Assembly (NCBI RefSeq): GCF_019683595.1
Contig: NZ_JADGHZ010000013.1
Location: forward strand, 1-44,259
Length of the DNA stretch: 44,259 bases
Direction: 5' to 3'
Source: Sphaerobacter sp.
GTDB taxonomy: Bacteria > Chloroflexota > Chloroflexia > Thermomicrobiales > Thermomicrobiaceae
Shown here in pieces: positions 1 through 44,259 of the stretch (positions within the stretch are counted from its first letter, which is position 1; every line of letters starts with the position of its first letter). The position numbers were made by a program, and so were the translations under genes. The notes under the pieces were generated by a model that was given only the letters and a program-made list of their open reading frames with translations, was not told where the DNA came from and did no database searches.

Positions 1-5
1 GGGTA

Positions 6-62
6 GGGGTGAGGGGTGTCGCCCCCTCTCCCCTTGTGGGAGAGGGGGTTGGGGGTGAGGGG
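6..62. repeat. GC-rich hairpin flanked by 11-bp direct repeats
   Basis: An 11-bp perfect inverted repeat (22-32 CCCCCTCTCCC pairing with 38-48) has a 5-nt loop and is flanked by two copies of GGGGTGAGGGG (6-16 and 52-62). It lies just downstream of the stop of the minus-strand ABC permease, so it could act as a terminator although no T-run follows. The same general form is a common dispersed intergenic repeat in high-GC genomes. Confidence 0.55.
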
Positions 63-72
63 TAGAAACCCC

Positions 73-1011
73 CTACTTCACCACCGCATCCTCCCGGCGC
101 TCCTGCGACCGGGGATCAAGCGCGTCACGGAGCAGGTCGCCCAGGAGGTTGAGCGCGAAGACGGTGACGAACAGCATCGTCCCGGGGACGACCGCCACCC
201 ACCAGGCGCGCGAGAGGAGCCGCTGACCATCGCGCAGCATGTTCCCCCAGGTCGGCGCTTCCGGGTTGACGCTCGCGCCAAGGAACGAGAGTGACGCCTC
301 GGCCAGGATGGCGTAGGCGACGATGAAGGTGGCCTGCACGATCAGCGGGGACACCGAATTGGCCAGGACATAGCGCCACAGGATCGCCCCGTTCGACAGC
401 CCGACGCAGCGGGCCGCCTCCACGTAGGGCATCCGCTTGATGACGAGCGTCGTGCTGCGGATCAGGCGGGCCACCACCGGGGTGTACACCAGTGCCAGGG
501 CGATGACCACGCTGTCGACGCCCGGCCCGAGGCTTACGACGATAGCGATGGCGAGCAAGACCCCAGGGAAGGCCATGACCCCGTCCAGCACCCGCATCAG
601 GAGCCCGTCGAGCCACGAGAAATACCCCGCCAGCAGGCCGATCGCGGCACCGGCGACCACCGCGACCGCAGTGACGCTGGCGCCGACCAGGAGAGAGATC
701 CGCCCACCGTAGAGCAGGCGGCTGAAGACGTCGCGCCCCAGATCGTCGGTCCCGAGCCAGTGCTCCGACGACGGCCCTCGCAGTCGCACGGCCGGGTTGG
801 CCACCTCGGGATCGGCCGGCGCCACATAGGGCGCCAACACCGCCAACAGCACGACGCCGATGAGAAAGGCCAGTGCCAGCACGGCCACCCGTGAGGAGAG
901 CAGCACACGGTACCAGGAGCGCCGCCGGTCTCGGACGTAGGTCGCGCGCCAGCCGCGCGGGCGCGAGCGCAGCCTGGCCCGGGCGACCGCGCCCGCTCTA
1001 CCCGCCGGCAT
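73..1011 (-). CDS. ABC transporter permease, DppC-type (peptide/nickel family)
   Basis: A 312-residue inner-membrane permease of an oligopeptide/dipeptide/nickel ABC importer. A basic N-terminal tail of about 40 residues precedes the first membrane segment (about 41-63). It is followed by the family's periplasmic motif (GTDDLGRDVFSRLLYGGR) and five further hydrophobic segments. The cytoplasmic EAA loop that docks on the ATPase is seen as EAARCVGLSNGAILWRYVL near residue 200. Its start overlaps the end of the preceding permease gene by 14 nt, so the two are translationally coupled in an operon running binding protein, DppB-type, DppC-type. The ATPase genes are not seen; they may lie beyond the left edge or elsewhere. 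The substrate cannot be read from sequence. Confidence 0.9.
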   Translation of the reverse strand: MPAGRAGAVARARLRSRPRGWRATYVRDRRRSWYRVLLSSRVAVLALAFLIGVVLLAVLAPYVAPADPEVANPAVRLRGPSSEHWLGTDDLGRDVFSRLLYGGRISLLVGASVTAVAVVAGAAIGLLAGYFSWLDGLLMRVLDGVMAFPGVLLAIAIVVSLGPGVDSVVIALALVYTPVVARLIRSTTLVIKRMPYVEAARCVGLSNGAILWRYVLANSVSPLIVQATFIVAYAILAEASLSFLGASVNPEAPTWGNMLRDGQRLLSRAWWVAVVPGTMLFVTVFALNLLGDLLRDALDPRSQERREDAVVK

Positions 1012-1948
1012 AGCGCACCCTCGGGTCGAGGTAGACGTAGAGCACGTCGACCAGGAGGTTGCACAGGAGGTAGATCCCGGCGAAGACCATGACGACCCCC
1101 TGGATCACCGGGAAATCGCGCCGGGCGATGCTGTTGACCACCAGTTGTCCCATGCCCGGCAGCCCGAAGACCGTCTCCACCACCACCGCACCGCCGAGCA
1201 GGTCGCCGAGCACGTAGCCCAGGACCGTGACCGTTGGCAGCAGCGCGTTGCGCAGCGCATGACGGAAGGCGACCGCCTCCAGGTCGAGCCCCTTGGCGGT
1301 CGCGGTCCGGATGTAGTCCTCTCGCAACACTTCCAGCAGTGTTGATCGCACCAGTCGCGCCGGGAGGCCGGCGATCGACAGCCCGAGTGCCATGGCCGGG
1401 AGCACCATCGACCGGAAGTGCCCCACTGGGTCGGCGCTGAACTCGACGTAGCCGCCGGACGGCAGCCAGCGCAAGGTCACCGAGAAGAGCAGGATCAGCA
1501 GGATTGCCAGGAAGAAGTCGGCGATCGCGGTGCCGCTGATGGCGAAGAGCATCAGCGCACGATCGAGCAGCCGATCCTGGTGCAGCGCGGCGACGACCCC
1601 GGCCGGGATGCCGACGGCGACCGCGATCAGGAGGGCGTACAGCGCCAGTTGCGTCGTCGGCGCGACGCGCTCCCGAATCGCCTCGGTCACCGGCTTATCG
1701 AGGAAGATTGAGGTGCCGAAGTCGAGCCGGGCGAGGCGCGCCAGCCAGCGCGGGTACTGCACCGCCAGCGGCTCGTCCAGCCCCATCCGCTCGCGCAGTG
1801 CCGCCACCTGCTCCGGCGTCGCCTCGGGGCCGAGCATGACCGCAGCCGGGTCGCCCGGGATGACGTGCAACAACAGGAAGGCGACGGTGCCGACCACGAG
1901 CGCGATCGGCACCAGCAAGAGGATACGCCGGAGCACGTAGGCGATCAT
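998..1948 (-). CDS. ABC transporter permease, DppB-type (peptide/nickel family)
   Basis: A 316-residue membrane permease, the partner of the DppC-type subunit downstream. It begins with the classic DppB signature (Y-x-L-R-R-I-L at residues 4-10), then a first membrane segment and a long external loop containing MLGPEATPEQ. The C-terminal half has five membrane segments and the EAA-type docking loop (YIRTATAKGLDLEAVAFRHAL) near residue 215. Its ATG overlaps the stop of the binding-protein gene as ATGA, showing translational coupling. The length is normal for the family. With the adjacent binding protein it would import peptides, nickel complexes or similar solutes. A nickel role is tempting because of the [NiFe]-hydrogenase 10 kb away, but nothing in the sequence proves it. 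Confidence 0.9.
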   Translation of the reverse strand: MIAYVLRRILLLVPIALVVGTVAFLLLHVIPGDPAAVMLGPEATPEQVAALRERMGLDEPLAVQYPRWLARLARLDFGTSIFLDKPVTEAIRERVAPTTQLALYALLIAVAVGIPAGVVAALHQDRLLDRALMLFAISGTAIADFFLAILLILLFSVTLRWLPSGGYVEFSADPVGHFRSMVLPAMALGLSIAGLPARLVRSTLLEVLREDYIRTATAKGLDLEAVAFRHALRNALLPTVTVLGYVLGDLLGGAVVVETVFGLPGMGQLVVNSIARRDFPVIQGVVMVFAGIYLLCNLLVDVLYVYLDPRVRYAGG

Positions 1949-3615
1949 GTCTCCAGCCAGGCGTTGGAGAAGTCAGGCTGCAACTCGGTCGGACCGATGC
2001 CCTGGAGCTGCGGCGAGCGCACGAGGATCCGGCGGCTGTCACCGATCTTCAGCCGCGGCACCTCCTCGTAGAAGCGCTGCTGCACCTGCGCCCAGATCTC
2101 GACCCGCTTCTCGAAGTCCGACTCGGTCTGCAATTGCGCCAGCAGCTCGTCTTTCTCCGGCGTGCACCACCACCCGGTCGCCGAGCAGGTCAGGTTGCGC
2201 AGCACCGGGTCCGGCCGGAAGCTCGCGAGCGCCGTGTACGCCTCCCACGCCTCCTCGTCGTTGCGCCGGTCGCTCAGGGTGGCGCCGTCGTAGACCTGGA
2301 GATCGACGGTGAAGCCGACTTGCTCCAGTTGCTGCTTGAAGACGACGGTGGCGTTGTACTCCTGCTGGATCTCCTGGGTCGTCAGCACCCGCAGCGGGGA
2401 TCCGTCGTAGCTGGAGGACTCCAGCAGCCGCCGCGCCTCGTCCGGCTTCCGCGGGTTGAACCGGTCGGCCCCGGCGTCGGAGTACCAGGCGGCCGCGCCG
2501 GGCAGCAGCGTCGGAGTCAGCTCGTAAAAGCCCTCACCGAACGCGGCCTGGAGGATCGGCTCGTGGTCGAGCGCGAGCTGGATCGCGCGCCGGATCTGGA
2601 GGTCGCTGGTGATCGGCGAACGCAGGTTGAGCACGATGTTGAGCCAGGTATCGGGCGGCAGCATATCCACCGCGACGGCCGGGTCGTCCTTCAGCGTGGG
2701 GTAATGGTCGGTGCTGATCGTCTCCAGGTAGTGATAGTCCCCCGAGCGCAGCCCGGCGACGCGCGACGCCTCGTTCGGCACCGGAATGAACTCGATCTCG
2801 TCGAGGTACTGCCCCTTGTGGCCCGCATAGCCGTTCGTCTCACCCGGCGGGTTGGCGTAGCCGTCGAAGCGCTCCAGGAGGATGTGCCGGTCGGGCTGCC
2901 ACTCGACGAAGCGGTACGGCCCGGTGCCCACGAACTCCGCCAGCTTGGTGTCGTCCGACCGTTCCAGCACCGACTTCGGGTAGATCGCGCAGCCCTGGAG
3001 CGCCCGCGAGAGCGCCGTCGGGAAGGTGCCGAACGGCTCGCGCAGCCGGAATTCAACGGCGTAGGGGTCGACCGCCGTCAGTGACTCGGTCACGGCCATC
3101 AGGCCCTGACCCAGGCCGACGATGCGTCCCCAGCGCTCGATCGACGCGATCACATCCTCGGCCCGCATCTCCTCGCCGTTGTGGAACGGAACGCCCTGGC
3201 GCAGGCGAACCAGGATCCGACGCCCGCCGTCGGTCACCTCGTGCGACTCGGCCAGCATCGGGACCGGCTCGTAGCGCTCGTCCCAGGTGAAGAGCGTCTC
3301 GTAGACGTGCCCGGTCACGAGGAGGACGATCGAATCGGTGGTCTGGTGCAGGTCGAGGTTCGGTGGCTCACCAGTCAGGGCCACGCGCAGGGTTCCGCCC
3401 CGACGTGGTTCCGCCCCCGTGGACTGGGTGGCCTGGTCCGGAGTCGAGGTCACCGACGTCCCGCCGCCGCCGTCCGATCCCGCACCGCAGCCGGCGAGCA
3501 GCGACGCAGCCGGCACCGCCAGCACCGCACCGCCAGCCAGCCTCAGCAGTGTCCGGCGATCGAGTCGTCTCCCGAACCATTGATCATGCCGCACTGGACC
3601 AGATCCTCCAATCAT
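1945..3615 (-). CDS. Extracellular solute-binding protein, family 5 (Tat lipoprotein)
   Basis: The high-affinity binding protein of the ABC importer, SBP family 5 (DppA/OppA/NikA-like), 556 residues. The ATG at 3615 is chosen because GAGGTGGAG sits directly upstream; an in-frame start 33 nt earlier lacks this. The N-terminus has paired arginines (GRRLDRRTLLRLAG), a hydrophobic stretch and a lipobox ending LLAGC. It is therefore probably Tat-exported and lipid-anchored outside the membrane. The mature part starts with a low-complexity Gly/Ser linker, then GGTLRVAL, and contains family features such as FHNGEEMRAEDVIASIERW, GTGPYRF and LRSPITSDLQIRRAIQLALDHEP. It is the first gene of the operon and overlaps the next as ATGA. 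Confidence 0.92.
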   Translation of the reverse strand: MIGGSGPVRHDQWFGRRLDRRTLLRLAGGAVLAVPAASLLAGCGAGSDGGGGTSVTSTPDQATQSTGAEPRRGGTLRVALTGEPPNLDLHQTTDSIVLLVTGHVYETLFTWDERYEPVPMLAESHEVTDGGRRILVRLRQGVPFHNGEEMRAEDVIASIERWGRIVGLGQGLMAVTESLTAVDPYAVEFRLREPFGTFPTALSRALQGCAIYPKSVLERSDDTKLAEFVGTGPYRFVEWQPDRHILLERFDGYANPPGETNGYAGHKGQYLDEIEFIPVPNEASRVAGLRSGDYHYLETISTDHYPTLKDDPAVAVDMLPPDTWLNIVLNLRSPITSDLQIRRAIQLALDHEPILQAAFGEGFYELTPTLLPGAAAWYSDAGADRFNPRKPDEARRLLESSSYDGSPLRVLTTQEIQQEYNATVVFKQQLEQVGFTVDLQVYDGATLSDRRNDEEAWEAYTALASFRPDPVLRNLTCSATGWWCTPEKDELLAQLQTESDFEKRVEIWAQVQQRFYEEVPRLKIGDSRRILVRSPQLQGIGPTELQPDFSNAWLET

Positions 3616-3732
3616 CTCCACCTCATTGCACCCTGCCCGCCGCGGCAATCGCAGCGGGCACTAGTGTCGTAAACGGCGACGTCTGACGCAACCCGATTAT
3701 GAAACCGGCGGGCTGACCACTCCGACGACGCG

Positions 3733-4587
3733 TCAACGGCCGTGTCGCCGCCGCGTCTCGTTGATCTCCTCGATGTGATCCAGCGCGTGGCTGGCGAGCA
3801 TCCCAAGGATGCGGCCGACCGGCGGCGATGGCCTCCCGGACGCATCGACCGTGTGGCGCTCCAACGCATCCGGCAAGCGGCGCACCAGTTGGAGCATGTG
3901 CGCACGGATCGCCGTGAAGAGCGCGACGGACGGGCCGATTTCCCGCCCGGTGTAGTCGAGACACTCAGCCCACACATCCTGGCTGTATCGGTTTCCATGA
4001 TACACGCGCCCCGGCTCCGCAAGCGCGAACTTCGGTCCCCCCAGCGCCATCGCTTCTGCATCCGCCAGGTGATGCACGATCTGCCGGATCGTCCATGCGC
4101 CCGGCTCCCGCGCCAGATCCAGGTCCGCCTCGCTCAGCCCTTCCAGCGCCCGCTCCAGTGCGTCGACACCGGACGCGTAGAGATTCAGCAATTCCTCGGG
4201 GGGCCGCTCGACGATGGTCCAGAAGACCACGGTGTACCCGTCGGGATCGGTTACCTGCAGGTGCCGGTCGCCCCAAGGTCGCTCGATGAGCGTCGCCATC
4301 ACCCCGCGCTCGGCGAGCATCGCCCGGCGGGCATCCAGATCGCCGACGACGAGGTGGACACTCCCGCCGGGTTTCACCACCTCCCCCTCGGGACGCAGCT
4401 CATGGGTTATGTCCCCTGCAGCCGGGCCGGCGAGCAAGATCGCGTACCCCGCCGCGTCCACCACCGCTAGGTCCGCCCCGGTGTCGTGCCGCACCAGATC
4501 ACATCCCAGCGTGTCCACGTAAAAACGGAGGCTCGCGGCCACGTCGGCGACGCGCACCGCGATCATCGGCCGCCTGCGGTCTCGCAT
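3733..4587 (-). CDS. VOC (glyoxalase-like) and DinB-like fusion protein
   Basis: A 284-residue two-domain protein. Residues 1 to about 125 form a VOC/glyoxalase-bleomycin resistance fold, with RVADVAASLRFYVDTLG at the start and DPDGYTVVFW at the end of the fold. Residues about 130-284 form a DinB-like four-helix bundle with the metal-binding pattern IVHHLADAE (His172/173, Asp176) and a C-terminal ALDHIEE (His267, His271). DinB-superfamily proteins are metal-dependent thiol transferases or of unknown activity; VOC proteins bind metals and small molecules. The ATG at 4587 is preceded by GGGGAGGATCGC. It is a single gene, not obviously in an operon. Substrate unknown. Confidence 0.8.
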   Translation of the reverse strand: MRDRRRPMIAVRVADVAASLRFYVDTLGCDLVRHDTGADLAVVDAAGYAILLAGPAAGDITHELRPEGEVVKPGGSVHLVVGDLDARRAMLAERGVMATLIERPWGDRHLQVTDPDGYTVVFWTIVERPPEELLNLYASGVDALERALEGLSEADLDLAREPGAWTIRQIVHHLADAEAMALGGPKFALAEPGRVYHGNRYSQDVWAECLDYTGREIGPSVALFTAIRAHMLQLVRRLPDALERHTVDASGRPSPPVGRILGMLASHALDHIEEINETRRRHGR

Positions 4588-4947
4588 GCGATCCTCCCCT
4601 CACCTCACGAACCCCTGCGGAGTGCCGCGGTGACCCGCCGCGCAGCGCATAATCCCTGCGCGGTAAGCGCACCGACGGCGTCTGCGAAGGTCGCGCCGAT
4701 CGAGAGCGCACCGCAGATCACGAGCGCCGGCCAATCGAGCCAGCTCCCACACGCCGATCTCAGCACCCAGTGCGAACCGCAGGGCATCGTGCTACCGGAC
4801 GCGAATCATGGCAACAACGTCAGGCGCCGAGGCACCGGAAGACGATGTTCAGGTACTGGCGCATCGGTCGCAACTCTGGTACATTGAAAGGTACGCCAGG
4901 GGCCGGGCCGAACGCTCGGGCCCCGCGTCACTCGGGAGAGTACACGC
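4588..4947. other. 360-nt intergenic region with possible gene remnant
   Basis: This stretch separates the minus-strand VOC-DinB gene from the plus-strand MFS gene. No intact gene is visible. On the minus strand at about 4605-4760 two overlapping frames encode hydrophobic, alanine-rich membrane-like sequence: IGVWELARLAGARDL in one and VICGALSIGATFADAVGAL in the next. This suggests a frameshifted remnant of a small membrane protein. A TACATT box at 4880-4885 could be a -10 element for the MFS gene 63 nt downstream, without a convincing -35. Confidence 0.35.
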
Positions 4948-6222
4948 TTGGCAGTCAGGAGACACGCGTCCGAGACGATAGCCCCGGCCAGCGACGCCGG
5001 GGCTGTGGTCGCGGAGCGTCAGGGACCCTTCGCCGCGTTCCGCGAGCGGCCCTACCGTATCCTCTGGTTGGGCATGCTCCCCTCTATGCTGGCCATGCAG
5101 ATGGGCCAGGTCGCGGTAGGCTACGTAGCCTACAGCATCTCGGGCGAGGCGACCGCCCTCGGCTGGATCTCAGCCGGTTCTGGGGTTCCGATGCTCGTCT
5201 TCGCCCTCATCGGCGGCGTCGTCGCCGACCGGATGCCCAAACGCACCGTCCTCTTCTTCACACAGAGCACGATCGGGCTGGCCGCGGTGATCAACGCGGT
5301 CCTTGTTATCACCGGCGCCATTGAGGTCTGGCACTTGATCGCCGTGTCCGCGATCCAGGGCGTCGCGTTCGCCTTCAACATGCCGGCGCGGCAGGCATTC
5401 ATCGCCGAGCTCGTCTCCCCTGCCCGCCTGATGAACGCGATCGCGCTCAACAACGCCGGGATGAACATGAGCCGCGTGGTGGGCCCGGCCCTGGCCGGGT
5501 CCCTGATCGCAGTCCCGTTCATTGGAGCCGGCGGCATCTTCGCCTTGATGGCATCGATGTACGTCATCGTGATCCTGATGCTCCTCATGCTGCCGCCGGG
5601 TCGCCCCGCCCGCACCGCGCGTGGGGCCGGCCTATCCGAACTGAAGGCGGGACTCCGCTACGTGTGGCGGCACCCGGTCCTGCGGATGCTGCTCGGGCTC
5701 GCCACGGTGCCGGTCCTCCTGGGCTTGCCGTACGTCCAGATCATGCCGGTCTTCGCGATCGACGTGTACAAAGTCGGCTCCGAGGGCCTCGGAATGCTCA
5801 TGGCCGCCAACGGGCTCGGGGCGCTCGTCGGGTCGCTCGGCGTCGCCAGCGCGACCGGGCTGGGACGGAAAGGCCTCGTGCAGCTCTCGCTCGGCCTGGT
5901 ATTCGGCCTGGCACTCGCCGTTTTCGCCCTCGGCGGGTCGTTCCCGCTGGCGCTGGCCGCGATCGCGGTCGCCGGAGCGGCGTCGTCAGGCTACTCCACG
6001 CTGAATTCGACGCTGATCATGCACCACACCGAGCATGAGTTCCATGGCCGGGTCATGAGCCTCTACATGATGACCTTCGCCATGATGCCGCTCGGCACCG
6101 TACCGATCTCGTGGCTGGTCGACCACTTCGGCGGGCCGATCACGATCGGTGTCGCCGGGCTACTCCTCGCCAGCATCATCGGCAGCGTCGCCGTCCTCAG
6201 CCCCAGCTACCGGAGGGTGTAG
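4948..6222 (+). CDS. MFS transporter (exporter-like)
   Basis: A 424-residue major facilitator superfamily protein with about twelve hydrophobic segments. The first follows FRERPYRILWLGML near residue 40. The loop between segments 2 and 3 carries the MFS motif A variant GGVVADRMPKRTVL, and the motif C region reads NNAGMNMSRVVGPALAGSL, which is typical of the drug/siderophore-exporter (EntS-like) group. The TTG at 4948 is selected because GGGAGAG lies 8-10 nt upstream and the protein then has the usual short cytoplasmic N-terminus. It stands alone. Export of a small molecule is likely, but the substrate cannot be named. Confidence 0.85.
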   Translation: MAVRRHASETIAPASDAGAVVAERQGPFAAFRERPYRILWLGMLPSMLAMQMGQVAVGYVAYSISGEATALGWISAGSGVPMLVFALIGGVVADRMPKRTVLFFTQSTIGLAAVINAVLVITGAIEVWHLIAVSAIQGVAFAFNMPARQAFIAELVSPARLMNAIALNNAGMNMSRVVGPALAGSLIAVPFIGAGGIFALMASMYVIVILMLLMLPPGRPARTARGAGLSELKAGLRYVWRHPVLRMLLGLATVPVLLGLPYVQIMPVFAIDVYKVGSEGLGMLMAANGLGALVGSLGVASATGLGRKGLVQLSLGLVFGLALAVFALGGSFPLALAAIAVAGAASSGYSTLNSTLIMHHTEHEFHGRVMSLYMMTFAMMPLGTVPISWLVDHFGGPITIGVAGLLLASIIGSVAVLSPSYRRV

Positions 6223-6564
6223 CCCCAGGCAGGGACTGCACGCCGGGAAAAGGTACCCGCCGTTAAAGCGGGCTGGGCTGCGCACGGCTGACACTCAGAT
6301 GATACGGGTCCGACCATCCCGGCGCGTGCATTTACGCTATTCGTCAAACCCACTCTGTCCCCGCACACGCACCGAGCGGCGAACACCGTATCATGCGAAC
6401 TTGAGACCAAGTGAGTACCAGCCCGCTTCAGCGGGCGTTCGTTGTCAGCCAGGCGGCTTTAGCCCCGGGCACTGACGACGGCGTGAGGGTCCTCACGTGG
6501 GGAACCTCACACCGCTCATACCCCGGGGCACGCATCACGCTGCGGAAACCTTGTCGACACGAGT
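6223..6564. repeat. Intergenic region with facing palindromic (REP-like) elements
   Basis: A 342-nt gap between the MFS gene and the convergent stress-protein gene. It holds a palindrome CCCGC-cgttaaa-GCGGG (6256-6272) followed by GGGCTG..CTGAC. About 150 nt later an inverted version appears: GCCCGCTTCAGCGGGC (6421-6436), then GTTGTCAGCC and GGCGGCTTTAGCC. The order and spacing of the blocks in the second copy mirror the first. Such paired-hairpin repeats with TTTA cores are frequent in Chloroflexota and cyanobacterial intergenic DNA. No gene is seen here. Confidence 0.5.
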
Positions 6565-7509
6565 TCACTGTCGGCCGGGCGCTTGCACGCGAATCATGAG
6601 CAGCGGCACGTGGGCATGCGTCAACAGCCGGTCGGCGACGCTGCCGAAGAACCAGCGCGCCACGCCCCCTCGACCGTGGGTGGTCATCACCATCAGGTCC
6701 GGCTGAGACGTGCGGGTGTAGTCCAGCAGCTCGTCCCAGGGATCGCCGCTGCGCACCTCGACCGTCACCCGGAACCCTTGCTCGCGAAGTTGCGACGCGG
6801 TCGCCTCCAGATACTCACGGGCCTCGGCTTCCAACTGATCGAAGCGCTCCAGGATCGCTTCGTACGAGGGCGTGCGGAGAATGGACCCCGGATCGTCGGG
6901 CAATTCGTGCCGGAAGGTCTCGGCCACGCGCACGAGGTGGAGCGTCGCGCCGGTGGCACGCGCGAGATCCCGTGCGATCGGCAAGGCCTGCTCGGCCTCG
7001 CGCGACCCGTCGAGCGGCACCGCGATCCGGGCAAAGTCGACGTGAGCCGGCTGCTCGTCCGTCTCACGCGCGCGGACCACGAGGACGGGGCAGGTCGACA
7101 GTTGCAGCACCCGGGTCGCGACGCTCCCCAGCAGCACCCGACCCAGCCCGCCGCGCCCGTGGCTCGCCAGCACGATCACCGGGTCCGCGTGCTGCTCGGC
7201 CTCGGCCAGGATCTCCTTGCGCGGGTCACCCAGCCGCACGATCGTCTGGGCTTGCAAGCCGAGTCCGGCCAGACGCTGAACCGCGGCCCCCAACAACTCC
7301 GGGGACAGGAGCTCCTGGCGCGGGTTCATGGGATCGATCCACACCACTTCCCGCCGCCGTTCGTCGTAGTAGGGCCGCATCTCCTCGATGACCCGCAGCA
7401 GCACGATCCCGGCGCCCGTGGCCCGCGCCAGCGCCGCTGCGTAGGGAAGGGCCGCCTCCGCGAGTTGCGAACCGTCGAGAGGAACGACGATCGTGCCGAT
7501 GGATGTCAT
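6565..7509 (-). CDS. Universal stress protein, tandem UspA domains
   Basis: A 314-residue cytoplasmic protein of two UspA domains. Domain 1 begins IGTIVVPLDGSQLAEAAL and ends with the ATP-binding pattern ASHGRGGLGRVLLGSVATRVL. Domain 2 begins FARIAVPLDGSREAEQAL and ends TTHGRGGVARWFFGSVADRLL. Both retain the G-2x-G-9x-G-S/T motif of ATP-binding Usp proteins. The ATG at 7509 has GAGGGAAG just upstream; in-frame sequence further upstream overlaps the next, divergent gene and is not Usp-like. A TACAAT box on this strand at 7556-7561 may be its -10 element. It probably binds ATP and helps survival under stress or energy limitation. Confidence 0.9.
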   Translation of the reverse strand: MTSIGTIVVPLDGSQLAEAALPYAAALARATGAGIVLLRVIEEMRPYYDERRREVVWIDPMNPRQELLSPELLGAAVQRLAGLGLQAQTIVRLGDPRKEILAEAEQHADPVIVLASHGRGGLGRVLLGSVATRVLQLSTCPVLVVRARETDEQPAHVDFARIAVPLDGSREAEQALPIARDLARATGATLHLVRVAETFRHELPDDPGSILRTPSYEAILERFDQLEAEAREYLEATASQLREQGFRVTVEVRSGDPWDELLDYTRTSQPDLMVMTTHGRGGVARWFFGSVADRLLTHAHVPLLMIRVQAPGRQ

Positions 7510-7693
7510 GGCCTCTTCCCTCCACTCCGGAACCGCGCCTGTGGCTCCTGTGGCTATTGTAACCGGCCACTCGACACGCGGGCTGCGGCGCGCGGACCAG
7601 GGGAGTAAGATGGGTGTCGAACCGGTCACGTACCGCACGCGGCCGGACACGCGGGTTGTCCCTGCATCCAGGGAACGTCGAGGGAGTGGCATC

Positions 7694-8080
7694 ATGGAGA
7701 TTTCGTCGACGATCAACGACCTCGCCCGCTCGGTGGTCGAACACATCACCAGCTCAGCCGGCTCGCAACTGGTCTTCGGTCCGGCGTACGAAGCCGCGGG
7801 ACGCACGGTGATTCCGGTGTCGGAGGTACGCTACGGTTTCGGGCTCGGTGCGGGCGCCGGCTCGGGTAGCGCTCCGGACGGCCAGGGCCAGGGGAGCGGC
7901 GGTGGCGGTGGTGCCGGGGGCGGCGTGCAGGCACGTCCGGTCGGCTTCATCGACGTTACCGGCGAGCGCGCGGAGTTCTTCCCGATCGTGGACTACACGC
8001 GCATCGCGCTCGCCGGTCTGGTGGCGCTGACGACGCTGGTGCTGACCGTCAGCCGCGTATCGCGGCGGATGCGCCGCTAG
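7694..8080 (+). CDS. GerW/YtfJ-family sporulation-like protein
   Basis: A 128-residue protein of the GerW (YtfJ) family. The N-terminal part has the family pattern VFGPAYEAAGRTVIPVSEVRYGFG (residues about 28-55 overall). A glycine/serine-rich low-complexity stretch follows, then RPVGFIDVTGERAEFFPI and a C-terminal membrane segment (about 100-118) ending in SRRMRR. In Bacillus the family acts in spore germination, but homologues are widespread in non-spore-formers, so no sporulation claim is made here. ATG 7694 is chosen for its GAGGGAG ribosome-binding site and because the family N-terminus starts there. It is divergent from the stress-protein gene. Confidence 0.85.
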   Translation: MEISSTINDLARSVVEHITSSAGSQLVFGPAYEAAGRTVIPVSEVRYGFGLGAGAGSGSAPDGQGQGSGGGGGAGGGVQARPVGFIDVTGERAEFFPIVDYTRIALAGLVALTTLVLTVSRVSRRMRR

Positions 8081-8110
8081 CCACATCAGCAAGGAGGAGA
8101 GTAGCGCAGA

Positions 8111-8779
8111 ATGGACCCCTCAGGACGCATGGAACCGGCCGCGCAGGCTCCGGCCGACCGAGCCGGGAGCGAGGTCGACCAGCTTGCGTTTCGGCGCACG
8201 CTGGGCCATCTGGCCACCGGTGTTACGGTCATCTCGCTCTACTGCGACGAGGGCGTCCATGGCATGACGGCCAACGCCGTGATGTCACTCTCGCTCGACC
8301 CGCCGTTGATCGTGGTCGCCATCGATCGCCGCGCGCGCACGGCGCGCTACGTTCAGACGGCGCGGGCGTTCTGCGTCAACATCCTGCGCGACACGCAGGA
8401 GCCGCTGTCACGCTTTTTCGCGCGCTCCTGGCGCCCGGCTACCCCACCCGAGCACCGCTTCGCGGAGTGGGCGGGCGTTCCCTACCTCGTCGGTTCGCTC
8501 GGCGGCATCAGTTGCCGTGTGGCCGAGATCCTGGACGGCGGCGACCACATCATGGTCGTGGGACGGGTGGTCGGCCTGCGGGTGGACGACCCGGAGGGGC
8601 GGCCGCTCCTGTTCTACCGGGGCCGCTACGCGAGCCTGGTCAGCCATGACGCCAGCCCGCCGGAGTTGCCCGAACTGACCTCGTCGGAACACATCCACGT
8701 CTACTACGGCGAATGGTCCCAGGACGAGAGCGAGCCGGCGGGGCGGCCGATCCCGGCACACCCCTGGACCGGCGACTGA
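8111..8779 (+). CDS. Flavin reductase-like FMN-binding split-barrel protein
   Basis: A 222-residue member of the flavin reductase domain family (HpaC/ActVB-like). Recognisable parts are FRRTLGHLATGVTVIS near residue 30, GMTANAVMSLSLDPPLIVVAIDR (FMN phosphate and ring contacts) and FCVNIL, FAEWAGVPYL and HIMVVGRVVGLR in the C-terminal half. Such enzymes use NAD(P)H to reduce FMN for a partner monooxygenase. A proline-rich tail of about 30 residues extends beyond the domain. AAGGAGGA lies upstream of ATG 8111 with somewhat long spacing; the ATG at 8129 is an alternative. It follows the GerW-like gene by 30 nt and may be co-transcribed. The oxygenase partner is not in the window. Confidence 0.85.
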   Translation: MDPSGRMEPAAQAPADRAGSEVDQLAFRRTLGHLATGVTVISLYCDEGVHGMTANAVMSLSLDPPLIVVAIDRRARTARYVQTARAFCVNILRDTQEPLSRFFARSWRPATPPEHRFAEWAGVPYLVGSLGGISCRVAEILDGGDHIMVVGRVVGLRVDDPEGRPLLFYRGRYASLVSHDASPPELPELTSSEHIHVYYGEWSQDESEPAGRPIPAHPWTGD

Positions 8780-8854
8780 GCCGTCCGGGGCCATCCGCGG
8801 GGATGCATTGGGGCACGCCCTCTGCTATCATCTGCCCTCGGTATTGCAGACCGC

Positions 8855-11035
8855 ATGGGGGAGACACGTCCTACGAGCGAGCAGGAGCCGCACGAAACCG
8901 GAAACCAGGAACCCGCGTCGGGCGTGCCGGTCAAGAAGACGGTCCGCGGCACGCATCCGGGGGATCGGTACATCCGCGTCGTCCGCTCCACCGACCTGCG
9001 CCCCCGCTCGGCCGAGCCGCGCTACGTCGTGGCCGAACCGACCGAGCCCGGCAGCGGCATCGGGCGGTTCTACCGCCAGCTCCGTCGGCTGATCATCGGC
9101 CCACCACTGCGCACTGCCCAGGAAGCGCATGAGCGCCTGACCAAGGCAAAGGCGCTGGCGATCCTCAGCTCGGACGCCATCTCCTCAACGGCCTATGCCA
9201 CCGAGGAGATCCTGCTCATCCTCGTCCTCGCCGGTGCGGCAGCGTACGGCTATGTCATCCCGATCGGACTTGCCATCGCCGCGCTGCTCGTCATCGTCGG
9301 CTTTTCGTACCGCCAGACGATCTTCGCCTATCCCCAGGGCGGCGGCTCCTACATCGTGACCAAGGACAACCTCGGCACCGGCCCGGCCCTGGTCGCCGGG
9401 ACCTCGCTGCTGATCGACTACACCCTGACGGTCGCGGTGAGCATCTCCTCGGGCGTCGCCGCCATCACCTCGGCCGCGCCCGGACTAAAACCGTACCGGG
9501 TCGAAATCGCCGTGCTGGCCATCCTGGCTCTGGTGATCGGCAACCTGCGCGGCATCCGGGAGAGCGGCTCGCTCTTCGCCGTGCCTACCTACCTCTTCAT
9601 CGCCGGCATGGCGATCCTGATCCCGCTGGGCATTGGCGCCGCCTGGTTCGGCCTGTTCGAGCCGCACCCGGCGAGCCATCCTGTCCCACCGGCGCAGCAG
9701 GGGATCACCCTCTTCCTCATCCTGCGGGCCTTCTCCTCCGGCTGCACGGCGCTGACCGGCGTTGAGGCGATCTCGGACGGTGTGCCCGTCTTCCAGCCGC
9801 CCGAGGCGAAGAACGCCGCACGTACCCTCGGCTGGATGGTGGCGATCCTCGGCTCGCTCTTCCTCGGCATCACCGTGCTCTCCTACCACTTCCACCTCAC
9901 GCCGAGCGAGGATCAGACCATCCTCTCGCAGCTCGCACGCACCGTCGTCGACGACTCACCCTTCTACCTCTACATCCAGGCAACGACGGCGGGCATTCTG
10001 TTCCTGGCCGCGAACACGAGCTTCGCCGACTTCCCCCGCCTCGCCTCGTTCATGGCACGGGACCGCTACCTACCCACCCAGTTCCGTTACCGCGGGGATC
10101 GCCTGGCCTTCTCGAACGGCATCATCGCCCTGGGGCTCGCCGCCGCGGTACTGGTGGTGATCTTCCACGCCAACGTCAATGCCCTGATCCCGCTGTACGC
10201 GGTCGGTGTCTTCACCGCCTTCACCCTGTCCCAGGCCAGCATGACGTACCGCTGGTGGCGCCGCGAGCCACCCGGCCGTCACCGCACCATCGGTATGCTG
10301 ATCAACGGGACCGGCGCCGCCGTCACCGGCGTCGTGACCCTCATCATCATCGCGACCAAGTTTCTGTCCGGTGCCTGGATCGTGATCTGCATCCAGCCCC
10401 TGCTCATCTGGCTACTGACCAGGATCCACGCCCACTACGAGCGGGTCGCCGCCCAGCTCGCCGTCCCAGCCGAGCCGGCCGCGTCCGAGCGGCCATCCTG
10501 GCCAGGACCGCTGGCGGCGGTGGTGCCCATCGCCGGGTACAACCGCGCGACGATCCGCGCGCTCGACTTCGCCCGCGCGATCACCGCGGACGTCACGGCG
10601 GTGCATGTCACCAGCGACCCGGTTGAGGCCGAGCAGCTTCGCCAACAGTGGCGCGACGCGGAGATCGACCTCCCCCTCGTCATCGTCGAGTCGCCATACC
10701 GCGAACTCGTCGGCCCGCTGGTGACGTTCATTGAGCAACTCCACGCCGAAAAGGGAGACACCCTGATGGTGGTGTTGCCCGAGTTCGTGCCCGCCCACCT
10801 CTACGAACTGCCCCTCCACAACCAAACCGCCTGGCGGCTACGCACCGTCCTCTGGACCCACCCCGGCATCATCGTCACGACCGTTCCCTACCACGTCGGG
10901 GCCTCGGTCGTCGGTACCGGCGATGCCTCAACCACGTCCACGTCCCCTGCCCGACCGGGCCCGGTTTCTGGTAGAGTGCGTGACCCGGAAGGGCCGGCAG
11001 ACACCGGCCTGGGCGAGGGTGCCGGTGCGTATTAG
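8855..11035 (+). CDS. APC-superfamily permease, KimA/YdaO-like
   Basis: A 726-residue transporter. After a hydrophilic N-terminus of about 95 residues comes a 12-segment APC fold starting LSSDAISSTAYATEEILL. This closely recalls the KimA (YdaO) high-affinity potassium importers rather than ordinary amino-acid permeases. Further family blocks are YPQGGGSYIVTKDNLG and LTGVEAISDGVPVF. From about residue 545 a soluble Usp-like domain follows (VPIAGYNRATIRALDFARAI). In Firmicutes KimA is inhibited by c-di-AMP through this kind of cytoplasmic domain; whether that applies here is not known. ATG 8855 is the first start after a TATCAT box (8826-8831). An alternative is a general amino-acid transporter. 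Confidence 0.82.
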   Translation: MGETRPTSEQEPHETGNQEPASGVPVKKTVRGTHPGDRYIRVVRSTDLRPRSAEPRYVVAEPTEPGSGIGRFYRQLRRLIIGPPLRTAQEAHERLTKAKALAILSSDAISSTAYATEEILLILVLAGAAAYGYVIPIGLAIAALLVIVGFSYRQTIFAYPQGGGSYIVTKDNLGTGPALVAGTSLLIDYTLTVAVSISSGVAAITSAAPGLKPYRVEIAVLAILALVIGNLRGIRESGSLFAVPTYLFIAGMAILIPLGIGAAWFGLFEPHPASHPVPPAQQGITLFLILRAFSSGCTALTGVEAISDGVPVFQPPEAKNAARTLGWMVAILGSLFLGITVLSYHFHLTPSEDQTILSQLARTVVDDSPFYLYIQATTAGILFLAANTSFADFPRLASFMARDRYLPTQFRYRGDRLAFSNGIIALGLAAAVLVVIFHANVNALIPLYAVGVFTAFTLSQASMTYRWWRREPPGRHRTIGMLINGTGAAVTGVVTLIIIATKFLSGAWIVICIQPLLIWLLTRIHAHYERVAAQLAVPAEPAASERPSWPGPLAAVVPIAGYNRATIRALDFARAITADVTAVHVTSDPVEAEQLRQQWRDAEIDLPLVIVESPYRELVGPLVTFIEQLHAEKGDTLMVVLPEFVPAHLYELPLHNQTAWRLRTVLWTHPGIIVTTVPYHVGASVVGTGDASTTSTSPARPGPVSGRVRDPEGPADTGLGEGAGAY

Positions 11036-11162
11036 TGCTGGCCGGAATGATGCGCAGAGACAATCGGTTGAAATCGGAGGACCCCCGGGGCGTATCGGGG
11101 ATCGCGCCGTGGTACGCCCGCCGTATCCACGTGACACGAACGACGAGGAGGAGGCTTCCAGG

Positions 11163-11558
11163 ATGATGTCAGAAGCGGTCCGCGCATTCCTCAACGAGCC
11201 GCGGTTTGCCGTGCTCGCCACCATCGGCCCCGATGGCATGCCGCACCAGTCGGTGATGTGGTATGAGCTGCGCGGCAACACCATCATGATGAACACCTCG
11301 GAGGGGCGGGTAAAACCGGCAAACCTGCGCCGCGACCCCCGCGTGTCGATCTGCGTTGAGGACGGCTACCGCTACGTGACCATCACCGGCCGCGCCGAGT
11401 TGATCGACGACCAGGAGATCGCGCAGGCGGACATCGCCGCGCTCGCCCATCGCTACCACGACCCCGAGACGGCCGAGCGGCAGATCGCGGAGTTTCGTCG
11501 CCAGCGACGGATCACGCTGCACATCTCCATCGAACGGGTGTCCGCCCACGGATTCTAG
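11163..11558 (+). CDS. F420/flavin-dependent split-barrel protein (PNPOx-like, FDOR)
   Basis: A 131-residue pyridoxamine-phosphate-oxidase-like protein. It starts EAVRAFLNEPRFAVLATIG and continues GMPHQSVMWYEL and GRVKPANLRRDPRVSICVEDGYRY, the pattern of the FDOR group that binds F420 or flavins. It ends in the usual short ARVSAHGF-like tail. ATG 11163 is preceded by GGAGGAGG; a second ATG follows immediately. The gene next door encodes the F420 ligase CofE, which supports F420 as cofactor. It acts in the cytoplasm as a small oxidoreductase; substrate unknown. Confidence 0.85.
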   Translation: MMSEAVRAFLNEPRFAVLATIGPDGMPHQSVMWYELRGNTIMMNTSEGRVKPANLRRDPRVSICVEDGYRYVTITGRAELIDDQEIAQADIAALAHRYHDPETAERQIAEFRRQRRITLHISIERVSAHGF

Positions 11559-11610
11559 GCGCCGCCAGCCCTCGCAGGGGGCGGCGATGCGCTGAGGAGG
11601 CATCGCACTG

Positions 11611-12366
11611 ATGAACGCCGAGGTCCGGATCATCGGCGTCGACCACGTGCCGGAGGCGCGTCCCGGCGACGACCTGGCCGACCTGATCGCCCAGGGCATC
11701 GAGCGGAGCGGGCTCACGCTCGCGGATGGGGACATCGTGGTCGTGACCCAGAAGCTGGTTTCCAAGGCTGAAGGTCGACTGGTCGACCTCCGCGAGATTG
11801 AGCCGTCGGCGCTGGCGCGGGAGTGGGGGGAGCGCTACGGCAAGGATCCGCGCCAGGTGGAGGTGGTGCTGCGCGAGGCGCGGCGGATCGTGCGCATGGC
11901 CAACGGCCTCATCATCGCCGAGACGCGACACGGTTTCGTCTGCGCCAACGCCGCGGTGGATGCCTCCAATGTCTCCGCCCCGGATCAGGTCACGCTCCTG
12001 CCGGTCGACCCGGACGCCTCGGCCGAGCGCATCCGCCGCGGGCTCGCCGAGCGCGCGGGCGTCGAGATCGCCGTGATCATCACCGACTCATTCGGCCGCC
12101 CCTGGCGCAAGGGCATCGTGAACGTCGCGGTGGGCGTGGCCGGGATGGAGCCGCTCGTCGACTACCGGGGACAATTCGACGACCAGGGATACGAACTGCG
12201 TGCCACCGTGATCGCCGTCGCCGACGAGATCGCCTCGGCCGCGGAGCTGGTCATGGGTAAGTTGGCGCGCCGGCCGGTGGCCATCGTGCGTGGCTACGCG
12301 TACCAGCCCGGCGACGGCGGCGCCCGCGCGCTCGTCATGGAGCCGGAGCGCGACCTGTTCCGCTAG
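11611..12366 (+). CDS. cofE: Coenzyme F420-0:L-glutamate ligase CofE
   Basis: A 251-residue GTP-dependent ligase that adds gamma-linked glutamates to F420-0. Family features seen are DIVVVTQKLVSKAEGR near residue 45, RIVRMANGLIIAETRHGFVCANAAVDASN, the metal/GTP block VIITDSFGRPWRKGIVNVAVGVAG, and a C-terminal AYQPGDGGARALV. The length matches the single-domain archaeal/Chloroflexota type rather than the two-domain actinobacterial FbiB. A GAGGAGG-like ribosome site precedes ATG 11611. It lies 52 nt after the FDOR gene, a natural biosynthesis/user pairing. A hairpin follows the stop at 12377-12396. Confidence 0.93.
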   Translation: MNAEVRIIGVDHVPEARPGDDLADLIAQGIERSGLTLADGDIVVVTQKLVSKAEGRLVDLREIEPSALAREWGERYGKDPRQVEVVLREARRIVRMANGLIIAETRHGFVCANAAVDASNVSAPDQVTLLPVDPDASAERIRRGLAERAGVEIAVIITDSFGRPWRKGIVNVAVGVAGMEPLVDYRGQFDDQGYELRATVIAVADEIASAAELVMGKLARRPVAIVRGYAYQPGDGGARALVMEPERDLFR

Positions 12367-12652
12367 GTGCCCCATCCCTGCCTGACCGAGGGCAGGTGAG
12401 GGGTGCAGGCACAGCACGGTGCCGCTGGCCCCAACCCTGTTACCCCGAGGCAGGTGATCGCTTGGGTGTGTCTCGTCCTGATCGCACCCACGTGAGCGAT
12501 TATGTCACCCTGAGCGCAGCGAAGGATCTCGCGTCGGATCGGCCACGCAGCGAAGGATCACACGGCACTTACGGGCCTTCTGTGATGGCATGGTAGAGCG
12601 CCCGGTACGTCAGGTCATGTCGTCTTGATCGGACGCGGGGCCGACACCCTCG
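12367..12652. other. Intergenic region: hairpin plus dispersed repeat copy
   Basis: Between convergent cofE and the last hydrogenase-operon gene. CCTGCC (12377-12382) pairs with GGCAGG (12391-12396) across an 8-nt loop within a longer GC-rich inverted repeat and may terminate cofE. At 12503-12529 there is a copy of the dispersed motif TGTCACCCTGAGCGCAGCGAAGGATCT (shown here as one unit because it recurs at 26861 and 26914). No gene is seen. Confidence 0.5.
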
Positions 12653-13426
12653 CTACAGCGTCTGGCTCGCCAGCGCGAGGTGGTGGGCGGTGTAGCGCGC
12701 GAGCGTGGCCTGCTGGCGCGGCGTCAGCACCTCGCACACCCAGCCCCAGTGCAGCGACACCCAGTCGCCCGGCTGGGCCGCGTCGGCGAAGCCCCGGCCG
12801 TCGACCTGGCGCGTCACCCGCACCGGCTCGGCCGGTCCAAGCGCCAGCTTTCCGGCCGCCAGGACCAGCGGCTGCCGGTCGACGATCAACTCAGCGCCAT
12901 CGACCGCGCGCACACGTCCCCAACTGATGCGGCACTGGTCCATCGTCGCCAGCGAGTGCTCCAACTCCCCGACCCGGGCGTGCACGTCGAAGACGTGGAA
13001 GGTATGGTGCGGCCGCGCCCCGGCGGGCGCCTTGCCCAGTACCAACGCCCGCAGCCGGGGCGGGAGCTGCTTGCCGAAGCGCTCATCCAGCGCGTCGTAC
13101 AGTTGCCTTGCCTCGACCCGCTCCAGCAGCTCGTTCCCGATCCAGTACGCCTCCACGACCCGCTCGTCGAAGGGGTCGGGGATACCGTTCTCGCGCGCGA
13201 TGAGCCGGAGGTACGGCAGCGCGCCGGTGAAGCGCGCCAGCATCTGCTCCAGAGGCGGCTCGCGCACCATCTCCTGCGCGTAGTCGAACAGCGTGCGGTT
13301 GTCGTCGCCCCCGCAGTAGCGCAGGCGATTCGGCATGAACGCATAGCGGATGAAGCGCGTCGTCCCGACGATCGCCCGCGCCGGCCCGCCGGGCATCATC
13401 TCCACCCGCGGGGTCACGTCAGGCAC
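12653..13426 (-). CDS. Hydrogenase-cluster protein, DUF6390-like
   Basis: A 257-residue protein without signal peptide or membrane segment. I recognise the N-terminal block RYAFMPNRLRYCGGDDN and FDVHARVGELEHSLATMDQCRISWG as those of a family (DUF6390, named from memory) regularly found in actinobacterial-type [NiFe]-hydrogenase loci. The function is unknown. GTG 13426 is preferred because GAGGAGG sits 6 nt upstream and it overlaps the hypC stop, indicating translational coupling. It is the last gene of the 12-gene hydrogenase operon. A maturation or assembly role is inferred only from position. Confidence 0.75.
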   Translation of the reverse strand: MPDVTPRVEMMPGGPARAIVGTTRFIRYAFMPNRLRYCGGDDNRTLFDYAQEMVREPPLEQMLARFTGALPYLRLIARENGIPDPFDERVVEAYWIGNELLERVEARQLYDALDERFGKQLPPRLRALVLGKAPAGARPHHTFHVFDVHARVGELEHSLATMDQCRISWGRVRAVDGAELIVDRQPLVLAAGKLALGPAEPVRVTRQVDGRGFADAAQPGDWVSLHWGWVCEVLTPRQQATLARYTAHHLALASQTL

Positions 13427-13661
13427 GGGCGTCCTCCTCTTCCCAGAGCGTCGCAAGGTCGGCGAAGAAGGACAGTACGCGCTCGGCTTCCTCCGGGCTC
13501 ACCACCTCGATGATCAACCCGCGGTCCAGCAGGACGTGCGCACCCGCCGCAACGTCCGGGAACAGCGCCGTGCTGACCTGGACGACGTCACCCTCGATCA
13601 GTTCGACCTCGGCCACGCCATCGCCCACGCTGCGGACGCGCGCCACCAGCGGGATGCACAT
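13419..13661 (-). CDS. hypC: Hydrogenase maturation chaperone HypC/HupF family
   Basis: An 80-residue protein starting MCIPLVARV. The N-terminal Met-Cys is the hallmark of HypC, whose Cys2 carries the Fe(CN)2CO unit from HypD to the hydrogenase large subunit. The rest forms the usual small OB-like barrel (GVAEVELIEGDVVQVSTALFP, then GAHVLLDRGLIIEVVS). It begins 1 nt after the hypB stop and overlaps the next gene. HypD and HypE, its expected partners, are absent from this window. Confidence 0.88.
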   Translation of the reverse strand: MCIPLVARVRSVGDGVAEVELIEGDVVQVSTALFPDVAAGAHVLLDRGLIIEVVSPEEAERVLSFFADLATLWEEEDARA

Positions 13662-13662
13662 C

Positions 13663-14346
13663 TCAGCCAACCTCTCCACCCGCGACCCGCGACGCCAGGC
13701 GCGCCCGGAGCCAGTCGACCCAGCCTCCGAGCCCGGCGCCGGTGCGGCATGAGCCCTCGAAGACCGGCGCATCCGGGTTGAGCGCACGAACCGCCTCGTA
13801 GAAGCGCGCCCGGTCGAAGTCCACCAGATCGATCAAGTCGATCTTGTTGAGCACAATCGCGTCGCTCCGCGCGAAGACATCCGGGTACTTGACCGGCTTG
13901 TCGTCCCCCTCGGCCGCGCTCACGAGGCATACCCGTGCGTGCTCGCCGAGATCCCAGTGCGTGGGGCAGATCAGGTTCCCCACATTCTCAACCATGAGCA
14001 GGTCGAACGCCCCCAGGTCCAACTCCTCCAGGGCGCGCGCCAGCATGCCCGCTTCCAGGTGGCACCCCCCGCCGGTGTTGACCTGCACCGCGTCGACCGC
14101 TCCCGCTGCCAGCACGCGCTCCGTGTCGACGCTCCCGGCGATGTCCCCCTCGACGACACCGACGCGCGCCGTCCCGGCCAGCGCCGCGATCGTGCGCGTG
14201 ATGAGACTGGTCTTCCCGGCGCCCGGCCCGGCCAACAGGTTGACCGCGACCACCCCCGCTGCATCGCAGCGCGCGCGGATCGCCTCGGCAGCCCGATCGT
14301 TGGCGTGGAAGAGACTGCGCACCACCTTGACCCGCTGCACCGTCAT
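13663..14346 (-). CDS. hypB: Hydrogenase nickel-insertion GTPase HypB
   Basis: A 227-residue SIMIBI-class GTPase that works with HypA to load nickel into the large subunit. It has a P-loop GPGAGKTS near residue 40, VGVVEGDIAGSVDTERV and the nickel/zinc-site block NTGGGCHLEAGM. It also has VENVGNLICP and the guanine motif LNKIDLIDL. The N-terminal histidine-rich stretch and the CxxCGC motif of some HypBs are both missing, so no nickel storage is expected. The ATG overlaps the hypA stop (ATGA); sequence upstream in frame is not HypB-like. Confidence 0.93.
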   Translation of the reverse strand: MTVQRVKVVRSLFHANDRAAEAIRARCDAAGVVAVNLLAGPGAGKTSLITRTIAALAGTARVGVVEGDIAGSVDTERVLAAGAVDAVQVNTGGGCHLEAGMLARALEELDLGAFDLLMVENVGNLICPTHWDLGEHARVCLVSAAEGDDKPVKYPDVFARSDAIVLNKIDLIDLVDFDRARFYEAVRALNPDAPVFEGSCRTGAGLGGWVDWLRARLASRVAGGEVG

Positions 14347-14687
14347 GTTTCGATCTCCAGGCTCTCGATGAGCACGTCCGTGCCGTCGTCCACCACTCCG
14401 CCTACCGTCCCGCAGCGGGGGCAGCGGAAGCTCTCGGAGTCCGGCGTGTATGCGGCGGCGCAGGTGTTGCACCAGAAACGCATCGGCACCCGCCACAGCA
14501 CCAACTGCGCCCCCTCCGCCAGCGTCCCCGGGCTCAGCAGTTCGAAGCAGAATCGCAGCGCCTCATCTTCGACGCACGAGCGCTCCCCCACGACGAGGTT
14601 GATCGTGACAACGCTCAGCGCGCCCGCCTCGCGCGCGTGCTCCTCAACCGACTCCAGCAGGTAGGCACTCAGGGCCAATTCATGCAT
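14343..14687 (-). CDS. hypA: Hydrogenase nickel-delivery protein HypA
   Basis: A 114-residue metallochaperone. MHE at the N-terminus provides the nickel site (His2), and two CxxC pairs form the zinc site: Cys-x-x-Cys in FWCNTCAAAY and FRCPRCGTVG. It binds HypB and delivers nickel to the pre-hydrogenase. Full length for the family. It lies 10 nt after the small membrane peptide gene and overlaps hypB. Confidence 0.93.
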   Translation of the reverse strand: MHELALSAYLLESVEEHAREAGALSVVTINLVVGERSCVEDEALRFCFELLSPGTLAEGAQLVLWRVPMRFWCNTCAAAYTPDSESFRCPRCGTVGGVVDDGTDVLIESLEIET

Positions 14688-14697
14688 CGCGCTGCCT

Positions 14698-14826
14698 CTA
14701 CATCTGTCGCACGCGCAGGTAGCGGCGCACGTCCGCCTGCGACGCCACCAGCGCGATAACCAGCCCGACGAATATCAAGCCGACGATCAAGAGGAGGACA
14801 TTGCGCAGCGCGCGGAGGACTTCCAT
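14698..14826 (-). CDS. Small membrane peptide in hydrogenase operon (DUF6893-like)
   Basis: A 42-residue ORF: MEVLRALRNV, then a single hydrophobic helix (about residues 10-29) and a basic tail RRYLRVRQM. It fits exactly between the maturation protease (24 nt) and hypA (10 nt) on the same strand. A GAGGAGC-like Shine-Dalgarno, seen in the sequence around 14833-14840, precedes the ATG. From memory, short peptides ending in a YLR-x-R-x-M motif (DUF6893) occur in actinobacterial hydrogenase loci, so this is probably a real gene. Function unknown; a membrane anchor or assembly factor is a guess. Confidence 0.65.
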   Translation of the reverse strand: MEVLRALRNVLLLIVGLIFVGLVIALVASQADVRRYLRVRQM

Positions 14827-14850
14827 CACCACGCTCCTCTCAAGAGCTCC

Positions 14851-15369
14851 CTACGCCGATGCCGGCGGCGCGACCGCCGGCCGGCCGCTGTGCAGGCGCG
14901 CAAGCAGGGACTCGATCATGGTCATTGCCTCGTCGACGGCGGCCCGCACCGGCGGGCTCAAGCCGTCGGGATCATCCGGCGTCGGGACAACCTGGCCCGG
15001 CTCGCAGCCCAGCACGAACAGCCGCGACGGGCATCCGCCGAGTGTCCGAGCCAGGGCAAGCACGGCCATCGGATCGACGCTGTGCGCCGCCAGGGCCGGC
15101 CCGGCGGCATCGGTGGATTCGGGGGAGTCCGGCTCGACCAGGTACAGCGTGCCGGGCGCGCCCCCGCGCGGCATCGCGTCGACCAGGATGGCGGCGTCGC
15201 AGCCGTCGGACAGCGCGTAGGCCAGGTCGAGGCCGCGAATCCCGAAGTCCCGCACCTCCACGCCCGCCGCCAGGGAACGCTGAGCCAGCCGCCGGGCCAC
15301 CACGACGCCGAAGGCATCGTCGCCCAGGAAGATGTTGCCGATCCCGGCGACGAGGATGCGGGGCGTCAT
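14851..15369 (-). CDS. [NiFe]-hydrogenase maturation protease (HyaD/HupD family)
   Basis: A 172-residue endopeptidase that trims the C-terminal tail of the large subunit after nickel insertion. It starts with ILVAGIGNIFLGDDAFGVVV, containing the nickel-sensing Asp/Glu motif region (GDDAFGV). AILVDAMPRGGAPGTLYLVEPD provides the second conserved Asp, and AHSVDPMAVLALA the conserved histidine. The substrate is presumably HhyL, which carries a 21-residue extension after its last His ligand. The ATG overlaps the stop of the upstream gene (ATGA). Confidence 0.92.
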   Translation of the reverse strand: MTPRILVAGIGNIFLGDDAFGVVVARRLAQRSLAAGVEVRDFGIRGLDLAYALSDGCDAAILVDAMPRGGAPGTLYLVEPDSPESTDAAGPALAAHSVDPMAVLALARTLGGCPSRLFVLGCEPGQVVPTPDDPDGLSPPVRAAVDEAMTMIESLLARLHSGRPAVAPPASA

Positions 15370-16691
15370 GGCGGCCCCTCCTCCGGCCCAAGCGGCTCCA
15401 CCTCGTCGAGCCCGAAGTAGAACCGGTGCCCGAGCACGCCCGCCTGAGCCAGGTGGCGACCCGGGTCGTCCTCGATCGTCACCGCGAGATGGATGCGCTC
15501 CTCGTAGTCCTGCTCGATGGCCTCCACGATGGCGATCTTGCCGGCCAGCGCGAGGTCGAAGACGTCCCCGCCAGGCCGGGGGCGCAGCCGAACCCGGCTC
15601 CCCGACCGTACCTCCACATCCCCGATACGAACGCACTCCGGCGCGGGCGCCTCGAGCGCGGCGAAGGCCGGGCTGACGTCCGGCTCAGGCCGCAGCATCT
15701 GGAACTCGCGGATCGCTCCGTGCAGCCGCGCGAAATCGCCGGCCGTCAGCCGCTCGGTCCGCTCCAGGATCTCCCGCGCCCGAGGGTCGGCGGCACGCAT
15801 CTCTTCCTTTTCCTCATCGGTGAGGCCGAGGATGCTGAGGAGGAGGAGCTGGTCGATCTCCGTCCCGTCGAACAGGTCGCCGGGGCTCTCCGGCGCCAGC
15901 CGGGGATAGTCGTAGAGGATGATGGGCGAGGCGAGCATGGTCCGGGCCGTTCCCGGCTCGCCCGCCAGGACCGGCCAGACGCCGGCGTTCTCGCAGGCCG
16001 CGCTCGCGGCTGCCAGCTCCGGCGGTGGGTCGAGGAGCGAGACGAACGCGCCGCCGTCGACCTCCAGAATGGCGTGCGCCGCGACGAACGTCCGCGCCAG
16101 CGCGCCGGACCGCTCGGTACCGTCCCAGCCCGACGTGTTCGCGAATCGCACGGTCAGCCGGAAGACCTCGGGTTGCACCGGAACGGCCGCGACATCCACG
16201 AGCCCATCCAGTGCCTCCCAGCGGCGCACCAGCGCCCCGGCGGCCGCACCGTCCGCGGCCAGCAGCGGCTCCCGATCCGACCCGGCCGGGATGTGTACCG
16301 GCACGCGGTACGGCGCCGCGAGCGTGGCGACATCGCGCGGTTCGATGCGGACCGCGTGCTCCCGCGCCTCTTCCCAGGAGACGTAGCGCGCGGCCCCCGC
16401 CCGCAATTCGTCGACGTCGGTCAGCGAGCCGTCGGTCTCCAAACGACCAACCTGCCGCGCGACGACCTGGAGGAAGCGGAGCGTGACCGTGACTCGCGGC
16501 TTCGCCCCGCGAACCAGGCACTCGGCCTGCACCCACCACCGGTCGGTGCCCCCACCGGCGACGCTGTAGGCGCGTGGGTAGATGCCGCCGATCGTCCAGC
16601 GCTGCCGGTTCTTCGTGGTCGAGCGCCGGTAGGGCCACAGGATGTAGCCCTCATAGAGCAGTGTCTCGGCCAGGCGCTGTACGTCGTCCAT
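15366..16691 (-). CDS. Conserved hydrogenase-operon protein of unknown function
   Basis: A 441-residue soluble protein with no signal peptide or membrane helix. The N-terminal block LAETLLYEGYILWPYRRSTTKNRQRW is, from memory, shared with proteins found in group 1h hydrogenase loci. The middle is rich in predicted beta-strand and contains FANTSGWDGTERSGALARTFVAAH. The C-terminus (about 375-440) looks like a small beta-barrel domain (GSRVRLRPRPGGDVFDLALAGK). No cofactor or catalytic motif is evident. It sits between the 75-aa protein and the maturation protease and overlaps the latter. ATG 16691 is chosen at the family-like start; no strong ribosome site precedes it. Confidence 0.7.
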   Translation of the reverse strand: MDDVQRLAETLLYEGYILWPYRRSTTKNRQRWTIGGIYPRAYSVAGGGTDRWWVQAECLVRGAKPRVTVTLRFLQVVARQVGRLETDGSLTDVDELRAGAARYVSWEEAREHAVRIEPRDVATLAAPYRVPVHIPAGSDREPLLAADGAAAGALVRRWEALDGLVDVAAVPVQPEVFRLTVRFANTSGWDGTERSGALARTFVAAHAILEVDGGAFVSLLDPPPELAAASAACENAGVWPVLAGEPGTARTMLASPIILYDYPRLAPESPGDLFDGTEIDQLLLLSILGLTDEEKEEMRAADPRAREILERTERLTAGDFARLHGAIREFQMLRPEPDVSPAFAALEAPAPECVRIGDVEVRSGSRVRLRPRPGGDVFDLALAGKIAIVEAIEQDYEERIHLAVTIEDDPGRHLAQAGVLGHRFYFGLDEVEPLGPEEGPP

Positions 16692-16726
16692 CACGTTCCC
16701 CGCATGACTGGCGCGCTGTCGCCGCA

Positions 16727-16954
16727 CTACGGCGGCGGCAGGTTCGGGCTGCGCGGGTCGATCGGGTTGCGCGCGTGCGGGTTGATCCCGGTCGAGCGAC
16801 GCGCGGTCACCTTCCCGCCCTCCAGCAGCCCCGGCGTGCTGGCGTAGCTCCCCGGCTCATTTCCCTCCCTCACACCGGGGACGTGCGACGGCAGGTCGGG
16901 CCGGACCTTCGTCTTGCCGACCCGGATGTTGGCGATAGTCCGCTCCCTGAACAT
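16727..16954 (-). CDS. Small conserved hydrogenase-operon protein (75 aa)
   Basis: A 75-residue hydrophilic, basic protein. It is rich in Pro, Gly and Arg with recognisable blocks KTKVRPDLPSHVPGVREGNE and ARRSTGINPHARNPI. No cysteines, no membrane segment, probably little regular structure. ATG 16954 follows GGAGGAACCGCG. It lies between the DUF5947-like gene and the 441-aa gene in the hydrogenase operon. Its high conservation-like motif density suggests a dedicated partner or maturation factor, but no function is known to me. Confidence 0.7.
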   Translation of the reverse strand: MFRERTIANIRVGKTKVRPDLPSHVPGVREGNEPGSYASTPGLLEGGKVTARRSTGINPHARNPIDPRSPNLPPP

Positions 16955-16982
16955 CGCGGTTCCTCCCTCGGGCACCTGCCCG

Positions 16983-17624
16983 TCAGTCCACCGGCGGTGC
17001 CGGCTTGCTGCGGGAACGCAGCGCGGCGAAGAACCCGTCGATCTCGCGCCACACCTGGCTTCCGCCGCTCAGGCCGCGCCAGTGCTGGCGCACCACCCCG
17101 ACCAGCGCGAAGCACTGGTCCAGCGGGACGATGAAGGCGTCGCGGGCGCCTCGCGCGCGGTTGACCAGCAGCGCCTCGATATCCGGCGCCAGCGTGCGCA
17201 GGATCGGTTGCTGCGCCACCAGCGCCTCCCATTCCGCCTCGTCCACCGCCGACTCAGTCGCGCCCATCGGGCTCGGGTAGTAGGCAAGCATCCGGCCCGC
17301 GGGCGAACTGTAGGAGAAGAACGCCATGCCGACCGGGACACCCAGCCGCGTCCACGCCGCGTCGTCGATCTGCAGCCCGCCCAGGTCCAGGTACCGGTCC
17401 GAGATGAGGCGGTACTTGCCGTCACTGGCCGCCTCGCGGTCGAACAGCAGGGAGCAGGCATAGCAGACGCAGAGGAACTGCCGCGCGGTGACGTCCAGGA
17501 GGTGGCGGTGCTCGGGAGGGATCGGCTCGGCGCAGAGGTCGCATCGCGCCAAGGGCTCCGGCTGGGCGTAGCGGCGCAGTGCGGCGAGACTCCCGCGCGT
17601 GATCGGCGTGCCACGGTCGCTCAT
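16983..17624 (-). CDS. DUF5947-like hydrogenase-operon protein
   Basis: A 213-residue cytoplasmic protein. An N-terminal metal-binding region has CDLC (28-31) and CVCYAC (52-57), suggesting a zinc finger. The rest includes GLQIDDAAWTRLGVPVGMAFF, FYSYSSPAGRMLAYYPSPMGATES-like sequence and FIVPLDQCFALVGVVRQHWRGLSGG. I recognise it as the DUF5947 family (from memory), typical of actinobacterial hydrogenase loci. The ATG overlaps the stop of the NifU/Rieske-like gene (ATGA). Function unknown; an assembly role is inferred from position. Confidence 0.78.
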   Translation of the reverse strand: MSDRGTPITRGSLAALRRYAQPEPLARCDLCAEPIPPEHRHLLDVTARQFLCVCYACSLLFDREAASDGKYRLISDRYLDLGGLQIDDAAWTRLGVPVGMAFFSYSSPAGRMLAYYPSPMGATESAVDEAEWEALVAQQPILRTLAPDIEALLVNRARGARDAFIVPLDQCFALVGVVRQHWRGLSGGSQVWREIDGFFAALRSRSKPAPPVD

Positions 17625-18493
17625 GACGCCGCCTCCCTCGCCACGCCGGGCAGGGCTACCCGGACGATCCCGGCGTCGACCAGAAGCGGGACCGGCTCCA
17701 GGTAGTGCTCGGGTGCATCCAGGCACCGCCCCGCCAGGCGCGCGTCGAAGCGGCTCCCGCAGCCGGGGCAGGCGAGCACCTGGCCCGCGAGCCGCATCCC
17801 GGCCAGGGACGCGCCGCAGCGTGGGCAGCCGTCCCGATAGGCGTAGCGTGTGCCGTCGAGGTCGAGGACCAGCAGGCTGACGCCCTCTACCCGGCAGAGC
17901 CGCGCCTCGCCCGGGGGCAGCTCCAACCGCCCGACGGTCGTCCAGTCTCCGGCCGCGGCTCCGGCGGCTCCGTTCGCCAGGATCCCCGGCCCACTGGGTA
18001 CGGGCGTGTCCTCAGTGACGGCTTCGATCCCATCCAGGTCCGGCGCCAGTTCGTGGACCGCGCGCTCGATGGCAAGCTGGAGCGTCACCGCCGAGGCCGG
18101 GCAGCCGCGGCAGGTGCCCCGCAGCCGCACCCGCGCCACACCGTCCGCGATCTCGAGCAGCTCCACATCGCCGCCGTGCGAGTGGAGGTAGGGCCGGACC
18201 CGGTCCAGCGCCTGTCCCACCCGCTCCTCGACCGGCACCGGGTGGAGCCCGTGCAGCAACAGGATGTGGGCGACCAGCTCATCCCCGGCCAACGCGTCGA
18301 GGAGCGCGGGGTCACGGGCAGCGAGGATCGCCAGCGCCCGCTGCAACCCATCACCGTAGAAGGCGAGCAGCGCCTGGATGGCGCCGAGCGCCTGATCGCG
18401 CAGCTCCGGCTCCGGGAACGACTCGATCCGGGCCAGCAGCGCATCGAGCCGGGCCGCGCGGTCGTCTGGGCGGGTGCCGGTGCGGCCTACCAT
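17621..18493 (-). CDS. NifU C-domain and Rieske-like protein, hydrogenase-associated
   Basis: A 290-residue fusion. Residues 1-90 are helical. Residues about 92-160 are a NifU C-terminal (Nfu) domain with GTCRGCPAS (Cys128, Cys131), which in relatives holds a [4Fe-4S] cluster. Residues about 183-285 have a Rieske fold, but the ligands read Cys223-Pro-Arg-Cys226 and Cys242-Pro-Gly-Cys245. The two histidines of a classical Rieske cluster (C-x-H, C-x-x-H) are therefore replaced, leaving four cysteines. The gene directly follows hhyL (33 nt). Rieske-type proteins beside group 1h hydrogenases are proposed to pass electrons to the respiratory chain. Metal content here is open: four-Cys iron-sulfur, rubredoxin-like iron or zinc. 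Confidence 0.82.
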   Translation of the reverse strand: MVGRTGTRPDDRAARLDALLARIESFPEPELRDQALGAIQALLAFYGDGLQRALAILAARDPALLDALAGDELVAHILLLHGLHPVPVEERVGQALDRVRPYLHSHGGDVELLEIADGVARVRLRGTCRGCPASAVTLQLAIERAVHELAPDLDGIEAVTEDTPVPSGPGILANGAAGAAAGDWTTVGRLELPPGEARLCRVEGVSLLVLDLDGTRYAYRDGCPRCGASLAGMRLAGQVLACPGCGSRFDARLAGRCLDAPEHYLEPVPLLVDAGIVRVALPGVAREAAS

Positions 18494-18526
18494 GTCCCCG
18501 ACCCTTCCACGGCGGGCACCGACCCG

Positions 18527-20314
18527 CTACCGACCGGCACCGAGGAACGGGGAGTGCCGCTGCTCGATCAGCTTGCCGTTTCCCAGGTACATGTGCACCC
18601 CGCAGGGCAGGCAGGGATCGAAGCTGCGCACCGTGCGCATGATGTCGATCCCCTTGAAGTTCTCCGGTCCGTTCTCCTCGAAGATCCGCAGCCCCTGCAC
18701 CGCATCCTCGTAGGGACCGGGCGTGCCGTAGGAGTCCCGCGGGCTGGCGTTCCAGGGCGTCGGCGGGTACGGATGGTAGTTCGCGATCTTGCCGTCCCGG
18801 ATCACCAGGTGGTGCGAGAGCACCCCGCGCACCGCCTCATGGAAGCCGCAGCCGATCGCCTCGTCCGGCACCTCGAACTCCTGGAAGACCCGAAGGTCGC
18901 CCCGACGGACGTGGTCCATCGCCTGCTCCAGGAAGTAGAAGGCGATCGCGGCCGCGTAGGCCACGAAGTAGGCCCGCGCACGGTCGCGCTCGATCGTGTT
19001 CGACCACTGGGGGACCTTCCACTCGAACTCCATTTCGGGGAAGGCGGCCGACTTCGGCAGGTTGATCCGGACGCTGTTGCCGGTGGCCTTGACGTAGCCG
19101 ACATCGACCAACCCGGCCAACGCCGTGACCCAGAGACGGGCCAGCGCGCCACCGCCGGTGTCCAGCGCCAAGTGGTCGCCGGTGCGGCGGTCGTACCAGC
19201 GCGGGCTCATCACCCAGCTATAGTTCCCGCCCTCGAGGTCGCGCTTCTGCGGCTTGGGGATCGTCGTCTGGTTCCACGGATGCCGCCGGTCGACCGGGTT
19301 GCCGAGCGGGTCGTGGGTGACGAACATCTCCTGCTCGGTCCAGTCCTCATAGTAAGAGCTGCCGAGGAGAATGCGCATGCCGAGGTTGATCTCGACCAGG
19401 TCGGTGGTGATCAGTTCGCCGTCCACGATGATGCCGGGCGTCACATACATCGCCCGGCCCCACTGCGTCATGTGGTCGTAGCGGTAGTCGGCGAACTCGG
19501 GGTTCATGAAGGAGCCCCAGCAGCCGAGGAGGATGCGGCGTTGGCCCACCTCTTCGTAGCCCGGCATCGCCTCGTAGAAGAAGTCGAAGAGATCGTCGTT
19601 CATCGGCACGAGGCGCTTGACGAAGTCGAGGAAGCGCATCAGTCGCACGAGGTAGTCGGAGAAGAGCTGCGGGGATGGCATCGTGCCGACACCGCCCGGG
19701 TAGAGCGTCGAGGGATGGACATGACGCCCCTCCATCAGGCAGAACATCTCCCGCGTCAGCCGGCTCATCTGGAGGGCTTCCACGTACATGTCGCCGGTGA
19801 AGGGGTTGAAGGCGCGCATGATGTCGGCGATGGTGCGCTTGCCGTGGATGTCGGCGTGCGGCGCGGGGGTGGACTCGGCACGCTCCAGCAGCCGGGGATT
19901 CGTCTCCTTCACCATCTGCTCGCAAAAGTCGACGAAGACGAGGTTGTCCTGGAAGATGGTGTGGTCGAACATGTACTCGGCCGCCTCGCCCAGGTTGACG
20001 ATCAACTCGGCCAGCGGCGGCATCTGGATGCCATAGGCCATGTTCTGGGCGTAAATCGAGCAGGTGGCGTGGTTGTCCCCACAGATGCCGCAGATGCGGC
20101 TGGTGATGAAGTGGGCGTCGCGCGGATCCTTCCCCTTCATGAAGACGCTGTAGCCACGGAAGATCGACGACGTGCTCTTGCACTCGACGACCTCACGATT
20201 CTCGAAGTCGATCTTGGTGTAGATGCCCAGGTTGCCGATGATGCGGGTGATGGGATCCCAGGCCATGCTGACGAGCTGGCGAGCTTCGGCCGGGGTCTCG
20301 CTTCGCGTCGCCAC
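18527..20314 (-). CDS. hhyL: Group 1h [NiFe]-hydrogenase large subunit
   Basis: A 595-residue catalytic subunit carrying the NiFe(CN)2CO centre. The N-terminal ligand motif is RICGICGDNH (Cys75, Cys78, His82) and the C-terminal one DPCLPCGVH (Cys568, Cys571, His574). After His574 a 21-residue tail remains, the substrate of the maturation protease encoded 3 kb downstream. GTG 20314 follows AAGGAG and lies 17 nt after the hhyS stop; in-frame sequence upstream overlaps hhyS and is not hydrogenase-like. Group 1h (actinobacterial-type) enzymes oxidise H2 at low, even atmospheric, concentration in the presence of O2. This was reported for Thermomicrobium roseum. Confidence 0.95.
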   Translation of the reverse strand: MATRSETPAEARQLVSMAWDPITRIIGNLGIYTKIDFENREVVECKSTSSIFRGYSVFMKGKDPRDAHFITSRICGICGDNHATCSIYAQNMAYGIQMPPLAELIVNLGEAAEYMFDHTIFQDNLVFVDFCEQMVKETNPRLLERAESTPAPHADIHGKRTIADIMRAFNPFTGDMYVEALQMSRLTREMFCLMEGRHVHPSTLYPGGVGTMPSPQLFSDYLVRLMRFLDFVKRLVPMNDDLFDFFYEAMPGYEEVGQRRILLGCWGSFMNPEFADYRYDHMTQWGRAMYVTPGIIVDGELITTDLVEINLGMRILLGSSYYEDWTEQEMFVTHDPLGNPVDRRHPWNQTTIPKPQKRDLEGGNYSWVMSPRWYDRRTGDHLALDTGGGALARLWVTALAGLVDVGYVKATGNSVRINLPKSAAFPEMEFEWKVPQWSNTIERDRARAYFVAYAAAIAFYFLEQAMDHVRRGDLRVFQEFEVPDEAIGCGFHEAVRGVLSHHLVIRDGKIANYHPYPPTPWNASPRDSYGTPGPYEDAVQGLRIFEENGPENFKGIDIMRTVRSFDPCLPCGVHMYLGNGKLIEQRHSPFLGAGR

Positions 20315-20331
20315 GAGCGCCGCTCCTTCCC

Positions 20332-21399
20332 CTAGCGTGGCCAGGTCGGGTTGTACCCGCTGGTGAGCGCGGGCCCCCGGCGCCGCCACTGCGGCTCCTT
20401 GTTCACCGTGTCGTTCGTGATGCTGCGCAGGCGGCGGATGACGTTGCCGTAGGTGCCGCTCAGCGCGGTCGAGAGGACGCCGCCGGGCGGCTCATCCATG
20501 AACGGCATGAACTTGTCAGGGAAGCCCGGCATGGTGCAGGCGATGCAGATGCCGCCCACATTGGGGCAACCGCCGATGCCGGCCATCCAGCCCCGCTTGG
20601 GAACGTTGCAGTTGACGACCGGGCCCCAGCAGCCGACCTTGACCTGGCACTTGGGCGAGTTGTAGTCGAGCGCGAAATCGCCCTGCTCGTAGTAGCCGCC
20701 CCGGTCGCAGCCCTCGTGGACCGTCTTGCCGAAGAGCCAGGTCGGCCGGAGCTTGTCGTCGAGCGGGATCATCGGCGCCTGCCCCGCGGCCTGATACAGC
20801 AGCCAGAGGAGCGTCTCCATGAAGTTGTCGGGCTGCACCGGGCAGCCGGGCACGTTCACGATCGGGATACCCGCCCGCGAGCGGAAGTCCCAGCCGAGGT
20901 AGTCGGCCAGGCCCATGCAGCCGGTGGGGTTGCCCGCCATGGCGTGGATCCCGCCGTAGGTGGCGCAGGTCCCGATGGCAACGACGGCCCAGGCGCGCGG
21001 CGCCAGGCGGTCGAGCCAGGTGTTCAGGGTGATCGGTTCCCCAGTGGCCGGGTCGTTGCCCATCGAGGTCCAGTAACCGTCGCCGTTGATCTCCTCGTTG
21101 GGGATCGAGCCCTCGACGACCAGGATGAAGGGCTCCAGCTCACCGCGCGCCGCCTGATGGAAGGCCTCCATGAAGGCCTCGCCGGTCTCATAGGCGAGCA
21201 CCTTGTTGTGCAGGTGCACGCGCGGGAGTCCGGGGATGACGCCGAGCAACACGTCCTCGAGACTCGGCTGCATGGCCGCCGTGATCGAGACCGTGTCGCC
21301 ATCGCAACTCATGCCTTCGGAGGTCCAGAGGATGTGGACGTCAGGCACTGCTGGGGTCGCACCGGTCGGCGTCGGGGAGGTAGCACCGGACGTGGACAT
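20332..21399 (-). CDS. hhyS: Group 1h [NiFe]-hydrogenase small subunit
   Basis: A 355-residue electron-transfer subunit with three Fe-S clusters. The proximal-cluster motif reads EGMSCDGD: Cys32 is followed by Asp35 where most hydrogenases have Cys. This 3Cys-1Asp ligation is the known hallmark of the oxygen-insensitive actinobacterial-type enzyme. Further ligands are in GTCATYGG and VPGCPVQPDN; the medial and distal clusters use HEGCDRGG, CQVKVGCWGPVVNC and GGCPNVGGICIACTMPG. There is no Tat signal, so the enzyme should stay in the cytoplasm. It is the first gene of the operon, about 110 nt after a TTGACA-17-TAGGGT promoter. Confidence 0.96.
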   Translation of the reverse strand: MSTSGATSPTPTGATPAVPDVHILWTSEGMSCDGDTVSITAAMQPSLEDVLLGVIPGLPRVHLHNKVLAYETGEAFMEAFHQAARGELEPFILVVEGSIPNEEINGDGYWTSMGNDPATGEPITLNTWLDRLAPRAWAVVAIGTCATYGGIHAMAGNPTGCMGLADYLGWDFRSRAGIPIVNVPGCPVQPDNFMETLLWLLYQAAGQAPMIPLDDKLRPTWLFGKTVHEGCDRGGYYEQGDFALDYNSPKCQVKVGCWGPVVNCNVPKRGWMAGIGGCPNVGGICIACTMPGFPDKFMPFMDEPPGGVLSTALSGTYGNVIRRLRSITNDTVNKEPQWRRRGPALTSGYNPTWPR

Positions 21400-21515
21400 G
21401 GACGCCGTCCCTTCGTTGTGGCCGGGGACCGAAGGTAGACAGCGCGCCGCCCGGCTGCGGTCGCCGGGAAGCGCGCTGGTGCGACAACCGCCCCTCGATC
21501 GCGATAGCTTCGACT

Positions 21516-21544
21516 ACCCTAACCGTATTTCCCAGACTTGTCAA
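21516..21544 (-). promoter_or_regulatory. Predicted sigma70-type promoter of the hydrogenase operon
   Basis: On the minus strand a perfect -35 box TTGACA (21544-21539) is followed after exactly 17 nt by TAGGGT (21521-21516) as a -10 candidate. It lies in an AT-richer patch upstream of hhyS and would give a leader of about 110 nt. The -10 matches consensus at only three positions, so an activator may assist it. Confidence 0.5.
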
Positions 21545-21596
21545 GCATTGGGACAAGGAATTCCGCGAGTAGCAACTCCTCGCCGACAGCCATACG

Positions 21597-22721
21597 TCAG
21601 ATGAAGATGTCGAGCGGTAACAGCGCCGAGACGATGAAGTTCGGCACATCGACCACCTGACTCACGTGGAGGTCGACCGCCACGCTACAGAGCGCGTACG
21701 CCTGCTGCGGGTCGTAGCCACGCGTGCCCAGGTACTCAATCATTGCCAGTAGCGCGTTCCGCGCCGCCAGGGTGAGGTTCTCCGACTCGTTGACCCCGTC
21801 GGTGACCGAGAACCCCGTCGTGGCGTAGAAGCGCCGCGGCACCGCCAGTACTGGGTCGGCGAAGTAGTCGTCCCGGAAGAACTGGGGCGAGCGAATGTTC
21901 CGCCGCGCCGCCTCACCCTTATGCACCTTGAACTGGAGGTGCAGCGCCGAGCGGATCTCGATGGCCGTCCCGCACGCCTCACAGTCCCCCTGCGCGAAGT
22001 GGACGTCGCCGGTCGAAAAGAGCCCGCCCTCGACGTAGACGGGCAGCAGCATGCTCGCCCCTGGCGTCAGGTGCTTGATGTCGATGTTCCCGCCCGTCTC
22101 CCGCGGGGGAATGGTGCGCAGCCCCTGCTCCGCGATCGGCCCGTGTGGCGGCACCGCCCCGGCAGGGTCAGGCAGCAGGGCAAACCCGCCGCGCGCCGCC
22201 AGGTCCGCTTCACGCCGGGTGACCTCCCCCCGCAGCGCGGTGGACGGCGCCAGCCCGGCAATGCCCGGGAACGGCGCGGCGTGGATGCGGACACCCGGCA
22301 GTTGGGGCGATTCGGCGTAGTCGCCGTAGAGGTTCCAGTGGACGATGTATGGCTCGGGGAAGAGGTCGCGGAGGAAGCCGAAGCCGGGCACCTCGACGGT
22401 GTAGCCCCAGGCGTCCCACGGGTCGCACTCAATGTTGAGCAGCTTGATCTCCAGCAAGTCGCCGGGTGCCGCGCCGTTGACGTAGATCGGGCCGGTGAGC
22501 GGGTGGACCGGCCCCAGGTCCAGCCGGGCGACGTCGGCAGCGGTGGACTGCGGGCTAAGCTGGCCGTCGAAGGCGTCGCGCGTCTCCACGACCACCGTCC
22601 GCCCCGGGTCGACGTGGAGCACCGGGGTGACGTCCTCATGCCAGCGGTTGTGGCCCGTCTCGGCCTGGGCGGCGAGCGGCCGGGTGGGGTCGATCGCGAT
22701 GCGCTGGATCGTGGCAGGCAT
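21597..22721 (-). CDS. Acetamidase/formamidase family amidohydrolase
   Basis: A 374-residue enzyme of the FmdA/AmdA family, which hydrolyses short amides (formamide or acetamide) to ammonia and the acid. Motifs are HNRWHEDVTPVLHVDPG at the start, then VVETRDAFDGQL, HPLTGPIYVNGAAPGDLLEI and FSTGDVHFAQGDCEACGTAIE near residue 265. The C-terminus is a typical DLHVSQVVDVPNFIVSALLPLDIF. ATG 22721 has GAGAGGAG upstream; in-frame sequence further upstream lacks similarity. A promoter candidate is at 22848-22876. It is a single gene, the second family member in the window besides the truncated one at the right edge. Substrate preference cannot be told. Confidence 0.88.
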   Translation of the reverse strand: MPATIQRIAIDPTRPLAAQAETGHNRWHEDVTPVLHVDPGRTVVVETRDAFDGQLSPQSTAADVARLDLGPVHPLTGPIYVNGAAPGDLLEIKLLNIECDPWDAWGYTVEVPGFGFLRDLFPEPYIVHWNLYGDYAESPQLPGVRIHAAPFPGIAGLAPSTALRGEVTRREADLAARGGFALLPDPAGAVPPHGPIAEQGLRTIPPRETGGNIDIKHLTPGASMLLPVYVEGGLFSTGDVHFAQGDCEACGTAIEIRSALHLQFKVHKGEAARRNIRSPQFFRDDYFADPVLAVPRRFYATTGFSVTDGVNESENLTLAARNALLAMIEYLGTRGYDPQQAYALCSVAVDLHVSQVVDVPNFIVSALLPLDIFI

Positions 22722-22847
22722 GCTCCGCTCCTCTCGCATGGGCGCACCCAACCCGGCGCGTTCCGCCGCTTCGCCCGGCAGGCGAGGGGCCGAGCGTTGC
22801 CTGCGATGCGCCTGGCCGGTACGCATGGCCGATGGGTTGTCCATCTC

Positions 22848-22876
22848 AGCGTAGCGGCGCACACACGCTATGTAAA
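22848..22876 (-). promoter_or_regulatory. Predicted promoter of the acetamidase/formamidase gene
   Basis: On the minus strand TTTACA (22876-22871), a 17-nt spacer and TACGCT (22853-22848). Five of six -35 positions fit consensus; the -10 box is weak. The leader would be about 120 nt. Confidence 0.35.
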
Positions 22877-22947
22877 GCCCGGATCTGGCCAGATCACCGC
22901 AGTTCGGGGTAGGCTGAGCATGGCGCTCGTGAGAGGAGGCTCGTGGG

Positions 22948-23946
22948 ATGCAGCGACGGACCCGGCTCGCCGCGCTCGCGCTCGGCGCGGCGGCACCGGT
23001 GGCACTCGTGACCGTTGCCCGCCGCCGCGCCGACCCGGCGCAGTCCCGCACGCTCCTCCCGCCGGAAGCGCTGGCGGACGACGACAGCACCTTCATCGAT
23101 GTGGACGGGCTGCGGGTCCACGCAAAGGTTGCCGGCCAGGGTGACCCGACTGTAGTGCTGATCCACGGCTTCGCGGCCGGCGCCTTCATCTGGCGCCAGG
23201 TGATGCCGCCGCTTGCCCGTCGCGGCACGGTGGTGGCCTTCGACCTCCCCGGCTTCGGCCTGACGGCCCGCCCCGCTCCGGATGCCTGGCCGCGCGGCAA
23301 CCCGTACGACCCCGAGGTCCAGGCCGACCTCACCGTCGCGCTGCTCGACCGCCTCGGGATCGACCGCGCCGTGCTCGTCGGGCACTCCGCCGGCGCCCGC
23401 GTCGCCATGCTCGCGGCGCTGCGGTACTCCGAACGGGTCAGCGGGTTGGTCCTCGTCACGCCCGCGCTGGACCCACCGTCTCTGCGCCGCTCGCTGGCGC
23501 TGCTCGTGCGTGCGCCCGCCTTGGACCGACTGCTCCCCCGCGTCGCGCAATCCGCCTCGGCGCGGGCCGCGTACATCCTGCGCTACGCCGTCTACGACCG
23601 CGCCGTCGTGACCGATGAGCTCGTCAAGGCGTATCTCACGGCGCTCCAGGTGGATGGGTGGGACGCGGCACTCGCCTGCGCCGTCCGTGCCGCCCGGCCG
23701 CTGGGTCTGCTGGACCGGTTCGGAGAGCTTCAGGTCCCGTTCATGGCCATCTTCGGGATGTACGACCGCATCGTGAACCCGCGCCAGGTGGTCCGGATGA
23801 CCACCGTTCCCGACCTCTTCATGTTCGTCTTCATGGAGCACACCGGGCACCTGCCCCAGGTCGAAAAGCCGGAGGACTTCGTCGACTTCATCGAGGATTT
23901 CCTGAACCATCTCGAACAGCGCGCGAGCGAGAGGAGCACGTCGTGA
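22948..23946 (+). CDS. Alpha/beta hydrolase
   Basis: A 332-residue hydrolase. Residues 1-25 contain a basic start (QRRTR) and a hydrophobic stretch, probably a signal peptide or anchor. The fold begins HVKVAGQG-like at about 58, with the oxyanion motif HGF (73-75), nucleophile elbow GHSAGA (Ser147) and RYSERVSGLVLVTPA. There is a probable acid in FGMYDRIVNP (about Asp272) and a catalytic His301 in HTGHLPQ. GGAGG precedes ATG 22948. Its stop overlaps the start of the Sec-peroxiredoxin gene (GTGA), so the two are translated together. Esterase, lactonase or haloperoxidase-like activities are all possible; none can be assigned. Confidence 0.87.
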   Translation: MQRRTRLAALALGAAAPVALVTVARRRADPAQSRTLLPPEALADDDSTFIDVDGLRVHAKVAGQGDPTVVLIHGFAAGAFIWRQVMPPLARRGTVVAFDLPGFGLTARPAPDAWPRGNPYDPEVQADLTVALLDRLGIDRAVLVGHSAGARVAMLAALRYSERVSGLVLVTPALDPPSLRRSLALLVRAPALDRLLPRVAQSASARAAYILRYAVYDRAVVTDELVKAYLTALQVDGWDAALACAVRAARPLGLLDRFGELQVPFMAIFGMYDRIVNPRQVVRMTTVPDLFMFVFMEHTGHLPQVEKPEDFVDFIEDFLNHLEQRASERSTS

Positions 23947-24410
23947 TCCGTCCCGAACACGAGACCACCGCCCCCGATTTCACGCTGCCCGACACGCACG
24001 GGCGGGACATCCGCCTCTCGGACGTGCTCCGGCGTGGCCCCGTCGTGCTGGCGTTGCTGCGCGGGCTCGCCTGACCGCACTGCCGCCGGCAGCTCGCGCA
24101 GTTGCGCGACCACTATTCGCAGTTCCAGCAGCGCGGCGCCGAGGTTCTCGCCATCGCTCCGGACCGCCCGGACGCCGTGCGCGCCTACTGGGAGCGAGAG
24201 CGCATCCCCTTCCCCGGCCTGATCGACTCCGACCACGCGGTAGCCAGGCGGTACGGCCAGCAGATCCGAGTGCTTCGTTTCGGCCGCATGCCTGCTGTGC
24301 TCATCGTCGACTCCGCGGGGGTGATCCGCCACCGCCACGACGGCCGGTCGATGCGCGACATCCCCACCGTCGACGACCTCCTCACGTGCCTCGACCAGCT
24401 CAACCAGTGA
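23943..24410 (+). CDS. Selenocysteine-containing peroxiredoxin-like protein (UGA read-through)
   Basis: A 155-residue AhpC/TSA-type thioredoxin-fold protein if the in-frame TGA at 24072-24074 is read as selenocysteine (Sec44). The N-terminal part APDFTLPDTHGRDIRLSDVL and VVLALLRGLA leads directly to Sec-Pro-His-Cys47-Arg-Arg-Gln-Leu. This is where family members have the peroxidatic C-P-x-C. After the TGA the frame stays open with intact family sequence (GAEVLAIAPDRPDAVRAYW, PFPGLIDSDHAVARRYG, RMPAVLIVDSAGVIRHRH). A hairpin meeting bacterial SECIS criteria follows 19 nt after the TGA. GTG 23943 overlaps the hydrolase stop. It should reduce peroxides using thioredoxin or a similar donor. Automated annotation would give a 43-residue fragment or start at 24102. 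Confidence 0.85.
24094..24109 (+). promoter_or_regulatory. SECIS-like hairpin for the Sec-peroxiredoxin
   Basis: TCGCGC (24094-24099) pairs with GCGCGA (24104-24109), with apical loop AGTT; an A-T pair could extend the stem and shrink the loop to GT. The loop begins 25 nt after the TGA, within the 16-37 nt window of bacterial SECIS elements, and has the required G among its first two bases. A second small stem CTGCC/GGCAG lies closer to the TGA (24080-24092). Confidence 0.65.
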
Positions 24411-24521
24411 CCGCCGCCCACCTCGACCCGCTTCGGCTACAATCCCGGCACGAGTTCGGAGCGCACGCGAAACCGCGCCTGGAGCACCTGGCGCGGCACC
24501 CGGAGAGGGAAGGGCAGCGAA

Positions 24522-25493
24522 GTGGGAAGCGGTGCACAGGTCGGCGTGATCGTCGGGAGCTACAACGCCCACGTCGGGTTCCCCGCGGCCATGGAGATCC
24601 TACGCGCGGGCGGCAGCGCGCTCGACGCCGCCGTTGCAGCGGTCAAGGTCATCGAGGACAACCTTGAGGACCACAGCGTCGGCACGGGTGGAATCCCCAA
24701 CATCCTCGGGCAGGTTGAGCTCGACGCCAGCATCATGGATGGCACGACCCTCGCGGCGGGCGCGGTCGGCGCGGTCAAGAACTACCCCCACCCGATCGAG
24801 ATCGCCCGCAAGGTCATGGAGGTCACGCCCCACGTGATGCTGGTCGGCGAGGGTGCCGAGCTCTTCGCCCGCGTCCACGGCTTCGAGACCGCCAACCTCC
24901 TGACCGAAGAGGCGGAGCGGGAGTGGCGGCGCCAGATCCTGGGTGAGGACGGCGCACCGGGTGAGGGCGACTCCTGGGAGGACCAGTACAGCCTCTACAT
25001 GAGCGTCGTGAAGGACTGGACCAAGCTCCTCCATAAGGAGATCTTCGGCACCACCAACGTCATCGTCCGCGATACCCAGGGCAACATTGCCAGCGCCGTC
25101 TCCACCAGCGGCTGGGGCTTCAAGTGGCCGGGCCGGCTGGGCGACTCACCCATCATCGGCGCCGGCAACTACGCCGACTCGCGCTTCGGCGCCGCTGCCT
25201 GCACCGGGCGCGGCGAAATGGCGATCCGGGCCGCCTCGGCCCACAGCGTCGTCACCTACCTGCGCCAGGGTATGGCGCTGGAGGACGCCCTCCGCACGGC
25301 CATGCTCGACCTGCGTGCGCTGGTGGACCCCTTCGCCGAGCGCGATAACATCATGAACATCGTCGCCATGGACCGGCACGGCAACGTCGCCGCCGCCTCC
25401 ACCAGCCTCGCCGCCCGCTACGTCTTCCAGACCACCGAGATGGACGACTTCGAAGAGCGCCCCCGCATCCACGTTCCCCTGCGCGACGAGTAG
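24522..25493 (+). CDS. N4-glycosylasparaginase/isoaspartyl peptidase-family Ntn hydrolase
   Basis: A 323-residue member of the asparaginase type-2 (Thr-nucleophile) family. The N-terminal alpha part has NAHVGFPAAMEILRAGGSALDA and EDHSVGTGGIPNILG. The precursor should cleave itself before a threonine in FGTTNVIVRDTQGN (about residues 176-178), creating the beta chain. That chain continues with ASAVSTSGWGFKWPGRLGDSPI, GAGNYADSRFGAAACTGRGE and AAASTSLA. These are the substrate-binding blocks of glycosylasparaginase. The usual T-[IV]-G after the nucleophile reads T-T-N here, a deviation. GTG 24522 follows a purine-rich GGGAAGGG tract. TACAAT at 24438-24443 may be its -10 box. Substrate: beta-aspartyl peptides or asparagine conjugates. 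Confidence 0.82.
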   Translation: MGSGAQVGVIVGSYNAHVGFPAAMEILRAGGSALDAAVAAVKVIEDNLEDHSVGTGGIPNILGQVELDASIMDGTTLAAGAVGAVKNYPHPIEIARKVMEVTPHVMLVGEGAELFARVHGFETANLLTEEAEREWRRQILGEDGAPGEGDSWEDQYSLYMSVVKDWTKLLHKEIFGTTNVIVRDTQGNIASAVSTSGWGFKWPGRLGDSPIIGAGNYADSRFGAAACTGRGEMAIRAASAHSVVTYLRQGMALEDALRTAMLDLRALVDPFAERDNIMNIVAMDRHGNVAAASTSLAARYVFQTTEMDDFEERPRIHVPLRDE

Positions 25494-25526
25494 GACGGCT
25501 CACAACCAACGAGCGACAGCATGTCA

Positions 25527-25555
25527 GGGGGCGACGGCATCACACCGTCGCCCCC
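25527..25555. terminator. Bidirectional terminator hairpin
   Basis: GGGGGCGACGG (25527-25537) pairs perfectly with CCGTCGCCCCC (25545-25555) over a 7-nt loop. It lies between the convergent asparaginase and ferritin-VIT genes, 34 nt from each stop. Confidence 0.75.
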
Positions 25556-25589
25556 GCTTACCGGCAGCCTTATCGAGCAGCGCGCCCCG

Positions 25590-26717
25590 TCAGCCGACCA
25601 TGTTGACGCCGACGAGGCGGCCGATTGCGAAGGTCACGGCTGCGGCGGCGGTGCCGATGGCGACCTGGCGCAGGCCGGAATAGAGCGCGCTGCGGCCGGT
25701 GATGACGGTGATTCCGGCGCCGATGAGGAAGAGCGCGAGCATCGTCAGTCCGAGGCTGATCCCCACGGCGGTCAGGCCGCCGGTGACGAAGTAGGGGATG
25801 ACCGGGACGATCGCGCCGACGGCGAAGAGCAGGAACGAGGAGATCGCGGCTTCCCAGGCGGAGCCGCCCAGCTCCTCCGGGTTGATCCCCAGCTCCTCGC
25901 GAGAGAGGGTGTCGAGCGCGACAGCGGGGTCGCCGGTCATCCGCTGGGCCAGCTCGCGGGCGGCCGCTTCATCCATGCCGCGCGACCGGAAGATGAGGGT
26001 AAGTTCCTCGATCTCTTCGTCCGGGAAGGCTTCCAGCTCTTCCCGCTCGACCGCGATCTGGTGCTCGTAGAGCTCGCGCGCGCTCTGGACCGAGAGCCAC
26101 TCGCCCATCGCCATGGAGAGCGATCCGGCCAGCAGCCCGGCCAGGCCGGTCACGAGGATGCTCCGGGGTGCCAGGTCGGCACCGGCCACGCCCATGACCA
26201 GGCTGACGTTCGACACCAAGCCATCGTTGGCCCCCAGCACTGCCGCACGTAGGGCGTTGCCCCCGGTCGCCCGGTGACGCCCTTCGAACTGGGCGATCGC
26301 GCTGCCGGGCACACCCGACGGCGTCACCCGCCCGATCATGCGGAACAGGCGCGCGTGCGAGCGCTCGTCCGTCGCCAGGCCGGCGCTGCGGGCGTCGGGT
26401 TGTGTGTCGTACTTGTGGCTGTCGCTCTGCTCGTTGCCGATCACGGTCGGCAGGACCAGAGCCGGACCGAACCGCCGCGCGAGCCACATCAGCAAGCGGG
26501 TACGCCAACCGATCCCCGGCTCAGGACCGGTCGCACCGGCCTCACGCAGCTTGTCGCGCCAGTACGCGGCGTGCCGCTCCTCGGTCTCGGCCAAGCGCGT
26601 ATAGACCGTAGCCAATTCCGGCGACGACTCGACCTCGCTTAGCGTCCGGTAGAGCGCCGCCCCTTCGATCTCTGCCTGGAGATTGCGCCGGTAGCGCTCG
26701 ATATCTGCCGCCGTCAT
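25590..26717 (-). CDS. Membrane-bound ferritin-VIT1 iron transporter (MbfA-like)
   Basis: A 375-residue fusion. Residues 1 to about 140 are a ferritin/rubrerythrin-like domain with iron ligands in EIEGAALYRTL, ETEERHAAYW and DERSHARLF. Residues about 150-375 are a VIT1/CCC1 domain: GANDGLVSNVSLVMGVAGA in the first membrane segment, then SMAMGEWLSVQSARELY, a cytoplasmic metal-binding helical region rich in Glu (EREELEAFPDEEIEELTLIF), and three further segments. Known MbfA proteins export iron and protect against peroxide stress. ATG 26717 has GAGCGAGGA upstream. It is a monocistronic gene. Manganese instead of iron is possible. Confidence 0.88.
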   Translation of the reverse strand: MTAADIERYRRNLQAEIEGAALYRTLSEVESSPELATVYTRLAETEERHAAYWRDKLREAGATGPEPGIGWRTRLLMWLARRFGPALVLPTVIGNEQSDSHKYDTQPDARSAGLATDERSHARLFRMIGRVTPSGVPGSAIAQFEGRHRATGGNALRAAVLGANDGLVSNVSLVMGVAGADLAPRSILVTGLAGLLAGSLSMAMGEWLSVQSARELYEHQIAVEREELEAFPDEEIEELTLIFRSRGMDEAAARELAQRMTGDPAVALDTLSREELGINPEELGGSAWEAAISSFLLFAVGAIVPVIPYFVTGGLTAVGISLGLTMLALFLIGAGITVITGRSALYSGLRQVAIGTAAAAVTFAIGRLVGVNMVG

Positions 26718-27081
26718 CGGTCCTCGCTCTCGTGATCGGGTCCGCAGGCCCATGATAAGCGCACAGCAGGCAAGTCGGAAGACCTAGCGTGATTCAGCAT
26801 GCGTCAACAACACGCTCACGTGTGGGACGACTTTTTCGCATGAGTCATCTGAGCGGCAGATGTCATCCTGAGTGGAGCGAAGGATCTCAGTCGGGCTTGG
26901 CAATCCCAGGCGCAGATCCTTCGCTCCGCTCAGGATGACACACGGAAACGAGCGCAGGATGACACGAGCGCATGCGATCACCCTCCCTCGGTATCAGCAG
27001 CCCGCGTCACGTGCACGCTAGGTGGAAGGAAGTGATCCGCCCGCACCGGTGCGCGATGCGGGCGGCTCGTGCGTATCAACG
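26718..27081. other. Intergenic region with long inverted dispersed repeat
   Basis: A 364-nt gap between hyuB (stop) and the ferritin-VIT gene (start). A 27-nt arm at 26861-26887 (TGTCATCCTGAGTGGAGCG...) is repeated inverted at 26914-26940 with one mismatch around a 26-nt spacer. A partial third piece GCAGGATGACACG follows at about 26953. No gene is seen. Confidence 0.55.
26861..26940. repeat. Inverted pair of a dispersed CATCCTGAG...AAGGATCT repeat
   Basis: The two 27-nt arms can form a long hairpin (26 of 27 pairs). A single related copy is at 12503-12529 with CACCCTGAGCGCAGCGAAGG. Similar motifs are dispersed in many bacterial genomes between genes; origin unknown. Confidence 0.65.
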
Positions 27082-28701
27082 TCAGTCCTGGGCCTGACCC
27101 GTGGGGTGTGCGGGCTTGCCCCAACCGCCGCCACCGGGGGAGCGGATCACGAGCCGGTCGCCCGGCCTTGCGGTGAAGCGCACTTTGCCCGGGAGTTTGG
27201 TGACCTCTCCGTTGCGCACGAGTAGGTTCTCGCCGGGCGCGCCCGGCTCGCCGCCCTGGAGCCCCCAGGGGGCCAGTCGACGCCGTTCGGTCAGGAGCGT
27301 CACCTCGGTCGGCACCAGGAAGTCGATCTCGCGCTCCAACCCGTCGCCGCCGCGGGCCGCTCCGGCCCCGCCGGAGCCGTCGCGCAGCCGGTAGGCGCTG
27401 ATGCGCATCGGGTAGGCGTACTCGAAGGCTTCGACCGGGGTGTTGAGCGTGTTGCTCATGTGCACGTGGACGCCCGAGAGCCCGTCGAGCCCCTGGCGCG
27501 CGCCCATGCCGCCGCCCATCGTCTCGTAATAGGCGAAGGGCTGACCGGTGCGCGGGTCGATCCCTCCGGCCGTCACGTTGTTCATCGTCCCCTGGCTGGC
27601 TGCCGGGATGACGCCGGGCAGCGCCTGGGCCAGCGCCCCCAGCACGGCGTCGGTGATACGCTGCGAGCACTCGACGTTGCCACCGGCCACCGGCCGTGGC
27701 GGCCGGGCATTGACGACCGTCCCCTCCGGGGCGTGGACCGTCACCGGCGCGAAGGTGCCGTGATTCATCGGGGCATCGGGCGGCATCAGGCAGCGGACCA
27801 CGTAGTACACCGCCGACTTGGCGACCGAGGCGACGGCGTTGATGCTCCCCTCCGCCTCCGGGGCGCTACCGCTGAAGTCGACCGTCAGCGTCCCGCCCTC
27901 GACCGTCACGGTCGCCACGATCGGCAGCGGGCGCCCGTTGATCCCGTCGTCGTCGAGATAGTCGGTGAAGCGGTAGACCCCGTCCGGGATCTGCTCGATC
28001 GTGGCCCGCGTGATCCGCTCGGCGTAGGCGATGAGCGCCTCGCCGTGGGCCTCGACCGTCGCCAGCCCGTAGCGCTCGACCAGCTCTTGCAGCCGCCGCT
28101 CGGCGGTGCGGTTGGCCGCGACTTGGGCGGTCAGGTCGCCGCGGCGCTCGTCAGGCGTGCGCACGTTGCGCAGCAGCAGCGCCAGCGCCGCCCGGTTCGG
28201 ATGCCCCGCCTCCCACAGCTTGATCGGCGGGATGATGACCCCCTCTTGGTAGATCTCACTGGCCACCGGCATCGACCCGGCCGACATGCCACCGACATCG
28301 GCGTGGTGCGCCCGGTTGGCCGCGAAGCCGGCCAGGACCGACTCGCCCTCGACGGTCACGTAGATCGGGGAGATGAGGGTGATGTCGGGCAGGTGGGTTC
28401 CGCCGGCGAACGGGTCGTTGAGCGCCACGACGTCACCCGGGGCGAAGCTGTCGAACGCCGCCAGCGCCGCCGCGACCGAGTCGGGCATGGCGCCCAGGTG
28501 AACCGGGATATGGGCCGCCTGGGCCAGCAGCCGCCCCTGGCGGTCGAACAAGGCGCAGGAGAAGTCGCGGCGCTCCTTGATGTTGGGCGAGTAGCCGCTG
28601 CGCGTCAGCACCGCGCCCATCTCTTCGGCGATCGCCGTCAGCGCACTGCGGAAGATCTCCAGGCTGACCGGATCGACCAGCACCTCCGGCTCAATCGCCA
28701 T
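27082..28701 (-). CDS. hyuB: Hydantoinase B/oxoprolinase-family subunit
   Basis: A 539-residue cytoplasmic subunit of an ATP-dependent hydantoinase/oxoprolinase/acetone-type carboxylase complex. Family blocks: DPVSLEIFRSALTAIAEEMG at the N-terminus, YSPNIKERRDFSCALFD, LNDPFAGGTHLPDITLISP, AANRAHHADVGGMSAGSMP and, near residue 310, GTFAPVTVHAPEGTVVNARPP. Length is normal. The ATG overlaps the hyuA stop by 11 nt. Together the pair could hydrolyse N-methylhydantoin or 5-oxoproline, or carboxylate a ketone. The carboxylases need extra subunits that are absent, so ring-opening hydrolysis is the likelier activity. Confidence 0.9.
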   Translation of the reverse strand: MAIEPEVLVDPVSLEIFRSALTAIAEEMGAVLTRSGYSPNIKERRDFSCALFDRQGRLLAQAAHIPVHLGAMPDSVAAALAAFDSFAPGDVVALNDPFAGGTHLPDITLISPIYVTVEGESVLAGFAANRAHHADVGGMSAGSMPVASEIYQEGVIIPPIKLWEAGHPNRAALALLLRNVRTPDERRGDLTAQVAANRTAERRLQELVERYGLATVEAHGEALIAYAERITRATIEQIPDGVYRFTDYLDDDGINGRPLPIVATVTVEGGTLTVDFSGSAPEAEGSINAVASVAKSAVYYVVRCLMPPDAPMNHGTFAPVTVHAPEGTVVNARPPRPVAGGNVECSQRITDAVLGALAQALPGVIPAASQGTMNNVTAGGIDPRTGQPFAYYETMGGGMGARQGLDGLSGVHVHMSNTLNTPVEAFEYAYPMRISAYRLRDGSGGAGAARGGDGLEREIDFLVPTEVTLLTERRRLAPWGLQGGEPGAPGENLLVRNGEVTKLPGKVRFTARPGDRLVIRSPGGGGWGKPAHPTGQAQD

Positions 28702-30715
28702 CGCGCGCCCCCTCCTCCGGCATCGGCTCTAGAATCAGATTGCCCACCGTGTCCACCCGGCCGCCCCAGCCGGGCGGCACGACGGTCGTCGTGTCATACT
28801 GCGTGACCACCGCCGGGCCGCGCAGCCGCGCCCCCGGCACCAGCGCAGCCCGGTCGTAGATCGGCGTCTCCCGCGTCTCCGGCCCGTCGGCCCCGGCGAA
28901 GACGACCGGCCGGTGCATGACCGGCTCGACGCGCGCGTTCGGGTCGACCTCACGCCGTGGCAGGTTCGGCCGCTCGGCGAGCCCACGCGCCTTGACCCGG
29001 CAGTTGACCACCTCGACCGGCTCGCCAGGGTCGCTGTAGCCGAAGCGCCGCTCGTGGGCCGCGTGGAAGGCCGCGACCGCCGTCGTCATGTCGCCCTCGT
29101 AGGGAACCACTAGCTCGTACGACTGGCCGACGTAGCGCAGGTCGAGCATCCGCTCGATGGTGATGCGCTCGTCGGGCAGCCCCTCGGCCAGCAGATCCGC
29201 CCGGCCCTGATCGGTCAGCTCTGCCAGCACCGGGTCGACCACCTCGGCGGCCCCCGTCGCCGGGACCATCACGGTGCGCACGTAGTCCTTGACCACGTCG
29301 GCGGCGAGCATCCCGAGCGCCGAGAGCACCCCGGGCGTCGACGGCACGAGCACCCGCGGAATCCGCAGGTTGGCCGCCAGTTCGCAGGCGTGCAGCGGAC
29401 CGGCCCCGCCGAAGGCGACGAGCGTGAATCGCCGCGGGTCGTGCCCCCGCGCCACGGAGATGACCCGAATCGCCGCCTCCATGTTGGCGTTCGCCACCCG
29501 GATCACCCCAAGGGCTGCCGCCTCCGGGCTCGTCCCCAGGCGCTCGGCAACCGTCCCGAGCGCCCGCCGCGCGGCATCGACATCGAGCGCCATGCCCCCT
29601 CCGAGGAACCCCTCGGGGATCAGCCGGCCCAGCACGACGTTGGCGTCGGTGACCGTCGGCGCCTCGCCCCCACGTCCGTAGGCCGCCGGGCCCGGATCGG
29701 CTCCAGCAGAGACCGGACCGACGCGCAGCGCCCCGCCGGTGTCGAACCAGGCGATGCTGCCGCCCCCCGCGCCGACGGTGTGGATGTCGATCATCGGCAA
29801 CTTGCTGGGGTAGCCGCCGATCTTGCCGTCGGTCGTCTCGGTGATGGCGCCGTCGATCAGCGCCACGTCGGTCGAGGTGCCCCCCATGTCGAAGGTGATC
29901 GTCTGCTCGAAGCCGGAGGCGCTCGCGACGTAGGCCGCCCCGACCACCCCGGCCGCCGGGCCAGACAGCAGCGTGCGCGCCGCCTCACGCCGGGCCGTGG
30001 CCGCTGAGATCGACCCACCGTTCGACTGCATGATCCGCAGCGGCACGCCGCGCGGCAGCTCGTCCTCCAGCCGGCGGAGGTAGCGGTCCATCAGCGGGGC
30101 AACATACGCGTTGAGCACCACCGTGCTGGTGCGCTCGTACTCCCGGAACTCCGGCAGCACCTCGTGCGACGCCGAGACATGCATCCCGGCCGCACGCACC
30201 GCCTCGGCCACCGCCGCCTCATGCGTCGGATTGGCAAAGCTGAAGAGGAGGCACACCGCAACCGAGGTCACCCCGGCCTCCTGGAGCGCAGCGACCGCCG
30301 CGGCCACCGACTCCGGATCCAGCGGCGTCAGCACGCCGCCCCGCTCATCCAGCCGCTCTACGACCTCGAACCGGCGCTCGCGCGGCACCAGCGGTGGCTC
30401 CCGCTCGACCCGGAGGTCGTAGAGCGCCGGGCGGGTCTGCCGCCCGATCTCCAGCACATCGCGGAATCCGGCCGTGGTCACCAGCCCGGTCGGCACCCCC
30501 TTGCGCTCGAGCACGGCGTTGGTCGCCACCGTCGAGCCGTGGACGACCGCCGCCAGCCCCTCCCCGACGCCGAGCTCCTCCAGCCCCTGCAGGATCGCCC
30601 TGGCCGGGTTATCCGGCGTCGACAGGACCTTGTGGACCCGGACCGTCCCGTTCTCCACCAGCACGAAATCGGTGAACGTCCCGCCCGTATCGACGCCGAC
30701 GAGCACCTGTCCCAT
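28691..30715 (-). CDS. hyuA: Hydantoinase A/oxoprolinase-family subunit
   Basis: A 674-residue ATP-binding subunit of the actin/HSP70-like fold. The phosphate loop is VGVDTGGTFTDFVLV near the N-terminus; later come HGSTVATNAVLERKG, the second phosphate block TFDMGGTSTDVALIDG, and the adenosine motif FGGAGPLHACELA. ATG 30715 is preceded by GAGGTGAGGGAG, and the first in-frame start 66 nt upstream lacks this. It heads the two-gene hyuAB operon. A strong hairpin in the leader (30796-30821) may be regulatory. Confidence 0.92.
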   Translation of the reverse strand: MGQVLVGVDTGGTFTDFVLVENGTVRVHKVLSTPDNPARAILQGLEELGVGEGLAAVVHGSTVATNAVLERKGVPTGLVTTAGFRDVLEIGRQTRPALYDLRVEREPPLVPRERRFEVVERLDERGGVLTPLDPESVAAAVAALQEAGVTSVAVCLLFSFANPTHEAAVAEAVRAAGMHVSASHEVLPEFREYERTSTVVLNAYVAPLMDRYLRRLEDELPRGVPLRIMQSNGGSISAATARREAARTLLSGPAAGVVGAAYVASASGFEQTITFDMGGTSTDVALIDGAITETTDGKIGGYPSKLPMIDIHTVGAGGGSIAWFDTGGALRVGPVSAGADPGPAAYGRGGEAPTVTDANVVLGRLIPEGFLGGGMALDVDAARRALGTVAERLGTSPEAAALGVIRVANANMEAAIRVISVARGHDPRRFTLVAFGGAGPLHACELAANLRIPRVLVPSTPGVLSALGMLAADVVKDYVRTVMVPATGAAEVVDPVLAELTDQGRADLLAEGLPDERITIERMLDLRYVGQSYELVVPYEGDMTTAVAAFHAAHERRFGYSDPGEPVEVVNCRVKARGLAERPNLPRREVDPNARVEPVMHRPVVFAGADGPETRETPIYDRAALVPGARLRGPAVVTQYDTTTVVPPGWGGRVDTVGNLILEPMPEEGARDGD

Positions 30716-33675
<2,960 letters not shown>

Positions 33676-33719
33676 TGGGCAGCCGCCATCAGCATCCTGC
33701 GCACCGCGCTCGCGGCGGA

Positions 33720-34751
33720 TCAGGAGCGGCGTGAGCCGTTCTCGCGTGCCCGCGTCAGCTCGAACGTCGCCTGCGGATCGTCGGCCGAGCGATGGCCGGC
33801 GGTGACGATCAGGTAGCGGAAGAGCGCCCCGCCGATCAGCGTCAGGAGCGCGGCCAGCACCGTCACCCCACGCGGCAGGCGCCGTCCCAGCCAGGCGCCC
33901 GGCGCCTGGACCAGCAGCGGCAAGCCGAGCCCGGTGCCGAGGACGCCGACGCGGTAGATGCGGCCCAGACGGCCTTCGTGCATCGGCCGAGCGATGGTCT
34001 TGCCCGAGTTGAGCCGCAGCGCCGCCAGGAGCAGCGCCTCAACTCCCATCACGACCGTCTCGAACCGTTCCAGCCGTCGCAGCGACCGGTGGCTGGTCCG
34101 CCCGGCCACCGTCAGGATCAGCGTGATCGCCGCCAGGGCGTTCGAGAGTGCGGAGGCGAGGAAGAGCGGCCCCATCAGGAGGTAGTTCCTGGTCCAGAGC
34201 GGCACCGCGGTGGCGGCGAGTAGGACCCCGGTGTAGCCGCTGACGAAGAAGGCCGGGAACTGCCCGAGGAAGGCGATCGCCCGCGACGGCAGCCGGAGGA
34301 GCAGGCGCGCGACCAGTGTGCCGCGCCCGAAGAGGCCGTCCTCCGCCGCCTGAATGAGTGCCGACAGCGTCGAGAAGGCGCCGAAGACTACCAGGCCCCA
34401 GGTTCCGACCGACATCGGCGAGCGGACCTTGAAGACCCGCAGCATGTGGTGGAAGCGCTCCGGCCGGCCCAGGTCGAGGATCAGCAGGATGGGACTGGGG
34501 ATGAGCGCCGCGAGGGACAGGTACCGCCCCGCGCGCACGACGGGCCGCTCCTCATCGCCACCGAACACATGGGCGATGCCGGCGATGACGTAGCTGGCCC
34601 CGGCGATGCCGCCGAGGAAGAAGTAGGTCGGGATCTCCCAGCGCCACGGCGCTCGGTGGATCACCGGCACACCGTAGTAGCTCTCCCTCGCTTCATCCCC
34701 GGCGCTACGCCCGCCGCGCCGCCGCGTCTCCCATCGCCGCTCGTACGCCAT
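33720..34751 (-). CDS. NrfD/PsrC-type membrane subunit of formate dehydrogenase
   Basis: A 343-residue membrane protein with about eight or nine hydrophobic segments. After a basic 35-residue start comes PTYFFLGGIAGASYVIAGIA, the classic first segment of NrfD/PsrC quinone-reactive subunits, then LDLGRPERFHHMLRVFKVRSPMSVGTW. Other blocks are SGYTGVLLAATAVPLW and LTVAGRTSHRSLRRLE. It replaces the haem-b subunit (FdnI) of the E. coli enzyme and should hand electrons to quinone. It is the last of three genes, 24 nt after the beta gene. Its stop is 44 nt from the convergent peptidase gene. Confidence 0.88.
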   Translation of the reverse strand: MAYERRWETRRRGGRSAGDEARESYYGVPVIHRAPWRWEIPTYFFLGGIAGASYVIAGIAHVFGGDEERPVVRAGRYLSLAALIPSPILLILDLGRPERFHHMLRVFKVRSPMSVGTWGLVVFGAFSTLSALIQAAEDGLFGRGTLVARLLLRLPSRAIAFLGQFPAFFVSGYTGVLLAATAVPLWTRNYLLMGPLFLASALSNALAAITLILTVAGRTSHRSLRRLERFETVVMGVEALLLAALRLNSGKTIARPMHEGRLGRIYRVGVLGTGLGLPLLVQAPGAWLGRRLPRGVTVLAALLTLIGGALFRYLIVTAGHRSADDPQATFELTRARENGSRRS

Positions 34752-34775
34752 CCTCGCCTCCGATCCTCCCCGTCC

Positions 34776-35648
34776 TCACTTCCGCCGGAGCGACAGGATC
34801 GCCCCCACCGCGAACGCCACCGCCGCGAGGGCCGTGCTTACGGAAGCCGGAATCGTCTTGCGCTGCGGCAGCTCGGGCTGAGCGGGCAGGTTGTAGACCT
34901 CAGGCGGCGCGGTCAGGATGAAGAAGGCGTTCAGCCCCTCGATGCCGCCGGTGCCGCCCACCGCTCGGTCGCCGTAGATGTGTGCCTCCTCCACGCCCTG
35001 CGCACGCAGGTCGGCTACCCGCTGCTTCGCCCGGTCCATCAGGTCCTCGACCAGCCCGAACTGGATTGAATCGGTCGGGCACGCCTTGGCGCAGGCCGGC
35101 TCCAGGCCGTCGCGCAACCGGTCGTAACAGAGCGTGCACTTGTGGGCCTTGTGGTCGCCGACGCGCGCCCGGCCGTCGCCCAGGTCGAGCGCGATGACGC
35201 CGAAGGGGCAGGCCGGCACGCAGTAGCCGCAGCCGTTGCAAACGTCCTGCTGCACCACCACGGTATCGAACTCGGTGCGGATGATCGCGCCGGTCGGGCA
35301 GGCTTCCATGCACCCGGCGTTGACGCAGTGCTTGCAGACGTCGCTCATCATCAGCCAGTTGGACTGGAAGGCGCGCATCGTGGTGGGGCGCCGCCCCTCG
35401 CTGTCGCTGATGCGCTCGATGAAGGCGACGTGCCGCCAGGTCGTGGCGCTGAGGTCGCCCGTGTTGTCGTAGCTGTAGCCGGTGAACCCGAACTCGTCCA
35501 TCGGGAGTTGGTTCCACTGCTTGCAGGCGACCTCGCAGGCCTTGCAGCCGATGCACAGCGTGGTGTCGGTCAGGAAGCCCACCGCCCCGGGCCTGGCGCC
35601 GGTCGTACCCGTCCGGCCCGGCTGGTCGCGGATCACTGTGGTGCTCAT
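34776..35648 (-). CDS. fdnH: Formate dehydrogenase iron-sulfur subunit (beta)
   Basis: A 290-residue FdnH-like subunit with ligands for four [4Fe-4S] clusters: CIGCKACEVACKQWN, CKHCVNAGCMEACP, CNGCGYCVPACPFGV and CTLCYDRLRDGLEPACAKACP. A C-terminal hydrophobic segment (about 265-285) before a basic end anchors it in the membrane, as in FdnH. It relays electrons from the catalytic subunit to the NrfD-type subunit. The ATG overlaps the alpha stop (ATGA). Confidence 0.93.
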   Translation of the reverse strand: MSTTVIRDQPGRTGTTGARPGAVGFLTDTTLCIGCKACEVACKQWNQLPMDEFGFTGYSYDNTGDLSATTWRHVAFIERISDSEGRRPTTMRAFQSNWLMMSDVCKHCVNAGCMEACPTGAIIRTEFDTVVVQQDVCNGCGYCVPACPFGVIALDLGDGRARVGDHKAHKCTLCYDRLRDGLEPACAKACPTDSIQFGLVEDLMDRAKQRVADLRAQGVEEAHIYGDRAVGGTGGIEGLNAFFILTAPPEVYNLPAQPELPQRKTIPASVSTALAAVAFAVGAILSLRRK

Positions 35649-38600
35649 CCGCGCCCCTCCTCGTCCGTGCTGTGCGTCAGCCGGCCCTTGCGGAGATTGC
35701 AGGTAAACGCCTTCGCCTCGTGGATGCGCGAGTTCGGGTCCTCAACCAGTGCGCTCAGGTCGTTCGCGATGCCGCCCTTGGCGATGCCGCTGTAGCCAAA
35801 GTGCCAGGGCATGCCCACCTGGTGGATCTTCTTGCCGTCGATCACCAGCGGCTGCAGGCGCTCGGTGACCAGCGCCCGGCTCTCCGTCTCGCCCCGGAGG
35901 GTCGAGATCACGACCCAGTCGCCGTTGTTGATCCCCAGTTCCCCTGCCAGCTCCGGACTGATCTCGACGAACCCGTGTGGCTGCAACTCGGCCAGCCAGG
36001 GCACGAAGCGCGTCATGCCGCCCGCCGTGTGGTGCTCGGTCAGGCGGTAGGTGGTGATGACATACGGGAAGCGCGGGTCGCCGATCTCATGGTAGCGGTT
36101 GTCCGGGCGCTCCAGCAGGTTGGCCGCCGGGCTACGCGGGTGCTCGGGATAGAGCGCGTTGCCGACCGGCGTCTCCCACGGCTCGTAGTGCGTCGGCAGC
36201 GGACCGTCCCGCAACCCGGAGGCGGCGAAGAGCCAGCCGCGGCCATCGGCCATGTTGACGAAGGGCGCATCGCCGGGATGGGCGTCGAGCCCGACCGCGC
36301 CCGGAGGGGGTACGTAGTCCGGCGGCTTGGTGACCGGGAAGTCGGGCGTGTCGAAGCCGGTCCAGCGGCCTTCCTTCTCGTCCCACCAGACCCACTTCTT
36401 GCGCTCGCTCCAGGGGCGGCCCTGCGGGTCAGCCGAGGCCCGGTTGTAGAGCAGGCGCACGTTGCGGGGCCACGAATAGCCCCACTCCAGCGCCGCGCGC
36501 TCGTCGCCGCGGCGGTCTTTCGCCCGGTTGCGGCCCTCCTCCGGCATGATGCCGGAGTAGATCCAGCAGCCGCACGCGGTCGACCCGTCGTCTCGCAGCG
36601 CGCTGAAATCCGGCAGCAGCCGTCCGTCGGCCACGGTGTAGCCATTGATCTCCCGGACGATCGCCTCGACGACCGGCTCATCGTGCGGCCCCTCCGTGGG
36701 GTACTCCCAGGTGAGCGCGGCGATCTGCCGGCCCTTCGGCGTGTCGTCGCCCTGGTACAGCTCCTTCAGGCGGCGCCCCAGGTGGTAGACGAACCAGACC
36801 TCGGAGCGCACGTCGTCCGGCGGATCGATCGCCTTGTCGTGCCACTGGACCAGCCGTTGCGTATTGGTGAACGATCCCTCCTTCTCCCCTGGCAGCGCGG
36901 CCGGGAGGAAGAAGACCTCGGTCTTGATGTCCTGCGGGCGCACCTTGCCCTCGCGGACCTCCGGCGCGTCCCACCAGAAGGCGGCCGTCTCGATCTCGTG
37001 CACGTCGCGGACGACCAGCCAGTCGAGGTTGGCCAGCCCCTCCCGGGCCAGGATGGCGTTCTGACCGCCGACGGCCGGGTTCATGCCCATGACGAACAGC
37101 CCCTTGATGATCCCGTCCTTCATCATCGGGATCATGGCCTGGAAGGACGCGTCGCCGTTGATCTTCGGCACCAGGTCGTAGCAGAAGTCGTTCTCGGGCG
37201 TGGCCGCGTCGCCGTACCAGGCCTTGAGCAGGCTGATCAGGTAGGCCGGGGTGTTGTACCAGGCACCGGTCATGGGCCGATTCCGGCGCAGGTACGCCTC
37301 GAGGTTCTCGTCCCGCTCCAGCGCGGTCGCCATCGGCATCGGCAGGTAGCCGGGCAGGAGGTTGTACAGCGTCGGAATATCGGTGCTGCCCTGGATGGTT
37401 GCATGGCCGCGGAGCGCCAGGATCCCGCCGCCCGGCCGGCCGATGTTGCCAAGCAGGAGCTGCAGCAGCGCGCAGGCGCCGATGATCTGGGTGCCGTTCG
37501 TGTGCTGGGTCCAGGCGACCGCGTAGCAGAAGGCCGTGGTCCGGTCACGCCCGGAGTTCGCCAGGATCGTCTCGGCCAGGCGGATGAAGACATCCTGCGG
37601 GATGCCGGCGATCCGCTCCACCATCTCCGGCGTGTAGCGCGCGTAGTGGCGCTTGACGATCTGGAAGACGCAGTTCGGGTCTTGCAACGTCGGGTCAAGA
37701 CGGGGCGGCGCGGTGAGGTTTCCGATATACTCCGGCCGCGGCTCGGCCGTCTGCGCCTTGTCCTCGGACGCCGCCGGTCGCTCATCCTGCCCGGCGTACT
37801 GCCAGGTGTCCGTTTCGTAGCGTCGCTCCTCGGGGATGTAGCCGGAGAAGAGGCCGCCGAGATCCTCCGGGCCCTGGTACGCCGGGTTGATGATGACCGG
37901 CGCGTTGGTGTAGTGGGTCACATACTCCTTGAAGAACGGGTCGGTGTTCCAGCGCTCGCTGTTGATGACGTAGTTGATCAGCCCGCCGAGCACGGCGAGA
38001 TCACTGCCAGCCCGCAGCGGCACGTAGAGGTCCGCCAGCGCGGATGTGCGCGAGAACCGCGGATCGACGTGGATCACCGTCGCCCCCCGGGTCTTGGCTC
38101 TCACGACAAAGCGGAAGCCGACCGGGTGGTTCTCCGCCATGTTTGAGCCCATGATGACGATGCAGTCGCTGTCCGCCAGGCTCTGCAGCGTCGTCGTCGC
38201 GCCGCCGCGACCGAGTCGGGCGCCCAGACCGGGCACCGTGCTGGAGTGTCATATCCGCGCCTGGTTCTCGATCGGGACGATCCCGAGCCCGCCCGCGAAG
38301 AGCTTCTTGATCAGGTAGTTCTCTTCGTTGTCCAGCGTCGCGCCGCCGAGGTGGCCGATACCGAGGGTGCGATTGACGACCGTGCCCCGCTCGTCCCTTT
38401 CTTCGTACGTCTCGTCCCGGGTCTTCTTGACGAGCTGGGCGATCCGCTCCATGGCCCAGTCGAGCGGGCGTTCCTCCCAGTGATCGCTGTAGGGCGCCCG
38501 GTACTTGACCTTGGTAATCCGGTTTGGGCTGTACACCAGGCCATAGGTCGCCGCGCCCTTAGGGCACAACGTACCGCCGTTGATGGGGCTCTCGTAGTTG

Positions 38601-38785
38601 CCCTCGATGTCGATGATGCGCCCATCCTTGGCGTAGACGAGCTGGGAGCATCCAACGGCGCAGTAGGGGCAGACGCTGACGGTCACGTCGGCACCGCGGA
38701 TGCGCGAGCCGACCTGGCGCGTCTTCGCACTGATCGGGTTGGGAACCATCCCGACGTAGTTCTTGAGCCGGCCACCGATGCCCAT
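35645..38785 (-). CDS. fdnG: Formate dehydrogenase catalytic subunit, selenoprotein
   Basis: A 1046-residue molybdenum/tungsten bis-MGD enzyme oxidising formate to CO2, if TGA 38249-38251 is read as selenocysteine (Sec179). The sequence around it, IENQARI-Sec-HSSTVPGLG, aligns with DNQARV-Sec-HGPTVASLA of E. coli FdnG. The rest also matches along its full length (HPVGFRF, TAFCYAVAWTQHTNGTQI, NGYTVADGRLLPDF, FPYVITTYRLTEH). A [4Fe-4S] site is Cys39-x2-Cys42-x3-Cys46 with Cys74. ATG 38785 follows GGGAGGGACCC; the alternative GTG 38947 adds 54 unrelated residues. Unlike FdnG there is no Tat signal, so the active site may face the cytoplasm. A SECIS-like hairpin follows the TGA. Split annotation at the TGA is to be expected. 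Confidence 0.95.
38220..38236 (-). promoter_or_regulatory. SECIS-like hairpin for formate dehydrogenase
   Basis: On the minus strand GTGCCC (38236-38231) pairs with GGGCGC (38225-38220), one pair being G-U, around the loop GGTCT (38230-38226). The loop starts 19 nt after the TGA and begins with GG. The GGUCU loop is the one known from the E. coli fdhF SECIS that SelB recognises. Confidence 0.75.
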
Positions 38786-39013
38786 GGGTCCCTCCCTGCG
38801 CTCATCCAAAGGTTGGCGCCTGCCAGCGGTGACGGTGGAAACGACGGAGCCACGAAATACCGTGGGGATGGCCCGCAGTCCCTGTGCCGCGCCGACGCGG
38901 ACATTGTACGCGACAGTGCGGCGGGATAGAGCACGGAACCGAAGCACAGTAGTCGCTCAGACTAGCACCGCTTCAATGAAGCCCCTCGTATCACCCAACA
39001 GCAAGTTCACTCA

Positions 39014-39043
39014 TTGACTTATCAGTATGCAGCAGGTTATCAT
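39014..39043 (+). promoter_or_regulatory. Predicted sigma70 promoter of the secreted peptide/ABC operon
   Basis: TTGACT (39014-39019), an 18-nt spacer and TATCAT (39038-39043): five of six matches at each box. The predicted start near 39050 gives a leader of about 100 nt before the secreted-peptide gene. This is the best promoter in the window. Confidence 0.6.
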
Positions 39044-39087
39044 GTCATCGTCCTATTATCACTGCATGCTGAATGGAGGTGTTCACG

Positions 39088-39143
39088 ATGCGCGCCTGAT
39101 GCAGGTCATGCGCCTTCTTTGGCTATCGGTATTCAGACATTAG
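39088..39143 (+). other. Possible leader mini-ORFs
   Basis: An excellent GGAGGT ribosome site 7 nt upstream of ATG 39088 drives only a three-codon ORF (MRA, stop TGA 39097-39099). Its stop overlaps a second ATG (39099) encoding MQVMRLLWLSVFRH, stop TAG 39141-39143, 9 nt before the secreted-peptide GTG. This could be a leader controlling translation of the operon, or chance. Confidence 0.3.
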
Positions 39144-39152
39144 AGGGAAACT

Positions 39153-39512
39153 GTGCACAAGAAATCCCTACTCGTAGCGCTCGCACTGGCCCTCTCATCC
39201 GTTGCCGCGGCTGGGAGCGTACAAGCAGAACTCGAGGAATGCGATAGCGGACATGTGTGCATGTGGGGAAACACTGACTTCAACTGGCTGATTGGTGAGC
39301 GCCCGAGCGGGGGAGGTCTAGTAGCCCTGTCTGGCGCCGCGAACAACCAGATGGACTCTTGGGCCAACGGCAGCAACACCAATGCAGCGGGATACGACAA
39401 CTGGGATGGCACAGGAGACTGCCAGACGTTCCATGCATTCGGACGTGATAACAACGTTGCCTTCTGGAACAGCGATGAGGTCTCTTCATGGCGAACCAAC
39501 AGAGGTTGCTGA
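39153..39512 (+). CDS. Secreted four-cysteine peptide, I36 inhibitor-like
   Basis: A 119-residue precursor. A Sec signal peptide (HKK, hydrophobic core, VQA before Glu26) would release a mature protein of about 94 residues. It contains Cys30, Cys36, Cys90 and Cys119, enough for two disulfides. The mature part (CDSGHVCMWGNTDFNWLIGE, NNQMDSWANGSN, FHAFGRDNNVAFWNSDE) recalls the small beta/gamma-crystallin-like fold of peptidase inhibitor family I36 and related secreted peptides. GTG 39153 follows AGAGGGAAA. Base composition is well below its neighbours' GC. The downstream ABC ATPase gene starts inside its last 25 nt. It may be a secreted inhibitor, a bacteriocin or a signal handled by the transporter. 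Confidence 0.72.
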   Translation: MHKKSLLVALALALSSVAAAGSVQAELEECDSGHVCMWGNTDFNWLIGERPSGGGLVALSGAANNQMDSWANGSNTNAAGYDNWDGTGDCQTFHAFGRDNNVAFWNSDEVSSWRTNRGC

Positions 39513-40222
39513 CCACGACCGGGAGTCTCGGCCCGCCTGCCCTGCTCGACGTCTCGGGGCTGCACAGGGCATTCGTGACGCCGGCGGAGACGGTGTGTGC
39601 GGTCCGTGACGTGACGTTCTCCGCGTATGCAGGCGAGTTCGTATGCATCTACGGCGCTAGTGGCTCGGGCAAGTCCACGCTGCTCAACTTGATCGCTGGG
39701 CTGGACGTGGCGGACAGCGGGACGATCCACGTGAACGGCGTCGATGTCGGCGCCCTCGACGAGGGGGGCCGGGCACGCCTGAGGCTGGAGACGATTGGGG
39801 TCGTCTTCCAGGATCACCTGCTGATCGATGAGTTCACCGCCTGGGAGAACGTGGCACTGCCACTGGAGGTACGCGGTTTCACAGGAGCGGAGGCCAGGGC
39901 CTCAGCCCTGGCCGAGCTCGAGCGCGTCGGGCTGGCCGGTCTTGAGGACCGGCTGCCCAGCCAACTCTCGGGAGGGCAGCGACAGCGCGTCGGGATTGCC
40001 CGGGCACTCGTCGGCCAGCGCCGCGTCTTGCTGGCCGACGAGCCAACCGGCTCCCTGGACTCAGCCAACTCACGCGCGCTGTTCGCCCTGATCCGCAAAC
40101 TGTGCGACCAGGGCACGCTGGCCGTCGTCTGTTCGCACGACCCGATGTGTCAGGAGTTCGCTGATACGGTGTACGAGATGGTAGACGGGCGTTTGCGTCA
40201 GCGGGAGGTCGCACGGCTATGA
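39488..40222 (+). CDS. ABC transporter ATPase, MacB/LolD type
   Basis: A 244-residue ATPase with Walker A GASGSGKS (56-63), Q-loop VVFQD, signature LSGGQ (160-164), Walker B VLLADEPTGSLD with Glu185, and His217 in CSHD. This is the MacB/LolD/FtsE-like group that powers FtsX-type permeases, as also found in lactococcin-972-type export systems. ATG 39488 lies within the end of the secreted-peptide gene, after a weak AGG; a later start is possible. Its stop overlaps the permease ATG (ATGA). Confidence 0.92.
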   Translation: MANQQRLLTTTGSLGPPALLDVSGLHRAFVTPAETVCAVRDVTFSAYAGEFVCIYGASGSGKSTLLNLIAGLDVADSGTIHVNGVDVGALDEGGRARLRLETIGVVFQDHLLIDEFTAWENVALPLEVRGFTGAEARASALAELERVGLAGLEDRLPSQLSGGQRQRVGIARALVGQRRVLLADEPTGSLDSANSRALFALIRKLCDQGTLAVVCSHDPMCQEFADTVYEMVDGRLRQREVARL

Positions 40223-42717
40223 GAGGCGTGGCCACCCTGCGCGTCGGACGCCGGTTCATGCGCAGCCGCTCTTTGGCGACATCCACCTGGTTAATGGCGG
40301 CGGTCAGTGCCACCGTGGTCGCGCTCTTCATCGGGATGAGTGCGCTCACCCTCTCCGGCGACCAGATCGTGGAGCGGGAAATGGGGCGCTTCGCCTTTCG
40401 GTCGTATCTGGGCAATACACTAACCCTGACCCCCAAGAACGCCTCGATCGCAGCCGAGATTGAGGCGACGGCACTCGCAGGTGGTGCGACCGCACCGATG
40501 GTCACGGTGACCTCGGTAGACGTGGAGCCAGCTCAGGTTGACCCACCAACCACGTGGTTCACCGAGGCCGACTGGGAACGCAGTCCATTCCCCAACCGGT
40601 ATGTCCTCCTCCGCGGTCGTTGGCCCGAGCAGCCCGGTGAGGTCGTCGTGGCTCATACCTCGAACGGATCGCTCGCAGAGCTCTGCGAAGAACTTGCCGT
40701 GCTCGCCGGGCATGAGCGGTTCACCGTGGTTGGCATCGTTGACGACCGCTACGGCGACTACCACGCGATCCTGGCGGCACCGGGCACCTTCGCCAGCATC
40801 GGGGAGGCAGCTCTCCGCAACTTCCCATCCATTAGCGCAATGTTGACTCTCTTTTGGGAGGGAAGCCAACGCCAGTCGGTCATCGACGCGGTGAGCGACT
40901 TCCTCTCCCGCGAGCTCGGTCAGCCGAGAGATGACGTGGCTCTCGCTGTCGCGGCGACAACCCAGGATCGATCGGACGTCAGTCGCACACGGCGGACTCC
41001 CTGGATTGAGCGGATTCCAGCGAGTTACGGGATCCCGGCTCTGCTGCTCCCCTTCTTGGCATCGCTGGCGACCTTTGGACTCAGCCAGCGACGGCTCCAC
41101 CGGAGCGGCACCCTGCTCGTGGCCCTTGGGCTGCCACCCGGCCGTGCGGCGAAAGCTATCGGCATAGCAGTGACCGGATGGCTCATGGCGTCGCTTGCAG
41201 CCGGCGTGGCAGTGGGTGCGGTAATTGGGCTCATCGCCCGCGGCGTCTTATCACGCTTTCACCTGTGGGCACAGCCGCTCAGTCCCTTCCCCAGCCTGCT
41301 CGATCCGATACTCAGGCTCGGTATATCCGCCGCCGCTGCATGTCTTGTCGGCACTGTGTGGATCCGGTTCGCCGTGGTCAACCGGCAGCCATCGTCCGTA
41401 CCGGAAGCACCGACCGCGCGCCCCTCAGCGTCGCGGGCCCGACGCTATGGAGAGCACGCCCGGCACGGTGCGGCGACGCTCGCCGCTTGCGCCGCGATCC
41501 TGCAGACGCCTCACGTGGACACCGCCGCCGACCCCATGGTCCTCGCTGGTACTATCGCCGTCGGAGTCCTCCTCTTAGTCCCCGAGGTCGTCGACCAGGC
41601 AATGCGTCTGCTTCCGAACACAGGCCCGCGTCTGCGTCTAGCCCGCCAGCAGCTCGTGCATAACCGCAGCCGCACTACGATCGCGGTCGCTGCGCTGGCC
41701 GCCGTGCTCGGTCTCCCACTGGGGTATGTCATCCTCTTCGACGCCATGATTAAGACCGGCCAGGAAGGACTCGCTCCGGATGTCGCCCCTCACCAGGTCC
41801 TGGTGAGCGAGACTGGTGGAAAGTTCCAAGCCCCAACGCCTGAGGTACTCGCGGTGGTGCGGGAACAACTCGGGGTATCGCGCCCGACCGTGCAGATCCG
41901 CTATCTATGGGGAGAGCACGGGCCAGTAGCGGTCGATGGCAGCGGTCTCGGCGCGGTACTCGCGCTCGACACGTTGGACGACGTCAGCCGGCTCATCGGG
42001 CGCCCCCTGACCGAGACGGAGCAGACAGTACTTGTTGACGGCGGCATGCTCGCATGGGACGACCGCGAGGGCCGCGAGCGCGTGCTCGTCACACCCACGG
42101 CAGTGGGAGCGGAAGAGGTGCGCCTCCCCGCGGTCGCGGCGAGCCTCCATCCTGCCTGGCGGATGAGCACCAACGGCGTCCTGCTAACCGCGACCGCGGA
42201 GCGGCTCGGCCTACCGATCATGGACGGTGGGATCGTGTTCACCGATGTCTCAGACGCCGACGCGCGGGCCGCGCGGCGGGCGGTTCTCGACGCGGGACTG
42301 GACCCGCGTCAGGTTGTCCTCTACGAGACGGTCAACCCCTTCGTGCCACGGGCATACTTCACTGCCGCCGCCGGGCTCATGCTCGTCGTGCTGCTCTGCG
42401 CCGTCGCAGTGGCACGCGCCCAGGTGCTGACGCTGCGGCGCTACCTGGGTACGCTGATCGCGATCGGGCTGACGCCGACCTGGGCGCAGCAGGTCGTCCT
42501 TGCCCAGAACACGTTCTTCGTCGCCGTGAGCACCGTCGTCGTCCTGGCGCTGGCGATCCCCCCGGTCGTGGTCACGGCCATGGTCATGCCCAACTTCGTG
42601 CTCAGCATCCCCTGGCGAGTCATCGGCGTGGTGATCGCCGCCTTCTACCTCGCCGTGCTGCTCGCCACCGTCCTCTCCTGCCGCCAGATCCGCGCGTCGG
42701 ATCGCGTCGCGCTGTGA
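40219..42717 (+). CDS. Large FtsX/MacB-like ABC permease
   Basis: An 832-residue membrane protein. A first segment (about 24-47) is followed by an extracytoplasmic region of some 210 residues. Then come a bundle of three segments between about 270 and 385, one or two segments near 435-460, and a segment at about 490-512. A second outer region of about 200 residues precedes three final segments (about 715-825). The two FtsX-like halves are fused with an inner duplication, as in bacteriocin-associated integral membrane proteins. Such permeases move substrates from the outer membrane face or transmit force rather than import. It is translationally coupled to the ATPase. Probable role: release, export or immunity for the secreted peptide. 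Confidence 0.85.
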   Translation: MRGVATLRVGRRFMRSRSLATSTWLMAAVSATVVALFIGMSALTLSGDQIVEREMGRFAFRSYLGNTLTLTPKNASIAAEIEATALAGGATAPMVTVTSVDVEPAQVDPPTTWFTEADWERSPFPNRYVLLRGRWPEQPGEVVVAHTSNGSLAELCEELAVLAGHERFTVVGIVDDRYGDYHAILAAPGTFASIGEAALRNFPSISAMLTLFWEGSQRQSVIDAVSDFLSRELGQPRDDVALAVAATTQDRSDVSRTRRTPWIERIPASYGIPALLLPFLASLATFGLSQRRLHRSGTLLVALGLPPGRAAKAIGIAVTGWLMASLAAGVAVGAVIGLIARGVLSRFHLWAQPLSPFPSLLDPILRLGISAAAACLVGTVWIRFAVVNRQPSSVPEAPTARPSASRARRYGEHARHGAATLAACAAILQTPHVDTAADPMVLAGTIAVGVLLLVPEVVDQAMRLLPNTGPRLRLARQQLVHNRSRTTIAVAALAAVLGLPLGYVILFDAMIKTGQEGLAPDVAPHQVLVSETGGKFQAPTPEVLAVVREQLGVSRPTVQIRYLWGEHGPVAVDGSGLGAVLALDTLDDVSRLIGRPLTETEQTVLVDGGMLAWDDREGRERVLVTPTAVGAEEVRLPAVAASLHPAWRMSTNGVLLTATAERLGLPIMDGGIVFTDVSDADARAARRAVLDAGLDPRQVVLYETVNPFVPRAYFTAAAGLMLVVLLCAVAVARAQVLTLRRYLGTLIAIGLTPTWAQQVVLAQNTFFVAVSTVVVLALAIPPVVVTAMVMPNFVLSIPWRVIGVVIAAFYLAVLLATVLSCRQIRASDRVAL

Positions 42718-42781
42718 GGGGGCAGAGCGAGCAATCGGCGGGGATGACTGGCCCCGCCATTCGTCGAAGGGAGCCTGACGG

Positions 42782-42961
42782 GTGCTGGCGAAGATCGGAG
42801 TCACGATTCTGATCCTGGCGACCGCGTTCGCGCTCCTCTTGCTGCTGGGACCAGCCATTGGGGCGATTGGGTCGATGGAACTCGGCATCGGCCTTCTGCT
42901 TGTCGTGATCGCACTGGTGGTCGCGTTTACCTTGATCGACCGCCGATCAAGGAGACCATGA
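42782..42961 (+). CDS. Small two-helix membrane protein (59 aa)
   Basis: A 59-residue ORF: GTG start after GAAGGGAG, hydrophobic helices at about 5-28 and 32-52, and a basic end DRRSRRP. It follows the permease by 64 nt on the same strand and precedes the operon's terminal hairpin. No family recognised. A small accessory or immunity protein is a guess from position. Confidence 0.5.
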   Translation: MLAKIGVTILILATAFALLLLLGPAIGAIGSMELGIGLLLVVIALVVAFTLIDRRSRRP

Positions 42962-43258
42962 CGCTGAGCACGATGCCGAAGTCCGACGGTTGAGCCGTTG
43001 CAGATAACCTCACCCGACCGTCATGCGCCACCGAACGCATGACGGTCGGGGCGATCTCGGCGGACACCAACCCGCTCGCGGACTGGGCTACCGCTGCGGA
43101 CGCGGCGTGCTCCCGTCCGGTCAGGGTCACCGCATTGAAACCTTCGGGGTGACACCCCGCGTGACGATCCGTGCCCTCTCCTGAGTGGCGATGCTCATCC
43201 GCCAGTCAGGGCCGACGGAGCCTCACCGACTCCGTGCGATGCCCGCGCTCCCGACGCC
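42962..43258. other. Intergenic region after the ABC operon
   Basis: A 297-nt stretch between the ABC operon and the convergent amide channel gene. It holds the strong hairpin at 43013-43050 and a small GGGGTG/CCCC stem near 43150. Short frames here cross the hairpin and look spurious. Confidence 0.45.
43013..43050. terminator. Strong terminator-like hairpin
   Basis: CCCGACCGTCATGCG (43013-43027) pairs perfectly over 15 bp with 43036-43050 around the loop CCACCGAA. There is no T-run, as is common in high-GC genomes. It lies 51 nt after the 59-aa gene and may end the operon. Confidence 0.7.
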
Positions 43259-43774
43259 CTACAGCGCCATGTAGCCGCGCAGCAGCAGGTAGGCCGGCAG
43301 CCAGGCGGTGGCGATCCCGACGGCCAGCGTCAGCACGCCAACGAGTTGGACCCCGACCCGCTTGGGCACCAGGAGTGCCCAGTAGAGGAACCACAGGACG
43401 GCCCAGGCGAGCCAGTTCAGCCCCAGCCAGTAGTCCCAGGTGGTGGTTGCACCCCGCAGCAGCTCGATGCTGATCGGGAGTGCCGTGATGGCCACGAACA
43501 GGCTGTACCAGCCGAGACCTCGCCCATCAGTCTGGAGGAAGCGATTTATCCCTATCCAGATGTAGGTGAACGAGAACAGGAGGACCAGCGCGCCGAAGCC
43601 GATGTCGTCGAGGCTCGCACCGCCGCGGAGCGCGCTTGCCAGCGCCGCCAGCAGCGTCACCCCGCCGACGAAGAGGTTGATCACCCCGATCTCTTGGTCA
43701 CTCACCCGGCCCAAGAGCCATAACCCGTTGAGGAAGAGAACCGCCCCGACCCAGAGGAGAATCAACGCGATCAT
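43259..43774 (-). CDS. AmiS/UreI-family amide or urea channel
   Basis: A 171-residue membrane protein with six hydrophobic segments. Blocks such as LILLWVGAVLFLNGLWLLG, VINLFVGGVTLLAAL, FSFTYIWIGINRFLQTDGRGLGWYSLFVAI and NWLAWAVLWFLYWALL are those of the AmiS/UreI family of small-amide and urea channels. It lies about 100 nt after the formamidase gene on the same strand, the usual amide-utilisation pairing. GAGGAG precedes the ATG. It probably lets formamide, acetamide or urea enter. Confidence 0.92.
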   Translation of the reverse strand: MIALILLWVGAVLFLNGLWLLGRVSDQEIGVINLFVGGVTLLAALASALRGGASLDDIGFGALVLLFSFTYIWIGINRFLQTDGRGLGWYSLFVAITALPISIELLRGATTTWDYWLGLNWLAWAVLWFLYWALLVPKRVGVQLVGVLTLAVGIATAWLPAYLLLRGYMAL

Positions 43775-43835
43775 CGGTCTCCTCGCACTTCCCTTTGGCA
43801 GCGGTCACGGCGTGTTCCGTTCGATCACGAGGGAA

Positions 43836-43862
43836 GGGCGCGACCCCGGCTGGGCCGCGCCC
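43836..43862 (-). terminator. Hairpin between formamidase and amide channel genes
   Basis: GGGCGCG (43836-43842) pairs with CGCGCCC (43856-43862) around a 13-nt GC-rich loop, just downstream of the formamidase stop. It may lower transcription into the channel gene or protect the upstream message. Confidence 0.4.
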
Positions 43863-43874
43863 AAGGCGCCACGA

Positions 43875-44259
43875 CTACGTCCGGGCGGCCATACCACGGT
43901 CGGCTGAAGTCGGCCCCTGCGCGTTCGGTCGGATGTCGAATTCGAAGATCTCGACCGGCAGGTAGAGCGAGCAGCAGGCGTTCGGGATGTCGACGACCCC
44001 GCTGATCCGCCCCTCGATCGGCGCGGCGCCCAGTAGCAGGTACGCCTGCTCGCCTGAGTAGCCGAACTTCTTCAGGTACTCGATGGCGTTCAGGCACGCC
44101 CGCCGATAGGCGACGGTGGCGTCGATGTAGAGGTTCTCGCCGCTGTGCTCGTCCACCGAAAAGCCGATGAACGAGAGGAAGGTCGAGTACCGCGGCTCCA
44201 CCGGCCCCGGGATGAAGACCGGGTTGGTGGTGATGCCGTACTTGTTCATGCCGTCCTTG
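43875..44259 (-). CDS. Formamidase/acetamidase, C-terminal part (cut by window edge)
   Basis: The last 127 residues of an FmdA/AmdA-family amidase; the gene continues beyond the right edge. Visible features are GMNKYGITTNPVFIPGPVEPRY, FIGFSVDEHSGENLYIDATVAYRRACLNAIEYL and the C-terminal GRISGVVDIPNACCSLYLP. These are closer to the formamidase (FmdA) branch than the single gene at 21597. It would convert formamide to formate and ammonia. The reading frame runs open through base 44259, so this is an edge truncation, not a pseudogene. Confidence 0.9.
   Translation of the reverse strand, partial: KDGMNKYGITTNPVFIPGPVEPRYSTFLSFIGFSVDEHSGENLYIDATVAYRRACLNAIEYLKKFGYSGEQAYLLLGAAPIEGRISGVVDIPNACCSLYLPVEIFEFDIRPNAQGPTSADRGMAART

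Follow-up and report, generated by a model that had tools for sequence, protein, structure and literature searches.

A predicted UxxC-class peroxiredoxin-like selenoprotein gene of Sphaerobacter and its alpha/beta-hydrolase neighbour

A reading frame on the forward strand of a 44,259-nucleotide stretch of Sphaerobacter sp. DNA (contig NZ_JADGHZ010000013.1 of assembly GCF_019683595.1, the whole of which is called the window here) starts with GTG at 23943 and ends with a TGA stop codon at 24408-24410, with a TGA at 24072-24074 as its sole interruption. This raises the question of whether the internal codon is read as selenocysteine (Sec) and, if so, which place Sec takes in the active site. An earlier note, made from the sequence alone, had taken this TGA to give the motif U-P-H-C in an AhpC/TSA protein, with the frame and the family similarity continuing on both sides. 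This was indeed borne out, as the AhpC-TSA match of the read-through product (1.1e-30, 106.5 bits, residues 9-130) spans the UGA, and so does a match to Redoxin (8.3e-24). The residues around the UGA read L-L-R-G-L-A-U-P-H-C-R-R-Q-L, with U44 and C47 at the ends of the motif. The gene and its two active-site codons are:

23943-24410, forward strand: predicted peroxiredoxin-like (AhpC/TSA) selenoprotein gene, 155 aa, UxxC active site
24072-24074, forward strand: UGA codon for the predicted Sec44
24081-24083, forward strand: codon for Cys47, the putative second residue of the redox pair, invariant in alignment A2

Conservation of the UGA was followed across relatives of the window's genome. Orthologues with one internal TGA are present in 16 other genomes of the same family (42-84% identity), with the G016 orthologue containing an additional TAA inside the matched stretch, and in all 15 of those that were read, two of which (L035 and L036) are near-identical, TGA occupies exactly the window's codon. 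Of the best 50 matches in 400 phylum genomes, 49 contain an internal TGA. A second batch of 29 phylum loci, 10 of which repeat genomes already counted, has TGA at the same codon throughout, within the motif UP[YHFV]C. This brings the distinct UGA loci with TGA at this codon to 35 of 35 across the phylum, the window's included, and none of these 35 has TAA or TAG there. The earlier note had proposed to look for homologues with Cys at residue 44, and one such orthologue, the only match without TGA among the best 50 (L082 in genome G288, 50% identical), has TGC at the Sec codon; CxxC is also found in the homologues L039, L043 and L045. Beyond the 35 loci, the orthologue of Thermomicrobium roseum DSM 5159 likewise has a UGA, in LLRGLRUPYCRRHL. 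The ratio dN/dS is similar before and after the UGA, being 0.32 and 0.31 in the comparison of the window with G001 and 0.31 and 0.41 with G002. Conservation of the same TGA codon in several families of the phylum and the equal purifying selection on its two sides, together with the covarying hairpin and the complete Sec machinery described below, led us to reject a real stop, be it in a decayed or split pseudogene or through a sequencing error, as hardly credible, even though 24102 offers an alternative TTG start and the T. roseum orthologue ends at its UGA in RefSeq as a 42-aa hypothetical protein (WP_012643006.1; L086:2929-3057, corresponding to NC_011961.1 545266-545394). The gene is widespread in the phylum, and its annotation is shortened in T. 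roseum, the only named genome that was checked, so that its biology has probably been overlooked. In same-order genomes, three AhpC/TSA homologues (L047, L048 and L050) contain two UGA codons, reading W-U-P-T-U-R, that is UxxU.

The genome that carries the window (3.9 Mb in 324 contigs, 99.98% complete) contains all four genes for Sec synthesis and insertion that the earlier note had named for checking, with selA at 529 bits (cut-off 268), selB at 350 bits (cut-off 242), selD at 380 bits (cut-off 125) and selC as a tRNA-Sec at 74 bits (gathering score 47), whose anticodon is TCA according to ARAGORN. SelD of this genome has an in-frame UGA of its own, in SCAGUASKMG. The same holds for selA among relatives, as it is above the cut-off in 16 of 16 same-family genomes with a UGA orthologue, the window's genome being excluded from this count. 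The idea that a different tRNA decodes the UGA as Cys or Trp could appeal to the Cys found at this position in one orthologue; however, the presence of tRNA-Sec with a TCA anticodon along with selA, selB and selD, and a hairpin that tracks the UGA, make such suppression extremely improbable, and it was rejected.

As the earlier note had also claimed, a hairpin that follows the bacterial SECIS rules lies downstream of the UGA:

24094-24109, forward strand: predicted bacterial SECIS hairpin, 6-bp stem UCGCGC/GCGCGA, loop AGUU at 24100-24103 (covariation, shuffles, folding)

Its loop is 25 nt from the UGA and has G at position 2. Taken alone, the window hairpin is no better than chance: 186 of the window's 1014 TGA triplets (18%, both strands) have an equally long or longer hairpin in the permitted place, the folding z-score is -1.2, and the 71 nt at 24060-24130 fold no more stably than shuffles (z 0.66). 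Since the window has no Rfam match at the gathering score, the SECIS call rests on the alignment, and what lifts the hairpin above chance is the same codon in 35 loci, covariation in the stem, the absence of any such hairpin from the Cys orthologue and a near-fixed TTG codon in the loop. In a first alignment of 16 sequences (15 of the gene and L042, a more distant UGA homologue), 96.4% of pairs in a 7-bp stem are kept, with two-sided changes in three of them. The covariation score of 0.268 fell to 0.082 or less when the partner was slid by 1-3 columns, a control that retains relatedness. With 24 sequences, four of the seven pairs have two-sided changes and the score is 0.205 against 0.101 in shuffles; in either alignment 0 of 500 shuffles reached the observed score, counts that are not probabilities because the sequences are related. 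TTG makes up 5% of Leu codons in the window's reading frames and 12% in the remainder of these same proteins, and is nearly fixed in the loop. A simple search found CAGTTG in 26 of 35 loci; in two of the others, where Gln-Leu occurs twice, it picked the earlier pair. In the Cys orthologue, Gln-Leu is encoded by CAACTT and the hairpin is absent. In most loci read from the family f16, Gln-Leu stands nearer the UGA by three codons (RAQLARLR in place of RRHLAQLR), and there the hairpin GCGCGC-AGUUG-GCGCGC lies 16 nt after the UGA, 9 nt nearer, shifted along with Gln-Leu, which is read as a putative SECIS moving together with its loop codons. The orthologue set therefore offers a natural experiment on SECIS evolution, with no hairpin where Cys is encoded and a three-codon shift in one clade. 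With the whole Sec machinery in the genome, the proposal that this is a selenoprotein gene whose SECIS is of the bacterial type was upheld. Judging from sequence, the UGA at 24072 is almost certainly read as Sec, and the product would be a redox enzyme that resembles peroxiredoxins and belongs to a selenoprotein family already known.

One part of the earlier reading did not survive alignment to solved structures, namely that Sec, as in PrxU, occupies the peroxidatic position. In the peroxiredoxin motif PxxxS/TxxC (F-S-P-V-C in 2cx3), Sec44 lines up with the Ser/Thr; it also lines up with the first Cys of CPHC in ResA (3c71), hence with a CxxC of the thioredoxin/ResA type. The residue that matches the peroxidatic Cys in solved peroxiredoxins is Cys47. 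Pro117, within R-M-P-A-V, stands in the sequence alignment at the position of the catalytic Arg of 2cx3; the invariant Arg115 two residues before it might substitute. An AlphaFold2 model of the protein (pLDDT 90.0, pTM 0.87) matches Bcp4 (Z 23.3, rmsd 1.9, 152 residues aligned) and AhpE (Z 22.2), and ResA is also matched by Foldseek; by its modelled fold the protein groups with Bcp and AhpE, and its redox pair is thioredoxin-like. Given the full peroxiredoxin fold of the model, peroxidase activity via Cys47 or Sec44 may occur. That the protein is a true Sec-peroxiredoxin of the PrxU kind, with Sec44 as the peroxidatic residue for H2O2 or alkyl hydroperoxides, would agree with its AhpC/TSA family and complete fold, and selenolates are good peroxide reducers, but we consider it unlikely in view of the alignment of Sec44 with Ser/Thr and not Cys, of Pro117 at the place of the catalytic Arg, and of a score of only 16.9 bits against the NCBIfam PrxU model NF040737 (cut-off 270); membership in PrxU was rejected on the first and last of these grounds. 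A second AhpC/TSA selenoprotein candidate of the same genome (L083, G000:C116:15000-17675, match starting at 1495) reads YYYFAFSSGUANEM, that is SxxU, and its Sec corresponds to the Cys47 position of the window's protein, the true peroxidatic place.

The division between the two classes is also drawn in the literature, since Table 1 of a 2026 review has 'Peroxiredoxin, PF00578, TxxU' as verified and, as a separate class predicted with high confidence, 'Prx-like thiol:disulfide oxidoreductase, PF00578, UxxC, UxxU' (PMC13188914). Earlier, 225 sequences of Prx-like 1 (pfam00578, UxxC) had been counted in a 2008 ocean survey (PMC2398784). By motif and domain, the predicted protein belongs to the UxxC class of Prx-like thiol:disulfide oxidoreductases, with whose representative (WP_010940744.1) it shares, as far as the description in that table goes, PF00578 and Sec as the first residue of UxxC (PMC13188914). 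The gene is a well-supported selenoprotein gene, as predicted from sequence, with a corrected active-site assignment. Taken as a whole, the best explanation, which we hold with high confidence, is that it encodes a cytosolic AhpC/TSA selenoprotein of the UxxC class with a Sec44/Cys47 redox pair and a probable coupling to a hydrolase. The earlier note had further regarded such a protein as unusual in an aerobe, which is not borne out: in a survey of more than 5200 organisms, 40.4% of Sec users were aerobic and thermophilic conditions were preferred (PMC5029168), so that neither aerobic growth nor thermophily marks the protein as odd.

Several known systems resemble the protein in part. With PrxU (TxxU, NF040737) it shares the AhpC/TSA family and a Sec in the active-site region, but its Sec precedes the PrxU position by three residues, and a Cys comes after it at the spacing of CxxC. 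The best NCBIfam match is the SelL-related redox protein NF040769 (74.1 bits, 9.9e-21), yet this match covers only residues 9-105 and lies below the cut-off of 120 bits. ResA-type proteins are similar in fold, and the CPHC variant (PDB 3c71) aligns exactly with UPHC; ResA is extracytoplasmic with a role in cytochrome c maturation, whereas the window's protein has Sec in place of the first Cys and no apparent signal peptide. A search of genome contigs with the single protein returned only two loci, both Asgard archaeal (L051 and L052 of Ca. Borrarchaeum, 30-31% identical), with LLRSINUPYC at the same position. A Prx-like selenoprotein family has been reported for Asgard archaea, with SECIS elements in the 3'-UTR (PMC11227280), whereas the window hairpin lies inside the coding sequence. 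The two genes of Ca. Borrarchaeum are in tandem, one encoding UPYC and the other UGHU. A description of the gene in Sphaerobacter or Thermomicrobium was not found in the literature, which is no proof of priority; a Sphaerobacter AhpC protein, D1CAV3, appears in a figure legend (PMC5330540) and may or may not be the product of this gene.

Less expected was that several families of the phylum have the same membrane-type hydrolase next to this gene. The window's copy lies directly upstream:

22948-23946, forward strand: alpha/beta-hydrolase, 332 aa (Abhydrolase_1, 2.9e-28)

Its stop codon overlaps the start of the selenoprotein gene by 4 nt (GTGA), and its N-terminus has positive charges and a hydrophobic stretch (MQRRTRLAALALGAAAPVALVTVARRR) that is probably a membrane anchor. 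The link to an alpha/beta-hydrolase that the earlier note had drawn proved real, as 15 of 35 UGA loci, and T. roseum besides, have a homologue directly upstream in the same orientation, and the pair extends over eight genera in three families (f1, f16 and f48); a sixteenth upstream hydrolase, at a contig edge, is weak, and in about 20 of the 35 loci the neighbour was not found. In 14 of the 15 loci, the upstream neighbour is the genome-wide best match to the window's hydrolase, and in G442 the second best, so the neighbours appear to be one and the same gene rather than hydrolases of any kind. Like the window's copy, several neighbour hydrolases are hydrophobic at the N-terminus, suggesting that the enzyme is anchored in the membrane and faces outwards. 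G442 has a second UGA copy (C123:78407-78841), with that genome's best hydrolase match (82172-83035) located 3.3 kb downstream, and the pair may exist there twice.

In the mechanism that we propose from sequence and covariation, SelB would bring Sec-tRNA-Sec to the UGA at 24072, guided by the hairpin at 24094-24109. Sec44 and Cys47, at the N-terminal end of the first long helix, would then act as a redox pair of the thioredoxin type. The motif suggests that the substrate, a disulfide or a hydroperoxide, would be attacked by Sec44, with Cys47 resolving the intermediate as a selenenylsulfide and a thiol reductant recycling the pair. The selenoprotein and the hydrolase would be made from one transcription unit and, judging from the 4-nt overlap, are probably translationally coupled. 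The conserved hydrolase neighbour is a concrete lead to the substrate, and the most economical guess is that the selenoprotein would reduce peroxidised or disulfide-bearing products while the hydrolase would take esters of the same damaged molecules. We regard as unlikely the idea that the anchored hydrolase and the Sec protein make up an undescribed two-gene system, for instance one clearing peroxidised lipids, in which damaged acyl chains would be released by the hydrolase and then reduced by the Sec protein. The review's treatment of the Prx-like thiol:disulfide oxidoreductase class, as consulted, makes no mention of a hydrolase neighbour (PMC13188914).

Other neighbours vary between lineages. 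In eight f16 loci (L065-L067, L069-L072 and L075), another family (CRKCPRL...PVPGFGDP), which by eye resembles uracil-DNA glycosylase, is located directly upstream instead of the hydrolase. On the downstream side of the window's gene, at a distance of 111 nt, lies:

24522-25493, forward strand: isoaspartyl peptidase/asparaginase-family gene (Asparaginase_2, 1.3e-71)

This asparaginase-family gene is kept downstream in six loci from two genera of the family, comprising the window, L022, L023, L033, L035 and L036.
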